Source: Oscillospiraceae bacterium
GTDB lineage: Bacteria > Bacillota > Clostridia > Oscillospirales > Ruminococcaceae
Direction: 5' to 3'
NCBI GenBank assembly: GCA_021200565.1
Contig: JAJQGJ010000014.1
Coordinates: 1-64,000 of the forward strand
DNA length: 64,000 bases
In this document: piece after piece, positions 1-64,000 of the stretch
Layout of the letters: every line of letters starts with the position of its first letter
Numbering within the stretch: position 1 is the stretch's first letter
Program-made: the position numbers and the translations under genes
The notes under the pieces: model-generated
The model's database searches: none
Told to the model about the DNA's origin: nothing
What the model saw: only the letters and a program-made list of their open reading frames with translations

Positions 1-16
1 CCTTCTTATTTTTCTT

Positions 17-133
17 CTATTTTGCTATTGACTTTTTATAGCTGGTCTTTCTGTCGATATATGAAATTGCACCAGAACGGCAGTTTTCTCTGCAGAAGGC
101 GCACCGAAAGAGGACGTTTCCGCCCTCTTTCAT
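17..133 (-). CDS. Possible 38-residue cysteine-containing small ORF
   Basis: A short frame begins with ATG just downstream of the PRTase-like gene and encodes a basic peptide with three cysteines (motif CAFCRENC) and a lysine-rich tail. No convincing ribosome binding site is visible, and its first 26 bases form a strong hairpin. It may be only the 3' untranslated region of the gene upstream of it on the minus strand. No family is recognised. Confidence 0.2.
   Translation of the reverse strand: MKEGGNVLFRCAFCRENCRSGAISYIDRKTSYKKSIAK
106..131 (-). terminator. Strong hairpin with GAAA tetraloop after the PRTase-like gene
   Basis: Eleven-base arms (GAAAGAGGGCG and CGTCCTCTTTC on the minus strand) enclose a GAAA tetraloop. 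The single wobble pair is stable only on the minus-strand transcript, so it belongs to the PRTase-like mRNA. There is no U tract, so it may act as a 3' end stabiliser rather than an intrinsic terminator. Confidence 0.45.
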
Positions 134-140
134 GGAAAAA

Positions 141-770
141 TCAGATTTTTGAATAGCCGAAGCTGTTGACGATGGCATCAACCTTCTGACCAGCTTGGCA
201 CATCGGGCACTCACGCTGAACGAATGTCTGGTAGCCGGGGATGTCGTCAGGAGTGAAGACGCTGTGGACAGCGATTCCATTAGACTCGGTGATTGCCGAG
301 AAGATGGAAGCTATGGCAACCAGCTCGCCAGAGTAGTAGTTCAGGCACTCAAGAGCCTTGTTGATGGTCTTGCCGGTTGAAACGGACGAGATGAGAAGAA
401 GAACTCTCTTGCCCCAGATCATCTTCTGGATATTGTCACGGAAGATGAGCTGACCGTTCGAATTGAGCTCGGGGGTGATGACAGCGACGTCTTCGCCCTG
501 GTTGATTCCGCCGGAAGCAAGGCTTTCAGCAAGAAATGCGCCAAGCATCTCAGTTCCCTCCATGCAGATGATGGTGTCGATTGGGGTTGAAGAATAGGTA
601 GCCGCAATCTGAGAAGCTGCATCCTTCGCCATCATATGGCTGGTCTTTATCTTCGTCATGTCGATATAGTTGTTGATGTGCGAGTGGTTTGTGGCAAAAT
701 GCCCGGGAATTACGCTGATTTTGATCTTACGATTCTTTCTCGATTCAATAGTTTTTGCTCTGCCTTCCAT
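141..770 (-). CDS. Phosphoribosyltransferase-like protein (orotate PRTase-like fold)
   Basis: A 209-residue protein beginning MEGRAKTIESRK. The start is fixed by an AAGGAGG site seven to eight bases upstream; an earlier in-frame start lacks one. The core resembles type I phosphoribosyltransferases: a strand and helix around GTEMLGAFLAE, then RVLLLISSVSTGKTI where the family normally has a PRPP loop with two acidic residues (VDDVxTTG). Here those acids are replaced by I-S-S, which makes PRPP catalysis doubtful. A CPMC pair lies near the C-terminus. It may be a pyrimidine-related enzyme or a regulatory relative; the sequence does not decide. Confidence 0.65.
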   Translation of the reverse strand: MEGRAKTIESRKNRKIKISVIPGHFATNHSHINNYIDMTKIKTSHMMAKDAASQIAATYSSTPIDTIICMEGTEMLGAFLAESLASGGINQGEDVAVITPELNSNGQLIFRDNIQKMIWGKRVLLLISSVSTGKTINKALECLNYYSGELVAIASIFSAITESNGIAVHSVFTPDDIPGYQTFVQRECPMCQAGQKVDAIVNSFGYSKI

Positions 771-865
771 AAATTTATCCTCCTTCAAAGATAATCTTAA
801 TTGTGGTAGCAATTATAACACATTTTTTGAACGAAATCAAGAGGGGATATGTGATTAGTTGACAA

Positions 866-1528
866 TTACGCATTAAGCAGTCCTAAAATTTCTAATATCT
901 CCCCCGGCTCATCAACAATATAATCTCCTTCCGCAGCTATCAGGGATTCCCGGCTTCTGAAGCCCCAGGTGCAAGCGATGCACTTAAGTCCTGCATTATG
1001 TGCGGTCTCGACGTCGGTTGCCGAGTCGCCGATGTGGATTACTTCTGACTTATCAGCGCCCGAAAGCTCAATCAGGTGATTCTCATAGCTCGGGTCGGGT
1101 TTTCTTGGGAAGCCCTGCCCGCTTCCGGCAACCAGCTCAAAAGTGCCAGCCGGAAAGCATTCATCTATTATCTTGCTTGCGAACTGATAGGGCTTGTTTG
1201 TCATGACATAGAGCTTAAGCCCGGCTGATTTCAAAGATTTCACAACCTCGGGAATACCGTCATAAACTCTCGATTTATCAAGATAGTGCCCGGCATAGTG
1301 GTTGCAGAAGAGATCGTGAGCTTTGTTTAAGAGCTCCTCATCCTCCCGGAGATTCTCAGGCAAAGAACGCTTCACGAGCATCAGAGTGCCGTTTCCGACG
1401 AATGAGATATATTCTTCTGTTGTGTGAACAGGAAGCCCAAGCTCCCGGAGCGCCGCACTGACGCTGTCGCCCAAATCTTCGGCAGTGTCGACTAACGTCC
1501 CGTCGAGGTCAAAAATCACTGTTTTCAT
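866..1528 (-). CDS. HAD-superfamily phosphatase, phosphoglycolate phosphatase-like
   Basis: A 220-residue HAD hydrolase. Motif I is FDLDGTLVDT at residues 5-14, where the first Asp is the phosphoryl acceptor. Motif II is YVMTNKP near residue 108, motif III is the Lys in RKPDP near 148, and motif IV is GDSATDVETA near 171. The four-helix cap after motif I and overall size match Gph/PpaX-type phosphatases, but the substrate cannot be read from sequence. The start MKTVIFDLDG lies one base after the tgt stop codon, so the two are co-transcribed and probably translationally coupled. Confidence 0.85.
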   Translation of the reverse strand: MKTVIFDLDGTLVDTAEDLGDSVSAALRELGLPVHTTEEYISFVGNGTLMLVKRSLPENLREDEELLNKAHDLFCNHYAGHYLDKSRVYDGIPEVVKSLKSAGLKLYVMTNKPYQFASKIIDECFPAGTFELVAGSGQGFPRKPDPSYENHLIELSGADKSEVIHIGDSATDVETAHNAGLKCIACTWGFRSRESLIAAEGDYIVDEPGEILEILGLLNA

Positions 1529-1529
1529 A

Positions 1530-2693
<1,164 letters not shown>

Positions 2694-2773
2694 TTATGAT
2701 ACATGATTTCCCCCGGAAATGCAAGAGGAAATGCGAAAAACCGCAACGTCAAGTCGACACGATACGGTTTTTA

Positions 2774-2802
2774 TTGACAAGATTTTTTGGTTGTGATATA
2801 AT
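2774..2802 (+). promoter_or_regulatory. Sigma-A promoter of the small toxin-like gene
   Basis: TTGACA, a 17-base spacer and TATAAT form a perfect consensus promoter about 55 bases upstream of the small ORF at 2858. Confidence 0.85.
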
Positions 2803-2857
2803 GTCTGTGACATGAGGAGTGACGGTAAACCTCTTATCTACGGAGGGAGGTGATAAC

Positions 2858-2953
2858 GTGTCAGTATTAGAAGTCATTGCGCTCCTTAATCTGCTCGCCG
2901 TTGTTATCTTCGGAGTAATTGGAGTTTTCCAAAACAACAATAAAAAGAAATAA
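2858..2953 (+). CDS. Small hydrophobic type I toxin-like (holin-like toxin family) peptide
   Basis: A 31-residue peptide starting with GTG directly behind the strong site CGGAGGGAGGTGATAAC. It has a short N-terminus, one hydrophobic helix (LNLLAVVIFGVIGVF) and a polar basic tail (QNNNKKK). This matches the small Firmicutes membrane toxins of TxpA/holin-like type. It has a consensus promoter of its own and faces an opposed consensus promoter 220 bases downstream that would make an antisense RNA over its 3' end. The call rests on architecture; toxicity is inferred. Confidence 0.7.
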   Translation: MSVLEVIALLNLLAVVIFGVIGVFQNNNKKK

Positions 2954-2976
2954 CCGCAACCTAGGTTAGTGGTTTA
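2952..2976 (-). terminator. Hairpin at the 3' end of the toxin and antitoxin RNAs
   Basis: On the minus strand the paired AACC...AACC / GGTT...GGTT arms are followed by ATTTCTTTTTATT, which would end the antisense RNA inside the last codons of the toxin-like gene. The plus-strand form can fold as well. Confidence 0.45.
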
Positions 2977-3044
2977 CGGTCAATCTGCAAGTACTTAATT
3001 TCTGAGGTTGTGCCTAAACTGCTGCAACAGTTTCGTCTCCTCAC
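2955..3044 (-). ncRNA. Putative antisense antitoxin RNA (RatA-like)
   Basis: Transcription from the minus promoter at 3051-3079 would start near 3044 and run into the 3' untranslated region and last codons of the toxin-like gene. The RNA opens with a stem-loop (AAACTG/CAGTTT, 3016-3033) and ends at the hairpin with a U-rich tail. This overlapping convergent layout is the one known for txpA/ratA-type loci. No coding frame is seen in it. Confidence 0.6.
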
Positions 3045-3050
3045 GTCATT

Positions 3051-3079
3051 ATTATACTCTTCTTTCTCCTCTTTGTCAA
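3051..3079 (-). promoter_or_regulatory. Consensus promoter for the antisense RNA
   Basis: On the minus strand TTGACA, a 17-base spacer and TATAAT. It points away from the kinase gene at 3121 and toward the toxin-like ORF. Confidence 0.8.
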
Positions 3080-3120
3080 GAGGATTTTTTGACTTCCAAG
3101 AAATACAGGAGAATTACGCT

Positions 3121-3999
3121 ATGACTGAAAACCGAAATCTTACCGCTGAGGAATGGGCTGAATTTGCACCGGTATTTGAGAAAGCAGGGATTTTCTCTTC
3201 TGGTTCTGTCCGGCGATTTGTTGATACTCGTCTTAACAAAAAATATGATGTCTTTCTTCTGAACGATAATCTTGTGCTGAAAAAGTCTGACCAGGACAAA
3301 GAGAAGTATGATCGGTATTTCGCCGGGCACAGCTTCTCAGTTCCTCAAGTAGTCTCTGCTGTTCAGCACGGCGGCGACTGCTGGGTGAGCATGCCGCTTA
3401 TAGACGGAACTGACGCAAGAGACTGCTCGACTGATGATGCCATGAAAGTCGGCAGGGAGCTTGCAAGGATTCAGAGCTATTATCTTGAAGCCGGCACCAA
3501 TCCTGACGGGTGCAGGAGCTATTTTGAAAGAAAGGTTCTTCGGTTCTGGGAGAAGTCCCGGAAGTATTTTCCCGGATATGAGGGTGTTTTTGAAGCGGTT
3601 GAAGAACGTTTCTTTTCCGCACCACGGACTCTCATCCACGATGATTTTCTGCCTATAAACGCTCTGCTTGACGGCAGGAATGCCTGGCTTATCGACTGGA
3701 CGTATGCCGATATTCTTCCATATTTTCTGGATCTCGGACGTTTTGCGTTTGTCGGGTATGAAGAGGGCAAGCGGTATATTTCCCACGAATCCGCAACGGC
3801 GTTTTTGAACTCCTACTACAAAGAAATGAGCTGTAACCCTCAGTTTGTGGTTGCCAGACAGGAGTTTTCCCGCGACGTCGCAATATCCGCTTTCTGCCAG
3901 TACTCGATGTTTGTCTTCTACAAAGATGATGAAAAGGTGCAAAAGTCTGAGGACTACCGGACACTGAAGAAAATACTTGCATACCTTGAAGCAACATGA
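3121..3999 (+). CDS. Aminoglycoside phosphotransferase/choline kinase-like protein
   Basis: A 292-residue protein kinase-like-fold phosphotransferase. Start MTENRNLTAEEW follows GGAGAATTACGCT; the longer frame to 3010 would run through the antisense promoter region. The catalytic loop is LIHDDFLPIN (HxDxxxxN type) near residue 181 and the Mg-binding segment is LIDWTYADILPYFLDL near 203. The N-lobe has VLKK as candidate ATP-binding lysine. The substrate is unknown: the family includes antibiotic kinases, fructosamine and choline kinases. A terminator follows directly and the gene is monocistronic. Confidence 0.75.
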   Translation: MTENRNLTAEEWAEFAPVFEKAGIFSSGSVRRFVDTRLNKKYDVFLLNDNLVLKKSDQDKEKYDRYFAGHSFSVPQVVSAVQHGGDCWVSMPLIDGTDARDCSTDDAMKVGRELARIQSYYLEAGTNPDGCRSYFERKVLRFWEKSRKYFPGYEGVFEAVEERFFSAPRTLIHDDFLPINALLDGRNAWLIDWTYADILPYFLDLGRFAFVGYEEGKRYISHESATAFLNSYYKEMSCNPQFVVARQEFSRDVAISAFCQYSMFVFYKDDEKVQKSEDYRTLKKILAYLEAT

Positions 4000-4003
4000 T
4001 TAT

Positions 4004-4038
4004 AAAACCCGCACCATTCTCTAGTGATGCGGGTTTTG
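4004..4038 (+). terminator. Rho-independent terminator
   Basis: AAAACCCGCA and TGCGGGTTTT arms around a 14-base loop. It lies between the convergent kinase and Fic genes and may serve both. Confidence 0.75.
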
Positions 4039-4060
4039 TTGACATAAAAAGCAATGCTAT

Positions 4061-5107
4061 TCAGTTCAGGCGATAGTAGCATGTGCTCTTGCCTTTTCCC
4101 TCACGTTTCAATTCGCCGAGGTCAACCAGCTTTCTTAAAGAGCTTTCAACAGAGCTGACGCTTAGGGTCGGGCACAATTCCCGGATGTCCTGCTTGGTGA
4201 ATCTGCCGATTTTTTGCAATGTTGCTTTCCGCACCATTTCTATTGCAGGAAGCTTTTCCTCAACGATGGAGAATCTGTCTTCAAAATCCTTGTATGCTGC
4301 AAGAATCGTGCTGAGGAGGTACTTGATGAACGGCGTCTTGTCCTCAGTTGCTTCATGCCAACCGCTTTGTGACTGACCCAGGGCATCATAGTAAAGGTCT
4401 TTATGACTTGCAATTTTTGCCTCAAGAGAAATATATTTTCCGACATAAAAGCCATTTCGATAAAGAAGCAAGGTTGTGAGAAGCCGGCTCATTCTGCCGT
4501 TTCCATCATTGAAAGGATGGATACAGAGAAAATCGTGAATAAACGTTGGAATTGCAATCAGCGGTTCAACCTCAAAGTTTCCGATAACACGATTATATTC
4601 ATCACAAATCCTGTCCAGTGCTTCCGGTGTTTCAAAAGGCTCAAGCGGTGTGAAAAGAATTTCCGAATGTCCATCGGGATAGGTCGCACTGATATAGTTC
4701 TGAACGTTTTTCGTCTGACCAGCCATGGGATTGAACATATGGCCATACATGATTTTGTGAAGCTGCAGAATATAGTTTCTTGTAATTGGAATAGCATCAA
4801 AGCTCTCGTGAATGACATTCAATACATCTCTATAGCCCGCAATCTCCTGCTCGTCACGGTTTCTCGGCGTTGTTTTATCTTGAACCAGTTGCTTGATACG
4901 TGTGTTGGTAGTGACAATGCCTTCGATAGCGTTGGATGCCTCGGTACTCTGGATTTTTGCAATCTCAACGAGCTTTTCAAGCTCATCAGGGCGCTGCCTG
5001 AGATACATTTCCTGCTTCCCTGCCTCTTTATAGATAGCAGCAATAAGCCCGAGCATCTCGGAATCCCACTTCTGGTTCTTAATTTCGGAATAATTGAACG
5101 GTCTCAT
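4061..5107 (-). CDS. Fic-domain protein with C-terminal winged helix
   Basis: A 348-residue Fic protein. Residues 54-64 contain the inhibitory helix (TEASNAIEGI, S/TxxxE type), which places autoinhibition N-terminal to the Fic core. The core carries the full motif HPFNDGNGRMSR near residues 192-203, with catalytic His and ATP-binding Gly-Asn-Gly-Arg, so AMP (or other nucleotide) transfer is expected. The C-terminal 80 residues (FTKQDIRELCPTLSVSSVES onward) look like a winged helix-turn-helix. This is the common chromosomal Fic/DOC-wHTH form; targets are not known. Confidence 0.88.
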   Translation of the reverse strand: MRPFNYSEIKNQKWDSEMLGLIAAIYKEAGKQEMYLRQRPDELEKLVEIAKIQSTEASNAIEGIVTTNTRIKQLVQDKTTPRNRDEQEIAGYRDVLNVIHESFDAIPITRNYILQLHKIMYGHMFNPMAGQTKNVQNYISATYPDGHSEILFTPLEPFETPEALDRICDEYNRVIGNFEVEPLIAIPTFIHDFLCIHPFNDGNGRMSRLLTTLLLYRNGFYVGKYISLEAKIASHKDLYYDALGQSQSGWHEATEDKTPFIKYLLSTILAAYKDFEDRFSIVEEKLPAIEMVRKATLQKIGRFTKQDIRELCPTLSVSSVESSLRKLVDLGELKREGKGKSTCYYRLN

Positions 5108-5203
5108 TCCCTTAATCGCCTCCCTTTCCCTTAAATTATAGTGGATAATAAGGTAAAAGTCAACTGGTTACGGGAATATTTTTGGCTGAACTCAGCGAGA
5201 GAC

Positions 5204-5557
5204 TTAAATGTAGAACATATACTTATTCACAAACCACCCGATTGCGGTGAAGAAATACTGTTGGATGCAGACGAAGAGTCCGAGGAAGAAGACCGGGATG
5301 GTGGGAAGGTAATAATATCTCATCTTCCAGCCAAGGTCCTTCCAGTATTCCCTTGAACGCCAGTAGATCACTATCCAGTAGATCGAAAGCGGTCCGGTTA
5401 CTATTATGTAGACCTGCGCCGAAAAGCCCAAGAGCAGCACAAGCCACACCTGAAACCGGATATAGAGCTTTATCATTTCCTTTTTCGGACGGTATCTGGC
5501 ATCATGCGGGTTGTCAGAAAATGTCTTTAAAATCTGCAAATCGGTTTTTAAGCCCAT
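5204..5557 (-). CDS. Small membrane protein of unknown function
   Basis: A 117-residue protein with an N-terminal soluble part (about 35 residues) and two to three hydrophobic segments (VWLVLLLGFSAQVYIIV, PLSIYWIVIYW, YYLPTIPVFFLGLFVC). It begins four bases after the MFS transporter stop codon with no obvious own ribosome binding site, so it is probably translationally coupled. No family is recognised. Confidence 0.6.
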   Translation of the reverse strand: MGLKTDLQILKTFSDNPHDARYRPKKEMIKLYIRFQVWLVLLLGFSAQVYIIVTGPLSIYWIVIYWRSREYWKDLGWKMRYYYLPTIPVFFLGLFVCIQQYFFTAIGWFVNKYMFYI

Positions 5558-5561
5558 GACT

Positions 5562-6804
5562 TTACTTTTGCTCTACAGCAGGCGTTCTGTCGGTCAGTAT
5601 GAAGAACACTCCGCCTACTATGAACATGACTGCCAGCGCTCCGACACCGATGCTCGAATTGTCGGTAAGCTGAGTGATGACGGCAACCAGGGTGGTTCCG
5701 AGGAAGGATGCTCCCTTGCCGCAGATGTCATAGATTCCGAAATACTCGCCAGACTTCTCTGGAGGGATAATCTTTGCAAAATATGAACGTGAAAGCGACT
5801 GGATTGCGCCCTGGAAGAGTCCGACTGCAACTGCTAAAATCCAGAACTGATAGAGCTGTCTCAGGAATATTGCATAGACGACGATGAAGAAATATGCGAC
5901 TATGCAAACTATAAGAAGTCTTCCTGACTCTACTTTTCTTGAAAGTCTTCCAAAGGCGAGCGCTGCCGGGAATGCGACTATCTGGGTGACAAGAAGTGCC
6001 AGAACGAGTCCGATACTGCTGAGTCCCAGAGATTCTCCGTATGTAGTCGCCATGTCGATGATGGTGTAGACGCCATCGATATAGAAGAAGAACGCGATGA
6101 GGAAGAAGAGAGCCTTCCTGTTGTGTCCGAGTTCTCTGAAAACGCCGCCGAGGCGCTTTAAGCTCGACTCAACGGGCTTGTCGGTCTTTTCGACATAGTG
6201 AACCTGCTTGTAGTGGCAAAGCCATTGCAACCCACCACACGGCGGTGATCACAAAGTCGATAGCCATAGCAGCTGCAAGACTTATCGGCAGGATTCCCAT
6301 TGTCTGCAGAGCATAGACGGCAATGCAGATGATGAACGGCACGCAGCTTCCTATGTAGCCCCAAGCGTATCCCTGAGCGGAGATTTCGTCCATACGCTCA
6401 TCCGATGTGATGTCGGTCAGCATCGAGTCATAGACAACCAGGCTAAGCTGATAGGCAATCTTTGCGATTGCAAATAAGATCAAGAACCAGAGCCATGACT
6501 GGATGAATCCGAGAGCAATGCAGCCGATTGCGCCAATAAACATCGAAGCCATGAAGATTATCTTCTTGACGCCCTTGATGTCGGATGCAGTTCCCAATGT
6601 CGGTCCTAAAATTGCAACTATTATTGTTGCGGCGGATGTGGTGTAACCCCAGTATGCCAGATAATCGGTTTCCGAGATTCCTGCGTTTGCCGCAAGGACG
6701 TGGAAATATATCGGCAGCAAGGTTGCCACAAGCATCGTAAACGCCGAATTTCCGACGTCATAGAGAACCCACTTTTTCTCCTGCGGAGTCATTTTAAACT
6801 TCAT
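5562..6804 (-). pseudogene. MFS transporter (UMF1/Atg22-like) interrupted by a frameshift
   Basis: Two overlapping frames together make one major facilitator protein. The first (start 6804, MKFKMTPQEKKWVLYDVGNS, typical of UMF1-type MFS) holds about six membrane segments and then runs off into ALPLQAGSLCRKDRQAR. The second frame resumes with YKQVHYVEKTDKPVESSL and carries the other six segments to 5562. The switch lies near 6215-6225. Both halves are well preserved, so the break is recent or a sequencing error. The start overlaps the upstream gene's end by 11 bases. Confidence 0.75.
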
Positions 6805-7657
6805 AATGTCTTTCCTCCATAGCGGTTAGTATCGGAATAGATTGCCAGTCGTCGCCCTTTTCGAAGTTCTTCTCAAACCACGGGAGAAGCTCCTCTTCGC
6901 CAACAGCGAACTTAAGAAAATTGTCGCTGAGTTCAAGACAGAGCTCTTCCGACTTTTTCATAAGCTTCGAAAGCCTCAGGTTTGAGTCCTCACACTTCGG
7001 ATTGGGCTTTTTATTGACGACCATTCCGTGCATACCCTTATAATTACCGGACGCCGCAAGAACGGAATATATCAGAAGTCGCTTCACGTCATTAGGTGCG
7101 ACCAGTAAACCATTGTAGGTGACGAAAGAACGTATCGCCACTTTTGCTTCCTTCTCGGAAACACTATCATAGAACAAAGACATTATCCGGGCATTCTCAT
7201 CCGTCGGGTGGATATGACCCGTGAGATGATGCGTGACGGGGTTCAGTCCGTCGTTTGTCATGAGATACCTGTCGAACTCGACCTCGATTTCCGAGTGAGT
7301 GACTCCGCTGACAGTGAGCTTCTTCTCAACATAGCCGTGACACATACTGTCGAGTGCAAAGTGCCCGACAAATCCCAAGGCATATGCAAGTCTGCGGTTT
7401 CGCTCTTCCTCATTTCCGGCGGAATTTGCAACCGAAGCTGCGTTAGTAAAGAACTCAGCTGCCGGTCTTTCGTGAATGTCCGAGCCAAGCTGTCTTATCG
7501 GGTTCTTTGTAAGAGGCTTATAATAAAAAAGAATATCAGGACCATGAAGCCCTATCTGATAGATTTTGAGATTATTCCGAAGGACGGATCTGGCATCCTC
7601 CGAGTACCGGCGGAGAAGATCTCTTCCGAGTACATAATGTGCATAAGTAGAAGGCAT
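6794..7657 (-). CDS. Zinc-dependent phospholipase C family protein
   Basis: A 287-residue protein of the zinc-dependent phospholipase C/S1-P1 nuclease-like fold. It starts MPSTYAHYVLG; the family's metal ligands are spread along the chain: the N-terminal His, GPDILFY, the GHFALDSMCHGYVE helix near residue 117, and THSEIEVEFDRY near 139. No signal peptide is present, which is usual for this cytoplasmic Clostridia subgroup. The true substrate is unknown. It is co-transcribed with the MFS gene downstream. Confidence 0.8.
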   Translation of the reverse strand: MPSTYAHYVLGRDLLRRYSEDARSVLRNNLKIYQIGLHGPDILFYYKPLTKNPIRQLGSDIHERPAAEFFTNAASVANSAGNEEERNRRLAYALGFVGHFALDSMCHGYVEKKLTVSGVTHSEIEVEFDRYLMTNDGLNPVTHHLTGHIHPTDENARIMSLFYDSVSEKEAKVAIRSFVTYNGLLVAPNDVKRLLIYSVLAASGNYKGMHGMVVNKKPNPKCEDSNLRLSKLMKKSEELCLELSDNFLKFAVGEEELLPWFEKNFEKGDDWQSIPILTAMEERHYEV

Positions 7658-7754
7658 TTTTTATATCACCAACTTATAGCATACCAGAAAACAGCAGATG
7701 TTGCAAGTAAATTTTCATAAAATCCCGATTTATTTTGCGTTAAGCGGCGATAAA

Positions 7755-7788
7755 GAAAATTTCGTGCAAGTCTACCTGCACGAAATCT
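7755..7788 (-). terminator. Terminator of the MATE gene
   Basis: Minus strand hairpin with ATTTCGTGCAGG and CTTGCACGAAAT arms followed by TTTCTTTAT. Confidence 0.75.
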
Positions 7789-7818
7789 CTGCGAAATAAT
7801 TATCGGAATTTGATATTG

Positions 7819-9189
7819 TCAGAACTGAATCTTCTTCTGAATTCTTCTCATCAGGAAGAAAGCGATTATGACTGTAACAAGCTCAGCTAACGGGAATGTG
7901 ATCCAAACTACCCAGTTAAGCCCTGTAGCCTTGACTACCTGTGTCAGTCCCCATGCAACGGGAAGAACGAATATGAGCTGTCTGCAAAGGGAAACAACCA
8001 ATGATTCCGTTCCTCCGTTAAGAGCCTGGAACACGCCCTGAAAAGCAACGTTTGCACCGGCTAAGATAAAGCTTATGCCGATTATGCGCATTGCCTCAAT
8101 GCAGAGCTTCTGAGTTTCGCCGGAAAGTCCGAAGATACTCGAAAGCGGGTTCGCAAGGAGCTCGACAACAAGGGTTCCCACAATCATGATCATCGCCGTG
8201 TAAAGCATACCGTACTTGATGCCGTCCCTGATACGTTTCTTGTCGTTCATGCCATAGCTATATGATACAATAGGAGTTATGGCATCACGAAGACCGAACG
8301 CCGCAAAGAGAATGAACTGCTGAATCTTGTAGAAGAGACCATATGCCGTTACCATCTGCTCGCTTATCTGAACAAGTATTACGTTCAGCGCATAGGTCAT
8401 AAGCGACATGAGAGCCTGTGCAATTATGGCAGGCAGTCCTATCGTATAGATTCCCTTGATTATCTGCCACGAAGGCTTCATGTAACGGATGCTCTTCGAT
8501 ATGTCTTTATTGACCTTAAGATGGAATATAAGTGCCAATGCGAATGAAACGAGCTGACCGATAACGGTTGCATATGCAGCACCCTGAACTCCAAATTCCG
8601 GGCAACCGAGAAGACCGTAAATCATGATGGGATCCATTATAATATTGGTCAAAGCTCCGGCAACCTGAGCGATTGTCGAATAGAGTGCATTACCTGTTGC
8701 CTGCAAAAGCTTCTCAAGAATTGAGTAAAATACGATACCCATTGAAATGGTACAGCAAATCTGCAGGTAGGAAACCGCCATTTCGTAAATTTCAGGATTG
8801 TCGGTCTGGGTTCCGATATAGAATTTGACGCCGAACAGTCCGAAAAGCAGGAACACAATATAGATCACACACCCTAAAAACAGTGCGTTTCCGGCAACCT
8901 CACTCGCCTTTTCTTTGTTGCCCTGCCCAAGGCACCTTGCCATAAGCGCATTTACACCGACACCTGTTCCGACGCCGATTGCAACCATGAGCATCTGCAG
9001 AGGAAATGCAAGAGTCAGGGCATTTAAAGCCTGCTCGCCGGTTTCTGCAATATTCGAGACAAAGGCACTGTCAACAATGTTATAGAGCGCCTGAAGCATC
9101 ATCGACAGAATCATTGGTATGCCCATTGACAGCATAAGCTTCGGGACGGGCACAGTCGCCATCTTGTTTGTTTGAATTTTCTCTTCCAT
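7819..9189 (-). CDS. MATE family multidrug efflux transporter
   Basis: A 456-residue Na+/H+-coupled MATE antiporter with about twelve membrane segments arranged as two six-helix halves. The N-terminal half shows the typical [20 protein letters not shown] and VDSAFVSN segments; [14 protein letters not shown] opens the second half. The start [13 protein letters not shown] is chosen because GGAGGACTCT precedes it. The leader region contains a terminator hairpin (9227-9269) just after a consensus promoter, so expression may be controlled by readthrough. Confidence 0.9.
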
Positions 9190-9226
9190 AGAGTCCTCCG
9201 TATAATATAAGTATATTTTTACAAAC

Positions 9227-9269
9227 AAAAAAGAGCTGCAAACAGCCGGATTTACGCCGTTTGCAACTC
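9227..9269 (-). terminator. Terminator hairpin in the leader of the MATE gene
   Basis: Minus strand GAGTTGCAAACGGC and GCTGTTTGCAGCTC arms followed by TTTTTTG. It sits 90 bases after the lipoprotein gene stop but also immediately downstream of a promoter-like sequence, so it is either the lipoprotein terminator or an attenuator for the MATE gene. Confidence 0.75.
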
Positions 9270-9280
9270 ACTGTGATTTT

Positions 9281-9309
9281 ATTTTAGCATTTTCAAGTCA
9301 AACTGTCAA
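9281..9309 (-). promoter_or_regulatory. Promoter-like sequence upstream of the leader hairpin
   Basis: TTGACA, 17 bases, TAAAAT on the minus strand; the predicted start near 9274 is only a few bases before the terminator hairpin. Confidence 0.55.
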
Positions 9310-9362
9310 GAGGCATTTTGCCCAAGAAAAGCGAACTTATAGAGCCTCAGATTTGCCTGATT

Positions 9363-10079
9363 TTAATATTCAACCGTTTCGTTTGTGGTTACGTTTCCGT
9401 CTTCGTCGTATTCCTTGGTTGTGGTCTTCGAGAGAGTAAGAATGCCGTCATCCGAAACTGTGTATTCCTCCTGATAGCTGCGCTCGGTTGCGGCGCTCTC
9501 ATAATAGGTTTCGCTGCCGGTGTAGTAGGTGGTGACGCCGGTTTCGGAGTTATAGACATAGTTTTCCCAGACAACCTCGGTTATATTTCCGTCGCTGTCG
9601 AGGCAGATGCAGGTGTAATATGTCGAATCGGTTGCGACCTGATAGCTGACCGTCTGGCGGATGGGGTTGATTCCGACATAAGCCTCATAACCGGTCATGA
9701 CGCCATCTTCATAATAGATTGCGAGAACGCCGTCGGCATCGGTGTAGCTGTTTTCCTCATCGTAGTTGAGATACATGTCGAGCCCGAGCTCGGTCAGCAC
9801 TCCATCCTCCGTCTCAATGCGATAAGATTCGAAGTAGTAATAGTCGCCGAGGAGGGTGTAGTCTTCTCTTGAGATGTAGGTGTCGCCATCGCCCAAACCG
9901 AGAGTTATGTCGCTTGCGCCGCTCTTCGTTCCGCTTTCAACCGTTTCTGAGCTGCCGGAAGAGCTTGTGGTGGTGTCGCTATTTGTTTTTGAACTATCTC
10001 CGCAGCCCGAAAATGCGAAGAGAACTCCGAGAGCCGTCAGAAGACAGAAAAGAGTTCTTATTTTCTTGTTTTTCAGCAT
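9363..10079 (-). CDS. Secreted lipoprotein of unknown function
   Basis: A 238-residue lipoprotein. The signal peptide MLKNKKIRTLFCLLTALGVL ends at lipobox FSGC, giving a lipidated Cys near residue 26. A Ser/Thr/Gly-rich linker of about 35 residues follows, then a beta-rich, tyrosine-rich, acidic domain with repeating blocks of the type YYTGSETYYES and EYDEDGNVTTNETVEY, reminiscent of MORN or toxin_R-like beta repeats. Function is unknown. A small hairpin (CCCGC/GCGGG) sits just upstream of its ribosome binding site. Confidence 0.7.
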   Translation of the reverse strand: MLKNKKIRTLFCLLTALGVLFAFSGCGDSSKTNSDTTTSSSGSSETVESGTKSGASDITLGLGDGDTYISREDYTLLGDYYYFESYRIETEDGVLTELGLDMYLNYDEENSYTDADGVLAIYYEDGVMTGYEAYVGINPIRQTVSYQVATDSTYYTCICLDSDGNITEVVWENYVYNSETGVTTYYTGSETYYESAATERSYQEEYTVSDDGILTLSKTTTKEYDEDGNVTTNETVEY

Positions 10080-10153
10080 AAAAGCCTCCGCCTCCCGCCA
10101 AAAAAAGCGGGATAATATTTTTATTTTTCCTTTTGTAAAGGTTAATATTCATT

Positions 10154-10513
10154 TTCTGCGACCAAGCCTGTAAGCCGAGTTCTGTCGTGTACGGCAATCT
10201 ATCTAGACTTCCTGTCGCCAGGAAGTTCAAGCCACCTATTACAGAATACCCGCCGAGCAGGCGTTGGCATTCCGTTCCAAACGGTGTTGCATCAAACAGG
10301 GTTTACATGGCAGCGTGGTCTCCCACGCTCCGGTGAGCTCTTGCCTCGCCTTTCCATCCTTACCTGGTAACCCAGGCGGTTTATTTCTGTTGCACTTTCC
10401 CTAAGGTCGCCCTCGGCTGACGTTATCAGCTGTTTTGCTCTGTGATGCTCGGACTTTCCTCATCCGACGTGAAAACTCACGTCGTCCGCTACCGTATAGC
10501 TTACTCGCAGACT
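10154..10513 (-). ncRNA. rnpB: RNase P RNA, bacterial type A
   Basis: The catalytic RNA of RNase P, which removes tRNA 5' leaders. Read on the minus strand it shows conserved region I (GAGGAAAGTCCGAGC), the TAGGGAAAGTGCAACAGAAA segment, and conserved region V (ACAGAACTCGGCTTACAG). The ends pair as helix P1 (CTGCGAGTAAGC with GCTTGGTCGCAG), which sets the borders to within a few bases. Confidence 0.95.
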
Positions 10514-10608
10514 GATATATTTTACAATGTTAGTCGGAAAAAGTCAACCCTATTCACAATATTTTTCATGTATTCGCTTTCGTTTTTCAGCTTACTGTCA
10601 CAATGGGC

Positions 10609-10637
10609 TTGAAAAATGTTGCGGAATGAGTTATAAT
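10609..10637 (+). promoter_or_regulatory. Promoter of the pullulanase gene
   Basis: TTGAAA, 17-base spacer, TATAAT. The resulting leader of about 200 bases passes through a palindromic repeat. Confidence 0.7.
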
Positions 10638-10678
10638 ATATAATGACTATATATCCAGGTTTTGCTTTCAGCGAAACT

Positions 10679-10800
10679 TGCACCCCTCAGTTGCCTTCGG
10701 CGACAGCTCCCCTTGGCAGGGGAGCCATAATTGTGCGAATCTAAGCCTCCCCTGTCAAGGGGAGGGGGACCGCCGCCGAAGGCGGTGGTGGAGGGGTTCT
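10679..10800. repeat. Palindromic intergenic repeat (CTCCCCTTG family), copy 1
   Basis: Inverted ends ACCCCTCAG... and ...GGAGGGGT enclose two internal palindromes of the type CTCCCCTTGGCAGGGGAG and a CCGCCGCCGAAGGCGGTGG hairpin. It lies in the pullulanase 5' leader. Related copies occur near 17.2, 23.8 and 31.4 kb. Confidence 0.75.
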
Positions 10801-10846
10801 ATTTTGGGCGAAGCCCAAACTTCACTACAACCACTGGGGGAATACG

Positions 10847-12730
10847 ATGGATTCCAAAAAGGCAGAATATATTGATTCAAACTTCAGGTATGACGGGGTT
10901 TTAGGGGCGGAGGTTTCGGATTGTGAGACTGAATTCTCTGTCTGGGCTCCTGAGGCGGACGCTGTTGCGGTCTGCTTATATAAGCACAATGAGGACGAGC
11001 ATCCCCATCTCTGCGCTGCTATGACAAAAAGCGATCTCGGTGTCTGGAGATACACCCACCCGGAATCGCTCTATGGCGTTTTCTACACCTATATGTACAC
11101 CTACGGCGGCAAGACTAGCGAGGGCGTCGACCCATATGCAAGAGCTGCAGGCGTCAACGGCGACAAAGGCTGCATCATCGACCCGTCAACTCTCAATCCC
11201 GACGGCTGGGATGACTATGGCTATGTTCCTCTAAAAGCGAACACCGACGCCATTATCTATGAAGTCAGCGTGAGAGATTTTTCGGTTGACGAATCAAGCG
11301 GAATTGAGCCGGAGAAACGTGGCAAGTTCACGGCATTCACGGTTGAAGACAGCTGCACTCACGGAGGCGAGCCCACGTGCCTCGAGCATATCAAAGACCT
11401 TGGCGTCACCCACGTTCAGCTGATGCCTGTATTCGACTTTGACCGGCTGGACGAAGCGCATCCCGAAAGCTCCTACAACTGGGGCTACGATCCGGAGAAC
11501 TACAATATTCCCGAGGGCTCCTATTCGACGGATCCTTTCGACCCGTCGGTGAGAATCAGGGAGTATAAGGAGCTGGTTCTCTCGCTCCACAAAAATGGCA
11601 TCGGCGTTGTTATGGACGTGGTTTACAATCACACGTTCAAATCTATGGATTCCTACCTCAGCAAAGCCTATCCCGAATACTACTACAGATTCAAGAACCA
11701 CAAGCTCTCTAACGGCTCCGGCTGCGGAAATGAAATCGCTTCTGAGAGGGCGATGGTGAGAAAATACATCGTCGATTCTGTTGTATACTGGGCGACGGAA
11801 TATAAAGTCGATGGCTTCCGGTTTGACCTGATGGCTTGCCTTGACATTGATACTATCAACGAAATTTCAAGGCGGCTGACCGAAATAAATCCGAATGTGA
11901 TTCTCTATGGCGAGGGCTGGACAGGCGGAGATTCGGCGCTTGAGGGCGAGAAGTCCGCAAACAAATTCAATTCCTACATGACTCCCTATGCCGCATATTT
12001 CAACGACAACTACCGTGACGCAATCAAGGGCGGAACCTTTGTCGACAAAGCCACCGGCTACATAAGTGGGAATTTCCACCTGAAGCAGTCGGTTGCGGAT
12101 GGATTACTCGGCAAGCAAGACTGGAACTGCAATCCCTGCCAGATAGTCAACTATGTCGAAGCTCACGACAACCTGACCCTATGGGACAAGCTAGCCGTTT
12201 CGAGCAGCGCTCATGAGAGAGATCGCCGGAAGATGGCAAGGCTTGCAGCAGCTCTTGTGTTCCTGGCTCAGGGAATTCCGTTTATCCAGGCGGGGCAGGA
12301 GTTCCTGCGTTCAAAGCCGCTCGGCAACGGCGACTACGACAGAAACAGCTACCGTTCGCCGGACAGTGTCAATTCTCTTAAGTGGTGGTCTATCGCTGAA
12401 AACAAGCTGACAGTCGACTACTACAAGGGGCTCATCGCTTTCAGAAAGGCTCATCACCTGCTGAGGCTCAGCCTTAGAACTGAGATTCTTTCACACAGCG
12501 AGACTCTTCCCTCTCCCGACGGAACGATCATGGTTCATCTTTTTGACGAGAATGAAGAGCTGCTGATACTCGTGAACCCGATTCCGAGAGCCAAGATGAT
12601 AGGGCTTCCCGACGGCGAATGGCAGCTCCATATCGCCGACATAAAAGCATCACTGACGCCGCTTGCGACATATTGCGAGGGAGTATTCGTCCCGCCTATC
12701 TCGTGCATGGTGATGAAGAAGTTGAAGTAA
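10847..12730 (+). CDS. pulA: Type I pullulanase
   Basis: A 627-residue GH13 enzyme that hydrolyses alpha-1,6 branches in pullulan and glycogen. It has an N-terminal CBM48-like beta domain (residues 1-100, FSVWAPEAD), the type I pullulanase signature YNWGYDP near 210, and catalytic segments DVVYNH, VDGFRFDLMA (nucleophile Asp), YGEGW (acid/base Glu) and VEAHDN. No signal peptide is present, so it acts in the cytoplasm on imported maltooligosaccharides or stored glycogen. GGGGGA precedes the start. A dipeptidase gene follows 16 bases later. Confidence 0.92.
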   Translation: MDSKKAEYIDSNFRYDGVLGAEVSDCETEFSVWAPEADAVAVCLYKHNEDEHPHLCAAMTKSDLGVWRYTHPESLYGVFYTYMYTYGGKTSEGVDPYARAAGVNGDKGCIIDPSTLNPDGWDDYGYVPLKANTDAIIYEVSVRDFSVDESSGIEPEKRGKFTAFTVEDSCTHGGEPTCLEHIKDLGVTHVQLMPVFDFDRLDEAHPESSYNWGYDPENYNIPEGSYSTDPFDPSVRIREYKELVLSLHKNGIGVVMDVVYNHTFKSMDSYLSKAYPEYYYRFKNHKLSNGSGCGNEIASERAMVRKYIVDSVVYWATEYKVDGFRFDLMACLDIDTINEISRRLTEINPNVILYGEGWTGGDSALEGEKSANKFNSYMTPYAAYFNDNYRDAIKGGTFVDKATGYISGNFHLKQSVADGLLGKQDWNCNPCQIVNYVEAHDNLTLWDKLAVSSSAHERDRRKMARLAAALVFLAQGIPFIQAGQEFLRSKPLGNGDYDRNSYRSPDSVNSLKWWSIAENKLTVDYYKGLIAFRKAHHLLRLSLRTEILSHSETLPSPDGTIMVHLFDENEELLILVNPIPRAKMIGLPDGEWQLHIADIKASLTPLATYCEGVFVPPISCMVMKKLK

Positions 12731-12746
12731 AGAAAGAAGCATAATT

Positions 12747-14147
12747 ATGGACAACAATACTAAAGAAAAACTCTTTGCCTACATCGACTCACTTGAGGGC
12801 GAGATGATTGAGACTTTATCGGAACTGATTTCGTTCCCGAGCTATCAGCAGGAGGCAGCCGAGGGTGCGCCGTTTGGTGTGCCGGTAAGGGAGTGCCTTG
12901 ACCATGCGCTGGCGATCTGCGAAAGCTTCGGGATGAAGACCAAGAATTTTGACGGCTATGCCGGAACGGTCACTTTCACTGACGGCGAGCCGGAGCTTGG
13001 AATTCTTGCTCACCTTGATGTCGTTCCGGAGGGAACCGGATGGACAAGCGATCCTTACACTGCAAGAATCTCAGGCGGCAAGCTCTATGGCAGAGGCGCT
13101 ATCGACGACAAAGGTCCGGCGGTTTCGGTTATCTATGCTATGAAAGCCTTGAAAGACCTGAAAATCCCGCTCAAGAAGGGCGTCCGCCTTATCTTAGGCA
13201 CCAACGAGGAGAACGGCTCAGGCTGCATGAGATACTACTTTTCGAAGGAGAAGCCGACCAAGTATTCATTCACTCCCGATGGCAACTACCCGGTCATAAA
13301 CATCGAAAAGGGCATGATAAGAGGCGCATTTGAGTGCGAAATCCCCGCAGAGGATGGCAGAACTCTCGTGGAGTTCCATGGCGGAAAGATTGTCAATGCC
13401 GTTCCGGAGCTGGCTTCGGCAGTTGTGAAGAATGTCAGTGCAGACGAAATCTCGAAAGCTGCTACTGAACTCAATTCAGAAGTCGGCTTTGCGCTTTCTG
13501 AGAGCGGCGACTGCATCAGGATAGAAGCCCACGGCGTGAGTGCTCATGCATCGATGCCAAGCATGGGAAAGAATTCGGTCACGGCTCTTCTTGAACTTCT
13601 GAATAAGCTAAGTCTTGATGGCGAGATCGGCAAGAAGATTGCAGCACTCTGCGAGCTCTTCCCTTATGGCGAGACTAACGGCAAGAGCGTCGGAATCGAC
13701 TTCAGTGATGAGCAGTCGGGCGAGCTGACATGCCTACTGAGCATTTTGGATTACGAAAACGGCAAATTAACCGGCTGTAACGACATCAGGCTTCCCGTAA
13801 GCTTTACTGTCAACGATATTCTGAGCGTATATAAGCCCGCACTCGAAGCAAAAGGCTTCGCAACCCACAGAAGCATGGGTATGGAGCCGCACTATGTCCC
13901 ATCGGACAGCCCATTCGTAAAGACGCTTCTTGGCGTTTACGAAGAGGTAACCGGCGAAAAGGGCGAGTGCATTGCAATCGGCGGCGGCACCTACGTTCAT
14001 GATATAGAAGGCGGAGTTGCATTCGGAGCGGAATTTATGGGTGAGGACAACCACATGCATTCAGCTGATGAGTCTATAAAGCTCGATCAGCTCGTCCTCA
14101 ACGCAAAGATGTTTGCTCTTGCAATTCTACGAGTCTGCGGGGACTAG
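12747..14147 (+). CDS. pepV: Sapep/PepV-type Mn/Zn-dependent dipeptidase (M20 family)
   Basis: A 466-residue M20 peptidase. Metal-site signatures are LGILAHLDVVPEG near residue 80, GRGAIDDKGP near 115, and the catalytic Glu pair in GTNEENGSGC near 150, followed by the lid domain and a C-terminal His segment DNHMHSADE. Length matches PepV dipeptidases that trim dipeptides in the cytoplasm. It probably shares the pullulanase transcript, although the two roles are unrelated. Confidence 0.88.
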   Translation: MDNNTKEKLFAYIDSLEGEMIETLSELISFPSYQQEAAEGAPFGVPVRECLDHALAICESFGMKTKNFDGYAGTVTFTDGEPELGILAHLDVVPEGTGWTSDPYTARISGGKLYGRGAIDDKGPAVSVIYAMKALKDLKIPLKKGVRLILGTNEENGSGCMRYYFSKEKPTKYSFTPDGNYPVINIEKGMIRGAFECEIPAEDGRTLVEFHGGKIVNAVPELASAVVKNVSADEISKAATELNSEVGFALSESGDCIRIEAHGVSAHASMPSMGKNSVTALLELLNKLSLDGEIGKKIAALCELFPYGETNGKSVGIDFSDEQSGELTCLLSILDYENGKLTGCNDIRLPVSFTVNDILSVYKPALEAKGFATHRSMGMEPHYVPSDSPFVKTLLGVYEEVTGEKGECIAIGGGTYVHDIEGGVAFGAEFMGEDNHMHSADESIKLDQLVLNAKMFALAILRVCGD

Positions 14148-14182
14148 TCCCCCAAAAAAATTCATTTGAAAGGAGGTAAACT

Positions 14183-14944
14183 TTGAGTATCTTTAAGAAA
14201 AGAAAAACAGCAATAGCATTCGTTGATTACGAATATTGGTATTATACATATCAGAATTTTTACAGCATAGACACCGATCCGCTTGCATGGCGCAAGGAGC
14301 TTGAGAAAGAATATGATCTTAAGGATGTCATGGTGTTCGGCGACTTTTCGGAACCGAAAATAAGCGCAGAGCTCCCAAAGCTTCGTACAGTCACCAACAC
14401 AATAGTTGAGACCGGCAACACCGACTCTCACCGCAAAAAGGACATGACCGACTTCATCATGCTCGACTATATTTACCAGACGGTAAACCACCGCAAAAAC
14501 GTCGACGCAATCATTATTTTCACCGGTGACGGACATTTTCGGTCGGTTGTGAAGTACATAAATCAGACCTTGCGAAAGACGGTGGTCGTATATGGTATCA
14601 AGGGCTCATTCTCCCGTCAGCTCCAGCTCGCAGCCACGAAGGTTGTGACTCTTCCCACAGAAGACATCCTCCAGAAGAGCTACAGCATGATGATTATCTC
14701 GAATTTCGCCCGCATTGCGAATAAACCGAATGTTGTGCCGACATTCAGAACTGTTATTTCCGCAGTTTCAAAAAGAAACGGCGTCCCTGAGGAGAGCATC
14801 CGGGACGCACTTCAGAAGCTCATGGAAGACGGCTATGTCTGCCAGATAACCCAGCCGATGAAGTCCCGCCAAGGCATGAGAAATGTTAAGATTGTCGTGC
14901 CGGTTTGGGATAAGCTCATCAGGGACGGATACTGGAATGAATAA
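14183..14944 (+). CDS. NYN-domain (LabA/DUF88-like) putative RNase
   Basis: A 253-residue protein that uses a TTG start placed after AAAGGAGGTAAAC. Residues 9-150 form a PIN-like NYN nuclease domain: FVDYEYWYY, KKDMTDFIMLDYI and IIIFTGDGHFRSVVKY supply the usual acidic metal-binding residues. Residues 165-250 look like a winged helix module that may bind nucleic acid. Function within RNA turnover is inferred from the family. Confidence 0.8.
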   Translation: MSIFKKRKTAIAFVDYEYWYYTYQNFYSIDTDPLAWRKELEKEYDLKDVMVFGDFSEPKISAELPKLRTVTNTIVETGNTDSHRKKDMTDFIMLDYIYQTVNHRKNVDAIIIFTGDGHFRSVVKYINQTLRKTVVVYGIKGSFSRQLQLAATKVVTLPTEDILQKSYSMMIISNFARIANKPNVVPTFRTVISAVSKRNGVPEESIRDALQKLMEDGYVCQITQPMKSRQGMRNVKIVVPVWDKLIRDGYWNE

Positions 14945-14948
14945 AAAA

Positions 14949-14982
14949 AGCCTCTCCACAAATTGTGGGGAGGCAATTTTTA
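14949..14982 (+). terminator. Terminator between NYN gene and rpiB
   Basis: GCCTCTCCACA and TGTGGGGAGGC arms with AATTTTT after and a run of A before, so it can work for both convergent genes. Confidence 0.8.
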
Positions 14983-14989
14983 TGAGAAA

Positions 14990-15433
14990 TCAATACTTCT
15001 CTTCAAGCTTGGTTATGAGATCAACCCTTCTCTGATGCCGTCCACCTTCAAAGTCTGTGGTGAGGAAGATGTCGACGAGTTCGTTTGCAAGACCTGGTCC
15101 TACTACCCTGCCGCCGAGGCAGAGGGCGTTGGCGTCGTTATGAAGACGGGTGTACTTTGCCGAGAAAGCGTCCGAGCAAGCGCAGGCACGGATGCCGTTT
15201 ATCTTGTTCGCCGCTATCGAGATTCCGATGCCGGTGCCGCATATCAAAATCGCACGATCGACATTTCCGGCGACAACCTCACGGCAGACCATCTCCGCTG
15301 CGTCAGGATAATCAATCTTCTCGCCAGGCGCAACGCCATAATCGATATAATCGACTCCGATTTCATCAAGGTGCTTCCGGATTTCCATCTTCAGCTCCGC
15401 ACCCGCATGATCATTTCCAATTCCGATTTTCAT
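14990..15433 (-). CDS. rpiB: Ribose-5-phosphate isomerase B
   Basis: A 147-residue isomerase interconverting ribose 5-phosphate and ribulose 5-phosphate in the pentose phosphate pathway. IGNDHAGAELK gives the N-terminal substrate loop, and ILICGTGIGISIAANK contains the catalytic Cys with the phosphate-binding loop; RLHNDANALCLGGRV is also conserved. The ATG at 15433 is preferred over an upstream GTG because AAAGG is correctly spaced for it. Confidence 0.92.
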   Translation of the reverse strand: MKIGIGNDHAGAELKMEIRKHLDEIGVDYIDYGVAPGEKIDYPDAAEMVCREVVAGNVDRAILICGTGIGISIAANKINGIRACACSDAFSAKYTRLHNDANALCLGGRVVGPGLANELVDIFLTTDFEGGRHQRRVDLITKLEEKY

Positions 15434-15475
15434 AGTTGTCTTCACCTTTCATAAAATGTTATATAGAATCACTCA

Positions 15476-15523
15476 TGGCTCCCCTACGCTTAGGGGAGCT
15501 GGCGCGAAGCGCCTGAGGGGTTA
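15476..15523. repeat. Palindromic repeat overlapping the 3' end of tsaB
   Basis: CTCCCCTACGCTTAGGGGAG plus a GGCGCGAAGCGCC hairpin, the same family as the copies at 10.7 and 23.8 kb. The tsaB reading frame runs into it. Confidence 0.75.
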
Positions 15524-16209
15524 TCTTTTAAATCTTTCTCCGCCTTAGTAACCTGCAAATATCTTACCCTTAAATCTTCTGCAGTTCCAGCTTCATCCAA
15601 ATGGGATAAAGCCGCAGAAATCACTCCGGTAGCTTGTTGAAGCCTGTTTTGAACCGGTGCCAAGCGGACTCGGTCTTCTTCTGCAAAAAGCTTCTGCTTT
15701 ATTTCTTCGGCTGCGTCGCCGGTGAGGATGATGTCGCCCGCAGTCTCTTCCGCAAGAGCTTTCACGGCTTCATAGCCGGTGACATCGTCCGGCTTGACCA
15801 CCGTCAGCTTCCCGCCGTCGGAGGAATACGCTCCGAAATAGACAACCTCCGGGCGGGCTTTCATCAGTGAGAAGATGGTGCCCTTTGCGGCAAGCGAATT
15901 TGCAGCGAGCGCCTCAAGAGTCGAAATTCCGACGCAGCTGCCACCCACAGCACAAAGACCTTTCACAAGCGCAACTCCTATCCTGAGCCCAGTGTATGAG
16001 CCGGGACCGTTCGAAACGGCTATGAGGTCAATGTCACCGATGGTGAGCTCTGTGTCAGAAAGAAGCCGCTCAACAAACGGCAGAATCACCTGGGAATGGG
16101 TGAGCTTTGTGTAAACCGTGGTCTGACCCAAGACTATTCCGTCACGATAAACGGCGCAGGATGCGGTTTTGCCGGAGGTATCAATTCCTAATATTATCAA
16201 ATCTGTCAT
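15490..16209 (-). CDS. tsaB: tRNA threonylcarbamoyladenosine biosynthesis protein TsaB
   Basis: A 239-residue ASKHA-fold partner of TsaD/TsaE in making t6A37 of ANN-decoding tRNAs. ILGIDTSGKTASCAV and SNGPGSYTGLRIGV are the family signatures; the N-terminal half is typical and the C-terminal half divergent, as usual. The last ten or so residues (NPSGASRQLP) are encoded by an intergenic palindromic repeat, an extension not expected in the family. It overlaps tsaE by 29 bases. Confidence 0.92.
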   Translation of the reverse strand: MTDLIILGIDTSGKTASCAVYRDGIVLGQTTVYTKLTHSQVILPFVERLLSDTELTIGDIDLIAVSNGPGSYTGLRIGVALVKGLCAVGGSCVGISTLEALAANSLAAKGTIFSLMKARPEVVYFGAYSSDGGKLTVVKPDDVTGYEAVKALAEETAGDIILTGDAAEEIKQKLFAEEDRVRLAPVQNRLQQATGVISAALSHLDEAGTAEDLRVRYLQVTKAEKDLKDNPSGASRQLP

Positions 16210-16630
16210 CTCCGATTATTGTTATCTTCCGGGAGCTCTCGCCCGTCACTTCGAAATCTATAATTATCGTATCTTGGGGGAGCTCAGCTGCTATATTTTC
16301 GCTCCACTCTATTGCCAGAACGGCGTCGGAGCCAAGATAGTCATAGAAGCCTATCGATTCAAGCTCATCCGGGTCTGCAATTCTGTACATATCGAAGTGA
16401 TAAAGAGGAGTTTTGCGGGGCTCGGAATATTCGTTGACAATGGCGAATGTCGGGCTGCTGACGTCGTCACGAAGCCCCAGACCAACCGCCAGACCATGGG
16501 TGAATGTGGTCTTCCCGGCTCCAAGCCCTCCACGAAAAGCCACAACATCGCCGCCGTGAAGAAGCCTTCCCACAGCCTCTCCCAGAGCTATTGTCTCATC
16601 AGCCGAATTTGTTTCAAAAATCTCAGTCAT
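16181..16630 (-). CDS. tsaE: tRNA threonylcarbamoyladenosine biosynthesis ATPase TsaE
   Basis: A 149-residue P-loop ATPase. Walker A is GGLGAGKTT near residue 34, followed by the switch region SSPTFAIVNEY, HFDMYRI and AIEWSEN typical of TsaE. It energises TsaBD turnover. It begins directly at the stop of the deaminase gene and overlaps tsaB at its 3' end, which implies one tightly coupled operon. Confidence 0.93.
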   Translation of the reverse strand: MTEIFETNSADETIALGEAVGRLLHGGDVVAFRGGLGAGKTTFTHGLAVGLGLRDDVSSPTFAIVNEYSEPRKTPLYHFDMYRIADPDELESIGFYDYLGSDAVLAIEWSENIAAELPQDTIIIDFEVTGESSRKITIIGDDRFDNIRN

Positions 16631-17116
16631 TTAATATCCGAACTTTCCCTCAATCGAATCGTCATTCAGCACCCAATCGAAAACGTCGATAACACGATAG
16701 TTTTCATCGTCATCACGGATTATTACCCGTTCGATTCCGGCATTGATTATGACACGCTTGCACATCGAGCAGCAGGAGGAATTTTTTATGTACTCCCCGG
16801 TGTCCGCTTCCCGTCCGCAAAGATAGAGCGATGCGCCTATCATGCTCTCACGAGATGCGTTGATGATGGCGTTCATTTCGGCGTGGACAGAACGGCAGAG
16901 CTCATATCTCTCGCCTCTCGGAATATTCAGCTGAGTGCGGACACAATAGCCAAGATCCGAACAGTTTTTTCTGCCACGTGGCGCACCGACATAGCCGGTT
17001 GAAATAATCTGGTCGTTATTGACGATTACAGCACCATATCTCCGTCTTAAGCATGTTCCCCTTTCCGAAACCGCATCTGCGATGTCGAGGTAGTAGTTAA
17101 TCTTGTCTCTGCGCAT
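16631..17116 (-). CDS. dCMP deaminase-like cytidine deaminase
   Basis: A 161-residue zinc deaminase. The catalytic zinc site is HAEMNAI near residue 78 plus the SSCCSMCKR pair near 114-118; an additional CSDLGYC segment resembles the ComEB/dCMP deaminase second zinc region. It likely supplies dUMP for thymidylate synthesis. It is first in an operon with tsaE and tsaB. Confidence 0.85.
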   Translation of the reverse strand: MRRDKINYYLDIADAVSERGTCLRRRYGAVIVNNDQIISTGYVGAPRGRKNCSDLGYCVRTQLNIPRGERYELCRSVHAEMNAIINASRESMIGASLYLCGREADTGEYIKNSSCCSMCKRVIINAGIERVIIRDDDENYRVIDVFDWVLNDDSIEGKFGY

Positions 17117-17186
17117 AGTATCTCTCCTCCCGAATTGAGTTGTTTGTTATAGTGTAGCACATTTTGGGGAGATATGCAAGAGGGAA

Positions 17187-17252
17187 TACGCACCCTCTCT
17201 GTCAGCTTCGCTGACATCTCCCCCGGAGGGGGAGACAAGAAGTGCGCCCCTC
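17187..17252. repeat. Palindromic intergenic repeat, copy 3
   Basis: CACCCTCTCTGTCAGC, GCTGACA and CTCCCCCGGAGGGGGAG palindromes upstream of rsmE, same family as the 31.4 kb element. Confidence 0.7.
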
Positions 17253-17299
17253 CGTTTGTGAAATCACAGTGAAATACGAACGAAATCTGAAATTTCCTC

Positions 17300-17328
17300 T
17301 TGAAAATCAACGGCTATAAGATTATAAT
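17300..17328 (+). promoter_or_regulatory. rsmE promoter
   Basis: TTGAAA, 17-base spacer, TATAAT, 29 bases upstream of the rsmE start. Confidence 0.7.
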
Positions 17329-17356
17329 TTAAGTACAGATTTTTCGGAAAGGGAAT

Positions 17357-18079
17357 ATGATGCCGAGATTCTTTGTTTCAGAGCCGCCAAGCGGCGGGAT
17401 TATAACTATCGACGGGTCCGATGCCGTTCACATCGGAAAATCGCTTCGGATGGCTGTCGGGGATGAGCTCACCGTCTGCCGGAATGGGATCGACTATCAG
17501 TGCGAGATTATCGGGATAACCCGGGAGGACGTTACACTTAAAGTCATCAGCGAGTCGCCGTCGAACGAACCGAATATTCAGCTGACCCTATTCATGGCGA
17601 TGCCGAAGCTCGACAAGCTTGAACTCATCGTCCAGAAGTCGGTTGAGCTTGGTGTCGTAAGAATTTGCCCGGTGCTGACAAAAAGGTGCATTTCAAGACC
17701 GGATAATGAGCGGTTTAAATCGAAAAGAGAGCGGCTCCAGAAGATAGCTCTCGAAGCGGCGAAGCAGTCGGGGCGTGGAATTATCCCCGAGGTTTCGGAC
17801 ATAATGAGCTTTGATAGGTGCGTCAGCGAAATGGCAAGAATGGATCTGGGAATCGTCTGCTACGAAAAAGGCGGAGTCAGTCTCAGAGACATAGAGATCA
17901 GTAAAGCTCAGAAAATCGGGCTGTTTATCGGCTCGGAAGGCGGATTTGAGCCGGGCGAGATAGAAATTCTCGAAGAAAGCGGCATCAGGAAGGTCTGGCT
18001 CGGAGACAGGATTTTGCGGTGTGAGACTGCACCCTTGGCTGCGACCACCATAATCATGTTTTTGACCGGTAATATGTAA
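17357..18079 (+). CDS. rsmE: 16S rRNA (uracil1498-N3)-methyltransferase
   Basis: A 240-residue SPOUT methyltransferase. The N-terminal PUA-like domain carries DAVHIGKSLRMAVGDELTV; the catalytic knot contains KRCISR, ALEAAKQSGRGIIP, IGSEGGFEPGEIE (SAM-binding) and LGDRILRCETAPLAA. All family motifs are present. Start at the first of two tandem ATGs after GGAAAGGGAAT; the second is equally possible. Confidence 0.95.
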   Translation: MMPRFFVSEPPSGGIITIDGSDAVHIGKSLRMAVGDELTVCRNGIDYQCEIIGITREDVTLKVISESPSNEPNIQLTLFMAMPKLDKLELIVQKSVELGVVRICPVLTKRCISRPDNERFKSKRERLQKIALEAAKQSGRGIIPEVSDIMSFDRCVSEMARMDLGIVCYEKGGVSLRDIEISKAQKIGLFIGSEGGFEPGEIEILEESGIRKVWLGDRILRCETAPLAATTIIMFLTGNM

Positions 18080-18149
18080 ATGGGGTATTGCATTTTTCTC
18101 AAATGTGTGCTATATTTAACTTAAGAAAAACTGAAGGAGATGTTTTCAG

Positions 18150-18761
18150 ATGGGTAATGTATTTAAAATAGCTCTTGGTATAGGTGCAGCTGCAGCTGCG
18201 GCAGCACTTGGATTCTCTCTTGCAAAGAAGCTCCGTGAGAGCGAGGAAGTCGACGACACCGAGGATTTCGAGGGTCTTGACGACATCGACGAGTGCGAGT
18301 GCGAGGATTGCGAAGCATGGGACGGCGAGGAGTGCACCTGCGACCACGAATGTGAAAAGGACGACGAGTGCGACGACGAGTGCGAATGCGACGAGGACGA
18401 GTGCGACGATGACGAATGCGACTGCTGCGACGAAGGTCACGGTCAGGATATTTCCGAAGCGGTCAACAGCATCGTTGACGGCGTCATGAGCGGCATTGTC
18501 ATTGCTGCCGACAAGGCAAGCGAATGGGCTTCCATCATCGCTGACAAGGTTGCCGAAAAGCTCGAGGAGCGTCATGAAGCGGAGTACACTATCGAGTGGG
18601 ACGATGAGGACGAAGAAGACGACGAGGACAAACCCGAGGTTCCAGATTCTGTCGACGAAACTCTCAAAGCAGCCGCTGAAGTAGCCGAGGACATCCAGGA
18701 AGCAGCCGAAGAGGCTATGGATGAAATCCATGTCAACGACGAGTCTCATACCGAAGGGTAA
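18150..18761 (+). CDS. Very acidic cysteine-rich membrane-anchored protein of unknown function
   Basis: A 203-residue protein behind GAAGGAGATGTTTTCAG. Residues 4-25 are a hydrophobic Ala-rich helix (FKIALGIGAAAAAAALGFSL). Residues 45-97 hold about 13 cysteines embedded in Asp/Glu as DEC, EC, DDEC and CDCC units. A helical segment (ISEAVNSIVDGVMSGIVIAAD) and a second acidic, Ala/Glu-rich tail follow. The composition suggests metal binding at the cell surface or membrane; no known domain is recognised. The codons are dominated by GAC/GAG/TGC repeats. Its own terminator follows. Confidence 0.75.
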   Translation: MGNVFKIALGIGAAAAAAALGFSLAKKLRESEEVDDTEDFEGLDDIDECECEDCEAWDGEECTCDHECEKDDECDDECECDEDECDDDECDCCDEGHGQDISEAVNSIVDGVMSGIVIAADKASEWASIIADKVAEKLEERHEAEYTIEWDDEDEEDDEDKPEVPDSVDETLKAAAEVAEDIQEAAEEAMDEIHVNDESHTEG

Positions 18762-18782
18762 TTTCTGAAAAGAATATCACTG

Positions 18783-18821
18783 AATCCAACCCCGACTCTT
18801 TTGAGTTGGGGCTGGTTTTTA
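18783..18821 (+). terminator. Terminator, first of a duplicated pair
   Basis: CCCCGACTC TTTT GAGTTGGGG hairpin followed by CTGGTTTTTATT. A near-identical 38-base copy lies at 19549. Confidence 0.85.
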
Positions 18822-18841
18822 TTGAAAATCGTCCGAAACTA

Positions 18842-18870
18842 TTGACGAAATCGTCCGATTGTGGTATACT
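18842..18870 (+). promoter_or_regulatory. Promoter of the Phd/PIN toxin-antitoxin operon with repeat operator
   Basis: TTGACG, 17 bases, TATACT. The 11-base direct repeat AAATCGTCCGA occurs at 18826-18836 and 18848-18858, 22 bases apart (two helical turns), bracketing the -35 element; this suits autorepression by the antitoxin. Confidence 0.65.
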
Positions 18871-18899
18871 ATTATCAGAACCTGAAAGGAGGCATCACC

Positions 18900-19115
18900 A
18901 TGTCTATTACAGCAACAGAACTTAAAGCTAATCTCGGCAAATATCTCGTGCTGGCAGCCACTGAGGATGTCTACATCACCCGCAACGGCAAAACCATTGC
19001 CAAACTCACTTCTCCGTATCAAGATAAGCTTAAAATTCTCGACGAACTGGCAGGCAGTATCCCTGATACTATTACTCTTGAAGAGGCAAGAGAAGAGAGG
19101 CTCAGCAAGATATGA
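18900..19115 (+). CDS. Phd/YefM-family antitoxin
   Basis: A 71-residue antitoxin starting MSITATELKANLGKYLVLA behind GAAAGGAGG. The N-terminal fold with VYITRNGKTIAKLTSP is the Phd/YefM DNA-binding core; the acidic C-terminal helix (ITLEEAREERLSKI) should wrap the toxin. It overlaps the toxin gene by four bases (ATGA). Confidence 0.85.
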   Translation: MSITATELKANLGKYLVLAATEDVYITRNGKTIAKLTSPYQDKLKILDELAGSIPDTITLEEAREERLSKI

Positions 19116-19543
19116 CCGCTTTGATTGATACTTGCGTCATAATGGATTTTCTTCAGAACAGGCAGCCGTTTTTTGACGATGCTTATGCTGTTCTTCGCCT
19201 GGCGATCATGGGTGAATTTGACGGGTGCATAACTGCAAAATCGGCAGCTGATATTCACTATCTCACTCGCCGATATATCCACAGCGAAGAAGAAAGCAGA
19301 GCGCATTTGAATAAGCTACTTTCAATTGTGATGCTTCTCGATACTACATCGGAAGATATATTTCATGCACTGACTTCCGATGTTTCAGACTTTGAAGATG
19401 CTATTATGATTGAAACAGGAATACGTTGTAAAATTGATTGCATCATAACCCGCAACACAAAAGACTTCAAAGGTTCATCCGTCCGGGTTCTCACTCCGGC
19501 GGAGTTCACTAAAACTATTGAAGCAGAAGATTTTAAAGATTAG
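19112..19543 (+). CDS. PIN-domain toxin (VapC-like RNase)
   Basis: A 143-residue PIN protein. ALIDTCVIMDFL provides the first acidic residue; FEDAIMIETG and CIITRNTKDF give the others of the metal-binding set. Such toxins cleave tRNA or rRNA when the antitoxin is degraded. Translationally coupled to the antitoxin. The pair is bracketed by duplicated terminators, which suggests insertion as a unit. Confidence 0.85.
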   Translation: MTALIDTCVIMDFLQNRQPFFDDAYAVLRLAIMGEFDGCITAKSAADIHYLTRRYIHSEEESRAHLNKLLSIVMLLDTTSEDIFHALTSDVSDFEDAIMIETGIRCKIDCIITRNTKDFKGSSVRVLTPAEFTKTIEAEDFKD

Positions 19544-19548
19544 TTTTT

Positions 19549-19587
19549 AATCCAGCCCCGACTCTTTTGAGTTGGGGTTGGTTTTTG
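19549..19587 (+). terminator. Terminator, second of a duplicated pair
   Basis: Differs from the 18783 copy at two positions only, both within the stem flanks. Ends the toxin gene. Confidence 0.85.
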
Positions 19588-19606
19588 TGTATTTTTTGAA
19601 TCCACC

Positions 19607-19626
19607 CACAAAAATTCTGTGTCTAT
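19607..19626 (+). promoter_or_regulatory. Candidate ECF-type promoter of sigma module 1
   Basis: CACAAAAATTCTGTGTCTAT occurs 45 bases before the sigma start and has a near match (CACAAATTCCCGTGTCTAT) 35 bases before the paralogous sigma gene at 22218. Conservation between otherwise unrelated leaders suggests self-recognition. Confidence 0.5.
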
Positions 19627-19670
19627 AAGTATGAAAACGTTTTCAAATCAATTCGGAAGAGGTGATGGTG

Positions 19671-20225
19671 ATGATTGACGATAAGAGGCTGCTTCGTAAA
19701 CTCGCTTCAAGCGACGAAGAGGCTTTCCGGGAGATTGTTTCCGGGTACAGTCGCTACGTTTCTACGGTGATTGCAAATCAGCTGCGGGACTTCGGAAGCA
19801 CCACCGTCATCGAAGAGCTTTCAGCGGATGTGTTTTATGAGCTCTGGCGGAACAGAGGCACTCTTGAAACCTCCCACCTCCGGGGCTGGCTTTCAGCCGT
19901 TGCGAGAAACAAAGCGAAGAACTACATACGCTCCCAGAAAATCATATTTGAGAGCCTTGACGAAACTACCGCTGAGAACATCATTGACCTCTCGGACAAT
20001 TTCTCCCGGCTTGAAAAAGAAGAACAGGCAAGAGAAATCAAATCGGCTCTTGATAAGCTCCGCAAGCCCGAGCGTGAGGTGCTTCTTCGGTACTACTATT
20101 ATAACCAGACGGTTGCAATTATCGCCGAAGAGACCGGCATTAACGTCGCCACCGTCAAGACAAGGCTTCAAAGAGGACGGGCGAAGCTCAAAGAAATCTT
20201 AGAAAAAGGGGGTCTCACAAAGTGA
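19671..20225 (+). CDS. ECF-type RNA polymerase sigma factor (module 1)
   Basis: A 184-residue sigma factor. Region 2 spans residues 20-85 (VIEELSADVFYELWRN), region 4 spans 125-180 with HTH NQTVAIIAEETGINVATVKTRL. Start MIDDKRLL is preferred to an upstream GTG because GAGGTGATGGTG precedes it. About 60% alike by eye to the second sigma at 22218. It overlaps its anti-sigma gene by four bases. Confidence 0.88.
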   Translation: MIDDKRLLRKLASSDEEAFREIVSGYSRYVSTVIANQLRDFGSTTVIEELSADVFYELWRNRGTLETSHLRGWLSAVARNKAKNYIRSQKIIFESLDETTAENIIDLSDNFSRLEKEEQAREIKSALDKLRKPEREVLLRYYYYNQTVAIIAEETGINVATVKTRLQRGRAKLKEILEKGGLTK

Positions 20226-21988
20226 GAAAACTTTACAGCGACCTTCTCGACAGCTACGGCGAGGAGAAAATCAGGCTCAAAAAAGCCCCCGCCGTCAGCA
20301 GTGACAGAATTTATGCTTTGGCTAACGCTAAAGCCGGAAAGGAAAACGTTTTTATGGAGAAAAAACATCATAGATTACCGATAGTGCTCGCTGTAGTGGT
20401 TGCGGCTGTGCTCCTTATGGGGGCGGGGTTTGCAGCCGCCAGCAACAGCCTGACAAGCTTCTTCCAGGGCAGATGGCAGGAGCTCACCGGCGAAGAAATG
20501 TCTCAGGGACAGCTTGAGGTTATCGACGGATTCAGCCAGGAGATAGACTCAAGCCAGATTTCAAACGAAATTACCGTCACCATCGACTCTGCAATGGCAA
20601 GCCAGAATGAAATGTACTTCCTCCTCAGAATGGAGGGCGAAAGCCTCCAGGACGTACTGGTTGAAGGCGAATACTGGTACTTCGAGCATTTCTACTTTGG
20701 CATAAAAAATGCCGAGGTCGCCGCTTACAGCAGCCATATTGACTGGCACTACGAAGAGGACGGCGTTTACTATTGGCTCTGGGAATGTAGCTATGACACC
20801 CTGCCCGAGGACGTCACTACACTTAACTGCTCCCTCAGCATGGGCGCACTTCATTCCAACTACGATGAAGAAGATAAAGACATAGTCATCAACGGCTCAT
20901 GGAGCTTTGATTTCACGGTTGATGTGAGCGAGCTGACTACTATAGCTCTTGACACTGATATTGTCGGAATCTCAGAACTAGAAATCAACGAATTCGAGGT
21001 CAGCTACATAGCCGCTTCCGAAGCGAATCCGTGCGGTATAGTAATCGCTGTCATGAAAGACGGCACGGAGATCAGTACATTTACCGGCACCGGCTATTTA
21101 GAAGAAGACGGAAGCAGTAAGCACTGGTATAGTCAGTGGGAAACGCCTATTGACGTGAGTGAAGTTGATTACATCTACTTCTCAGATGGTGCTGGAAACT
21201 GCGTTGACGGCTCGGTCAGCTATGTTCAGTCTGATGCTGATGCCACACAGAACTCCATGCAGGAGATAGACGCCTCCGGCACTATTGAGTCTGACATCAC
21301 CGTCACCGTTGACTCGGCTATGGCAAGTAAGAACGAGATGTACTTCCTCGTCAAGGTTGAGGGCGAGAGCTTTATGGAGATGGAGGGTTCTGGTGCAGAG
21401 TGGTACTTTGAGCGTGTTGTCTTCGACATTGATAACGCCAACATGGCAAGCTATGGGCATCGCCCTGGCTGGAATTATGTTCAGGACGGCGCATACTATT
21501 CGCTCTATGTCGCCCAATACAGCACCATTGGCGATGATGTCGAAACGCTTAACTGCTCATTCAACTACGGCAGGGCATACTATTACGACGAGGACGGCAA
21601 CAAGGTCTTTATCGGCGGTCCTTGGACCATTGACTTCACGGTTGATGTTGCGGACGTCACCTACGTCACTATTGATACCGGCATCGAGGGAATCTCTGAA
21701 TTTACGATTTCTGAGTTCGGCATCAGCTATCTTATTGACACCTCAGTGGTTGATTTCAGCAAAGGAGCACTCAACGTGATTGCCGTCATGAAAGACGGAA
21801 GCGAAGTTGCCACCGAAGGTGGCTGGCAGTACACTGGAATCGTAGACGGTCTTACGCCCTCAGACGGTGACGAAAAGCACTGGTACCGCCAGTGGGCAGT
21901 GATCATTGACCTTGACGAGGTGGATTATCTCTACTTTGTGGATGTGTTCGGAGAGATGATTGAGGGGACAATGATTGACTTTGGCTAA
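20222..21988 (+). CDS. Membrane anti-sigma factor with tandem duplicated sensor domain (DUF4179-type)
   Basis: A 588-residue protein with a GTG start overlapping the sigma stop. Residues 1-50 are cytoplasmic and should bind the sigma; one membrane helix follows (LPIVLAVVVAAVLLMGAGFAA). The extracytoplasmic part contains two repeats: ITVTIDSAMASQNEMYFLL near residue 115 and ITVTVDSAMASKNEMYFLV near 360, each continuing to an FDFTVDVSE/IDFTVDVAD and a VSYIA/ISYLI strand. Module 2's anti-sigma has one such domain. The inducing signal is unknown. Confidence 0.82.
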   Translation: MRKLYSDLLDSYGEEKIRLKKAPAVSSDRIYALANAKAGKENVFMEKKHHRLPIVLAVVVAAVLLMGAGFAAASNSLTSFFQGRWQELTGEEMSQGQLEVIDGFSQEIDSSQISNEITVTIDSAMASQNEMYFLLRMEGESLQDVLVEGEYWYFEHFYFGIKNAEVAAYSSHIDWHYEEDGVYYWLWECSYDTLPEDVTTLNCSLSMGALHSNYDEEDKDIVINGSWSFDFTVDVSELTTIALDTDIVGISELEINEFEVSYIAASEANPCGIVIAVMKDGTEISTFTGTGYLEEDGSSKHWYSQWETPIDVSEVDYIYFSDGAGNCVDGSVSYVQSDADATQNSMQEIDASGTIESDITVTVDSAMASKNEMYFLVKVEGESFMEMEGSGAEWYFERVVFDIDNANMASYGHRPGWNYVQDGAYYSLYVAQYSTIGDDVETLNCSFNYGRAYYYDEDGNKVFIGGPWTIDFTVDVADVTYVTIDTGIEGISEFTISEFGISYLIDTSVVDFSKGALNVIAVMKDGSEVATEGGWQYTGIVDGLTPSDGDEKHWYRQWAVIIDLDEVDYLYFVDVFGEMIEGTMIDFG

Positions 21989-21991
21989 TTA

Positions 21992-22060
21992 TGTAGGGGC
22001 GGATATTATCCGCCCGCAAATCAACGACAGAGTAACGGGCGGATAATATCTGCCCCTACA
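21992..22060. repeat. MITE-like inverted repeat (GGCGGATAATATCCGCC family), copy A
   Basis: 69 bases with terminal inverted repeats TGTAGGGGCGGATATTATCC and its complement at the far end; each arm is itself palindromic. A second copy lies at 27516-27587. Confidence 0.8.
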
Positions 22061-22088
22061 GGCTTCCTTGACGGGAAGCCTTTTTTGC
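22061..22088 (+). terminator. Terminator after anti-sigma 1
   Basis: GGCTTCC TTGAC GGGAAGCC followed by TTTTTT. Confidence 0.75.
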
Positions 22089-22095
22089 TTTAGAA

Positions 22096-22160
22096 TAGCA
22101 TTGGAAGTTTGGCTTTGCCAAACTTTCGACTTTCAGCTTTTGCTGAAAGTCTTTGCACCC
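22096..22160. repeat. Two adjacent short hairpins
   Basis: AGTTTGGC/GCCAAACT and GACTTTCAGC/GCTGAAAGTC, back to back, between the two sigma modules. Similar gene-tail hairpins (word-palindromes like AAGTTCGGC/GCCGAACTT) occur near 24.0 and 33.2 kb. Confidence 0.6.
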
Positions 22161-22164
22161 AAAA

Positions 22165-22183
22165 CACAAATTCCCGTGTCTAT
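22165..22183 (+). promoter_or_regulatory. Candidate ECF-type promoter of sigma module 2
   Basis: CACAAATTCCCGTGTCTAT, matching the element before module 1 (see 19607). Confidence 0.5.
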
Positions 22184-22217
22184 TATAGTGAAATCCAAAA
22201 GAAAGCGAGGGTGAGTT

Positions 22218-22778
22218 ATGGACGATCAGCGGCTTGTGAAAAGGCTTCGGAGCGGCGATGAGGATGTTCTCGGGGAGATTATTTTCAAGTACAACCGGTA
22301 TGTCTCGGCGGTGATTGCGAATCAGCTGAGGGATTTCAACAGCACCGCAGTCATCGAAGAGCTGGCATCGGATGTGTTCTTTGAGCTGTGGCAGAACCGG
22401 AATCGGCTCACTTCCTCTCACCTGAAAGGCTGGCTCGGCACTGTTTCCAGAAACAAGGCAAAAAACTACATACGGGCTCAGAGGCTGCAGACGGAAAGCC
22501 TGGACGAAAAGATTGAAGAAGATCTTGGCGACTTCATCGCAGTTCCGGAGGAGTTTCTGAATCTCGAAAAAGAAGAACAGGCTCGGGAGCTCAGGCTCGC
22601 TCTTAAGAAGCTCAAGCGGCATGAGCGGGAAACGGTTATCCGGTACTACTATTACAACCAGACGGTGGCGAAAATCTCGGAGGAAACCGGCACCAAAATT
22701 GAAACGGTCAAGTCGAGGCTCCGCCGTGGACGGAACAGCTTGAAAGAAATTCTTGAGAATGGAGGTCTCACAAAATGA
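22218..22778 (+). CDS. ECF-type RNA polymerase sigma factor (module 2)
   Basis: A 186-residue paralogue of the 19671 sigma: same VIANQLRDF, VIEELASDVFFELWQN and YYYNQTVAKISEETGTKIETVKSRLRRGR segments. GCGAGGGTGAGTT precedes the ATG. Stop overlaps the next start by four bases. The pair clearly arose by duplication of a sigma/anti-sigma operon. Confidence 0.88.
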   Translation: MDDQRLVKRLRSGDEDVLGEIIFKYNRYVSAVIANQLRDFNSTAVIEELASDVFFELWQNRNRLTSSHLKGWLGTVSRNKAKNYIRAQRLQTESLDEKIEEDLGDFIAVPEEFLNLEKEEQARELRLALKKLKRHERETVIRYYYYNQTVAKISEETGTKIETVKSRLRRGRNSLKEILENGGLTK

Positions 22779-23782
22779 ATATGAATATCCGGGACATTTT
22801 TGACTGCTACAGCGATGAAAGCACAAGGCTTGAAGAGGCTCCGGCGGTGAGCGACGACAGGGTCTGTTCACTTACGAACACCAAGCTTGGAAGAGAAAAT
22901 ATAATTGTGAAGAAAGTATATCGGAAGCTTCCTATAGTGCTTGTGGCAGTAATGGCGGTGGTGCTCCTGATGGGTGCCGGCTTCGTCGCCGCCAGCGACA
23001 GCATCGACGGCTGGTTCAAGACCAGATGGGAAGAAGTCACCGGCGAAGAGATGAGCGACGAGCACTACGAGACGATTGCAAGCCTGAGCCAGTATATCGG
23101 ACTGAGCGAAACCTCGGACGGGGTCACCGTGAGTGTAGACTCGGCAGCAGTTGGCGACGATGTTGTGTATGTTCTGATTACTGCGGAATGTGACAGCGGC
23201 AAGTTCACAACTGTTGGAACGAGCTCCTTCGGAATCTGGGAAGTCGATGTCAACTCAAATCGCAAGGGCGGTGGTATGGGCAGAATTGCCGTCGACGAGA
23301 GCGGGAAGGCATACTACCTTGACAAAATCAACATTATGAGCTTCGACAACGACGAACCGCTTGATGTGAGCATCCATCTCGGAAACCTCAACGCTCTGAT
23401 ATACTCAAACGAAGACGGCTCTCCTGTCTGGTACTCGGGCGACGGCGAATGGAGCTTTGAATTCACGCTCGAAAGAACCGAAACAAACAGCATCGACCTT
23501 ACCGATAAATTGCCGTGGACAGGTGTGACGAAGCTGACCGTCACAGAGTTCGGAGTCATCGCCACCTATGACAACGCATCGGATGATGTCCCGAGAGTCA
23601 TCCGCTACAACCACATGAAGGTCTACGCCGTGATGGAAGACGGGACCGAGTATCAAGTCAACTCCGCATCCAGCTCCGGCTCCACCGGCATTGTCGACTA
23701 CTACTGCTTCTGGGAAGTGCCTGTTGATCTTGATGAGGTGGTGGCGATAAGGATTGGGGAGGAAATTATTGAGATCCAATAA
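22775..23782 (+). CDS. Membrane anti-sigma factor (DUF4179-type, single sensor domain)
   Basis: A 335-residue protein: cytoplasmic residues 1-48 with the same EAPAVSDDRV motif as the paralogue, one membrane helix (LPIVLVAVMAVVLLMGAGFVA), then the linker WEEVTGEEMSDEHYE and one extracytoplasmic beta-rich domain (VTVSVDSAAVGDDVVYVLI to WEVPVDLDEV). The linker is shared with module 1 (WQELTGEEMSQGQLE). The signal sensed is not known. Confidence 0.8.
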   Translation: MNMNIRDIFDCYSDESTRLEEAPAVSDDRVCSLTNTKLGRENIIVKKVYRKLPIVLVAVMAVVLLMGAGFVAASDSIDGWFKTRWEEVTGEEMSDEHYETIASLSQYIGLSETSDGVTVSVDSAAVGDDVVYVLITAECDSGKFTTVGTSSFGIWEVDVNSNRKGGGMGRIAVDESGKAYYLDKINIMSFDNDEPLDVSIHLGNLNALIYSNEDGSPVWYSGDGEWSFEFTLERTETNSIDLTDKLPWTGVTKLTVTEFGVIATYDNASDDVPRVIRYNHMKVYAVMEDGTEYQVNSASSSGSTGIVDYYCFWEVPVDLDEVVAIRIGEEIIEIQ

Positions 23783-24030
23783 CGACTTGGCTGACGCCAA
23801 GTCGGTGCCTCCCGTTGGTCGGCACACCTCTCAGTCGCACTTCGTGCGCCAGCTCCCCTTGACAGGGGAGCCTTTTTGCGTCCTGGCAACTTTGTGCTAT
23901 AGCAGAAGCTTTCGGGAGAAGACTACTGGCTCCCCTTTTTAAGGGGAGCTGTCGCCGGAGGCGACTGAGAGGTGCAAGTTCGGCAACGCCGAACTTGCCG
24001 ACTTGCCTTCGGCAAGTCGTAGTGACACGA
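23783..24030. repeat. Composite palindromic repeat block
   Basis: Contains a MITE-like unit 23826-23972 with ends ACCTCTCAGTCGC and GCGACTGAGAGGT and internal CTCCCCTTGACAGGGGAG and CTCCCCTTTTTAAGGGGAG palindromes, flanked on both sides by small GACTTGGC/GCCAAGTC and AAGTTCGGC/GCCGAACTT hairpins. No gene is seen here. Confidence 0.75.
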
Positions 24031-24128
24031 AGGGCAACAATTTCCCCACTATCCTCTATTCTGTATCTTGATTTTTTCTCCAATATCGGTTATTATTATA
24101 ATAGCACTTACTGAAAGGAACTACTGCT

Positions 24129-24737
24129 ATGAAGAAATATCTGACTGCTGCATTGTGCTTTATTATGGCATTTTCTCTGCTGACCGGATGCGGTTCTAGT
24201 GAGCTTGACATGGATACTGTTATGGGATCAGTTTCAGATGGGATTTATGTGAATGAGTATGCTGAGCTCACTTTCTCCCCTACTTCTGACTGGACTTTCT
24301 ATGACGAATCGGATTTACTTGACATGATGGATATTTCGGAGGACTCGGTGGACACTGAATCGAAGCGGCAGAATGTCCTTTCACGGGTTCAGACCCTCTA
24401 CACTGCAATGGCTATGGACGAAATCGGAGCGAATATCATCATCGGCTTTGAAAATCTCACCTTGTCAACTGATGGAACCAGCTATTCAGCCTCCGATTAT
24501 ACAAGCGAGATTGTTGCTCAGTGCACCGAGCTTGGCTACACCTTCGGCGACATCACGACTATTGAAATTGGCGGGAACACCTACTATGAAGCAATCGGAA
24601 CGGTTGAAGAGAGCGGTTATGACATGACTCAGGCATTCCTTGCCAGAAGAATCGACGACTATATGTGCTTCATCATCATAACGACTATCGACGGCTACAC
24701 CGTCTCGCCAGATGAAATTATTGCAATGCTGGGGTGA
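24129..24737 (+). CDS. Lipoprotein of unknown function
   Basis: A 202-residue lipoprotein with signal peptide MKKYLTAALCFIMAFSLLTG and lipobox LTGC. The mature part resembles small secreted proteins that carry a single alpha/beta PsbP- or DUF-like domain (YAELTFSPTSDWTFYDES, DDYMCFIIITTIDG), but no family can be named. Its end overlaps the upstream part of the next gene's translation start region. Confidence 0.7.
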   Translation: MKKYLTAALCFIMAFSLLTGCGSSELDMDTVMGSVSDGIYVNEYAELTFSPTSDWTFYDESDLLDMMDISEDSVDTESKRQNVLSRVQTLYTAMAMDEIGANIIIGFENLTLSTDGTSYSASDYTSEIVAQCTELGYTFGDITTIEIGGNTYYEAIGTVEESGYDMTQAFLARRIDDYMCFIIITTIDGYTVSPDEIIAMLG

Positions 24738-24741
24738 TATG

Positions 24742-25209
24742 ATGACCGATTATCATAGACTTGCTGCGCAGGTTAAGGCTCTCACCGACGGTGAAAATGA
24801 TCTGATTGCGAATCTATCCAATGCGAGTGCGGCGATTTTCGGAAGCCTTGATGATGTAAACTGGGCTGGGTTCTATGCGCTCAAGGGAGACACTTTGGTG
24901 CTTCACCCGTTTCAGGGCAAGCCCGCCTGCATAAGAATTCCCGTCGGAAAAGGCGTCTGCGGGACGGCAGTTGCGGAGGATAAATCTCAGCTCATTCCGG
25001 ATGTTCACAAATTCCCCGGGCATATTGCTTGCGACTCGGCTTCGAATTCGGAGATAGTGATTCCGTTGCACGCCGGCGGCAGGATAGTCGGGGTCTTAGA
25101 CATAGACAGCCCGACTGTGGGAAGATTTACGGAAACTGATTTAAATGGGCTCAAGCTCTCTGCTGAGGTAATTGAACTTGCATGGGAACGCTCTTTGAAT
25201 AAAAACTGA
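24742..25209 (+). CDS. Free methionine-(R)-sulfoxide reductase, GAF domain
   Basis: A 155-residue GAF-fold enzyme that reduces free Met-R-sulfoxide. It has the family's NWAGFY, RIPVGKGVCGTA with catalytic Cys, DVHKFPGHIACD with second Cys, and SEIVIPL segments. The second of two adjacent ATGs is chosen because GGGGTGAT is correctly spaced; it starts five bases after the lipoprotein stop. Confidence 0.88.
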   Translation: MTDYHRLAAQVKALTDGENDLIANLSNASAAIFGSLDDVNWAGFYALKGDTLVLHPFQGKPACIRIPVGKGVCGTAVAEDKSQLIPDVHKFPGHIACDSASNSEIVIPLHAGGRIVGVLDIDSPTVGRFTETDLNGLKLSAEVIELAWERSLNKN

Positions 25210-25226
25210 AAGATTGAGGGAAAAAT

Positions 25227-26933
25227 ATGACACGAAAAAGAGTTTTAATCGGCATAGGTATTGCGGCAATTCTCATAAGCATTGTGAGCTTCGTTATTCT
25301 TAACCGAAACACGACGGGCGAAAAGACATTCTCATTCCAGTCGACATATCAGGGCGACGAGGTTACTTTGAAAGCGACCATCTGGGAGGATGAAGAAGCT
25401 GAGTATGCAGTTCTCATCTGCCCCGGCTACTCCTGCGACAGGCAGAAGTGGCGTCCGATTGCCAATCTTTTCACATCAAATGGCATGACCGTCATGAGCT
25501 TCGACTATTCCGGTCAGGGCGGATCAGGCGGCACCATCGGCTTTGACAATGCAAAAACCGACGACATCGCAGTTGAAATTGCCGACGCTATCGAGGTTTT
25601 GCACGAGAGAACCGGAATAGATTATGACCATATAATCTTAGTCGGGCACTCGATGGGCGGGCGTTCTATCCTCCGGCTTTTGCAGGATTACAACAATCCA
25701 GATGCCGTCACGACTGTTACCAAGCGCAATATTGAGAACGTCATTCTGATTGCTCCCGAGGTCAACTACTTTGCGAACGCTCAGGCAAGCCTTTTTGCAG
25801 GAACTACCGACGCTGAGGAAGAGCCCTGGGCTTCCTTTGACTCAAGCTTCATCAAGGGCACGAACGTCTATATCTACGGCTCCACTGCCGATGATATTGT
25901 CTCAGATAAAGATATTTTAGCAATATATGAGCACCTTGGCGGCGTCGACGTTCCCGAAAGCGGCACCTGGGAAGCGACTCAGGTCAACAGCTACGGAAGT
26001 AAAATCACTGTCGGCGTGACTTCGGGAGTCTTACACTCATATCAGATGTACTCGGCGAAGTTTGCGGAGTTTGTGAACGAGGCTGTCGAGGGTATAACCG
26101 GGACTGAATCGAGCTTCAATGCCGGTCTTATGAGGCTTGTTTACGTTGGCTGGTTCAGCGCACTTGTAGGAATCTTTACTCTCCTGCTCGGTCTGAATAT
26201 GGGCTCAAAGGTTACAACCGAGGGCGAAAGCCTGCCGGTGCTTGAAAGCCCGAAATCCTTCCTCACAAGAAAGCTTATCATGTGGATTCCGGGAATTCTG
26301 ATGGCGTTCCTCATCTGCTGCATATGCGTCGTGATGCCGTTCGGAAGCCCGATTATGAATATTCCATACATGTGCTTCATCGCAGGCTATGGTCTTGTGA
26401 TGCTCTTGGCATACAGAAAAGGCACTTTCAAGGGAACATCGGGAAAGCTCCCGAAGCCCACCTTCAAAACAAAATCCAACTGGAAAGAGAATCTTTGCTG
26501 CTTCGGAATCGTTGCGCTTTTGTGCATATTTGCATGGTATGTCCTGAGAGCTTCGATGTATCGGCTGATGCCGCTTAACTTCAGGCTCTTCTGGCTGATA
26601 TTCAATGGCGCCCTGATGGCTGTCGGCTACTATGTTTCCGGCGCTGAGCAGGATATGCTTGAAAATGCAGGTGCAAGCCGTGGCACGAGGTTCTTATACA
26701 GCCTGATTCAGTATGTTCCGCTGTTTCTGTTCGTACTGTTCTATCTCGTCATAAAGAGCTATTCCGGGCTTATCGGGCAGATTGTCAATGTAGTGCTCAT
26801 GTACATCCTCTGCATCCCGATTGGCACGTTTGTGAGACACCGCACCGGAAACCGCCTTATTGCCGCAATCCTGACGGCGGTTCTTTTCCAGCTTCTTATG
26901 ATTAACAGCGCAGCGCTTATTTCGATGTTCTGA
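25227..26933 (+). CDS. Membrane-bound alpha/beta hydrolase with C-terminal multi-pass domain
   Basis: A 568-residue two-part protein. One N-terminal membrane helix (LIGIGIAAILISIVSFVIL) is followed by an external alpha/beta hydrolase domain (residues 35-290) with nucleophile elbow VGHSMGGRS near 142 and FDYSGQGGSGG oxyanion region. Residues 300-565 contain about seven hydrophobic helices. The family occurs widely in Clostridia; the substrate is not known. Located 17 bases after the Met-sulfoxide reductase, likely same operon. Confidence 0.75.
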   Translation: MTRKRVLIGIGIAAILISIVSFVILNRNTTGEKTFSFQSTYQGDEVTLKATIWEDEEAEYAVLICPGYSCDRQKWRPIANLFTSNGMTVMSFDYSGQGGSGGTIGFDNAKTDDIAVEIADAIEVLHERTGIDYDHIILVGHSMGGRSILRLLQDYNNPDAVTTVTKRNIENVILIAPEVNYFANAQASLFAGTTDAEEEPWASFDSSFIKGTNVYIYGSTADDIVSDKDILAIYEHLGGVDVPESGTWEATQVNSYGSKITVGVTSGVLHSYQMYSAKFAEFVNEAVEGITGTESSFNAGLMRLVYVGWFSALVGIFTLLLGLNMGSKVTTEGESLPVLESPKSFLTRKLIMWIPGILMAFLICCICVVMPFGSPIMNIPYMCFIAGYGLVMLLAYRKGTFKGTSGKLPKPTFKTKSNWKENLCCFGIVALLCIFAWYVLRASMYRLMPLNFRLFWLIFNGALMAVGYYVSGAEQDMLENAGASRGTRFLYSLIQYVPLFLFVLFYLVIKSYSGLIGQIVNVVLMYILCIPIGTFVRHRTGNRLIAAILTAVLFQLLMINSAALISMF

Positions 26934-26980
26934 GCCATTGCGTAAGACAAATAACTTTAATACAAACGGAGGAAACAATC

Positions 26981-27505
26981 ATGAAAGAAACATTACAGGA
27001 TTTATTGACAAGGCGCAGCTGCCGCAAGTATCGCCCGGAGCAGATCAGCTCTGCCGAGCTTGATGCCATCTTGGAAGCTGGAACCTATGCGCCCACCGGC
27101 ATGGGCAAGCAGAGCCCGGTTATTGTCGCCGTTCAGAACAAGGCTGACCGTGACGAGCTTTCAAGCCTCAATGCCAAGGTCATGGGAAGAGACGGAATTG
27201 ATCCATTCTATGGAGCTCCGACGGTTGTCGTGGTTCTGGTTCCCGCAGGCTTCCCGACTGGTCGTGATGACGGAAACATGGTCATCGCAAACCTTCTTAA
27301 CGCCGCTCATGCTGTCGGCGTCGACTCCTGCTACATCTACAGAGCCCGTGAAGTGTTCGAGATGGACGAGGGCAAGGCTCTTCTCAAAAAATGGGGCATC
27401 GAAGGCGACTATGTCGGAGTTGGAAATGTGATCTTAGGTTACGGAGACGAAGGCGGAGTAAGAGAAGCAGCGGAGAGGAAGGCTGGATATATCGTTAAGG
27501 TTTGA
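26981..27505 (+). CDS. Nitroreductase family protein
   Basis: A 174-residue FMN enzyme. RRSCRKYRPEQIS near residue 11 and APTGMGKQSP near 37 bind FMN; IANLLNAAHAVGVDSCYI and a VGNVILGYGDE segment complete the compact nitroreductase fold. Preceded by GGAGG. Physiological substrate unknown. Confidence 0.85.
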   Translation: MKETLQDLLTRRSCRKYRPEQISSAELDAILEAGTYAPTGMGKQSPVIVAVQNKADRDELSSLNAKVMGRDGIDPFYGAPTVVVVLVPAGFPTGRDDGNMVIANLLNAAHAVGVDSCYIYRAREVFEMDEGKALLKKWGIEGDYVGVGNVILGYGDEGGVREAAERKAGYIVKV

Positions 27506-27515
27506 TTGCCAATTT

Positions 27516-27587
27516 TGTAGGGGCGGATATCATCCGCCCGAGCCCACGGGCTTGCACTACAACGGGCGGATAATATCCGCCCCTACA
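27516..27587. repeat. MITE-like inverted repeat, copy B
   Basis: 72 bases, same 25-base inverted ends as the 21992 element, different internal 20 bases (an ACGGGC centre). Ends 21 bases before the next gene. Confidence 0.8.
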
Positions 27588-27608
27588 TGAAAACCATAGG
27601 GGGTCAAT

Positions 27609-28412
27609 ATGAATCTGCCATTGATTTTAGCGTATCTGTTCTTCATCGGGTCGGTGCTCGGCTGGTGGATGGAGCTCCTGTTCAGGAGATTTTTCTCTAA
27701 AGCGAACCCGGAGCACAAGTGGATCAATCCGGGCTTCTGCACCGGTCCTTATCTGCCGCTTTACGGGACAGGGCTTTGCGTGCTCTATCTTCTGGCGTCT
27801 CTGGAGGATTATCTGCCGTTTGAAAGCGTCACCCTGACACGAATCGTTTTATTCGTTCTGATGGCTCTTATGATGACGGTTATCGAATTCATCGCCGGAT
27901 TTGTCTCTCTTAAAGTAAGCAAGGTTCGGCTCTGGGACTATTCCGAAGAATGGGGCAACATCATGGGCATCATCTGCCCGAGATTCTCGCTCTTCTGGGC
28001 AATCTTAGGCGGAGTTTACTACTTCCTCATCCACCCGTACATAAAGGAATCTCTGGCTTGGCTCAGCCGGAATCTTGCGTTCTCATTCTTCATCGGGCTA
28101 TTCTTCGGTGTGTTCATAGTGGACTTTGCGAACTCGGCGCAGCTCCTCGTCAAACTCAAGCACTTTGCAGAGGAGAATGAGGTTGTACTGAGGTACGAGA
28201 ACATCAAGGCGCAAATCAGAACCCGCAACGAGGAAATTCTCAAGCGTGCCAAGGGCAAGCAGCCCCGCAAGCGCCGCTACCAGTTCGTCCACCCCTTCGC
28301 CACCGACAAGCCGCTTAATGAAGTTCTGAAGGAATACATGGAGTCGCTCGAAGAACGGACAAACGAATTCAGAAAAAAGATCGATCCGAAAGAACGGAAG
28401 AAGCAGGATTGA
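27609..28412 (+). CDS. Putative ABC-transporter type IV membrane protein (PF06541-like)
   Basis: A 267-residue membrane protein: about six helices in residues 1-180 with the family opening ILAYLFFIGSVLGWWMELLFR and the GFCTGPYLPLYGTG loop. It ends in a soluble, basic tail with a PRKRRYQF segment and a coiled helix (EYMESLEERTNEFRKK). Despite the family name no ATPase partner is adjacent. Confidence 0.75.
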   Translation: MNLPLILAYLFFIGSVLGWWMELLFRRFFSKANPEHKWINPGFCTGPYLPLYGTGLCVLYLLASLEDYLPFESVTLTRIVLFVLMALMMTVIEFIAGFVSLKVSKVRLWDYSEEWGNIMGIICPRFSLFWAILGGVYYFLIHPYIKESLAWLSRNLAFSFFIGLFFGVFIVDFANSAQLLVKLKHFAEENEVVLRYENIKAQIRTRNEEILKRAKGKQPRKRRYQFVHPFATDKPLNEVLKEYMESLEERTNEFRKKIDPKERKKQD

Positions 28413-28418
28413 ATTTCA

Positions 28419-28450
28419 GAACCGCCTGAAAAAGGCGGTTTTCTTTTTTT
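28419..28450 (+). terminator. Terminator
   Basis: AACCGCCT GAAA AAGGCGGTT with TTCTTTTTTT. Confidence 0.8.
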
Positions 28451-28461
28451 GCAAATACCTA

Positions 28462-28523
28462 TTGACAAATACCCCGCCGGGGTATATAATACTCATAGAT
28501 AGAGAGATACCCTCTGGGGGTAT
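28462..28523 (+). promoter_or_regulatory. CsoR-controlled promoter with two operators
   Basis: TTGACA (28462), 17 bases, TATAAT (28485). The inverted repeat ATACCCCGCCGGGGTAT (28469-28485) fills the spacer and a second copy ATACCCTCTGGGGGTAT lies at 28507-28523. G/C-rich TACCCC-n-GGGGTA sites are those bound by copper sensors of the CsoR family. Confidence 0.8.
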
Positions 28524-28540
28524 TTTTATGAGGTGATATT

Positions 28541-28840
28541 ATGAGTAAAGAATGTTGCTGCGGGAAGACTACCGAGCGATCAGATGATGAATACAAAAAG
28601 CTTATGAACCGACTTAACCGGATTGAAGGGCAGATTCGTGGCATCAAAAAGATGCTCGAACGCTCGGCATACTGTCCGGACATTCTGACCCAGTCGGCAG
28701 CGGTTTCCTCCGCCATCAACTCATTCAACAAAGAGCTTCTGTCGAGCCACATCAGGCATTGTGTGGCACGTGACATCCGAAATGGTGACGATGAGACGAT
28801 TGAAGAGCTTGTCAAGACGATGCAGAAACTGATGAAATAG
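28541..28840 (+). CDS. csoR: Copper-sensing repressor, CsoR family
   Basis: A 99-residue all-helical repressor: RLNRIEGQIRGIKKML then YCPDILTQSAAVSSAI and LLSSHIRHCV supply the Cys-His-Cys Cu(I) ligands. An N-terminal CCCGK segment adds three more cysteines. It sits behind a promoter with two matching operators and immediately before copA, so copper relieves repression of both. Confidence 0.93.
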   Translation: MSKECCCGKTTERSDDEYKKLMNRLNRIEGQIRGIKKMLERSAYCPDILTQSAAVSSAINSFNKELLSSHIRHCVARDIRNGDDETIEELVKTMQKLMK

Positions 28841-28851
28841 GGGGATTTATT

Positions 28852-31371
28852 ATGGAACAATATAACGTTACCGGCATGAGCTGTGCGGCTTGCAGTGCTC
28901 GGGTGGAGAAAGCCGTGTCGAAGGTCGAGGGTGTCACCTCCTGCTCTGTGAGCCTCTTAACAAACTCCATGGGAGTTGAGGGCACAGCTTCGCCTTCCGA
29001 CATCATTTCGGCAGTCGAGAACGCCGGGTATGGTGCATCCCTCAAGGGTGCCGAGAAGGCAGCTGTGGCGAGCGAAGGCGAGATCGATTCGCTCAAGGAC
29101 ACCGAAACGCCTAAGCTGAAAAGGCGTCTTATCGCCTCTCTCGGGTTTCTGATTATCCTCTTGTACTTCTCGATGGGGCACATGATGTTCGGATTCCCGC
29201 TGCCGGGATTCTTCTCGGATAATCATGTCGCAATGGGGCTTGTTCAGCTGCTGCTGACTGTAGCCGTCATGGTAATTAACCAGAAATTCTTCATAAGCGG
29301 CTTCAAAGGGCTCATCCACAAGGCTCCGAATATGGACACACTGGTCGCTCTCGGATCAAGTGCTGCTTTCATCTATTCGACATATGCTCTTTTCATGATG
29401 ACCGACGCCCAGCTTAAAGGCGATATGGAAGCTGTCATGAAGTATATGAACGACTTCTACTTTGAGTCTGCGGCGATGATTCTCACGCTTATCACCATCG
29501 GAAAGATGCTCGAAGCACGCTCCAAAGGCAAGACAACCGACGCTCTCAAGGGGCTTATGAAACTTGCTCCGAAAACTGCAACTGTCCTCAAGAACGGCGT
29601 CGAGACTGAGGTCGAGATCCAGAAGGTCAATGTCGGCGATATATTTGTGGTTCGCCCGGGCGAAAGCATCCCGGTTGATGGGGTCATTATCGAGGGCTCG
29701 AGCGCCGTTAACGAATCGGCGTTGACCGGCGAAAGCATCCCTATAGACAAGGAAACCGGAGACGGGGTTTCTGCCGCCACTATCAACCAGTCCGGCTTCA
29801 TAAAGTGCCGGGCGACAAGAGTCGGAGAGGACACAACCCTCTCACAGATAATAAAAATGGTCGGCGACGCCGCAGCGACTAAGGCTCCAATAGCAAAAAT
29901 TGCAGATAAGGTTTCCGGAATCTTCGTCCCGACAGTCATCACGATTGCGGTTATCACCATTATAGTATGGCTTCTTGTCGGGCAGACGTTCAGCTACGCT
30001 CTGGCGAGGGGAATCTCGGTCTTAGTTATCAGCTGCCCTTGCGCTCTCGGGCTTGCAACGCCGGTTGCAATCATGGTCGGAAACGGCGTTGGTGCGAAGA
30101 ACGGAATTCTCTTCAAGACCGCCGAATCCCTTGAGCAGACCGGAAAGACCGAGACTGTCGTCCTCGACAAAACTGGAACCATCACCCAAGGTACTCCCAC
30201 GGTCACAGACATAATTCCGTGCAACGGCGTCAGCGAATCGGAACTGATTTCTCTTGCACTCTCCCTTGAAAAAGGCAGCGAGCACCCGCTTGCAAAAGCT
30301 ATCATGACATATGGTGAGGAGAACAGAATTGAAAGCTCCGATGTCACTGGCTTCCGGGCTCTTCCCGGAAACGGATTGACTGCGAATCTTGGTGGCGAAA
30401 CGCTCTATGGCGGAAGCTTCTCGTTTATCGGGACTGTGGCAAAGCTTCCGGACGGCACAGAAGCGACATTCAACCGGCTCGCAGGCGAAGGCAAGACTCC
30501 CCTCTTCTTCTCTAAATCCGGGAGATTAATAGGAATAATAGCTGTTGCGGATGTAATCAAGCCGGACAGTGCTCAAGCAATAAGCGAGCTCAAGGGCATG
30601 GGAATAAGGGTTGTCATGCTCACCGGCGACAACGAGCGGACTGCAAACGCCATCGGTTCTCAGGCAGGAGTTGACGAGGTTATTGCAGGAGTTCTCCCTG
30701 ACGGAAAAGAGAGCGTCATCCGCAGGCTCAAGGAATCCGGAAAGGTCGCAATGGTCGGCGACGGAATCAACGACGCTCCGGCTCTCACTCGTGCGGACAT
30801 TGGAATTGCCATCGGCGCAGGTGCCGACGTTGCAGTTGATGCTGCCGACGTCGTTCTCATGAAGAGCAGCCTTATGGACGTTCCGGCGGCAATCAGGCTC
30901 AGCCGGTCAACGCTCAGAAACATTCACGAAAACCTCTTCTGGGCGTTCTTCTACAATTCGATTGGCATTCCGCTTGCTGCGGGAGTGTATATAAACCTCT
31001 TCGGTTGGGAATTAAACCCGATGTTCGCAGCTGCAGCGATGAGCCTTTCGAGCTTCTGCGTCGTATCAAACGCCCTCCGGCTCAACTTCGCCGACATAAG
31101 ATCAGGTAAGCACGACAAACCAAGACATAAAAAAGCAAGTAGAAAGAAGGTGAAAAGTATGACAGTTACAATGAAAATCGAAGGCATGATGTGTGGTCAC
31201 TGCGAGGCAAGAGTCAAGAAAACCCTTGAGGCAATCCCGGGTGTTTCATCCGCTGAGGTCAGCCACACCGCAGGAACCGCAGTTGTAACCCTGAGCGCTC
31301 CTGTTGAGGACAGCGTTCTTAAGGAGGCTGTTGAGGCACAGGACTACAAGGTGGTCGGCATCAACAGGTAA
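28852..31371 (+). CDS. copA: Cu(I)-exporting P1B ATPase with C-terminal CopZ-like domain
   Basis: An 839-residue copper pump. N-terminal metal-binding domain GMSCAACSARVEKAV, eight membrane helices, SCPCALG membrane copper site near residue 394, phosphorylation motif DKTGT near 439, and MVGDGINDAPAL hinge. After the last helices a basic linker (KHDKPRHKKASRKKVKS) leads to a second metal-binding domain (GMMCGHCEARVKKTL) normally encoded as separate CopZ. A ribosome binding site and ATG inside the linker (31159) could also make that domain alone. Confidence 0.95.
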   Translation: MEQYNVTGMSCAACSARVEKAVSKVEGVTSCSVSLLTNSMGVEGTASPSDIISAVENAGYGASLKGAEKAAVASEGEIDSLKDTETPKLKRRLIASLGFLIILLYFSMGHMMFGFPLPGFFSDNHVAMGLVQLLLTVAVMVINQKFFISGFKGLIHKAPNMDTLVALGSSAAFIYSTYALFMMTDAQLKGDMEAVMKYMNDFYFESAAMILTLITIGKMLEARSKGKTTDALKGLMKLAPKTATVLKNGVETEVEIQKVNVGDIFVVRPGESIPVDGVIIEGSSAVNESALTGESIPIDKETGDGVSAATINQSGFIKCRATRVGEDTTLSQIIKMVGDAAATKAPIAKIADKVSGIFVPTVITIAVITIIVWLLVGQTFSYALARGISVLVISCPCALGLATPVAIMVGNGVGAKNGILFKTAESLEQTGKTETVVLDKTGTITQGTPTVTDIIPCNGVSESELISLALSLEKGSEHPLAKAIMTYGEENRIESSDVTGFRALPGNGLTANLGGETLYGGSFSFIGTVAKLPDGTEATFNRLAGEGKTPLFFSKSGRLIGIIAVADVIKPDSAQAISELKGMGIRVVMLTGDNERTANAIGSQAGVDEVIAGVLPDGKESVIRRLKESGKVAMVGDGINDAPALTRADIGIAIGAGADVAVDAADVVLMKSSLMDVPAAIRLSRSTLRNIHENLFWAFFYNSIGIPLAAGVYINLFGWELNPMFAAAAMSLSSFCVVSNALRLNFADIRSGKHDKPRHKKASRKKVKSMTVTMKIEGMMCGHCEARVKKTLEAIPGVSSAEVSHTAGTAVVTLSAPVEDSVLKEAVEAQDYKVVGINR
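31159..31371 (+). CDS. copZ: Internal CopZ-like copper chaperone start within copA
   Basis: Inside copA the sequence AGAAGGTGAAAAGT precedes an in-frame ATG; the resulting 70-residue product (MTVTMKIEGMMCGHCEARVK...) is a complete heavy-metal-associated domain with the GMMCGHC copper motif. Either the domain is only a fusion or both the fused and free forms are made, as E. coli copA achieves by frameshifting. Confidence 0.55.
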   Translation: MTVTMKIEGMMCGHCEARVKKTLEAIPGVSSAEVSHTAGTAVVTLSAPVEDSVLKEAVEAQDYKVVGINR

Positions 31372-31383
31372 GGCAAAGCGCTC

Positions 31384-31528
31384 GCCCTTCGGGTTCGCAC
31401 CCTCTCAGTCAGCTTCGCTGACAGCTCTCCCAGAGGGAGAGCCAAGAAATTGTTCTCTCAGAAATCTTGGCTCCCCCTTTGGGGGAGCTGTCGCCGTAAG
31501 GCGACTGAGGGGGCATCCCGCAGGGACG
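31384..31528. repeat. Palindromic MITE-like repeat, copy at 31.4 kb
   Basis: Inverted ends CACCCTCTCAGTC and GACTGAGGGGGC with inner CTCTCCCAGAGGGAGAG and CTCCCCCTTTGGGGGAG hairpins. Located between copA and an esterase gene. Confidence 0.75.
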
Positions 31529-31544
31529 TTTTTTTACAAACTTC

Positions 31545-31573
31545 TTGACATTTCACCTGAATAAAACTATACT
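31545..31573 (+). promoter_or_regulatory. Promoter of the esterase / ATP-grasp group
   Basis: TTGACA, 17-base spacer, TATACT, 37 bases before the first gene. Confidence 0.75.
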
Positions 31574-31609
31574 ATTATAAGCAACAAAAATCTCAAAGGG
31601 GAATTTGAT

Positions 31610-32362
31610 ATGGTTAAGGTTTGGGATATTACTATTCCTGAGCTTTCAGGAGACAAGACAAGGCGGGTTTACCTCTATCTTCCCGATTATTACGACGAGG
31701 ATGACCGGAGGTATCCGGTTATGTACATGTTTGACGGTCACAATGTCTTCTTCGACAGTGATGCTACATATGGCAAGTCATGGGGCATGAACAGCTACAT
31801 GAACTGGACCAAAACGCCGCTTATCATTGTGGCGGTTGAATGCAATCATGAAGGAAATTCTCGCTTGAGCGAGTACTCGCCTATCGACTTCGAGAATTCG
31901 ACTCTCGGAAAGATTGAGGGCAAGGGAAAAATTTATATGGACTGGCTGGTCTGGACGCTTAAGCCTATGATTGACCGTGAGTACCGCACACTTTCCGACA
32001 GAGAGCACACCCTCATTTGCGGCTCCTCAATGGGCGGACTGATGTCGCTTTATGCTGCGGTATGCTACAACAAAGTCTTCCAGCGTGCGGCGTGTCTCTC
32101 TCCAAGCTTATGGATCGACCAGGAAAAGGTCATGGATATGATAGCCTCGTCACGAGTCCGCAACGACACCTGCATCTATATGGACTACGGAAGCAAAGAG
32201 ATCTTCAACCACGATGACTCTCCCGAAGCGCTGATCTCCGTGTCACATGCGCTTCTGATGAAGAGGGTGAACCTGACGTTCAGAATTGTTCCGGGCGGTA
32301 CACATAGTGAAGCGTCGTGGGAGCAGCAAATTCCGATATTTATGGAGTGCCTTGGGCTTTAA
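31610..32362 (+). CDS. Esterase D-like alpha/beta hydrolase
   Basis: A 250-residue cytoplasmic hydrolase. YPVMYMFDGHNVFFD marks the IroE/esterase D group; nucleophile elbow ICGSSMGGLMSL near residue 140, acidic YGSKE region, and catalytic His in VPGGTHSEASW. It begins with GGGGAATTTGAT upstream. It is the first of three genes (two esterases, one ATP-grasp ligase) in the same direction. Confidence 0.82.
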   Translation: MVKVWDITIPELSGDKTRRVYLYLPDYYDEDDRRYPVMYMFDGHNVFFDSDATYGKSWGMNSYMNWTKTPLIIVAVECNHEGNSRLSEYSPIDFENSTLGKIEGKGKIYMDWLVWTLKPMIDREYRTLSDREHTLICGSSMGGLMSLYAAVCYNKVFQRAACLSPSLWIDQEKVMDMIASSRVRNDTCIYMDYGSKEIFNHDDSPEALISVSHALLMKRVNLTFRIVPGGTHSEASWEQQIPIFMECLGL

Positions 32363-32414
32363 TTTGCCGAAGGCAAATTAAAGAATTCGTAATTCGTAAT
32401 GCGTAATGCGTAAT
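32363..32414. repeat. Short repeat block with TAATTCG/TAATGCG tandem units
   Basis: A TTTGCC/GGCAAA hairpin, then tandem GTAATTC, GTAATTC, GTAATGC, GTAATGC and GTAATTA units between the two esterase genes. Confidence 0.6.
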
Positions 32415-32436
32415 TAAATTGAGAGGATACATCCTT

Positions 32437-33186
32437 ATGAATATAGAATACCACAAACATTACAGCAGTTATTTAAACCGTGACATGGAATTTAAGGTCT
32501 ATGGACATGCTGGGAAGCCGGTTATATTTATTCCTTGCCAGGGTGGAAGGTTCTTTGATTTTGAGAACTTCAAGATGGTCGATTACTGGGCGAAGTGGAT
32601 CGACGAGGGTCGGGTTACTGTTTACTCAGTCGATGTCGTCGACAATGAGACCTATGCCGCAAACGGCGACCCACGAGGCAGAATTGAGTGGCACGAGCAC
32701 TGGTACAACTACATGATAGAGGAGCTTGTCCCGACTGTTAAGCACTTAAGCGGCTTGAAGAACGGCTATGACCAGCCCATCATGACCTTCGGCTGCTCGA
32801 TGGGAGCAATGCATGCGGCGAACCTCTTCTTCAGACGTCCCGACATCTTCGACACCGTTTTCGCAATATCCGGGCTTTACGACTCAAAGCTCTTCTTCGG
32901 CGACTATATGGACGACATTCTATACCGCAACTCGCCTGTCAATTATCTTTCTGATATGCCGGCTGATCATCCGTATATTCAGATGTATAACGAGAGAAAG
33001 ATTCTCATCGTTGTAGGTCAGGGAGCATGGGAGGAGCCGCTTTTGGCGAGCACACGCTGGCTCGACGACGTCATGAGGCGCAAAGGCATCAACGGACGGG
33101 TTGAATACTGGGGCTATGACGTGGCGCACGACTGGTGCTGGTGGTATAAGATGGTGGAGACATACATTCCACAGCTACTTGGCTAA
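32437..33186 (+). CDS. Second esterase-family alpha/beta hydrolase
   Basis: A 249-residue protein with nucleophile elbow FGCSMGAMHAANLF near residue 115 and a late GYDVAHDWCWW segment that can supply the catalytic His. IFIPCQGGRFFDFENF forms the oxyanion region. Start MNIEYHKHYS follows GAGAGGATACATCC. It is distantly similar to the first esterase. Substrate unknown. Confidence 0.8.
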   Translation: MNIEYHKHYSSYLNRDMEFKVYGHAGKPVIFIPCQGGRFFDFENFKMVDYWAKWIDEGRVTVYSVDVVDNETYAANGDPRGRIEWHEHWYNYMIEELVPTVKHLSGLKNGYDQPIMTFGCSMGAMHAANLFFRRPDIFDTVFAISGLYDSKLFFGDYMDDILYRNSPVNYLSDMPADHPYIQMYNERKILIVVGQGAWEEPLLASTRWLDDVMRRKGINGRVEYWGYDVAHDWCWWYKMVETYIPQLLG

Positions 33187-33226
33187 AGCCAAGTAGCTGC
33201 TGAAGTTCGCCGTTGGCGAACTTCAA
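33182..33226. repeat. Hairpin at the end of esterase 2
   Basis: GCTACTTGGC/GCCAAGTAGC and GAAGTTCGCC/GGCGAACTTC palindromes; the first overlaps the last codons of the esterase gene. Confidence 0.6.
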
Positions 33227-33267
33227 ACCCTCATTTATATAGAATCGAAAGGATATGACGACTTAAA

Positions 33268-34464
33268 ATGCAAAACTTTATCTTTATTTCTCCGAACTTT
33301 CCGGTGACCTACTGGAAATTCTGCGCGGAGCTTAAGAACAATGGGCTGAGAGTCCTTGGAATCGGCGACTGCCCTTATGCAGAGCTCGATCAGCACCTTA
33401 GAGACAGCCTCGACGAGTACTACAAGGTCTCGACTCTTGAGAACTATGACGAGGTGTTCAAGGCAGTTGCCTTCTTCACCTACAAGTACGGCAAGATCGA
33501 CTGGCTCGAATCGAATAACGAGTACTGGCTCGAAAGGGATGCTCACCTCCGAACCGAGTTCAATATCACTTCAGGATTTAAAGACGACGACATTTCACAT
33601 GTCAAATATAAATCTCTGATGAAGGAATACTACAAGAAAGCCGGCGTTCCGACTGCCAGGTATCACGTTATCGACTCGATCGACGACGCAAGGGATTTCA
33701 TCGCAACTGTCGGCTATCCGGTCATCGTCAAGCCGGACAACGGAGTTGGTGCAAGCCATACATACCGCCTCAGCAGTGACGACGACCTCGCTTTCTTCTT
33801 CGAGCACAAGGACGACGAAGTCTACATCATGGAGGAGTTTGTCAATGGCTATGTCAGAACCTATGACGCCATCATCGACCAGAACGGCGAGCCGATCTTC
33901 GAGTCTGGAAACGTCACTCCCGAATCGCTCATGGACGTCGTCAACGAGGCAAGAAACACCATCTACTATATCGTTCCCCAGCTTCCGGACGAGCTTATAG
34001 ACATCGGAAGAAGAACTGTCAAGGCTTTCGGAGTTAAGGCAAGATTTATCCACCTTGAATACTTCGTCCTCAACGCCGACCAGGAGGGCTTGGGCAAGAA
34101 AGGCGACATCGTTGGCTTGGAGGTCAATATGCGTCCCTCAGGCGGCTACACTCCCGACATGTATGACTATGCCTATGAAACCGACGTCTACAAGCTCTGG
34201 GCGGATATGATCGCTTTCAACAAGCCGTCCTCCGACCCGTATAAGGTTCGCAAATTCTGCGCTTTCTGCGGCAGACGTGACGGCATGGAATTCAACCTGA
34301 ATCACGAAGCCATCATGGCAAAGTACGGTCCGAACATGAGAATGTGGGGAAGAATCCCCGACGCTCTCGCCGACGCCATGTCCAACCAGATGTACACCGC
34401 TGTCTTCGACACCGAGGAAGAGATGAACCGCTTCTTCTCGGATTTGCTCCAGGTCAAGGAATAA
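33268..34464 (+). CDS. ATP-grasp ligase of unknown substrate
   Basis: A 398-residue ATP-grasp enzyme. PreATP-grasp domain at residues 1-110; ATP-binding core with KYKSLMKEYYKKAGVPTARYHV, GYPVIVKPDNGVGASHTYRL (P-loop Lys) and VYIMEEFVNGYVRTYDAI; metal-binding GLEVNMRPSGG near 290. The fold joins a carboxylate to an amine or thiol. A cysteine-rich KFCAFCGRRDG segment follows. With two esterases it looks like a small unknown pathway. Confidence 0.82.
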   Translation: MQNFIFISPNFPVTYWKFCAELKNNGLRVLGIGDCPYAELDQHLRDSLDEYYKVSTLENYDEVFKAVAFFTYKYGKIDWLESNNEYWLERDAHLRTEFNITSGFKDDDISHVKYKSLMKEYYKKAGVPTARYHVIDSIDDARDFIATVGYPVIVKPDNGVGASHTYRLSSDDDLAFFFEHKDDEVYIMEEFVNGYVRTYDAIIDQNGEPIFESGNVTPESLMDVVNEARNTIYYIVPQLPDELIDIGRRTVKAFGVKARFIHLEYFVLNADQEGLGKKGDIVGLEVNMRPSGGYTPDMYDYAYETDVYKLWADMIAFNKPSSDPYKVRKFCAFCGRRDGMEFNLNHEAIMAKYGPNMRMWGRIPDALADAMSNQMYTAVFDTEEEMNRFFSDLLQVKE

Positions 34465-34477
34465 CAAGCCAAACAGT

Positions 34478-34506
34478 AAAGCCCGATTAATTTCGGGCTT
34501 TTTTTA
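34478..34506 (+). terminator. Terminator of the ATP-grasp operon
   Basis: AAAGCCCGA TTAAT TTCGGGCTT and T run. Confidence 0.85.
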
Positions 34507-34555
34507 TTGTGCTGTTACCACCCGTAAAAACTGATAATTTTTGTCAAAATATCGG

Positions 34556-34584
34556 TTGACAAACAGATAAAAATATGATACACT
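34556..34584 (+). promoter_or_regulatory. Promoter of the FtsX-type ABC exporter
   Basis: TTGACA, 17 bases, TACACT. Confidence 0.65.
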
Positions 34585-34627
34585 GATATTAGCTTTTAAT
34601 CGATTGCAGAGGAAAGGAGAAATAAAG

Positions 34628-37225
34628 ATGTTCAAAACAATTCTCGGTCTCGCCTTTGAAGGCATCAAAAGAAGAAAGCGGCAATCCCTCCTGATTTTCT
34701 TCGTCCTGCTCGTGTCGTTCACGTTTGCGATAATACTTCTGAGCTACACCACCAGTATCGCCGAGACCAATTCACAGCTTCGGCTTGATACATACGGCTC
34801 GTGGTATGGTGCCATCACGGATGGCGTGGACAGCGATCTTGAGTATCTCGAAGGCGAAGATTGGGTTGAAGATGTTGGCATAAGTGTCAATTATGGTTCG
34901 GCTTCGGTCATGGTCATGCAGTATGTGATGGGCGATGTTGAAATCGGCACTGCTGATGACAGCCTTATCGACATGGGCATCAATCTTGAAAACGGAAGTA
35001 TGCCTGATGCTACTAACGAGATAGCTATAGAATCGGCGACCCTTTCTGAAATCGACTATAACATCGGCGGCACAATCACGCTGCAGTTTGTCTTCTATTA
35101 TGATGAGTATCAGGAAGAAGCGGTCACTGTTGAAAGGACGTTCAAGATTGTCGGTGCCATCAGTGAGTACACCGGTCTCTGGAGCGTTGACTGCACTTTG
35201 AACTCCGCAATCATAACCGAAGAGGCTATGGCGGAGATTGTCGCCGAGGCAGAAGCTCAGCTCGGCGAAAACATGTATTATACTCACGACACTACCTATT
35301 TCTTCACTGTAAAATCAGGCATGGAAAAAAGTGTTGAGAGCAATGTGAACAAGTATCTCTACAGTATTCGCGAGGGCTCGTCATTCAGAACAGTCACCAT
35401 AAATCCCGTCACGGAAATGGAGTCCGAAGCGGCGCAGACCAATATGGTTTATCTCGCGTTGATTCTTGCGATAACTATCTTGGCAGTAGTCATGATTTAC
35501 ATCTTGCAGATGCAGGTGGAAGTAAAGCGCATTGTCCGATTCAGAAGCATTGGCGGCTCCAAGGGTCAGCTTCGGCTTCTTATCCTGATTGAAACCCTCA
35601 TGCTTGCAATCCCGGCAATAATATTGGGAATACTACTCGGACTGTTGGGAATCAGAATCGTTCTGGGTCTCAGCGTCTACAGCGGCTCGGTTGACGTGGC
35701 GGTAAGTATTCCGTGGAACTATCTTATGATGGCTCTTGCCCTCTGGATAGTCGGTATTCTGGCAGTTAGGATGATTACTTTCCAAGTCGCCCTTGCAACT
35801 CCTCTTGTCGGCAGAATGGGCATGGAGAGAAGCAAGAACAAAGTCGTCGTCGGCTTCAGGCGAGTATTAATCATGCTCATGGCAACTCTCTTATGCGTCT
35901 CGGCGGTCTTCACCACGGTCAATATAGCCGAACCTGCAAGCGAATATAGCTACTGGTCCTCCCTTTGGTCCTACTACATCTGTCAGCAGGACGGAATCCC
36001 TGTCAGCAAGTTGGAAAACGTGTCCGACTACGAAGACCTGATTCTTTCCGCCCCTGGCATTTCCGACTTTATCGGCTTCAACAGCTTTGATGCTATTGTA
36101 ACCTCGACGGATGACGGCAGTTTAATTAACATTGACAGCAGAGTAATTGCTATGGAATGGGAGGATATCGAAAAGTATGTCGACACAAAGGGAGTCGACA
36201 GAGAAGCATTCGAGAACGGCGAAAGTGTCATAGTTCAGGTTGTGTCTACAAGCTATATTGCAAACAACTCAATATTCGACTACTCGGATATAACGCTGTC
36301 TGTCGCCTATGAGTACGAAAGCGTTGAACGCTCTATGCTTAGCATGTATGACCCCGACTCCCTTTTGAACTCTGAATTGGCAACTGTCACTGTAGACATA
36401 GACTCATTGCAGATTGTTGACAGAGAGGATACCCTCGTTTCTCAGTTAGAAACCGACCGCTTGGGAGAATATAAGTTTACGCTCGAAACTCTCGATTACT
36501 ATGTTATCTGCTCAAATTCAGTAATTCAAAACCTTGTCAATCAGATTCCCGAAAACACCAAATGGTGGACTGACGACTGGCGCTTCTTCAGAGGTCAGCA
36601 AGAAGTTGGCTATCAGGAGGCTTATATCTTTGCCAACATGAATGCCGGCGACCTTTCGGCAGACACGGCAATGACAAATATTATAAATCAGATTTACTTT
36701 ACAAACGTAGTGGGAATTAACGAAAACTATTTCGAGCTGTCTAACCTCCGTGAAATCAATTACGCCAACGCTCAAGTTTATCAGCAATCAATGATTATGA
36801 CCATGATTAGCGGCGTGTGCATAGCGATTGTTGTGCTTCTGATACTTGTGAGCACGTTGCGGCTTGAAACCGACAGTGAAAAACGGCGATATGGCATCTT
36901 GCAGGCAATCGGCATGTCGAAGCGGCAGCGGAATATTGAGCTCGGCAGAAGAGCAGCTATAAGGAGCGTCATTGCGATTGCGGTGGCGGTGGTGAGCTAT
37001 CTTTGCTATTACCTTTTCATGAACATTCCGGTCATGATAGCAGGCTCAAGCCCGCTCAGCATTTTGGGGACGATGTTCACGACTCTTGCTGCATACAGCT
37101 TGACAGCTCCGGCATTAATTGGTATACTGATTATAGTGTTCCTGATTACATTCGCAATTTGCTTCGGCTCGAAGCTGAGTATAAATAAATACACAATAAT
37201 GGAAATGTTAAGAGAAGACAGATAG
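34628..37225 (+). CDS. FtsX-family ABC transporter permease
   Basis: An 865-residue permease beginning MFKTILGLAFEGIKRRKRQS after AAAGGAG. One N-terminal helix, a large external domain (residues 50-265), a three-helix FtsX core (MVYLALILAITILAVVMIYI onward), a second external domain (about 440-700) and a final FtsX core ending KLSINKYTIMEMLRED. This duplicated MacB/LolE-like architecture exports or extracts lipids or peptides by a mechanotransmission mechanism. The ATPase lies 27 bases downstream. No two-component system is adjacent. Confidence 0.82.
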   Translation: MFKTILGLAFEGIKRRKRQSLLIFFVLLVSFTFAIILLSYTTSIAETNSQLRLDTYGSWYGAITDGVDSDLEYLEGEDWVEDVGISVNYGSASVMVMQYVMGDVEIGTADDSLIDMGINLENGSMPDATNEIAIESATLSEIDYNIGGTITLQFVFYYDEYQEEAVTVERTFKIVGAISEYTGLWSVDCTLNSAIITEEAMAEIVAEAEAQLGENMYYTHDTTYFFTVKSGMEKSVESNVNKYLYSIREGSSFRTVTINPVTEMESEAAQTNMVYLALILAITILAVVMIYILQMQVEVKRIVRFRSIGGSKGQLRLLILIETLMLAIPAIILGILLGLLGIRIVLGLSVYSGSVDVAVSIPWNYLMMALALWIVGILAVRMITFQVALATPLVGRMGMERSKNKVVVGFRRVLIMLMATLLCVSAVFTTVNIAEPASEYSYWSSLWSYYICQQDGIPVSKLENVSDYEDLILSAPGISDFIGFNSFDAIVTSTDDGSLINIDSRVIAMEWEDIEKYVDTKGVDREAFENGESVIVQVVSTSYIANNSIFDYSDITLSVAYEYESVERSMLSMYDPDSLLNSELATVTVDIDSLQIVDREDTLVSQLETDRLGEYKFTLETLDYYVICSNSVIQNLVNQIPENTKWWTDDWRFFRGQQEVGYQEAYIFANMNAGDLSADTAMTNIINQIYFTNVVGINENYFELSNLREINYANAQVYQQSMIMTMISGVCIAIVVLLILVSTLRLETDSEKRRYGILQAIGMSKRQRNIELGRRAAIRSVIAIAVAVVSYLCYYLFMNIPVMIAGSSPLSILGTMFTTLAAYSLTAPALIGILIIVFLITFAICFGSKLSINKYTIMEMLREDR

Positions 37226-37252
37226 AAATCTGACAGATAAGGAGAAAAAATT

Positions 37253-37921
37253 ATGAGTACAGTATTAAAAGCAAAGGACATCTACAAGACCTACAAAGCC
37301 GAATCCGGCGAAACCCACGCACTTAACGGCGTCAGTGCTGAGTTCGAGGAAGGACTCTTCTACACCATCATCGGGCGAAGCGGTTCGGGAAAGTCGACGC
37401 TTCTGCACATCTTGGGCGGTCTTGACGAGCCGACATCAGGCAATATCTATCTCGGCGATGAGGATTTATATTCCTATCCCGACGCAAAGATGGCAGAGTT
37501 TCGCAGACGTCATATGGGATTCGTGTTCCAGCAGTTCAACCTCCTCGACGAGTATACCGTCTTAACCAACATCTGCATGCCGATGAAGCTCGACAACAAG
37601 AAACCCGACCCGGAATTCTTGCAGAATGTGACGGAGCTACTTGGAATTGCCGACAAGCTGAAGAAGTACCCGACAGAGCTTTCGGGTGGCGAACAGCAGA
37701 GGGTTGCGATTGCGAGATCAGTCTTGGCAAAGCCTCAGCTGATATTTGCAGACGAGCCTACGGGAAACTTAGACAAAAAGAATGGCGAGACAACTATTCA
37801 GCTCCTTCGGGACTGCGCCCAGCAGTTCGGGCAGACGCTCATCATGGTAACGCATGACCCCGAGATTGCGGCGAAGGCGGACGTTGTCATAAAGATTGAG
37901 GACGGACGGGTTGTGGCGTAA
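37253..37921 (+). CDS. ABC transporter ATPase (LolD/MacB type)
   Basis: A 222-residue ATPase. Walker A GRSGSGKSTLL near residue 42, Q-loop FVFQQFNLLDEYTV, signature LSGGEQQRVAIARS near 143, Walker B LIFADEPTGNLD near 163 and switch His in MVTHDPEIA. It is the partner of the upstream FtsX-type permease. A terminator follows. Confidence 0.92.
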   Translation: MSTVLKAKDIYKTYKAESGETHALNGVSAEFEEGLFYTIIGRSGSGKSTLLHILGGLDEPTSGNIYLGDEDLYSYPDAKMAEFRRRHMGFVFQQFNLLDEYTVLTNICMPMKLDNKKPDPEFLQNVTELLGIADKLKKYPTELSGGEQQRVAIARSVLAKPQLIFADEPTGNLDKKNGETTIQLLRDCAQQFGQTLIMVTHDPEIAAKADVVIKIEDGRVVA

Positions 37922-37933
37922 TAAGGCATAATA

Positions 37934-37970
37934 AAACCGGCAAGGCGGGAGCTTTGCCGGTGGTTTTTAT
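37934..37970 (+). terminator. Terminator
   Basis: ACCGGCAAGG and CTTTGCCGGT arms followed by GGTTTTTATT. Confidence 0.8.
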
Positions 37971-37999
37971 TCTATACAGATTCTGAGAGCATGCACAGC

Positions 38000-38350
38000 T
38001 TACATCCCATCAGACAGTCCATTACCATTGGTATTATCCCCATTCAGGGCATCTCTGCCTGCATCGGGGGATTCATCGCCGGATTGGACGCCGTTAACTT
38101 CATCCTCGCCATCAAGCCCTCCTGTCGGAGTTTCCGTGCCGGTGACATCCGAAATGTCGGTTGTGTCAGAGCCGGTCCAGTCGGCTACGCCGTCGGTAGT
38201 GGTTACGGGTGTGGTGACGCTGGCTTCTGAGGTCGACGCTGTTGTGTTGCGGGTTGTTACGTCGCCGTCGGTCACATCGCCTGTGCAGGCGGAAAGCATC
38301 GTGACTGCGAGCGCAAATGCCGTCAGAATTAGAAGAATTTTCTTTATCAT
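38000..38350 (-). CDS. Small Thr/Asp-rich lipoprotein
   Basis: A 116-residue lipoprotein with signal MIKKILLILTAFALAVTM and lipobox LSAC. The mature part is entirely low-complexity (Thr, Asp, Gly, Ser), like a surface spacer. An upstream start would add 14 residues without a ribosome site. No function can be named. Confidence 0.6.
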   Translation of the reverse strand: MIKKILLILTAFALAVTMLSACTGDVTDGDVTTRNTTASTSEASVTTPVTTTDGVADWTGSDTTDISDVTGTETPTGGLDGEDEVNGVQSGDESPDAGRDALNGDNTNGNGLSDGM

Positions 38351-38431
38351 AAAAAGCAAGCTTCCTTTCACAATATTGCGTATGAGATTCATACACGTCT
38401 ATTATACTCAGAAAGCTTGATTCTATCCGTT

Positions 38432-38860
38432 TCAGATTGTCCGGTAGCTTATATCCATCTGATAATCGGCAACCAGAGCGACGTTGAAGTCGATTTCATA
38501 TTTTGCCATGATGCTCCCCTTGTCCTCGGAGATGTCCGAGCGAAGCTCCCTGCCGTGGACACCGACTGTCATGTTTCCGAAAGGCATCCGGTACAGAGTC
38601 TGATTTCTCACACCAGGCTCAACCAAGAAATCTGCGCCATACATGCCAGTTCTTATGAAATTGAAGGTGTTGCCATCAAGAATCATGTCAGTGTGGCTCT
38701 CGGGATCCGGCTCGTCGTCGTCAACCGGGTCGAGGTCATAGCTCAGAACACACCCGGTGCCGGTCATTTCAAGGCTGCCCTCGGTTATAACCTCCGTCAC
38801 ATCCGGCTTGTCGCCGTCAACCATCATTGAGTTTTCTATTGTTATCATTACTTTTTTCAT
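38432..38860 (-). CDS. DUF1934 family beta-barrel protein
   Basis: A 142-residue protein with N-terminal KVMITIENSMMVDGDKPDVT and alternating strands ending VALVADYQMDISY, matching the small DUF1934 (calycin-like) family found near murI in Clostridia. Start MKKVMITIE is chosen as the first Met with family similarity. Function unknown. It lies 25 bases downstream of murI. Confidence 0.75.
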   Translation of the reverse strand: MKKVMITIENSMMVDGDKPDVTEVITEGSLEMTGTGCVLSYDLDPVDDDEPDPESHTDMILDGNTFNFIRTGMYGADFLVEPGVRNQTLYRMPFGNMTVGVHGRELRSDISEDKGSIMAKYEIDFNVALVADYQMDISYRTI

Positions 38861-38877
38861 AATTATCCTTTCCGAGC

Positions 38878-38912
38878 TCTCTCCCTCAGGCTGACTGAGA
38901 TGGCTCGAGTGA
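38878..38912. repeat. Palindromic repeat fragment at the 3' end of murI
   Basis: CTCTCCCTCAGGCTGACTGAGATGGC, matching the ends of the 17.2 and 31.4 kb repeats. It provides the murI stop region. Confidence 0.6.
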
Positions 38913-39731
38913 GCAGCCTTTGATCTCCGCATTATCAAGCTCGCCCAAAAAGTGCACTGCGTTCTCTCTAAAAAGCTCGACGCTGTCGGTGCAGTAGAGG
39001 GTCACTTTCCCCTCGGTTTCTCTGTCTGAGAGAAGACCGTTTTTCGCCAGAATCTCGCTCGCATACCTTCCAGCTTCTCCGCCTGATGAGATGAGCTTCA
39101 CGCCGTCGCCCATTATGTCGCCAATCACGTCAGAAATTATCGGATAGTGTGTGCAGCCCATGATGAGGGTGTCAACGCCTGTCTTCCTGAGCGGCTCAAG
39201 ATACTCCCGAGCTATCATCGTGCAGGGAAGGTTGTCACGTCCGACAAAGCCGTTTTCGACAAGCGGCACGAACATCGGGCAATCCTTTTCATAGACCTCA
39301 GCCTTGGGCATAATCTCATTTATAAGCCGCTTATAGCTACCGCTCCGGATGGTTGCCGAGGTGCCTATGACGGCTATTTTTCCGTTTTTCGTTGAATTTA
39401 TTGCCGCCATGACTGCCGGTCTTATAACTCCGGTATAAAGCCCCTCATCGGCGAGCTTTTCCGGATCAACTACTGAAGAAACTGTTCCGCATGCAGCTAT
39501 AGTGAGCTTTACTCCGAACTGCTTGAGAAACTCAAAGTCCTGCCTGGCATACTTCGTTATCGTCTCACGGCTTTTCGTGCCATAGGGAACCCTTGCTGTG
39601 TCGCCTAAGTAGATTATGTTTTCGTGCGGCATAAGACGTGTCAGTTCACGGACGGCGGTCAAGCCCCCAAGTCCCGAATCGAACACGCCTATTGCACTGT
39701 TTTTTGTTATATTTCGAGTTTCGGTTGTCAT
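38886..39731 (-). CDS. murI: Glutamate racemase
   Basis: A 281-residue enzyme that makes D-glutamate for peptidoglycan. IGVFDSGLGGLTAVREL near residue 14, YLGDTARVPYGTKS and ACGTVSS (first catalytic Cys) near 80, and MGCTHYPII (second catalytic Cys and His) near 190. Its final residues (SLEPSQSA) come from a palindromic repeat. It is in an operon with upstream membrane genes. Confidence 0.95.
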   Translation of the reverse strand: MTTETRNITKNSAIGVFDSGLGGLTAVRELTRLMPHENIIYLGDTARVPYGTKSRETITKYARQDFEFLKQFGVKLTIAACGTVSSVVDPEKLADEGLYTGVIRPAVMAAINSTKNGKIAVIGTSATIRSGSYKRLINEIMPKAEVYEKDCPMFVPLVENGFVGRDNLPCTMIAREYLEPLRKTGVDTLIMGCTHYPIISDVIGDIMGDGVKLISSGGEAGRYASEILAKNGLLSDRETEGKVTLYCTDSVELFRENAVHFLGELDNAEIKGCSLEPSQSA

Positions 39732-39738
39732 ACTAATG

Positions 39739-40317
39739 TCAATCCCCGCTGGGCTTTTCGTCTATATTATTCTCGGCTTCCGCAGAATATTCTGAAGATT
39801 TTTCTGTCTTCTTGCCTTTTTTGCGTGACTTCTTCTCTTTGCCGGGCTTTTCTGTTTTATGGTAACTGACGGTTATGCCGTCGCCGATGATGCTTTCGGC
39901 GGGAGATGTGTTGAAGCGTCCCTTTTCGTCAAGAGATTTCGAGATGACTCTCGCCATATGAAGTGCAAAAAGAATCAGCGAAGCTATGAGAATCACAACC
40001 TCGAATATGTACCGGACAGTGTAGCTCTCTATCTTGTCAATAAGCTGCCCCGCCTGGATAAGATAGATTATGGAACCTATGACACAGAACGGGAACTGGA
40101 CAATATACATCCGAAGATACATCAGAATCAGCGATATTAAAATCAGAATCGACGCCACCAAGAAGCCGGTTGCACGATAGGACTCACTGGTGTTGAAGGA
40201 ATAGAAGTTTATGATAGTTACTCCCGACCAGAAAAATCCCGACCACAGGAAAGCCGCAGTCGCCGCAATCTTAAGTATTATCGTAAAAGCCCAATCGTCG
40301 TATCTAAGCTTGTTCAT
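39739..40317 (-). CDS. Multi-pass membrane protein of unknown function
   Basis: A 192-residue protein with four to five hydrophobic helices in residues 10-135 and a highly charged basic C-terminal tail (KTEKPGKEKKSRKKGKKTEK). No family is recognised. It ends seven bases before murI. Confidence 0.65.
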   Translation of the reverse strand: MNKLRYDDWAFTIILKIAATAAFLWSGFFWSGVTIINFYSFNTSESYRATGFLVASILILISLILMYLRMYIVQFPFCVIGSIIYLIQAGQLIDKIESYTVRYIFEVVILIASLILFALHMARVISKSLDEKGRFNTSPAESIIGDGITVSYHKTEKPGKEKKSRKKGKKTEKSSEYSAEAENNIDEKPSGD

Positions 40318-40354
40318 AGGTGATTGTCCTCCGTCCTACGCCGCCAAATATGAT

Positions 40355-40696
40355 TTACAGAATTTTCTTAGGTTCGAACGAAAGAAATCTTGTTTCCTGA
40401 TAGTAAAGCTCGCCCTCCACATCGAAGACAATGCTTTCATATTCTTTAGGAGAAACCGAAAGCTCAATATCCTTGCCTTCGTCAAGAGTGAACGTTACAA
40501 AATATAGATCGCCCTTTATTTTTGAGCCCTCAGGAGGCGTTTCCGTCCTCTTTGAAGTTGCCTTCGCCTGAGCATTTGCCGGCGGAACGGTGGAGCGGTG
40601 ATAGGTCTCTGTACCGCTGCGAACCATCGTGACAATAAATATTACCAAAATCACGAAGAAAAGAATCATCGCCACAAAGCTGAAGAAACTACCCAT
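40355..40696 (-). CDS. DUF2500-like single-pass membrane protein
   Basis: A 113-residue protein: one N-terminal helix (FFSFVAMILFFVILVIFIVTMV) and a small beta domain with YFVTFTLDEGKDIELSVSPKEYESI and GELYYQETRFLSFE, the pattern of DUF2500. Start MGSFFSFV follows GGGAGGCATTTTTA. First gene of the group running through murI. Confidence 0.72.
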   Translation of the reverse strand: MGSFFSFVAMILFFVILVIFIVTMVRSGTETYHRSTVPPANAQAKATSKRTETPPEGSKIKGDLYFVTFTLDEGKDIELSVSPKEYESIVFDVEGELYYQETRFLSFEPKKIL

Positions 40697-40782
40697 TAAA
40701 AATGCCTCCCTTGAAGCTAAAACTTTATCAGCCTCTATTATAGCACAACATAGTATCTCTATGCAAGAGAAATTTTTCACAC

Positions 40783-40812
40783 TTCGTGCGCCCTCTCAGA
40801 TGGTGAGCCAAG
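40783..40812. repeat. Short palindromic repeat fragment
   Basis: CACTTCGTGCGCCCTCTCAG, a fragment of the dispersed repeat family, between the DUF2500-like gene and spoIVB. Nothing else is seen in this 220-base gap. Confidence 0.45.
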
Positions 40813-40913
40813 TTTTCCTGTTTTGCGACTTTTGAAGAAAATAATGCTTGAGTATTTTTGCAGCTACTGCAAAAACTATCTTCGAAATCACGAGGAAAGG
40901 AACTTTTAAACTT

Positions 40914-42131
40914 ATGAGAAGGCTGACAAAGAGCATTGCGGCGGTATTTTTAGCTGTTTCACTGACCATTATGGGAATGGTCGGCTATTATGACGCCGTT
41001 CTGCCTGACACCTACTATTTATCGGACGGAAGCAGAGCGACAGTAAACTGCCTGTTCGATATTACAATAGAATCAAGCGACGTTGCCGTTGCTGCCAGCA
41101 CATGTGACTCCGTCACAGAAGAAATCGAAGCTGAAATAAAGCTTTTCGGGGTGATTCCCGTAAAGAATGCGAAGATAGTTCACGCTGACGCTAAGATGCT
41201 TATTCCGGGAGGCTCGCCGGTTGGAGTGAAGCTCTTAACAGAAGGCGTTATGGTCGTGAAGACCGCTGAAGTCACCGACGGCGTTTCTCCGGCTCTCGAA
41301 GCGGGAATATGCTCAGGCGACAACATCATCAGCGCAAACGGAGAGGAGCTCAACTCTTCGTCGAGGCTGTCTGAAATTATCGAGCAGTCGCAGGGCGAAC
41401 CGATCACTTTTGTAATCATGCGTAATGGCAGGAGCTTTGAAACGACGGTCACACCGGTGTATTCCGAAAACGACGGCGCATATAAAGCCGGACTATGGAT
41501 CCGTGACAGCACAGCGGGAGTCGGAACCTTAACATTTATCGACCCGGAAACGGGAATTTTCGGAGCACTTGGGCATCCTATCTCCGACAGCGACACCATG
41601 ACTACCCTGCCGCTTGGCTCTGGCGAGATTGTCGACGTCGTTATAACGGGATACGACAAAGGCGAGCGTGGCTGCCCAGGTGAGCTTTATGGGACGTTCG
41701 TCTCGGGACTCGCCTCGGGAACTATAGAACTAAACTGCGAGCAAGGGATATTCGGGCAGGTGACATATCCCTCAAGGCAGCAAGCCATCCCGATTGCATT
41801 CAAATCGGAGGTGAAAGCCGGTCCGGCGACGATTCTTACAACCATCGACGGCTCCACTCCCGAGGAATTCGAGATTGAGATAGAACGGGTTACTCTCAGC
41901 TCGACATCGAAATCGAAAAATATCGTCATAAAGGTAACAGATCCTGAACTGCTTGAACTTACCGGAGGAATAATCCAGGGAATGAGCGGAAGCCCCATCA
42001 TCCAGGACGGAAAGCTTGTCGGAGCTGTCACCCACGTTTTTGTGAGTGATCCGACGCACGGATATGGAATTTTTATCGAGAACATGCTCGAAGCCACAGA
42101 TATAATCACGGACGAAAATCTCGCCGCTTAA
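40914..42131 (+). CDS. spoIVB: SpoIVB serine peptidase (S55)
   Basis: A 405-residue sporulation protease. N-terminal membrane anchor (SIAAVFLAVSLTIMGMVGYY), a PDZ domain near residues 118-190 (GVSPALEAGICSGDNIISANG), and the S55 core with catalytic GALGHPISD near 220 and GMSGSPIIQDGKLVGAVTHVF near 360. In Bacillus SpoIVB from the forespore activates SpoIVFA cleavage and sigma-K. GAGGAAAGG precedes the start. It is the clearest sign of an endospore-forming lineage. Confidence 0.93.
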   Translation: MRRLTKSIAAVFLAVSLTIMGMVGYYDAVLPDTYYLSDGSRATVNCLFDITIESSDVAVAASTCDSVTEEIEAEIKLFGVIPVKNAKIVHADAKMLIPGGSPVGVKLLTEGVMVVKTAEVTDGVSPALEAGICSGDNIISANGEELNSSSRLSEIIEQSQGEPITFVIMRNGRSFETTVTPVYSENDGAYKAGLWIRDSTAGVGTLTFIDPETGIFGALGHPISDSDTMTTLPLGSGEIVDVVITGYDKGERGCPGELYGTFVSGLASGTIELNCEQGIFGQVTYPSRQQAIPIAFKSEVKAGPATILTTIDGSTPEEFEIEIERVTLSSTSKSKNIVIKVTDPELLELTGGIIQGMSGSPIIQDGKLVGAVTHVFVSDPTHGYGIFIENMLEATDIITDENLAA

Positions 42132-42146
42132 AATTCTCAAAAGCCC

Positions 42147-42175
42147 TTGTAAAGTAAGCGCTTGAATGATATAAT
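42147..42175 (+). promoter_or_regulatory. Promoter of cellobiose phosphorylase
   Basis: TTGTAA, 17 bases, TATAAT. The leader then contains a GGTGTGC TAT GCGCACC hairpin. Confidence 0.65.
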
Positions 42176-42264
42176 ATAGTTAGCTTGGTGTGCTATGCGC
42201 ACCGGGCTGACTATATTCTCTTAATGCTACCTATATTTTTAAGTACAGGAGGACACCAAAACCC

Positions 42265-44661
42265 ATGAATTACGGACATTTTGACCTTGAAAAGAAGGAG
42301 TATGTCGTTGACAAGCCCGACACTCCCGCACCCTGGTGTAACTATCTCGGTTCGCCCGCATATGGTGCAATTATCTCAAACAACGCCGGTGGCTACAGCT
42401 TCGTTCAGAGCGGTGCAAACGGCAGAATCATCCGCTATCGCTTCAACACAAATATCGCTCTCCCCGGAAGATATGTCTACATAAGAGACAACGACTCAGG
42501 CGACTACTGGTCTGCCTCCTGGCAGCCGGTCGGAAAGCCTCTCGATCAGTACAAGAGCGAGTGCAGACACGGAACCGGCTACACTATCATCTCTGCTGAC
42601 TACTCAGACGTTCATTCGGAAGTAACCTATTATGTCCCGATGGATGCTACATACGAAGTATGGCGCACCAAGGTTACCAATACCTCTGACAAGCCGAAGA
42701 ACCTTTCTCTCTACGGCTATGTCGAATTCACAAACGACAACAACTATGAGCAGGATCAGGTCAACCTCCAGTACACTCTTTTCATAACGAGAACTTCGTT
42801 TGAGGGCAACAAGATCCTCCAGCATATCAATGAGAATTCCGGCAAGGATGCAACCGGCTCGAATCACCGTGAGCGTTTCTTCGGTCTTGTAGGCGAGAAG
42901 GTTACTGCCTATAACGGCTCTCCCGATGCATTTATCGGAAACTATCGCTCTTATTCAAATCCTATAGCTGTTGAGTCGGGCAAGTGCAATAACGAGCTCA
43001 ACTACAACTCGAACGGCTGCGGAGCTTTGCAGTCGGACATCGTGCTTAATCCTGGCGAGACCAAGGAGCTTATCTATGTTCTCGGTCAGAGAGATAATTC
43101 CGCTGCCAATGAGATTATGGCAAGATATGAAACCCCCGGCTTAGTCGATAAAGAGGTCGAGGAGCTCATCAAGTACTGGCATGGTGAACTCGAGAACTTC
43201 TCTGTTGAGACTCCGAGCGAAGAGTTCAACAACATGATCAACGTCTGGAACTCCTACCAGTGCTTCATTACCTTCACCTGGTCGAGAGCCGCATCCCTTA
43301 TCTACTGCGGCTTGAGAAACGGCTATGGCTACCGTGACACCGTTCAGGATATTCAGGGCATCATTCACCTCGATCCCGAAATGGCTCTTGACAAGATTCG
43401 TTTCATGATTTCGGCTCAGGTTGATAACGGTGGCGGACTTCCGCTCGTCAAATTCAACCACAACGCAGGTCACGAGGATACGCCTGACCAGGCTTCCTAT
43501 GTTCAGGCAACGGGACATCCATCATACCGTGCAGACGACGCACTCTGGCTCTTCCCGACTGTTTACAAATACATCGGCGAGAGCGGCAACAAAGCTTTCC
43601 TTGACGAGGTTATCGTCTATGCCAACGGCGGCGAGGACACAGTTTACGACCACTTAAAGCGTGCCATCAACTTCTCGATGGAGCGCCTTGGTGCTCACAG
43701 CATGCCTGCCGGTCTTCATGCCGACTGGAACGACTGCTTGAGACTCGGCGCCAAGGGCGAATCCACCTTCGTTGCATTCCAGCTCTACTATGCTATGACA
43801 ATGATGCACGACTGGGCTACTGAGCGTGGCGACAGCGAGTATGTCGAGTACATAAATAAGATTCAAGGCGAGCTTCATTCTGCACTCGAGAAGTGCTGGG
43901 ATGAAGACAGATTCATAAGAGGCATCCGTGAAGACAACGTCGTTGTCGGAGCAAAGAGCGATCCGGAAGCCAGCATGTGGCTTAATCCTCAGAGCTGGGC
44001 GGTAATCTCCGGCTTTGCTTCAAAGGAGCAGGGCGAAACCGCTATGGAAAGCGTCCACGAGATCTTAAATACTCCTTACGGCGTCAAGCTCCTCGATCCC
44101 CCGTATATTGATCACATGTTTGACGGTGCACTCATGCACATCTTCAACCCAGACACCAAGGAGAACGGCGGCATCTTCTCGCAGTCTCAGGGCTGGGCAA
44201 TCTTGGCAGAATCGCTCCTCGGTCACGGCAACCGTGCATTTGAATACTTCATGGAGAGCTCCCCTGCTTCGATGAACGACAAGGCTGAGATTCGTGTTAT
44301 CGAGCCTTATGTTCACGGACAGTTCGTCGAATCTACCACATCACCATATGAGGGAAGAGCTCACGTTCACTGGCTCACCGGCACCGCTTCAACCGTCATG
44401 GTCGGCTGCGTCGAGGGCATCTGCGGCATGAGACCTAATGCTGAAGGCTTAGTTGTGAGCCCGGCAATTCCATCCGAGTGGGACGGCTTCAAGATTTCGA
44501 AGAACTTCAGGGGCACACACCTTGACATCTCGGTTGAGAATCCCTCTCACGTCGAAAGCGGCGTCAAGACGGTTATCCTGAACGGCGAAACGCTCAATAG
44601 CAATCTGATTCCCGCTGACAAACTCAAGAGTGAGAATAAAGTTACCGTTGTTTTAGGCTGA
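42265..44661 (+). CDS. Cellobiose phosphorylase (GH94)
   Basis: A 798-residue GH94 enzyme that splits cellobiose with phosphate into glucose 1-phosphate and glucose. The start (MNYGHFDLEKKEYVVDKPDT), PAPWCNYLGSPAYGAIISNN and YSFVQSGANGRIIRYRFN are typical; RDTVQDIQG and HADWNDCLRLG (catalytic acid Asp) lie in the (alpha/alpha)6 barrel. There is no signal peptide, so it works on imported cellobiose. Full family length. Specificity for cellobiose over related disaccharides rests on overall similarity. Confidence 0.9.
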   Translation: MNYGHFDLEKKEYVVDKPDTPAPWCNYLGSPAYGAIISNNAGGYSFVQSGANGRIIRYRFNTNIALPGRYVYIRDNDSGDYWSASWQPVGKPLDQYKSECRHGTGYTIISADYSDVHSEVTYYVPMDATYEVWRTKVTNTSDKPKNLSLYGYVEFTNDNNYEQDQVNLQYTLFITRTSFEGNKILQHINENSGKDATGSNHRERFFGLVGEKVTAYNGSPDAFIGNYRSYSNPIAVESGKCNNELNYNSNGCGALQSDIVLNPGETKELIYVLGQRDNSAANEIMARYETPGLVDKEVEELIKYWHGELENFSVETPSEEFNNMINVWNSYQCFITFTWSRAASLIYCGLRNGYGYRDTVQDIQGIIHLDPEMALDKIRFMISAQVDNGGGLPLVKFNHNAGHEDTPDQASYVQATGHPSYRADDALWLFPTVYKYIGESGNKAFLDEVIVYANGGEDTVYDHLKRAINFSMERLGAHSMPAGLHADWNDCLRLGAKGESTFVAFQLYYAMTMMHDWATERGDSEYVEYINKIQGELHSALEKCWDEDRFIRGIREDNVVVGAKSDPEASMWLNPQSWAVISGFASKEQGETAMESVHEILNTPYGVKLLDPPYIDHMFDGALMHIFNPDTKENGGIFSQSQGWAILAESLLGHGNRAFEYFMESSPASMNDKAEIRVIEPYVHGQFVESTTSPYEGRAHVHWLTGTASTVMVGCVEGICGMRPNAEGLVVSPAIPSEWDGFKISKNFRGTHLDISVENPSHVESGVKTVILNGETLNSNLIPADKLKSENKVTVVLG

Positions 44662-44671
44662 CATTAAAACT

Positions 44672-44706
44672 GAATCCCCACCACTTTGCGTGGCGGGGAT
44701 TTTTTA
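44672..44706 (+). terminator. Terminator of cellobiose phosphorylase
   Basis: AATCCCCACCA and TGGCGGGGATT arms with TTTTTT. Confidence 0.82.
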
Positions 44707-44720
44707 AAGAGGTGAAGTGG

Positions 44721-46547
44721 ATGACAAAACTTGAGGTTCTTAAAAAATATTTCGGCTATGACAGCTTCCGTGAGGGTCAGGAGGAGCTTATTGACGCTAT
44801 TCTTTCTGGGCGTGACGCACTCGGAATCATGCCGACTGGCGCCGGGAAGTCGATATGCTATCAGGTTCCGGCTATGATGCTTGATGGTGTCGCTGTTGTC
44901 ATCTCGCCTCTTATTTCTCTTATGAAGGACCAGGTTGGAGCCTTGAATCAGGCTGGAATCCCAGCTTGCTACTTCAATAGTTCCCTTTCCCAGCACGAAT
45001 ATTTTGAAGCATTAGAGCTCGCTAAAGCCGGGCAGTACAAAATTATCTACGTCGCTCCAGAAAGGCTCGAGATTGACAGCTTTTCACGCATCGCAGAAGA
45101 ATGCGAAATCTCCTTCGTTGCCGTTGATGAGGCGCACTGCGTCTCACAGTGGGGGCAGGATTTCCGCCCGAGCTACTTGAAGATTCACCGGTTTATTGGA
45201 GGTCTTCCCAAGCGTCCTGTCGTCGGAGCCTTCACTGCAACCGCCACAAAGCGTGTCAGGGATGACATCATCACCGACCTCAAGCTTACTAACCCCAAAA
45301 CCCTGGTTACCGGCTTCGACAGACCGAATCTCTATTTTGAAACCCGCCAGAGCCTTCCGAGCAGAGCCGGTTTTATCCTGGATTATGTCAAGGCTCACCC
45401 GAACAGCAGCGGCATCATCTACTGCATTTCAAGAAGCAAGGTTGAAAAGCTCTGCTCAACGCTCTGCGACAACGGCATTTCCGCCACCCGCTACCACGCC
45501 GGGCTTTCCCAGGAGGAAAGGCGTCACAATCAGGACGCATTCATCTACGGCGACAAGCTCGTAATGGTTGCGACAAACGCTTTCGGAATGGGAATCGACA
45601 AGTCGGACGTCAGGTTTGTCATCCACAACGGCATGCCGAAGAGCCTTGAAGCCTATTATCAGGAGGTGGGGCGAGCCGGACGTGATGGGTTAAAATCCGA
45701 CTGCATCCTCCTCTATGCCGCTTCGGATGTCAGAACCAACAGGTTCCTCATCAACCAGAACGACAACCCGGAGCTCTCGCAATCCGAGAAGGACAAAATA
45801 AAAGATAAAGAGCTCGAGCGGCTCAAGCTGATGACCTTCTACGCCACAACCACCGATTGCCTCCGGGACTATATCCTGAAATATTTCGGAGAACCGGGCT
45901 GCGGGAGGTGCTCAAACTGCTCGAACTGCCTTTCTGAGTATGAAGAGATAGACGTCACCGCTGTAGCAAGGAAGCTTGTTGCCTGCGTTGCCGTGACCGG
46001 TCAGAAATGTGGGCAGATGATTCTTCTCGATTTCGTCCGTGGAGTTCCCGGCGAGAAGCTCAAGATGCTCCACCTCAACGACAAAAAGGGCTTCGGCTGC
46101 CTCAAGGATGTAAAGCCGGAAAAGCTCAGGGAGATACTTGACCACCTTCTCCGCACCGGCTACCTCAAAACCGGCGAATTCTATAAGCTTGAACTGACCG
46201 AGCGCAGCCACGATATTCTTTCGGAGACGGTTATTCTCAAGGTCACAAAAGAGCAGGAGAAGAGGAAAGAACGCACACGCAGGCGTGACAGAAAAGCTGC
46301 CAGCGTCACCGCCACTGAGAATCCAGACCTGTTCGAGCTTCTCCGCCAGAAGCGCAGTGAACTCGCCAGAGCCGAAAAAATGCCGCCCTACATCATTTTC
46401 AGTGACAAAACCTTGCATGACATGGCGACAGAGCAGCCCTTGAACGAAAACGAGTTCATGCGCCTGTCCGGCGTTGGCTCACGCAAATGCGAGAAGTATT
46501 CAAGTGAGTTTCTGGCGGTTATAAGGAAATTTGTTCTCAGTAAATAG
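44721..46547 (+). CDS. recQ: ATP-dependent DNA helicase RecQ
   Basis: A 608-residue 3'-5' helicase. Motif I MPTGAGKSICYQ near residue 40, DEAH box VDEAHCVSQWGQDFRP, motif VI YYQEVGRAGRDG, zinc-binding cysteines (CLRDYILKYFGEPGCGRCSNC) and a C-terminal HRDC-like segment (LSGVGSRKCEKYSSEFL). Start MTKLEVLKKYFGY is preceded by GAGGTGAAGTGG. Complete. Confidence 0.94.
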   Translation: MTKLEVLKKYFGYDSFREGQEELIDAILSGRDALGIMPTGAGKSICYQVPAMMLDGVAVVISPLISLMKDQVGALNQAGIPACYFNSSLSQHEYFEALELAKAGQYKIIYVAPERLEIDSFSRIAEECEISFVAVDEAHCVSQWGQDFRPSYLKIHRFIGGLPKRPVVGAFTATATKRVRDDIITDLKLTNPKTLVTGFDRPNLYFETRQSLPSRAGFILDYVKAHPNSSGIIYCISRSKVEKLCSTLCDNGISATRYHAGLSQEERRHNQDAFIYGDKLVMVATNAFGMGIDKSDVRFVIHNGMPKSLEAYYQEVGRAGRDGLKSDCILLYAASDVRTNRFLINQNDNPELSQSEKDKIKDKELERLKLMTFYATTTDCLRDYILKYFGEPGCGRCSNCSNCLSEYEEIDVTAVARKLVACVAVTGQKCGQMILLDFVRGVPGEKLKMLHLNDKKGFGCLKDVKPEKLREILDHLLRTGYLKTGEFYKLELTERSHDILSETVILKVTKEQEKRKERTRRRDRKAASVTATENPDLFELLRQKRSELARAEKMPPYIIFSDKTLHDMATEQPLNENEFMRLSGVGSRKCEKYSSEFLAVIRKFVLSK

Positions 46548-46585
46548 TGACGCCCGATAAAATTTCAATTCCCGGAAAATAGGGC

Positions 46586-46614
46586 TTGATTTCTTGCGGA
46601 AAGTATGGTAAAAT
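46586..46614 (+). promoter_or_regulatory. Promoter before the tRNA-Ser remnant
   Basis: TTGATT, 17 bases, TAAAAT, about 15 bases before the tRNA-like start. Confidence 0.6.
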
Positions 46615-46628
46615 ATCAAAGTTGATTG

Positions 46629-46668
46629 GGAGACGTATCGAAGTGGTCATAACGGGAACGACTCGAAA
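46629..46668 (+). pseudogene. 5' half of a tRNA-Ser(CGA), broken after the anticodon loop
   Basis: The 40 bases starting GGAGACGTATCGAAGTGG have a serine-type acceptor strand, TA, a TCG/CGG D-arm with GTGG loop, and an AACGA stem leading to loop CTCGAAA with anticodon CGA. The pairing strand TCGTT, variable arm, T arm and matching GTCTCC end are absent; unrelated sequence follows. A promoter is still in place upstream. Confidence 0.6.
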
Positions 46669-46809
46669 ACAAGTTTCTTTCTTGGAAGTCTCGTCCCTGA
46701 AGATTCAGATTTGATGCGGGTTTTCGGAGAGTCAACAACTTAATATTTTTCTTTCTTCTCTCCATCTTTTCTCTCCTTTTTCGAGAGGTCAGATGACGAG
46801 AAATTTTAC

Positions 46810-46897
46810 GGAGAGTTGTCCGAGAGGTCGATGGTGCAGCACTCGAAATGCTGTAGACCGCAAGGTCTCTAGGGTTCGAATCCCTAACTCTCCGCCA
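46810..46897 (+). tRNA. tRNA-Ser (anticodon CGA)
   Basis: An 88-base tRNA with CCA encoded. Acceptor GGAGAGT pairs with ACTCTCC; anticodon arm GCAGCA CTCGAAA TGCTGT; long variable arm (AGACCGCAAGGTCT) as in serine tRNAs; T arm AGGGTTCGAATCCCT. Reads UCG codons. The element integrase lies 97 bases downstream, convergent. Confidence 0.95.
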
Positions 46898-46905
46898 AGT
46901 GCTAA

Positions 46906-46939
46906 AAGCTCGTAAAACCTTGCGTTTACGGGCTTTTTG
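46906..46939 (+). terminator. Terminator between tRNA-Ser and integrase
   Basis: GCTCGTAAA and TTTACGGGC arms followed by TTTTTGCTTTT; A-rich on the other side, so it may serve the convergent integrase too. Confidence 0.75.
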
Positions 46940-46993
46940 CTTTTAATTAAGCGTTTAAGTGTTTCGTTTGGAGAATACGATTTTTTGTTGGTC

Positions 46994-48157
46994 TTAACAG
47001 TCAGACTCCATGCCCAAACCACTGAGCATTGCATCTGCTGAGTTGAGTTTGGAGCTGTAGTCGAGATGAGCGTAGATGTTTGCCGTCGTTGAGAAGTCAC
47101 TGTGACCGAGCCACTCTTGGATCTGCTTCATCGGAACACCGTTTGCCAAGAGAAGCGAGGCACAACTATGTCTCAAGTCGTGGAATCGGATGTGCCTGAA
47201 GCCGTTGCTCTTAAGAAATCGTGAAAAGCCACTTGTGACAGCCTGTGGCGTTATAATATCGCCAAGCTCGTTGACGCAGACGTAATCAAGATATTCCTTG
47301 TTGTAACAACGCCCACAAAGACGACGATTTTCCTCCTGTTCTTCTCTTTTGATTAAGAGCCGTTCTTTAACGAAAGGCACGAGAGGAAGCGTCCTCATAC
47401 TTGACTTCGTTTTCGTTGTGTCTGATGCTACGAGAGTGAGTTTTCCATCCAGATTGCATGATGTAACTGTGTGCTGGACGGTGATGGTATTCCGTTCAAA
47501 GTCAATGGCATCCCATTTCATCCCTATTGCTTCACTTCGCCTGAGTCCATAGAACGCGCCAAACATAATGGGCAATTCAAGATTAGTTCCTTTGGAAGCT
47601 TCAAAGAGTGCATTGATTTCATCGGCATCATAGAAGCTTCCAACGAAGCGCTCTTTCCTTGGACGTTCAACCTTGTCCGCCGGATTCACATCTATCAGGT
47701 CTGTCTTCACGGCATACTTCAATGACCTGTGAATATTTGCGTGATAGTGAATTACCGTCGAGGCACTGACACGTTCCAATTCGTGAAGATAAAACTCCTG
47801 AATGTCGGTAGCTCTCAAATCCTTGAGGGCTATTTCTTTTTCACGGAAGTACGGTGCAATAACACCCTTTACCATCATCGAGTAGGAAGAATATGTCGGA
47901 ACCGCCACAGTGCTTTTTACAATCTCAAGCCACTGTTCTATGAAATCGGCGAACAAGATGTCGCCATTCATGGTTTTTGGCTCGTCTGGAACAAAGCTAC
48001 GTCTGGCATCCGCAAGGAATGCTTCGGCTTTCTTCTTGTTTCCCTTTACGGGAAGACCGGTTTTGAGCCACTTGGTTTTCCTTTTTCCAAGAGAATCGGT
48101 ATAACTTAATACGGCGTAGTAATAGCCGCTTTTTTCACTTAAATGTCCTGCTACCAT
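46994..48157 (-). CDS. Tyrosine recombinase (integrase)
   Basis: A 387-residue integrase. Start MVAGHLSEKSGYYYAV is fixed by GAAGGAGGTTACATTT; the upstream in-frame extension is non-family sequence. An N-terminal arm-binding domain (residues 1-60) and SAM-like core-binding domain precede the catalytic domain with FYGLRRSEAIGM (Arg I), HDLRHSCASLLLANG (His-x-x-Arg) and LGHSDFSTTANIYAHLD (Tyr nucleophile). Similar in size and order to Tn916-type Int. Confidence 0.93.
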   Translation of the reverse strand: MVAGHLSEKSGYYYAVLSYTDSLGKRKTKWLKTGLPVKGNKKKAEAFLADARRSFVPDEPKTMNGDILFADFIEQWLEIVKSTVAVPTYSSYSMMVKGVIAPYFREKEIALKDLRATDIQEFYLHELERVSASTVIHYHANIHRSLKYAVKTDLIDVNPADKVERPRKERFVGSFYDADEINALFEASKGTNLELPIMFGAFYGLRRSEAIGMKWDAIDFERNTITVQHTVTSCNLDGKLTLVASDTTKTKSSMRTLPLVPFVKERLLIKREEQEENRRLCGRCYNKEYLDYVCVNELGDIITPQAVTSGFSRFLKSNGFRHIRFHDLRHSCASLLLANGVPMKQIQEWLGHSDFSTTANIYAHLDYSSKLNSADAMLSGLGMESDC

Positions 48158-48287
48158 AAATGTAACCTCCTTCTTTGTGTAGCAGATACACCTACTTATG
48201 CCGGGTTCTATTATACCAGAACCGGGTTCAAAATGGAGGACGTTCTGACACACTTTTTTGTAAATTTTTTGTGTCCAAAAAATTGGG

Positions 48288-48521
48288 TCATGCCGGTTTC
48301 GCACAACCGATGCAGAGATAAGTAAAAAGATGAGCCTTTGGAATGCGATAGGCTCTGCCAACCTTGAGGCAACAGATTTTGCCTTCACGCAAAATGCGAT
48401 AGCCTGTTTTAGTGCTGATGCCGAGTATTTCACACATCTGCTCAATACTCATTACGTCGGGATAATCCTTAAGCATGAGTCTGTGTGCTTCTCTCTGAGA
48501 TATTTTTGAAGCGGTATTCAT
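48288..48521 (-). CDS. Excisionase-type helix-turn-helix protein
   Basis: A 77-residue protein, start MNTASKISQREAHRL after TTAAGGAGGTGAGACGG. PDVMSIEQMCEILGISTKTGYRILREGKICCLKVGRAYRIP is the MerR-like excisionase fold that bends DNA and directs Int toward excision. It lies 130 bases upstream of int on the same strand. Confidence 0.85.
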   Translation of the reverse strand: MNTASKISQREAHRLMLKDYPDVMSIEQMCEILGISTKTGYRILREGKICCLKVGRAYRIPKAHLFTYLCIGCAKPA

Positions 48522-48587
48522 CCGTCTCACCTCCTTAAAATTTCTTATCAGCATAAGGATAGGCAGCGACATTAAGCCACTGCCCAT

Positions 48588-48966
48588 AGTTTATACTGAT
48601 AACCCTTTCGGGAATATTACAGTGTTTTGTTTTCAACATATTTGCAGCTCGCACCCCTGCTGAAATGAGCTTTAAGCTCAGGGAATACTACGGACTATCG
48701 ACGGTTTATCGGTATCATGGGACTCTCACCCCTCAGAGGATCTCTCCGAGCCGCCCCGGAAATCCGAGACGGAAGTATCATTGTACCAGCTTTTCCATCA
48801 TCGCAAGCAGCCGCACCACACGGCTGTTCTGTCTCTCTGTTGATCGCTCGTTCATGTTGGAGGTCATGGCGGCAGAAGACAAGTCGCTTCGAGAAAAGAG
48901 GAAAGATCCGTAGCACTGAACTATTCAGTTTTCAAGTTGCAAATGAGAGAACTAAAATTTATCCCT
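48588..48966. other. Gap without a confident gene
   Basis: About 380 bases. A 29-codon minus-strand frame (48765-48880 region, MTSNMNERSTERQNSR...) and an 82-codon plus-strand frame exist, but neither has a ribosome binding site. It may hold a decayed gene of the element. Confidence 0.4.
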
Positions 48967-49455
48967 CTACTTTACAACGGACATTTTTTCGGCGTTTGTT
49001 GAGTACCTCTCAAAAATTTTTTCAAATTTTTTCTGCACAGCTGCCTTTGCATCAAAAACGCTACGGATATTGATTTTGTTTTTCCGAGCATATTCGCGAA
49101 AAGACATACCTCCGAGAAGACATTCCTCATAGACATCAAGCTGGCGGTCTGTTAGCGACTTTCTGAACTCCACCTCAAGAAACTTCATTGCAACCTCATC
49201 CATGAGGTCTTGTGGGTCAACCAGCCATGCGGGAGATTTAACATCTTCGGGAAGTTCATCAAGTGAGAGGATAGTTTTACCGTTTTCAGTTGCATCACCT
49301 GCAAAAGAACGTCTCATTTTCTTTTCTTCCGCTCGAAGAAGCTTCATGACATCACGAGCTACCTCCGTCACCTCGCCGGTGAGCTTTATTCTCACCATGC
49401 ACTTTCCATCCTCCGTAGTCCAAAGGTCGTAGTCAAATTCGATTGGGGTTTTCAT
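48967..49455 (-). CDS. Sigma-70 region 4-like regulator of the element
   Basis: A 162-residue protein. The C-terminal half has LTDRQLDVYEECLLGGMSFREYARKNKINIRSVFDAKAAVQKKF, the HTH pattern of sigma region 4 with no region 2. The N-terminal half is a basic helical domain with MRIKLTGEVTEVARDVMKLL. Proteins of this type control transfer or excision genes of Firmicutes elements. Its ribosome binding site lies in the 3' arm of a hairpin (49463-49492). Confidence 0.65.
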   Translation of the reverse strand: MKTPIEFDYDLWTTEDGKCMVRIKLTGEVTEVARDVMKLLRAEEKKMRRSFAGDATENGKTILSLDELPEDVKSPAWLVDPQDLMDEVAMKFLEVEFRKSLTDRQLDVYEECLLGGMSFREYARKNKINIRSVFDAKAAVQKKFEKIFERYSTNAEKMSVVK

Positions 49456-49462
49456 TTTGTTT

Positions 49463-49492
49463 CCTTTCCGCTGGAACGGAACAGCGGAAGGG
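49463..49492 (-). promoter_or_regulatory. Hairpin covering the ribosome binding site of the sigma-like gene
   Basis: Minus strand CCTTCCGCTG and CAGCGGAAAGG arms with an eight-base loop; the AAAGG Shine-Dalgarno is in the 3' arm, eight bases from the ATG, so folding would limit translation. Confidence 0.55.
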
Positions 49493-49504
49493 TGAACATA
49501 AAAA

Positions 49505-49582
49505 GAGCCGCACGACGGAGAGCTTTAATCCCAAACCGATAAAACAGATGCTTCTGTAACAGAAACTCTGTTCATGCGGCTC
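49505..49582 (-). ncRNA. Structured leader RNA with multi-helix junction and terminator-like 3' end
   Basis: On the minus strand an eight-base closing stem GAGCCGCA/TGCGGCTC is followed by TTTTTATG. Inside are two adjacent hairpins, AACAGA GTT TCTGTT and ACAGA AGCA TCTGT. The layout resembles a small cloverleaf ending in an intrinsic terminator, upstream of the sigma-like gene; it could be an attenuator or a small RNA. Confidence 0.5.
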
Positions 49583-49649
49583 AGGAAGACTCACCGTTCA
49601 GCGGCTCCATAGCACAGCTATAAATATTTATTTTTTGTTATCTCCACAT

Positions 49650-49898
49650 TCAGCCCTTATAGCTGGTAGGGAGTTGTAACCGTCTCATGTTGAGAACATC
49701 AAACACTGTCTCACGTCCGCAAGCCTTGCACTTGGCTTGGACATGACCCCGTGTGTCCTCAAATACTGCTATTGAATTGTGATGGCAATACGGGCATTTC
49801 ACCATCCGCTTTTTTTGCGACGCAATAGCATTGCAAGCCCGTTGAATTTTCATCTGCATTTCAGCAGACGGTTCAGTTATACGAATTTCTCTCCTCAT
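49650..49898 (-). CDS. Small zinc-ribbon protein
   Basis: An 82-residue protein with a helical basic N-terminus and a CPYCHHNSIAVF...CKACGRETVF four-cysteine ribbon. Its start overlaps the upstream metallopeptidase stop by four bases, so the two are coupled. Function unknown; possibly nucleic acid binding. Confidence 0.75.
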   Translation of the reverse strand: MRREIRITEPSAEMQMKIQRACNAIASQKKRMVKCPYCHHNSIAVFEDTRGHVQAKCKACGRETVFDVLNMRRLQLPTSYKG

Positions 49899-50626
49899 GC
49901 AATCGCCTCTATTGGGTCGTAAAACTCTGAGCGTGGGCGGTCATCGAGATAACCGAGATGTCTCAGTCGGATGATGACAGCAGTTCTTGAAACACCGAAC
50001 GTGTCACAGAGCTGGTCAAGAGTTATCTGATCACGACAGCAGAACTTTTCTTCAAAGCTCGTGAGATTCTTGCCGTTTGAATAAAAGAGCATTGCAAGCT
50101 CAATTTCCCTCTGAGGCATAAGAATCGCTGCGCCTAATACGTTTGCTTGCCATTCATTCCAGTCTTCACGGGTTTTGAGATCCCGTGGAGAATAAGATTT
50201 GCGGGCGGCATATTGCTTCCGACAAGCAACCTTATTTTCCTCAGATTCAAGCTGATAGAGAATCTGATGGGCGCATTCATGTGCAAGCGTAAATTTCCGC
50301 TTTCCGCAGAGCTTTTCAACCTGTCCGGGGCGCATGAAGCTCTCGTCTAAAAGAACCTGATTCTGCTTGAGTGGGATTAACCATTTTCCTTCCTTGGTGT
50401 CAATCTCATACCATGTGTTGACATATGCCGTTAGACCACAGATGCTGCCGTCGGGAGAAAGTTTTGCGAATGAGACATCAAGTCCGAGGTAGTCAGTTGC
50501 AAACTTCTCAATCGGGGTACACCAAGGACGACGGACACCCTTGCCGGGTTTGCAGTCAAAGACTCTGTTGAAGTCTTTCATGACAGCGACTGCAATTTCT
50601 TCGAGATTGCCATAGGATAAAATCAT
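49895..50626 (-). CDS. ImmA/IrrE-type metallopeptidase with C-terminal HTH
   Basis: A 243-residue protein. Start MILSYGNLEEIAVAVM follows AAAGGAGGGCTGCTA. Zinc motif HECAHQILY near residue 116, third ligand region WQANVLGAAILMP near 165 and a C-terminal helix-turn-helix (ITLDQLCDTFGVSRTAVIIRL). ImmA-type proteases cleave phage or element repressors. The element has a second ImmA-type gene next to its XRE repressor. Confidence 0.82.
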   Translation of the reverse strand: MILSYGNLEEIAVAVMKDFNRVFDCKPGKGVRRPWCTPIEKFATDYLGLDVSFAKLSPDGSICGLTAYVNTWYEIDTKEGKWLIPLKQNQVLLDESFMRPGQVEKLCGKRKFTLAHECAHQILYQLESEENKVACRKQYAARKSYSPRDLKTREDWNEWQANVLGAAILMPQREIELAMLFYSNGKNLTSFEEKFCCRDQITLDQLCDTFGVSRTAVIIRLRHLGYLDDRPRSEFYDPIEAIA

Positions 50627-50883
50627 TAGCAGCCCTCCTTTGCTTCTACAAACCACCTGTTACCTTCTTGAAACAGAAACGACTCCTGTCCCTTAATCAC
50701 AACAGTATAACGAATGCCTCCACCACTGACTGCCATCGAAGCGGCACGGCACTTGTAGAGAACCTTTTCAATGTGATAGACAAGACCGTTTTTCCAAATG
50801 ACAAAGCACGGCATAATGTTGCCCTGCTCGTCGATGTTGACGTTTACTGAAACATAAGCTTTTTTACGCTGAACGTTATTCAT
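50626..50883 (-). CDS. Small beta-rich element protein
   Basis: An 85-residue protein, start MNNVQRKKAYVSVNVN after TTGGAGAACGCTC. The pattern of strands (PCFVIWKNGLVYHIEKVLYKCRA, IRYTVVIKGQESFLFQEGNRWFVEA) suggests a small beta barrel often encoded beside ImmA genes in Clostridia elements. Its TAA stop overlaps the next ATG by one base. Function unknown. Confidence 0.65.
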   Translation of the reverse strand: MNNVQRKKAYVSVNVNIDEQGNIMPCFVIWKNGLVYHIEKVLYKCRAASMAVSGGGIRYTVVIKGQESFLFQEGNRWFVEAKEGC

Positions 50884-50939
50884 GAGCGTTCTCCAATCTT
50901 CAAAATTTACCGGCACTAACAAAAATTTTCATTTTGCTA

Positions 50940-51054
50940 TTGACACACACCTTGTTCGTGTGGTATTATATTCACGAACAGCCCGTTCGTGTAACTGAAG
51001 TATAGCACGAACACAATATTCGTGTCAAGTGTTTTTGCGAAATTTCTGTTCGTG
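50940..51054 (+). promoter_or_regulatory. Repressor promoter with an array of CACGAAC/GTTCGTG operators
   Basis: TTGACA (50940), 18 bases, TATTAT (50964). Half-sites GTTCGTG at 50954 and 51048, and inverted pairs CACGAAC-n5-GTTCGTG at 50973-50991 and CACGAAC-n5-ATTCGTG at 51006-51024. One half-site is in the spacer, which suits autorepression by the XRE protein. It also faces the divergent operon at 50883. Confidence 0.75.
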
Positions 51055-51084
51055 TCCACAAAAATAATTTGAAAGAGGTGCCTT

Positions 51085-51507
51085 ATGGGATTTAAGGAAC
51101 GATTAAAAGAAAAGCGACTTGAAGCCGGTTTGACACAGGTGCAACTTGCGGAAATGGTTTCTGTAACTGCGAGAACAATTCAGAATTATGAGTTAGGAGC
51201 GAGAAAGCCCACTAAGCTTGAGATTGTAGAAAAAATAGCTGCTGCTCTGAATACAACAACAGATTACTTGCTCAGCAGTTCCGAGATGTATGTACTCGAA
51301 GCTCAGGAGCAAGGTGGTACAAAAGCAGCCAAAGATATTGATGCCCTTGTGAGTGAAGTGACTGGACTCTTTGCCGGTGGCGAATTGAGTGAAGACGCTC
51401 TTGAAGGTGCGATGAAAGCACTGAATGATGCTTACTGGATTGCAAAGGAAAAGAATAAGAAGTACACACCCAAAAAGTATAAGGAGAGTGGAGAAAAGAC
51501 AGAATGA
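51085..51507 (+). CDS. XRE-family repressor
   Basis: A 140-residue repressor. Residues 6-62 are a Cro/CI-type HTH (FKERLKEKRLEAGLTQVQLA then TARTIQNYELGARKPTKLEI); the rest is a helical tail. AAAGAGGTGCC precedes the start. With the adjacent ImmA-type gene it forms the ImmR/ImmA control pair of ICEBs1-like elements. Confidence 0.88.
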   Translation: MGFKERLKEKRLEAGLTQVQLAEMVSVTARTIQNYELGARKPTKLEIVEKIAAALNTTTDYLLSSSEMYVLEAQEQGGTKAAKDIDALVSEVTGLFAGGELSEDALEGAMKALNDAYWIAKEKNKKYTPKKYKESGEKTE

Positions 51508-51555
51508 AATTCTTCTACTACATGGTATTATTTTCTCAGAGACGGAGGTGGAACG

Positions 51556-52065
51556 ATGGACGCTGAATATCTTTCAAAGGTTGCCGACAACATTGTAAAG
51601 CGTTGTGGCACACGGGATCCTTTTCGCATTGCCGAGGAGTTGGGCATAGAGGTTCTTTTCTGTGAAAACCTAAGTCCTCTCAAAGGAATGTACAGAGTAA
51701 TCAAGCGCAATCGCTTTATTTTCATCAACAGCGATTTGAGTCCTGAGATGCAGAAGATTGTTTGCGCTCATGAAATCGGGCATGACCAGCTGCACAGGAA
51801 TCTGGCAAAGGACGGTGTCATCCGTGAGTTTATGCTGTACTATTTGGCAACAAAGCCGGAATATGAGGCAAACATCGTTGCCGCCGAGATTCTTCTGGAC
51901 ACGGATACTATTCTGGAATACATCCGTGAATACAAATATACCTCAGTGCAAATCGCACAGGCAATGAATACAGATATAAGCCTGGTTGCTTTGAAGGTTT
52001 CTCATCTGGCAGAGTCGGGCTACGACTTCAGCCGTGTTGAATACCAAAGAGATTTCTTGAAGTAG
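51556..52065 (+). CDS. ImmA-type anti-repressor metallopeptidase
   Basis: A 169-residue ImmA/IrrE peptidase: CAHEIGHDQLHRNL zinc motif near residue 74 and EYEANIVAAEILLD with the third ligand Glu. It starts after GACGGAGGTGGAACG, 48 bases downstream of the repressor. In ICEBs1 the ImmA homologue cleaves ImmR to start excision. Confidence 0.88.
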   Translation: MDAEYLSKVADNIVKRCGTRDPFRIAEELGIEVLFCENLSPLKGMYRVIKRNRFIFINSDLSPEMQKIVCAHEIGHDQLHRNLAKDGVIREFMLYYLATKPEYEANIVAAEILLDTDTILEYIREYKYTSVQIAQAMNTDISLVALKVSHLAESGYDFSRVEYQRDFLK

Positions 52066-52117
52066 TGAGGAGCTATCACGCAAAGGACCGCAACTCGCAG
52101 ATTGGAGGGCATAAGTC

Positions 52118-52693
52118 GTGAAGAATATCGAACACCGCTGCTCATATGTGAACATGAAAAATCCGATCTACATCAGCTATCACGATACAGAGTGGGGCGT
52201 GCCGGAGCATTCCGACCAGAAGCTCTACGAATTTCTTGTTCTTGAGTTCTTTCAAGCCGGTCTGTCGTGGGAATGTATCCTGAACAAGCGGGAGAATTTC
52301 CGCATTGCCTTTGACGGTTTCGACATCGACAAAATCTGCACTTACGATGAGGCAAAGTGTGCAGAGCTGATGAACAATCCCGGCATCATACGCAACCGGC
52401 GGAAGATTATGGCGGCAATCAACAACAGCAAAATCTTTAAAGAAATTCAGCGTGAATTCGGCTCTTTCGATGCGTATATCTGGGGCTTCACCGACGGCAA
52501 AACCATTGTGGAGGATTACCACCTCCGCACCACTTCTCCGCTCTCCGACACTATCTCAGATGATCTGAAAAAGCGTGGCATGACGTTTGTCGGTTCCACC
52601 ACCATTTATTCTTATCTGCAAGCCATTGGAATCCTGAATGCTCACGGTTCGGAATGTGATTTGTGTCCCGGCAAATTGGAGGTTAAGCAATGA
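52118..52693 (+). CDS. tag: DNA-3-methyladenine glycosylase I
   Basis: A 191-residue glycosylase that removes 3-methyladenine. RCSYVNMKNPIYISYHDTEWGVP opens with the zinc-snap Cys and His, EFFQAGLSWECILNKRENF and NPGIIRNRRKIMAAI are family motifs, and the C-terminal GSECDLCPGK completes the zinc site. Cargo gene of the element. GTG start at 52118. Confidence 0.92.
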   Translation: MKNIEHRCSYVNMKNPIYISYHDTEWGVPEHSDQKLYEFLVLEFFQAGLSWECILNKRENFRIAFDGFDIDKICTYDEAKCAELMNNPGIIRNRRKIMAAINNSKIFKEIQREFGSFDAYIWGFTDGKTIVEDYHLRTTSPLSDTISDDLKKRGMTFVGSTTIYSYLQAIGILNAHGSECDLCPGKLEVKQ

Positions 52694-52715
52694 AATATGA
52701 TTACAGCGATTTCAG

Positions 52716-52790
52716 ATGGATGAGATTATAGATATTGAGAGTGAACTCTTTACGGGGGATTTCTACGAGGGATACGATTTTGGAGAATAG
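52716..52790 (+). CDS. Possible 24-residue acidic remnant ORF
   Basis: MDEIIDIESELFTGDFYEGY... follows tag with no good ribosome binding site. It may be the remnant of an element gene. The rest of 52791-52908 shows no gene. Confidence 0.25.
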   Translation: MDEIIDIESELFTGDFYEGYDFGE

Positions 52791-52908
52791 CAAGCACAGC
52801 CGGTGTCCGTACACACGGCGATTTTCGATTAAGGAAACCCTCCCCTTAATCTTAAAATTTGCTTGTTGGGATTATCCCAAACCCTTTTTATTTTCGTGAA
52901 AGGATAGG

Positions 52909-53244
52909 ATGCTTATGGCGAACAGAACGAGACCAATACGCATAGAGTTCTGCGTATCAGAAAACGAACATCGCCTTATCAAATCGAAGATGGAGCAACT
53001 CGGCACAAAGAATATGGGAGCATATCTTCGCAAGATGGCGATTGACGGCTACATCATAAAAGTGGATTACACCGAACAGAAAAAGCTTGCAGCAGCGGTC
53101 AGCAATGCCGCTTCAAACATCAATCAGGTTTGCAAGCGCATCAACTCGACCGGGCATTTTTACGAAGACGATGTTACGGAACTGAAAGAGAGACAAAAGG
53201 AAATATGGCAGTTACTAAAATCAAACCAATCCAAGGAACTGTAG
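52909..53244 (+). CDS. MobC-like relaxosome protein
   Basis: A 111-residue protein: ribbon-helix-helix-like N-terminus (RIEFCVSENEHRLIKSKMEQ, NMGAYLRKMAIDGYI) and a C-terminal helix with NQVCKRINSTGHFYEDDVTELK, the MobC (PF05713) pattern. Its end overlaps the relaxase start by 40 bases. Confidence 0.85.
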   Translation: MLMANRTRPIRIEFCVSENEHRLIKSKMEQLGTKNMGAYLRKMAIDGYIIKVDYTEQKKLAAAVSNAASNINQVCKRINSTGHFYEDDVTELKERQKEIWQLLKSNQSKEL

Positions 53245-54572
53245 ACAAGGCGATTGCATACATAACTGACCCTGAGAAAACTGATGATACGGTTCTTGTA
53301 TCTTCGTTCGGTTGTGCAGCTGCGGATAGTGCTGCCAATGAATTTGAATGGACAAGAAATCTTGCCGAGCAACGTGGAGCGATACCTCCAAAAGTAATTG
53401 CGAGGCATCTCATTCAGTCATTTGATGTGGGAGAGGTTTCGCCGGAGGTTGCACATGAAATCGGCAAGCAATTTGCGGATGAATTGCTGAAAGGAAAGCA
53501 TGAATATGTAATTGCCACTCACATAGACAAAGGTCATTGCCATAATCATATTATCTTCAATGCCGTCAACTTTGTGGATTATCATTGCTACAGAAGCAAC
53601 AAGCGAACATACCAAGAGTTGAGGCAACTGAGTGATGATATTTGCAAGGAGCATGGGCTGTCCGTTATTCCTCCGTCACAAAGCAAAGGCATGGAATACA
53701 AGGAATATTCCGAAGCAAAGAAAGGCACGAGCTGGAAGCAAAAGCTCAAGCAGACGATTGACCGGCTGGTCATCACTGCGAAAGATTATGATGAGTTTTT
53801 GAAGCTCATGCAGGAAGCAGGATATGAAGCTAAACCCGGCAAATACATTTCATTCCGAGCTGAGGGGCAAGAGCGTTTTACCCGTGCAAAAACCATCGGC
53901 GAGAATTACACCGAGGAGCGCATCAAGGAACGCATTCAAGGACGTAATCCCAAAAAGCAAAGACAACTCACGGAACGCAAAGGCATCTCTCTTATTATCG
54001 ACATTGAGAACAGCATCAAGGCTCAGGAGAGCAAGGGCTATGAACACTGGGCGAAGATAAATAATCTCAAGGAGGCTGCCAAAACTCTCAACTATCTCGC
54101 AGAGAATAATCTTCTTCAGTATTCCGCCCTTGAAGCTAAGGCGGATGACATCCATGGTTCTTATGACCGCACTGGTGAGGAGTTGAAAAGAGTTGAAGCG
54201 AGGCTCCGTGAAGTTCAACCACTCATCAAGAATATCGGAAATTACAGGCAGCTTAAGCCGATCTATGATGACTATCAGAAAGCAAAAAACAAGCCCGACT
54301 TCCGGGTAAAGCATGAAGCCGAGCTTGTCATTTTTGAAGCGGCAAAAAGTTCGCTCCTCGCCACTCAAGGGAGCGAAAAGCTTCCAAGCCTGAAAGCTCT
54401 CCACGCTGAAAAGAAGCAGCTTCTTGAAGAACAGCAGAGGCTCTACGACGAAAGAGCCAAGCTTAAAATGCAGGTCAAGGAGATTGATACTATCAAGGCA
54501 AATGTTGATAGCTATCTAAATCCGAACGCTTCACAGGAGAGGGAGAGTGAGAGGAGCAGCGAGTTGGAATAA
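53205..54572 (+). CDS. Relaxase (MobA/VirD2-like)
   Basis: A 455-residue relaxase. Start MAVTKIKPIQGTVDKAIAYI, typical of the family, inside mobC; the longer frame is mobC shadow. HIDKGHCHNHIIFNAVN near residue 110 is the metal-binding His cluster of motif III; the N-terminal third carries the nicking domain and the C-terminal part is a long coiled coil (LREVQPLIKNIGNYRQLKPI...). A terminator follows. Confidence 0.9.
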   Translation: MAVTKIKPIQGTVDKAIAYITDPEKTDDTVLVSSFGCAAADSAANEFEWTRNLAEQRGAIPPKVIARHLIQSFDVGEVSPEVAHEIGKQFADELLKGKHEYVIATHIDKGHCHNHIIFNAVNFVDYHCYRSNKRTYQELRQLSDDICKEHGLSVIPPSQSKGMEYKEYSEAKKGTSWKQKLKQTIDRLVITAKDYDEFLKLMQEAGYEAKPGKYISFRAEGQERFTRAKTIGENYTEERIKERIQGRNPKKQRQLTERKGISLIIDIENSIKAQESKGYEHWAKINNLKEAAKTLNYLAENNLLQYSALEAKADDIHGSYDRTGEELKRVEARLREVQPLIKNIGNYRQLKPIYDDYQKAKNKPDFRVKHEAELVIFEAAKSSLLATQGSEKLPSLKALHAEKKQLLEEQQRLYDERAKLKMQVKEIDTIKANVDSYLNPNASQERESERSSELE

Positions 54573-54581
54573 TATTGCGAT

Positions 54582-54615
54582 GGAAAGCACTGACCAAAAG
54601 AAATGGTCAGTGCTT
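54582..54615 (+). terminator. Terminator of the mob operon
   Basis: AAAGCACTGACCA and TGGTCAGTGCTTT arms with TTTTT. Confidence 0.85.
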
Positions 54616-54804
54616 TTTCAGAATATCAAAGGCTTGATTTGCTATGAGCATTATTGTATAATATTTGATGGGTACAAATTTGGTGGATAAAATCAATATG
54701 GTTCGACAATTAAGTCTACTATTTTATTTATTATAAGGCTTTTATGGGGCGTGCGGCGGAAATATGTCAAAGAAAGCCAACTGCAACCACTTCTTTTTGT
54801 CATT

Positions 54805-54870
54805 CTACTGTAGTATTTCTTCTCTTAACATCTTATATTCTTCTAAAATGTAATCCAACTTCTGTTCCAT
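54805..54870 (-). CDS. Possible 21-residue coiled-coil mini-ORF
   Basis: MEQKLDYILEEYKMLREEIL.. on the minus strand behind GGAAGTAAGGAAAA, 41 bases downstream of the BtrH-like gene. It is amphipathic and could be a remnant or a real small protein of the cargo operon. Otherwise 54616-54910 is AT-rich without genes. Confidence 0.35.
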   Translation of the reverse strand: MEQKLDYILEEYKMLREEILQ

Positions 54871-54910
54871 TTTTCCTTACTTCCTAACTCAAGACCACAT
54901 TTCTACTTGT

Positions 54911-56485
54911 TTAAGTCTGCAGCCCATCTATGATTGTTCTGCACAATTTCAGATCTTTCACTTTTATATTTGTGATTAACTCTCTTATTCTTTGTGCGGT
55001 ATTATTAGTTTGACACATACTATACTTTATCACCAGTGAAAGTAAGACATCGGTCATGCGCATCAATTCGGTACTCAAAACCAGTATATGTTCATCATCG
55101 TCAACGAGTAAACTACGTTCACATAGGAACTTAACCCTCTCATTCATTATCCTCTTGTGTTCTACTAAAAAATATGCCATTCGCACATCATGAAGAAAAT
55201 ACGCAAAGTTATTATCGCTTTCAGTAATGGTATCATACACAGAGATGCCAAAAGTACATGAGTCTCTCTTTACGCATATGCCGCGATAACGTTCTGAACT
55301 ATCCGTACCACTGATATAGTCTTCTAAAAGGTTCTTAATCAATGAAACGTCAAGCTTAACAGGGAAGTATCCCATATCAAATTTCCTCAGAATAACATCT
55401 GATTTTATATTGTCATTAGCTTTTTGTATGTTCCCAATACTTTCACATGAAATATCCAGCTTGGAAAGATGGTTATAACCTATTAGATTTACTGTATTAC
55501 TTTCATCGTTATAACCATATATCATGTTGTAATGATAAAAATCACGCTTGCTATATGCTGACCTATTATTTATAAATCTCTCGTTAAGTGATAAATCCAT
55601 ATAGAATCCTAAGTCAACACACTTATGAAGTAAATCTTCAAATCTTATGTCTAAAGAAGATAGTAAACTATTAGGGATACGGTGTTCTTCTATAAACGGA
55701 TTATCTCTAGAAAAGCCTAACATATCTACTGGATAAAAATAATCTATAGGAACTACACTCCGAGAAAAGGAACTATTACAGTAGATTTGCAGATGGTTAG
55801 AATACAACCAGTTGCAATAGAAGAACTCATCAAAATCTAAATGTATTCCTACAATACAATTCTCCCCAATATCTACGTAACTACAGTCATTCAACTGCCA
55901 ATGCTCTCCATCAAATGAGGAATATGAATAAACCTTAGATTTTCTCTTACTAAGCCTCAACCAATATTTTTCATCGTCTTGACTGACAATTTGAACAAGA
56001 CTAAGATAATTGGAGCCATTGCGTTTAAAAAGCCCTGCTTTTTTGTGATTTCCAAATTTGTAAGGCGACAATTCCTTGTGTTTTGCTTCCGATGACATTT
56101 CACTTATGGAAGACGCCGCAAAAACAGAAACATATGCCCATGGCGAAGTATAGCGTTGCTCCTTAACACAAAATGAAATGTCAACATCACTATCAACATT
56201 AGTATATAAATTACCTTTGAGAATTGATGCTTCGTTCGATGCAATAAAACACAGCTCATTGTTGCTAAAGGAATAAGATAACCCTTTTCTCTCGCTATCA
56301 AAGCGAAATGCACTGTCGTCAGATATTATTCTTCCGTTTATTCTAACATCATCAATTCTTGCTACAGTTTTATTGACATATTTATCAGCAGTAGCGATTG
56401 AGCAATTGTAAGACTCGTATCCGTAGCAAGATAAAATGGGTTTCTTGTTAATCGGCAACTCTATATTTGACGTATATTTTTCCAT
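54911..56485 (-). CDS. Composite BtrH-like (papain-like fold) protein with lectin-like insertion
   Basis: A 524-residue protein, start MEKYTSNIELPINKKP after AAGGAGAGAC. The N-terminus (LPINKKPILSCYGYESYNCS) and the C-terminal half (NNRSAYSKRDFYHYNMIYGY, DISCESIGNIQKA, VRMAYFLVEHKRIMNERVKF) look to me like proteins with a butirosin BtrH N-terminal-type fold, with Cys, His and Asn/Asp in the expected order. Between them a beta-rich insert (about 45-260) has YSYSSFDGEHW as in DUF1349/LamG domains. It would be a transferase or protease acting on the neighbour peptide. The family call is from memory and tentative. Confidence 0.5.
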   Translation of the reverse strand: MEKYTSNIELPINKKPILSCYGYESYNCSIATADKYVNKTVARIDDVRINGRIISDDSAFRFDSERKGLSYSFSNNELCFIASNEASILKGNLYTNVDSDVDISFCVKEQRYTSPWAYVSVFAASSISEMSSEAKHKELSPYKFGNHKKAGLFKRNGSNYLSLVQIVSQDDEKYWLRLSKRKSKVYSYSSFDGEHWQLNDCSYVDIGENCIVGIHLDFDEFFYCNWLYSNHLQIYCNSSFSRSVVPIDYFYPVDMLGFSRDNPFIEEHRIPNSLLSSLDIRFEDLLHKCVDLGFYMDLSLNERFINNRSAYSKRDFYHYNMIYGYNDESNTVNLIGYNHLSKLDISCESIGNIQKANDNIKSDVILRKFDMGYFPVKLDVSLIKNLLEDYISGTDSSERYRGICVKRDSCTFGISVYDTITESDNNFAYFLHDVRMAYFLVEHKRIMNERVKFLCERSLLVDDDEHILVLSTELMRMTDVLLSLVIKYSMCQTNNTAQRIRELITNIKVKDLKLCRTIIDGLQT

Positions 56486-56500
56486 GTCTCTCCTTGTCAC

Positions 56501-57646
56501 TCAGTCTGAGATAGCATAAAGTACCGTTTCTGTTACCCAATATGAGTGATGAGCAATTTTGAACCTATATGAACTATTTATGCTGTGCAATAGTATGGGA
56601 ATATTCCAAAGGTCAGCAAGATGGTGATACAGACACACGGCAAGTTTAGGCTTGTATTTGGATAGAGTATCTCTTAATCCCTCTACAGCCTGCACTTCAG
56701 CTCCCTCAATATCCATTTTAATGAATGTTGGGGCTATCTTCAAATCATCACCACGAAAGCAATAAACATCATAACATTCATCTACAACGTCATATGTATC
56801 CCAAGGAAGAACTCCGTAAACATGGGAAGATCCATACTCAGCAAATCGGAATGATATATTTCCAGTTTTATCAAAAAGGCCAGCATTAAAATACGTTATC
56901 TGCTCAGCATCGGAAGTATTTTTGACAAGCTTCCCAAAGCAACTTGTCTCAGGCTCAAACGCATATATATGCTTATAATTTTTGCAATGCTTCGTAAATT
57001 CACCTATTGTAGCTCCATCGTATGCACCAACGTCTAAGTATATCTCGTTTTCAAGATTACCGATCAACTTTTCGTTAAAATATTGTTCTTCGCAAAATAC
57101 ATCAAAATAGAAACTGCAATTCGTGATTTTCTTGGCAAGAAGTCGAAGGAAAATATACCTTTCCCTTTCATCGCTCATTAGCTCGTAGGCTGTTTGACAC
57201 CTATCAATATTAGATTCTATAATTTTGCAATCATCGTCATTCCTGCGTACATTTCGGTTAATCACGTTTAGGTAGTACTCAATTTGGGGAAAGCAAATAA
57301 TATTTTTACACGGAATCAAATTCCATTCTAAGCACCAGAAGTCGGATTGCCAGCCATCCTTATCCGACAATATGTAAACATAATTCTCCCTATCCTTAAT
57401 CTTAAGTAAGTCCGCAAACGATTTTACGGGTACTCCACTGCAATTCGTATCATCACCGTAATCATCACAGTGCCTGTAAACAATATCCGACTTTATTCCA
57501 AGCTTCTCGTTAAGCTCACATAAAAATCGCTCAGTTTCTAGTTCTGAATATGGATAGATGCATACCTTTAAGCTGAGTAAACTTTTCATATACTCCACAA
57601 TGTCACAGTGCATCCTTTCTATCTCGCTTTCAATCAGTTCAAGCAT
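56501..57646 (-). CDS. FkbM-family SAM-dependent methyltransferase
   Basis: A 381-residue protein. Residues 200-370 form the FkbM methyltransferase: IYLDVGAYDGATIGEFTKHC (SAM loop), HIYAFEPETSCFGKLVKN and TFIKMDIEGAEVQAVEG, then KPKLAVCLYHHLADLW. The first 190 residues are not recognised and may bind the substrate. It starts 100 bases after the ABC gene and ends next to the BtrH-like gene, so all are on one transcript. FkbM enzymes usually methylate hydroxyl groups; here the peptide is a plausible substrate. Confidence 0.82.
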   Translation of the reverse strand: MLELIESEIERMHCDIVEYMKSLLSLKVCIYPYSELETERFLCELNEKLGIKSDIVYRHCDDYGDDTNCSGVPVKSFADLLKIKDRENYVYILSDKDGWQSDFWCLEWNLIPCKNIICFPQIEYYLNVINRNVRRNDDDCKIIESNIDRCQTAYELMSDERERYIFLRLLAKKITNCSFYFDVFCEEQYFNEKLIGNLENEIYLDVGAYDGATIGEFTKHCKNYKHIYAFEPETSCFGKLVKNTSDAEQITYFNAGLFDKTGNISFRFAEYGSSHVYGVLPWDTYDVVDECYDVYCFRGDDLKIAPTFIKMDIEGAEVQAVEGLRDTLSKYKPKLAVCLYHHLADLWNIPILLHSINSSYRFKIAHHSYWVTETVLYAISD

Positions 57647-57671
57647 TTCTCATTCATTCCTTTACAATTGT

Positions 57672-57717
57672 TTATTTTTTATGCCAAGCGCAAAAGCTAA
57701 AGTCTTGCCTTTGCGCT
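57672..57717 (-). terminator. Hairpin between ABC and methyltransferase genes
   Basis: AAGCGCAAA and TTTGCGCTT arms followed by GGCATAAAAAATAAAC. No U tract, so it may be a processing or attenuation site that lowers expression of the downstream genes. A 24-codon frame (57662-57736) overlaps it and is not considered coding. Confidence 0.5.
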
Positions 57718-57747
57718 TAGTATAGACAATACTCATAGTTCCGACCT

Positions 57748-59556
57748 TTACGATTCCTCATTCGCCTTGACATAGAACTCCGACTGCTTATCGAACATTT
57801 CAGTGTAAAGACCGCCCTGAGCGTAAAGCTCCTTATGTGTGCCATAGCCGACCATATGTCCATCTTGGAACACTGCAACCCTGTCGGCGAGCTGAACTGC
57901 AGAAAGGCGGTGGGTTATAAGGACGGCACACTTGTCCTGAATCATTGAGTTGAACTGTGAGTAGATTTCGTACTCGGCGTTTGGATCAAGTGCGGCAGTA
58001 GGTTCATCCAAGAGATAGATTTCGCCTCCGTGATACTGTGCTCTTGCGATTGCAATACGCTGTCCTTCCCCTCCCGATGGCTTGAAGCCTTCTTCGTCAA
58101 CAAGTTTTCCGACATATGTGTCATAACCCTTCGGCAACTTCTCCACCAACTTTGAAAGACCACACCGCTTGCAGACCTCGTCAAGACGTTCACCGTCGCA
58201 CGGCTCGCCGGTAAGTGTAATATTCTTCTCCAGTGGCAACTCATACTCAACGTAATCCTGAAATACAGGTGCGAACAGCCGCTGATACTTTTCGTAGTCA
58301 TACTCGTTTATGTTTTTGCCGTTAAGCAAAATCTCTCCCTCGGTCGGCGTATAAAGCCTTGTGAGAAGCTTTATGAATGTTGATTTTCCAGCACCGTTTT
58401 CTCCGACAACGCAGAGATGCTCTGAGCCTTTGAGTGTGAGATTCAGATTTTTCAAAGCATATACTTCACTGCCGGGATATTTGAATGAAACATTCTTAAA
58501 TTCGATTGTAGAGTCCTTGTCATAGACAGGTGTTTCAGTTCCGCAACCATATCCCTTTCTTGGAAGCGACATGAATTCGAGATACTCCTGAATATTGAGG
58601 CTTTTAGCCGAAAGCGACAGATATGTATTGAATACATTAGACAAAGCCGATGAGAACTGGCTGACAGCCGAAAGATATATTGTCATGCTGCCTATTGCAA
58701 GTGAATAGTATATGACTCTGATAATGAGATAAGCGTATAAAACTACTTGTTGTACAAGTGAGGTGATGGTAGAGACAATACCACCAATTGACCATGAACG
58801 CTTACCCTGGATGATGATATTGGCAAACTTATACTTGTTTTCTCTGAAAAGGCTTATGAGATATTCTCCTGCTGAGAAAAGCCTGTTTTCTTTGCCATAT
58901 GCCTGCTCGTACATCATGTAGGTTAATCCCCAGTCACGGTTTGAATAAACTGCATTTTTCTTGTTCAGCTCAAATTGCTTCGCATTAAGCTTCTTCGTAA
59001 CTGCCGAGTTGATAAGCACCATAGTCAATATCAAAATCACTATCAATGGGTGTAGTGTTGCAATGATAGATGAAATTGCAATGAGAGTGAACACAGCAGT
59101 AACTGCTTGGAATATGAGATCAGTGTAATTCATAATATCACTTAACGTGTCACTGGCACGATTTTTCATAACAATTATATTGGGATTCTCAAAATTCTCA
59201 TAATCCATCGTCATCAGATGGCGATAAAAATCCGACTCAAAGCTGATGTCCAAGTCCCATCTGATTTTGTTGAGCCAATAATCGCCCCATGAATTTACAA
59301 CATAAGCAATTAACGAATTTAAAACCAAGAGACCGACGTACAGAACCACCATACCGATGCTGTCACCATCGACAAGTGCATTGATAATCCATCCGGGGAG
59401 TACCGTGTACATAACTGTTATCAATGCCTGTAGCACTGATATTAAGCCTTTGAGGAAAAGATATAGCTTTCCTTTAGGCGTTCCCACAACGAAGGACAGC
59501 ACAAACTTTGTACACTTCCATGTGTTCTTTACTTTTTGATTGTCGGGCTTTTTCAT
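57748..59556 (-). CDS. ABC exporter (membrane and ATPase domains fused)
   Basis: A 602-residue half-transporter. Six membrane helices in residues 20-320, ATPase domain with Walker A GENGAGKSTFIKLL near 385, signature PSGGEGQRIAIARA near 495, Walker B IYLLDEPTAALD and ITHRLSAVQLADRV. It lacks the N-terminal C39 peptidase domain of bacteriocin exporters. Start MKKPDNQKVKNTWK follows AAAGGAGGAGCAGT, 105 bases after the peptide gene. It probably exports the peptide as a homodimer. Confidence 0.88.
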   Translation of the reverse strand: MKKPDNQKVKNTWKCTKFVLSFVVGTPKGKLYLFLKGLISVLQALITVMYTVLPGWIINALVDGDSIGMVVLYVGLLVLNSLIAYVVNSWGDYWLNKIRWDLDISFESDFYRHLMTMDYENFENPNIIVMKNRASDTLSDIMNYTDLIFQAVTAVFTLIAISSIIATLHPLIVILILTMVLINSAVTKKLNAKQFELNKKNAVYSNRDWGLTYMMYEQAYGKENRLFSAGEYLISLFRENKYKFANIIIQGKRSWSIGGIVSTITSLVQQVVLYAYLIIRVIYYSLAIGSMTIYLSAVSQFSSALSNVFNTYLSLSAKSLNIQEYLEFMSLPRKGYGCGTETPVYDKDSTIEFKNVSFKYPGSEVYALKNLNLTLKGSEHLCVVGENGAGKSTFIKLLTRLYTPTEGEILLNGKNINEYDYEKYQRLFAPVFQDYVEYELPLEKNITLTGEPCDGERLDEVCKRCGLSKLVEKLPKGYDTYVGKLVDEEGFKPSGGEGQRIAIARAQYHGGEIYLLDEPTAALDPNAEYEIYSQFNSMIQDKCAVLITHRLSAVQLADRVAVFQDGHMVGYGTHKELYAQGGLYTEMFDKQSEFYVKANEES

Positions 59557-59661
59557 ACTGCTCCTCCTTTTGGGACATAAAATGCATCATAAAATCCATT
59601 TGTTGTGGTAATGCCATAAAGCAAAAGTGATAGTTGCAAAATCACATTGTACTACAACATA

Positions 59662-59829
59662 TCACGCTGGTGATGCATTGTTACAGGTAGAAGCGGTTGC
59701 ACAACTACCACCATTGGTAAGCGCTGAACTATAAACTCCCTTTGAAATATCTGCGTTACTACAGTGTCCTGTGCAACTGCTTCCCATTAATTCGTATAGT
59801 TCACCGTTTGTACTCTTTTCAAAATTCAT
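59662..59829 (-). CDS. 55-residue cysteine-containing RiPP-type precursor peptide
   Basis: A small frame with a perfect ribosome binding site (AGGAGGTGATAAC, then ATG) at the head of the minus-strand cargo operon. The leader-like part MNFEKSTNGELYELMGSSCT contains acidic-aliphatic ELYELM. Four cysteines (19, 23, 43, 49) lie among many Ser, Thr, Gly, Asn and Ala. A TNGG motif at 38-41 is followed by the candidate core SCATASTCNNASPA. The layout, small size and exporter neighbour point to a ribosomally made, modified peptide. No known precursor family is recognised. Confidence 0.72.
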   Translation of the reverse strand: MNFEKSTNGELYELMGSSCTGHCSNADISKGVYSSALTNGGSCATASTCNNASPA

Positions 59830-59853
59830 GTTATCACCTCCTACTACAATATA

Positions 59854-59884
59854 ATTATAGGTTTAGAAGCCTTACAGCCAGTAA
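59854..59884 (-). promoter_or_regulatory. Possible promoter of the cargo operon
   Basis: On the minus strand TATAAT at 59859-59854 with a TTACTG at a long 19-base spacing. Weak -35 and long spacer suggest activator control. 59885-60145 shows no gene. Confidence 0.4.
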
Positions 59885-60052
59885 AACTCTTTTCCTGCTA
59901 TGTGGTTATTTCAAAAATAAAATCTACTGAACCCACCTCATTTCTACTAACCGGTTGCAACTATCACTACGCATTATGTTCGATTCAATTACTGTATAAC
60001 TTTAATATCTCTAGGGTATCCGATCGTCACGAAGCATTATTCTTTGAAAATT

Positions 60053-60079
60053 TGCTGTCAAATTGCTGTCAGCCTGTCA
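60053..60079. repeat. TGCTGTCA direct repeats near the right end of the element
   Basis: TGCTGTCA at 60053-60060 and 60064-60071, followed by CCTGTCAC. Spacing of 11 bases is that of integrase arm-type sites near element ends. Inference only. Confidence 0.45.
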
Positions 60080-60145
60080 CGACGATTCTCTGAAAGTACA
60101 ATATACAGTGCCTTTAGCTTTCACATAGCCACTATATCTTGTATC

Positions 60146-61723
60146 TCACTTATCCAACGTCTTCATCGTCGGGAACAGCAGCACATCCCTGATCGCAGGC
60201 GAGCCGGTCATGAACTGGACCATTCTGTCGATGCCGAAGCCGATGCCGCCCGTCGGGGGCATGCCTATCTCGAGGGCATTCATGAAGTCCTCATCAATCG
60301 AGTTCGCTTCGTCGTCGCCGAGGCGGATGAGCTCCTCCTGAGCTTCGAAGCGCTGGCGCTGATCAACCGGGTCGTTGAGCTCACTATAAGCGTTGCACAT
60401 TTCTGCACGGCAGATATACATCTCGAAACGCTCGACATAGTCAGGATTTTTCGGCTTGCGCTTCGTGAGAGGTGAAATCTCAACCGGGTGATCCATGATG
60501 AATGTCGGCTGGATGAGGTTCTCCTCGACATACTTCTCGAAAAGAAGGTTCAGAATGTCGCCCTTGTGGTGACGCTTTTCGTCGAACTCGAGATGGTGCT
60601 CACGGGCAATCTCAAAAGCCTCAGCGTCGGTCTTGACGCTGGCATAGTCGACGCCGGAATACTTCTTCACAGCTTCAATCATCGTTAGCCTCTCAAACGG
60701 CTTTCCGAGGTCGATTACTTCGCCATCGTACTCAATCTGTGTTGAGCCAACAACGGTTTCGGCGATATGCCTGTAAAGATTCTCGGCGAGGTCCATCATT
60801 CCATGATAGTCGGTGTAAGCCTGGTAGAGCTCCATCAAAGTAAACTCGGGATTATGATGAGTGTCGACGCCTTCGTTGCGGAAAACTCTTCCTATCTCAT
60901 AAACCCTGTCGATTCCGCCGACGATGAGTCTCTTGAGGTAGAGCTCAAGAGAAATTCTCAGCTTGACGTCCTCACCAAGCGAGTTGTAATGTGTGACAAA
61001 CGGTCTTGCATTCGCTCCGCCTGCGTTCTGGACGAGCATCGGGGTCTCAACCTCGACAAAGCCCTGTGAATCGAGCCATCTGCGGATTTCGCTGATAATC
61101 TTCGAGCGCAAGATGAACGTCTTCTTTACGTCCGGATTTACGATGAGATCTGTGTATCTCTGGCGGTATCTTGTGTCTCTGTCCTTTAAGCCGTGCCACT
61201 TTTCTGGGAGCGGAACGAGGGACTTCGACAGGAGTGTGATTTTCTTTGCGTGAAGCGAGATTTCGCCGCTGCGGGTTCTGAAAACGAAGCCTTCGACGCC
61301 GACAATGTCGCCGATGTCCCACTTCTTGAAGTCCTGGAACACTTCCTCGCCGACTTCGTTCATTCTCACATAGAACTGGATTCTGCCGGCGCTGTCCTGA
61401 ATGTCGCAGAAGCTCGCCTTACCCATAATTCGGCGGCTCATCATTCTTCCGGCAATTCTCCAGGTTTCAGCGTGGACCTTCTCAAGCTCTTCTGCAAGCT
61501 TCTCTTCCGAATCTCCGGCAGCTTCCTTGGCTTTAGCTTCCTGCGCTTCATAGTGAGCCTTGAGCTCGGCTGAAGTGGTATTGAAATCGAACTTGGTTAT
61601 CTCAAAGGGATTCTTTCCGGCAGACTTGAGAGCTTCAAGCTTGTCAAGGCGTATCTTGCGGAGCGAATTAACCTCCTCCGCAGTCATCTCCTCGCCGGAA
61701 TTTTCCAAAATCTCTTCTGTCAT
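60146..61723 (-). CDS. lysS: Lysyl-tRNA synthetase (class II)
   Basis: A 525-residue enzyme. N-terminal OB-fold anticodon-binding domain (residues 75-170: RIAGRMMSRRIMGKASFCDI), motif 1 around FVEVETPML, motif 2 YEIGRVFRNEGVDTHHNPEFT, and motif 3 GGIGFGIDRMVQFMTGSPAIRDVLLFP at the end. Complete up to a normal C-terminus, so the element's insertion next to it did not truncate it. A greA gene lies 21 bases upstream. Confidence 0.96.
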   Translation of the reverse strand: MTEEILENSGEEMTAEEVNSLRKIRLDKLEALKSAGKNPFEITKFDFNTTSAELKAHYEAQEAKAKEAAGDSEEKLAEELEKVHAETWRIAGRMMSRRIMGKASFCDIQDSAGRIQFYVRMNEVGEEVFQDFKKWDIGDIVGVEGFVFRTRSGEISLHAKKITLLSKSLVPLPEKWHGLKDRDTRYRQRYTDLIVNPDVKKTFILRSKIISEIRRWLDSQGFVEVETPMLVQNAGGANARPFVTHYNSLGEDVKLRISLELYLKRLIVGGIDRVYEIGRVFRNEGVDTHHNPEFTLMELYQAYTDYHGMMDLAENLYRHIAETVVGSTQIEYDGEVIDLGKPFERLTMIEAVKKYSGVDYASVKTDAEAFEIAREHHLEFDEKRHHKGDILNLLFEKYVEENLIQPTFIMDHPVEISPLTKRKPKNPDYVERFEMYICRAEMCNAYSELNDPVDQRQRFEAQEELIRLGDDEANSIDEDFMNALEIGMPPTGGIGFGIDRMVQFMTGSPAIRDVLLFPTMKTLDK

Positions 61724-61744
61724 TATATCTCTCCTAACGGGAAT

Positions 61745-62218
61745 TTATCTGTCAATGCCCAAAATCTCGAACTTAAGCGTTCCCGATGGAACTTCAACCT
61801 CGAAGATGTCGCCAATCTTCTTCTTGAGGCAAGCTTTGCCAATCGGTGATTCGTCGGAAATCTTATCGTTGTCAGGGTCAGACTCAGTGGAGCCGACAAT
61901 CTGATATGTCAGAATCTCGTCCAGGTCGAAATCCTTGAGCTTGACGAATGAACCAACGCCGACTTCGTCCAAAGAAAGGCTGTCGTCATCAACGATGATA
62001 GCGTTTGCGATGACGACTTCGAGGTCGGCAATCTGGGCTTCGAGCATACCCTGCTCGTTCTTCGCCTCGTCGTACTCAGCGTTTTCGGACAAGTCGCCAT
62101 ATGAACGGGCTTCCTTGAGCCTTTCAGCGACCTCTTTACGACGGACGGTTACCAGATACTCGAGCTCTTCCTGAAGCTTGTTGAAGCCATCCCTTGATAT
62201 TGTAGTAGCTTTCGCCAT
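61745..62218 (-). CDS. greA: Transcription elongation factor GreA
   Basis: A 157-residue factor that restarts backtracked RNA polymerase. Start MAKATTISRDGFNKLQEELE after TTGGAGGTAATTACA. N-terminal coiled coil with SYGDLSENAEYDEAKNEQG tip acidic residues, then the C-terminal FKBP-like domain ending SPIGKACLKKKIGDIFEVEVP. Co-transcribed with lysS, a usual Firmicutes pairing. Confidence 0.96.
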   Translation of the reverse strand: MAKATTISRDGFNKLQEELEYLVTVRRKEVAERLKEARSYGDLSENAEYDEAKNEQGMLEAQIADLEVVIANAIIVDDDSLSLDEVGVGSFVKLKDFDLDEILTYQIVGSTESDPDNDKISDESPIGKACLKKKIGDIFEVEVPSGTLKFEILGIDR

Positions 62219-62338
62219 TGTAATTACCTCCAAAACAGTTTTTCGCAGTCCTCCCGCAAACAAGCCATCTGCCGAGACTGCGCCATTCTTTTATATTATA
62301 AGACTATTTTGAGCAGTTGTCAAGATGTAAGAATGAAA

Positions 62339-62366
62339 GACGGCAGAGTCATGGGGCTCTGCCGCT
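62339..62366 (-). terminator. Terminator of the KilA-N gene
   Basis: Minus strand CGGCAGAGCCCC, ATGA and CTCTGCCG arms followed by TCTTTCATTC. Confidence 0.65.
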
Positions 62367-62380
62367 GAAAACAAGTCATT

Positions 62381-63232
62381 TTACTGATTACCGATTGTTC
62401 GAGGCAAATTCAACGCAGTTGATTCGTCAAGTACAGCTAATTGTTGCAGACTCAAGCTTCTCAGCAGCGGCATTCTCTCGGACTGCGGTTTGCCACTTTG
62501 AATCAGCACTGCATTATAGCTTTCCATATTAGATAAAATCAGAAGTTGCTTTATCGTCGCATAATCACGAATGTTGCCTTTCTTTCCGGGATTGTTGTCT
62601 CTCCATTGTTTTGCGGTCTGTCCAAAAAGGACAACGTTCAGCAAATCAGCCTCGTTTGCATAGGTACATGAGATTTGCTCCGGAGTCAGTTCGGGGAGAA
62701 TCAGATTATCTCTGATCGCATTGGTATGTATCTTGTAATTTATCTTGGATATTTCTCTGTTAAGATTCCAATTCAGAGATAGCCTGCTGTTTTCATCGTT
62801 CTTTAGCCTGCGGTAATCCTGCATTATGTAAAGCTGGAATTCAGGAGAAGTCCATGATGCAAATGACATTGCTATATCACTGTGTGCATAAGTTCCGCCA
62901 TAACGACCAGCTTTTGAGACAATTCCCACAGCGTTAGTGAGTTCAATCCATTTTGACGGAGTCATTACGAATCTGTTCAATCCAGCTTCTGTTCTAACCG
63001 CCTCGAATTGCACACGGTTAAAACCGGGATTGTGCAGTTCTTCCCATACAGCCAGGAATTCTATTGTATTCCTGTTACGCATCCAGTTCTGGATCACAAA
63101 TCTTGGGTCGTCTTCATTGCGATATTTGGCAATATCGGTAAGTGATATGAATTCGTTTTCAAAATCCATCGTATAAACGGCAATATCTATACCTTTAGCA
63201 TGGATAGTTTCTTTAATATGCTTTTCCGCCAC
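62381..63232 (-). CDS. KilA-N domain protein
   Basis: A 283-residue protein. Residues 20-110 have the KilA-N pattern (FISLTDIAKYRNEDDPRFVI, NWMRNRNTIEFLAVWEELHN, RYGGTYAHSDIAMSFASW), a DNA-binding fold of phage and mobile-element origin. The C-terminal half (ISCTYANEADLLNVVLFGQTAKQW) is the usual partner domain of chromosomal KilA-N proteins. A lone accessory gene between greA and comEC. Confidence 0.82.
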   Translation of the reverse strand: MAEKHIKETIHAKGIDIAVYTMDFENEFISLTDIAKYRNEDDPRFVIQNWMRNRNTIEFLAVWEELHNPGFNRVQFEAVRTEAGLNRFVMTPSKWIELTNAVGIVSKAGRYGGTYAHSDIAMSFASWTSPEFQLYIMQDYRRLKNDENSRLSLNWNLNREISKINYKIHTNAIRDNLILPELTPEQISCTYANEADLLNVVLFGQTAKQWRDNNPGKKGNIRDYATIKQLLILSNMESYNAVLIQSGKPQSERMPLLRSLSLQQLAVLDESTALNLPRTIGNQ

Positions 63233-63342
63233 TCAAATTCCCCCCTGAAAGCAGGATTTTTCCAAATGTCTCCCATGTCATATTCAAATAACCGCTCTAT
63301 TCGTCTAATCTGTCTCCATCAAAGTCTTCTCCCGATACTCTT

Positions 63343-63371
63343 ATAATACCACAAATCTCCCCTCCATTCAA
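63343..63371 (-). promoter_or_regulatory. Promoter of the KilA-N gene
   Basis: Minus strand TTGAAT, 17 bases, TATTAT; divergent from the comEC promoter 22 bases away. Confidence 0.6.
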
Positions 63372-63392
63372 GAGTATTTTTTCAATTCACAC

Positions 63393-63421
63393 TTGACAAT
63401 TCTAAAATAATCCTGTATAAT
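63393..63421 (+). promoter_or_regulatory. comEC promoter
   Basis: TTGACA, 17 bases, TATAAT, 33 bases before the ATG. Confidence 0.8.
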
Positions 63422-63453
63422 ATTATTATCATTTAATGAAAGGGAGTGTTCGC

Positions 63454-64000
63454 ATGCGACATGAGGCGGGATTGGCTGCCGGTGGCGCATTGACGGGGCT
63501 TCTCTTCTGTTTTTATGCAGATTTGCCGATGAGAATTGCGCTTATCGCCCTGGCGGCGGTGCTTCTTGTCGCTGGTTTGGCTATTCTGACAGGACAATTA
63601 CGCAAAGCGGTTTCAACCGCTTTTTTATTTTTACTCATTTTCTCGGTCTACGGCACCGTCTGGTTCCACCTCCGTGCAGACAGGCTCACTGCGCTTTCCG
63701 GCGAAACTGTAACCGTCTCGGGAATTGTCACCGACTGCTCGGACAGTGACCGCTCAGAGGTTACAATAAGTGGCACCATCGGCGGAATAAGAGGCAAAGC
63801 TATAGTCTATCTCAGCGGCTATAGCATCTCTCCGGGCGACAGAATCACGTTTGAGGCAACCGTTTCCGAGCTCACCGACAGTGCAGGCTTCTCTGCGAGC
63901 TCCTACTACAACCCGAAAGGCATTTTCGTCAGATGCTATCAGACCGGCGATATTGCCATCACTCCTGCTTCCGGAATCTACGCCCTTTACGGCGAGCTCA
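63454..64000 (+). CDS. comEC: ComEC/Rec2-type DNA uptake channel, 5' part
   Basis: The first 182 codons of a membrane protein, cut by the window end. Three hydrophobic segments in residues 5-70 are followed by an OB-like extracellular domain (LSGETVTVSGIVTDCSDS, GGIRGKAIVYLSGYSISPGDRITFEATVSEL) and PKGIFVRCYQ, the DUF4131 N-terminus of ComEC. AAAGGGAGTGTTCGC precedes the ATG. A terminator-like hairpin lies inside the coding region (63605-63632). Confidence 0.8.
   Translation, partial: MRHEAGLAAGGALTGLLFCFYADLPMRIALIALAAVLLVAGLAILTGQLRKAVSTAFLFLLIFSVYGTVWFHLRADRLTALSGETVTVSGIVTDCSDSDRSEVTISGTIGGIRGKAIVYLSGYSISPGDRITFEATVSELTDSAGFSASSYYNPKGIFVRCYQTGDIAITPASGIYALYGEL
63605..63632 (+). terminator. 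Terminator-like hairpin inside comEC
   Basis: AAAGCGG TTTCAA CCGCTTT followed by TTTATTTTTA within codons 51-60 of comEC. Confidence 0.5.

Follow-up and report, generated by a model that had tools for sequence, protein, structure and literature searches.

The main outcome of this work is the recognition of a four-gene operon that may have been acquired horizontally and may serve the export of a single peptide, working like a reduced form of the clostridial radical SAM/TIGR04066 "peptide maturation" clusters, a reading to which we give a probability of about 45%. The operon lies in the window, the stretch of 64,000 nucleotides of contig JAJQGJ010000014.1 of an Oscillospiraceae bacterium that was analyzed here (Table 1). 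The first-pass annotation had described four co-directional genes on the minus strand, and their order, from the peptide through the ABC exporter and the FkbM methyltransferase to the 524-aa protein, was confirmed together with their coordinates. A candidate precursor, putative modifying enzymes and an exporter thus stand side by side in a layout of the RiPP type. A role of the operon in peptide maturation and export is supported by association, and the locus is more likely to represent a reduced form of a cluster type already known in part than the new class that had been proposed.

Table 1. Features of the operon and its surroundings, in positions of the window.
Feature	Position	Strand	Basis
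Candidate precursor peptide, 55 aa, Cys/Ser/Thr-rich, four Cys	59662..59829	-	ORF; without family match
Strong ribosome-binding site of the 55-aa peptide, AGGAGGTG directly 5' of the ATG	59834..59843	-	Sequence and rarity
ABC exporter, 602 aa, membrane and ATPase domains, without C39 peptidase	57748..59556	-	Profile matches
FkbM-family methyltransferase, 381 aa, Methyltransf_21 at aa 205-343, divergent N-terminal domain of common size	56501..57646	-	
BtrH/CcbD/CtaG-fold-like protein (fold likely, from predicted models), 524 aa from ATG	54911..56485	-	
DUF1349-type concanavalin-like insert, about aa 38-224 of the 524-aa protein	55814..56374	-	
NikA/MobC-like protein and relaxase of the mobilizable element	52909..54572	+	
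Phage-type integrase beside tRNA-Ser(cga) (46810-46897)	46994..48445	-	

The operon is located between the relaxase gene and lysS, with the integrase, NikA/MobC-like and relaxase genes to its left, and these genes together with the tRNA-Ser are consistent with a mobilizable element. The GC content is 33-44% at about 54.5-59.5 kb, 43-46% across the mobilization genes and 50% from 60 kb on, in agreement with the earlier description of an AT-rich stretch of such an element. The downstream side of lysS was visible in seven of the 12 loci compared (loci not turned), and two of these seven, from genomes of the same genus, share sequence with the window that ends near 60022. As candidate att repeats at the tRNA-Ser, the longest exact direct repeat (12 bp) was unconvincing. 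Between the peptide gene and lysS, the minus strand shows no promoter-like site, and the two terminator-like sites both lie on the plus strand. A known anti-phage defence system was rejected, since PADLOC matched the exporter alone, in its ATPase part, which reflects generic ATPase similarity. The 524-aa protein was likewise dismissed as phage cargo (no match in phages), as viral cargo (no match for the family alignments in three viral-contig scans) and as plasmid cargo (one weak match of 22% on a Paenibacillus plasmid, beside NRPS genes).

The start of the 55-aa peptide is preceded by AGGAGGTGATAAC, in which the ribosome-binding site matches at 8/8 positions. The window contains the combination of AGGAGGTG, ATG and an ORF of at least 40 aa at two places (59829 and 48521, both on the minus strand), compared to a mean of 0.03 in 60 dinucleotide-shuffled windows; the perfect ribosome-binding site claimed for the peptide is real and rare. 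The peptide has no family match in Pfam, NCBIfam, PHROGs or PADLOC, no relatives in viral contigs and no convincing homologue, no relative in 149 genomes being better than E 0.02. When it was compared with seven candidate precursors from the loci of relatives (28 pairs, 500 shuffles), five between-genome pairs were reached by only 0-5 of 500 shuffles; their peptides have in common a basic N-terminus and an aromatic motif. That basic N-terminal leader is missing from the window peptide, whose best pair (G529a) was reached by 10 of 500 shuffles, a similarity that may be explained by composition. The 58-aa peptide of G315 contains no Cys and pairs with none of the other peptides compared. The window peptide is the least supported part of the comparative argument.

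The exporter matches ABC membrane and ATPase models only, and the absence of a peptidase domain noted earlier holds. Its gene also has a strong ribosome-binding site. The closest relative found is encoded by the same genome, a paralogue with 54% overall identity, which is about 33% in the first 300 residues and 97% in residues 541-600. Since the 3' part is nearly identical to that of the paralogue, the sequences suggest that the exporter gene recombined with the resident one. In a search for orthologues that scored three candidates per genome, the own genome was the only one of 392 to match at E <= 1e-185, a strict cut at which orthologues may be missed, and no close exporter was found on another contig of G070, a Clostridia MAG, where the best was 26% identical.

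In the FkbM protein, the Methyltransf_21 and TIGR01444 models both score above their cut-offs (44.9 bits against 22.7 and 66.5 bits against 37.7, respectively). FkbM matches were found in 66 of 149 genomes, the own genome included, mostly as open frames of 340-400 aa and mostly starting near aa 140-156 of the query. The N-terminus of 190 residues had been called novel, a claim that does not stand, since the architecture is common: usable plus-strand ORFs came from 19 of 29 FkbM loci, nine of these were printed, and eight of the nine have an N-terminal domain of like size and register, only L034 being without the pattern. The direct sequence match of the window N-terminus to those rows is weak (E 0.03). 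EreM of the pythonamide pathway is described as an N-methyltransferase of the peptide backbone (PMC9259500, PMC11285071) and, up to the date of that paper, as the only FkbM-family methyltransferase characterized in a RiPP cluster (PMC9259500). An FkbM-family methyltransferase adjoins a ribosomal peptide gene in pythonamide biosynthesis and a candidate one in the window, whereas the precursor type and the partner enzymes differ, and the window protein has its closest matches among common FkbM proteins of about 360 aa.

The 524-aa protein, which would have 529 aa if translated from an alternative upstream GTG, is named by no model in Pfam, NCBIfam, PHROGs or PADLOC. Matches to it were found, the own genome included, in 4 of 149 genomes of relatives, 9 of 396 of the family and 24 of 394 of the order, three sets that overlap and in which G112 and G506 match the insert only. 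The one scan of genome contigs for the 524-aa family again gave only the G070 relative. The full-length relatives that carry the insert are those of G070 (45% identical), G315 (24%) and G368 (22%), and in the tree they form one insert-bearing clade with the window protein and G462 (97/97), the G462 copy being a fragment with stops. The protein had been called BtrH-like, which is sustained for the family through its relatives, where BtrH_N (PF14399) matches below cut-off in L083 (two proteins), L117 and L125; it is not sustained by any model for the window protein itself, from which BtrH_N is absent. The predicted models are of low confidence (pLDDT 44 and 62), and both retrieve CcbD and CtaG, with rmsd of 7-9 A and no Foldseek match to CcbD at E <= 0.001; judged from these models, a BtrH/CcbD/CtaG-like fold is likely. 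In PDB sequence searches, two family alignments gave chance-level matches only, and a third gave E 0.047 and 0.061, the latter a stretch of a beta-xylosidase that meets the insert.

For BtrH, CcbD and CtaG, the literature reports a transfer of acyl or aminoacyl groups that depends on a carrier (PMC10318531, PMC12945683, PMC6772006). Besides the likely modelled fold, the 524-aa protein resembles them in having the His in place (H318) and a Cys near the N-terminus (C20), with Asn338 at the third place of the Cys-His-acid set. Without aa 38-224, the Cys-His distance is about 111 residues, compared to 112 in CcbD (C19-H131) and 117 in CtaG (C11-H128). In an uncertain alignment, His is found in 33 of 34 family rows and Cys at the C20 position in 4 of 34. 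Unlike BtrH, CcbD and CtaG, the window protein carries the DUF1349-type insert, most of its kin are without the Cys, none of the four operon proteins is a carrier protein, the donor for the CcbD/CtaG type, and the family neighbours point to peptides.

The insert is common to the four full-length members (window, G070, G315 and G368). Pfam DUF1349 weakly matches aa 168-214 of the whole protein and scores below cut-off against the insert alone (E 9e-4). An insert profile built from the four members finds, in other genomes, two open frames that are each 1980 aa long (E 4e-8 and 5e-8). The one that was scanned is a GH97 protein containing DUF1349 and GH43_C2 domains, and aligning the insert with the DUF1349 domains of this protein in hhalign gave E 2e-6 and a probability of 89%. 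Foldseek with the weak whole-protein model also lists 3mep and lectins. A DUF1349-type concanavalin-like insert is thus supported, and the earlier term "lectin-like" is justified at the level of fold.

Support for a peptide-related role comes from the neighbourhoods of the 524-aa family. For this, 28 loci with 33 other family ORFs were fetched, and the neighbouring genes were labelled through phmmer comparison with exemplars. The count leaves out a 55-residue match in G051 (L086) as well as G493, G555 (two places), G687:C74, G129:C19, G129:C31 and G529:C37; the row from L135, a locus included for context, probably represents no true relative (no aligned His, longest branch). An ABC exporter of at least 480 aa lies within 8 kb of 17 of the 33 ORFs; by a hand estimate based on where exporters lie in the own genome, chance would give about 12-13%. 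The binomial P of 1e-7 is a rough guide, as the rows are related and some exemplars come from these loci. An AMP-ligase gene lies beside seven of the 33, one of these also with an exporter, a GT2 gene beside three, and ACP, S26 and radical SAM genes beside one; none of the labelled neighbour types was found at six. Seven loci (L082, L120, L122, L123, L125, L126 and L127) contain matches to TIGR04066 that fall below the curated cut-off, and models of radical SAM RiPP maturases match, also below cut-offs, in L122, L123, L125 and L127. In 5 of 13 exporter-linked loci (L082, L120, L122, L123 and L125), short ORFs with a strong ribosome-binding site were picked out by eye, all five loci having a TIGR04066 protein alongside; the absence of such ORFs from related sets, which would have spoken against the idea, was not what we found. 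Within the insert-bearing clade, two exporters accompany the family gene in both G368 and G315, together with PqqD/radical SAM or ACP/S8-TIGR04066, and in G315 a 58-aa ORF with an 8/8 ribosome-binding site lies 24 bp upstream of the family gene. In G070, neither exporter nor FkbM is found on the side that its contig keeps. The co-occurrence predicted for the operon therefore holds in part: the exporters near 17 of the 33 ORFs and the short ORFs in five of the 13 loci indicate that an exported peptide with a BtrH-like partner recurs, but FkbM adjoins none of the 33, and the full set of peptide, exporter, FkbM and 524-aa protein was seen only in the window.

As to known cluster types, the enzymes that define RiPP classes had been reported as absent, and indeed no lanthionine cyclase or dehydratase and no TIGR04068-like radical SAM maturase was found among the four operon proteins. 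The own genome encodes a single SPASM protein, located on a different contig; a lanthipeptide matured by a LanC in trans was rejected, PF05147 (LANC_like) not being found in the own genome. The closest comparison is with the CLI_3235-type clusters with TIGR04066, TIGR04068 and TIGR04069, exemplified in the accessible sections of the reports by SacP23 of Paenibacillus polymyxa (PMC10731318) and by Roseburia (PMC4573289). Judging from those sections, a short Cys-rich precursor and an ABC exporter are common to these clusters and the window. In our own comparison, TIGR04066 proteins, ACPs and radical SAM maturases also accompany relatives of the 524-aa protein. In contrast to these clusters, the window has FkbM and the 524-aa protein and is without radical SAM enzyme, TIGR04066 protein, ACP-related protein or S8 protease, of which the last three gave no match among the four operon proteins and are present in loci of relatives; nor is a precursor of that kind recognized in the window peptide, which has no NCBIfam match. 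The same sections name no BtrH-like protein for SacP23 or Roseburia (PMC10731318, PMC4573289). Since radical SAM, TIGR04066, ACP and S8 proteins are lacking, we do not file the window locus as a TIGR04066/CLI_3235 cluster, although it may work by the same logic.

Several other explanations have to be weighed. The operon could be the decayed remnant of a radical SAM peptide cluster that lost its radical SAM enzyme, protease and ACP on the mobile element and makes no product; this would fit the frequent presence in relatives of a radical SAM, ACP or TIGR04066 protein missing from the window, the decayed copy in G462 and the seemingly recombined exporter, but we regard it as unlikely, given that all four ORFs are open and that peptide and exporter retain strong ribosome-binding sites. 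A tailoring operon for small molecules or glycans, in which the 524-aa protein and FkbM have a substrate other than the peptide and the short ORF serves as a regulatory leader or is unrelated, appears similarly doubtful. Its appeal lies in the small-molecule pathways of BtrH, CcbD and CtaG, in the NRPS genes next to the weak Paenibacillus plasmid relative, in the AMP-ligase and GT2 genes near some family ORFs and in the carbohydrate-binding type of the insert, whereas the ribosome-binding site strength and Cys/Gly-rich composition of the short ORF, the short ORFs beside exporter-linked relatives and an operon without ACP or adenylating enzyme argue otherwise. The least probable reading is a plain bacteriocin operon with an unmodified peptide and its exporter, FkbM and the 524-aa protein being immunity proteins or passengers: a peptide and exporter without class-defining enzyme, in a genome without LanC, would agree with it, yet the exporter has no C39 peptidase, no classical leader is seen in the peptide and the 524-aa family occurs with maturation enzymes.

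A different type of RiPP, in which an amide synthase of BtrH/CcbD/CtaG fold with a lectin-like insert would perform the defining step with the help of FkbM, is also rather improbable in our judgement; it amounts to carrier-style acyl transfer grafted onto a ribosomal peptide, with fuller versions, containing ACPs and radical SAM enzymes, in related clostridial clusters. The reduced peptide-maturation operon remains our preferred reading, with several observations standing against it: a peptide without convincing homologue, an FkbM seen beside no other family ORF and a set of genes seen once; a Cys20 absent from most of the family, weak models and no ACP in the operon; and no promoter-like site upstream, with, within the clade, no exporter or FkbM on the side that the G070 contig keeps and a fragment in G462.

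In this reduced peptide-maturation operon, the 55-aa peptide would be the precursor and would be bound by the 524-aa protein, with its likely BtrH/CcbD/CtaG-like fold and its insert of a sugar-binding type. The 524-aa protein could attach an acyl or aminoacyl group to the peptide, or cut or ligate it, possibly through a papain-like Cys20-His318-Asn338 site. FkbM would perhaps methylate the product, with EreM as the one RiPP precedent, and the ABC exporter would secrete it; should the reaction require a carrier protein, it would have to be one encoded outside the operon. No published link of this fold to peptide-maturation clusters was found in the open-access literature. Through the 524-aa family, clostridial peptide-maturation clusters are connected with the likely fold of carrier-dependent amide synthases, which are known from aminoglycoside, lincosamide and closthioamide pathways. 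If members of the family acylate or ligate ribosomal peptides, this would be a new RiPP step and could explain the acyl carrier proteins in TIGR04066-type clusters.

The exporter gene of the window looks like a mosaic, since its product shares about 33% identity with the resident paralogue on contig C9 of the same genome over residues 1-300 and 97% over residues 541-600; at the DNA level, the 3' part of the gene is 72.7% identical to the paralogue. No member of the 524-aa protein family lies beside this resident copy. A response-regulator-receiver-like protein of 126-134 aa accompanies exporters of the same family there (L066) and at two loci of related genomes (L125 and L126). In the window, the phage-type integrase directly adjoins tRNA-Ser(cga), as is usual for elements that have integrated at tRNA genes; no duplicate of the tRNA end was found.

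Features in the window, its own genome and related loci
Feature	Location	Remark
tRNA-Ser(cga)	window 46810-46897	
Phage-type integrase	window 46994-48445	
Resident exporter paralogue	C9:121788-123587 (L066)	compared with window exporter, 57748-59556
Exporter + receiver-like protein	L066 7888-15285	own genome, C9
Exporter + receiver-like protein	L125 10932-15108	TIGR04066 protein (match below curated cut-off)
Exporter + receiver-like protein	L126 5250-8849	TIGR04066 protein (match below curated cut-off)
ACP/AMP-ligase/thymidylate-kinase-like set	L084, L085, L121, L131, L132; L123 4419-8189	
Tandem short Cys-rich ORFs, strong RBS	L122 3588-3855	
Tandem short Cys-rich ORFs, strong RBS	L123 12512-12817	
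Radical SAM/SPASM frame	L080 4830-5567	adjoins insert-bearing relative in genome G368
ACP-FkbH fusion	L065 8428-9630	

Around the family, a short member, a 209-aa protein and a GT2-type glycosyltransferase of 872-873 aa form one set repeated at L064, L117 and L118, where no exporter occurs among the labelled neighbours of the family ORF. A second recurring set combines a family member with a small ACP, an AMP-ligase and a thymidylate-kinase-like gene, often joined by a 190-aa protein with an FYYDTPD-type motif, spotted by eye.

The tandem Cys-rich ORFs are likely uncatalogued radical-SAM RiPP precursors. Radical SAM, ACP or TIGR04066 genes adjoin both pairs. Since the L080 radical SAM/SPASM frame aligns with its profiles only from about position 75, the N-terminal part is absent from this frame. 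Two members of the family adjoin the ACP-FkbH fusion, together with radical SAM and S26-like proteins. FkbH is tied to a carrier-bound glyceryl-type unit, and the presence of the fusion suggests such a unit at this locus.
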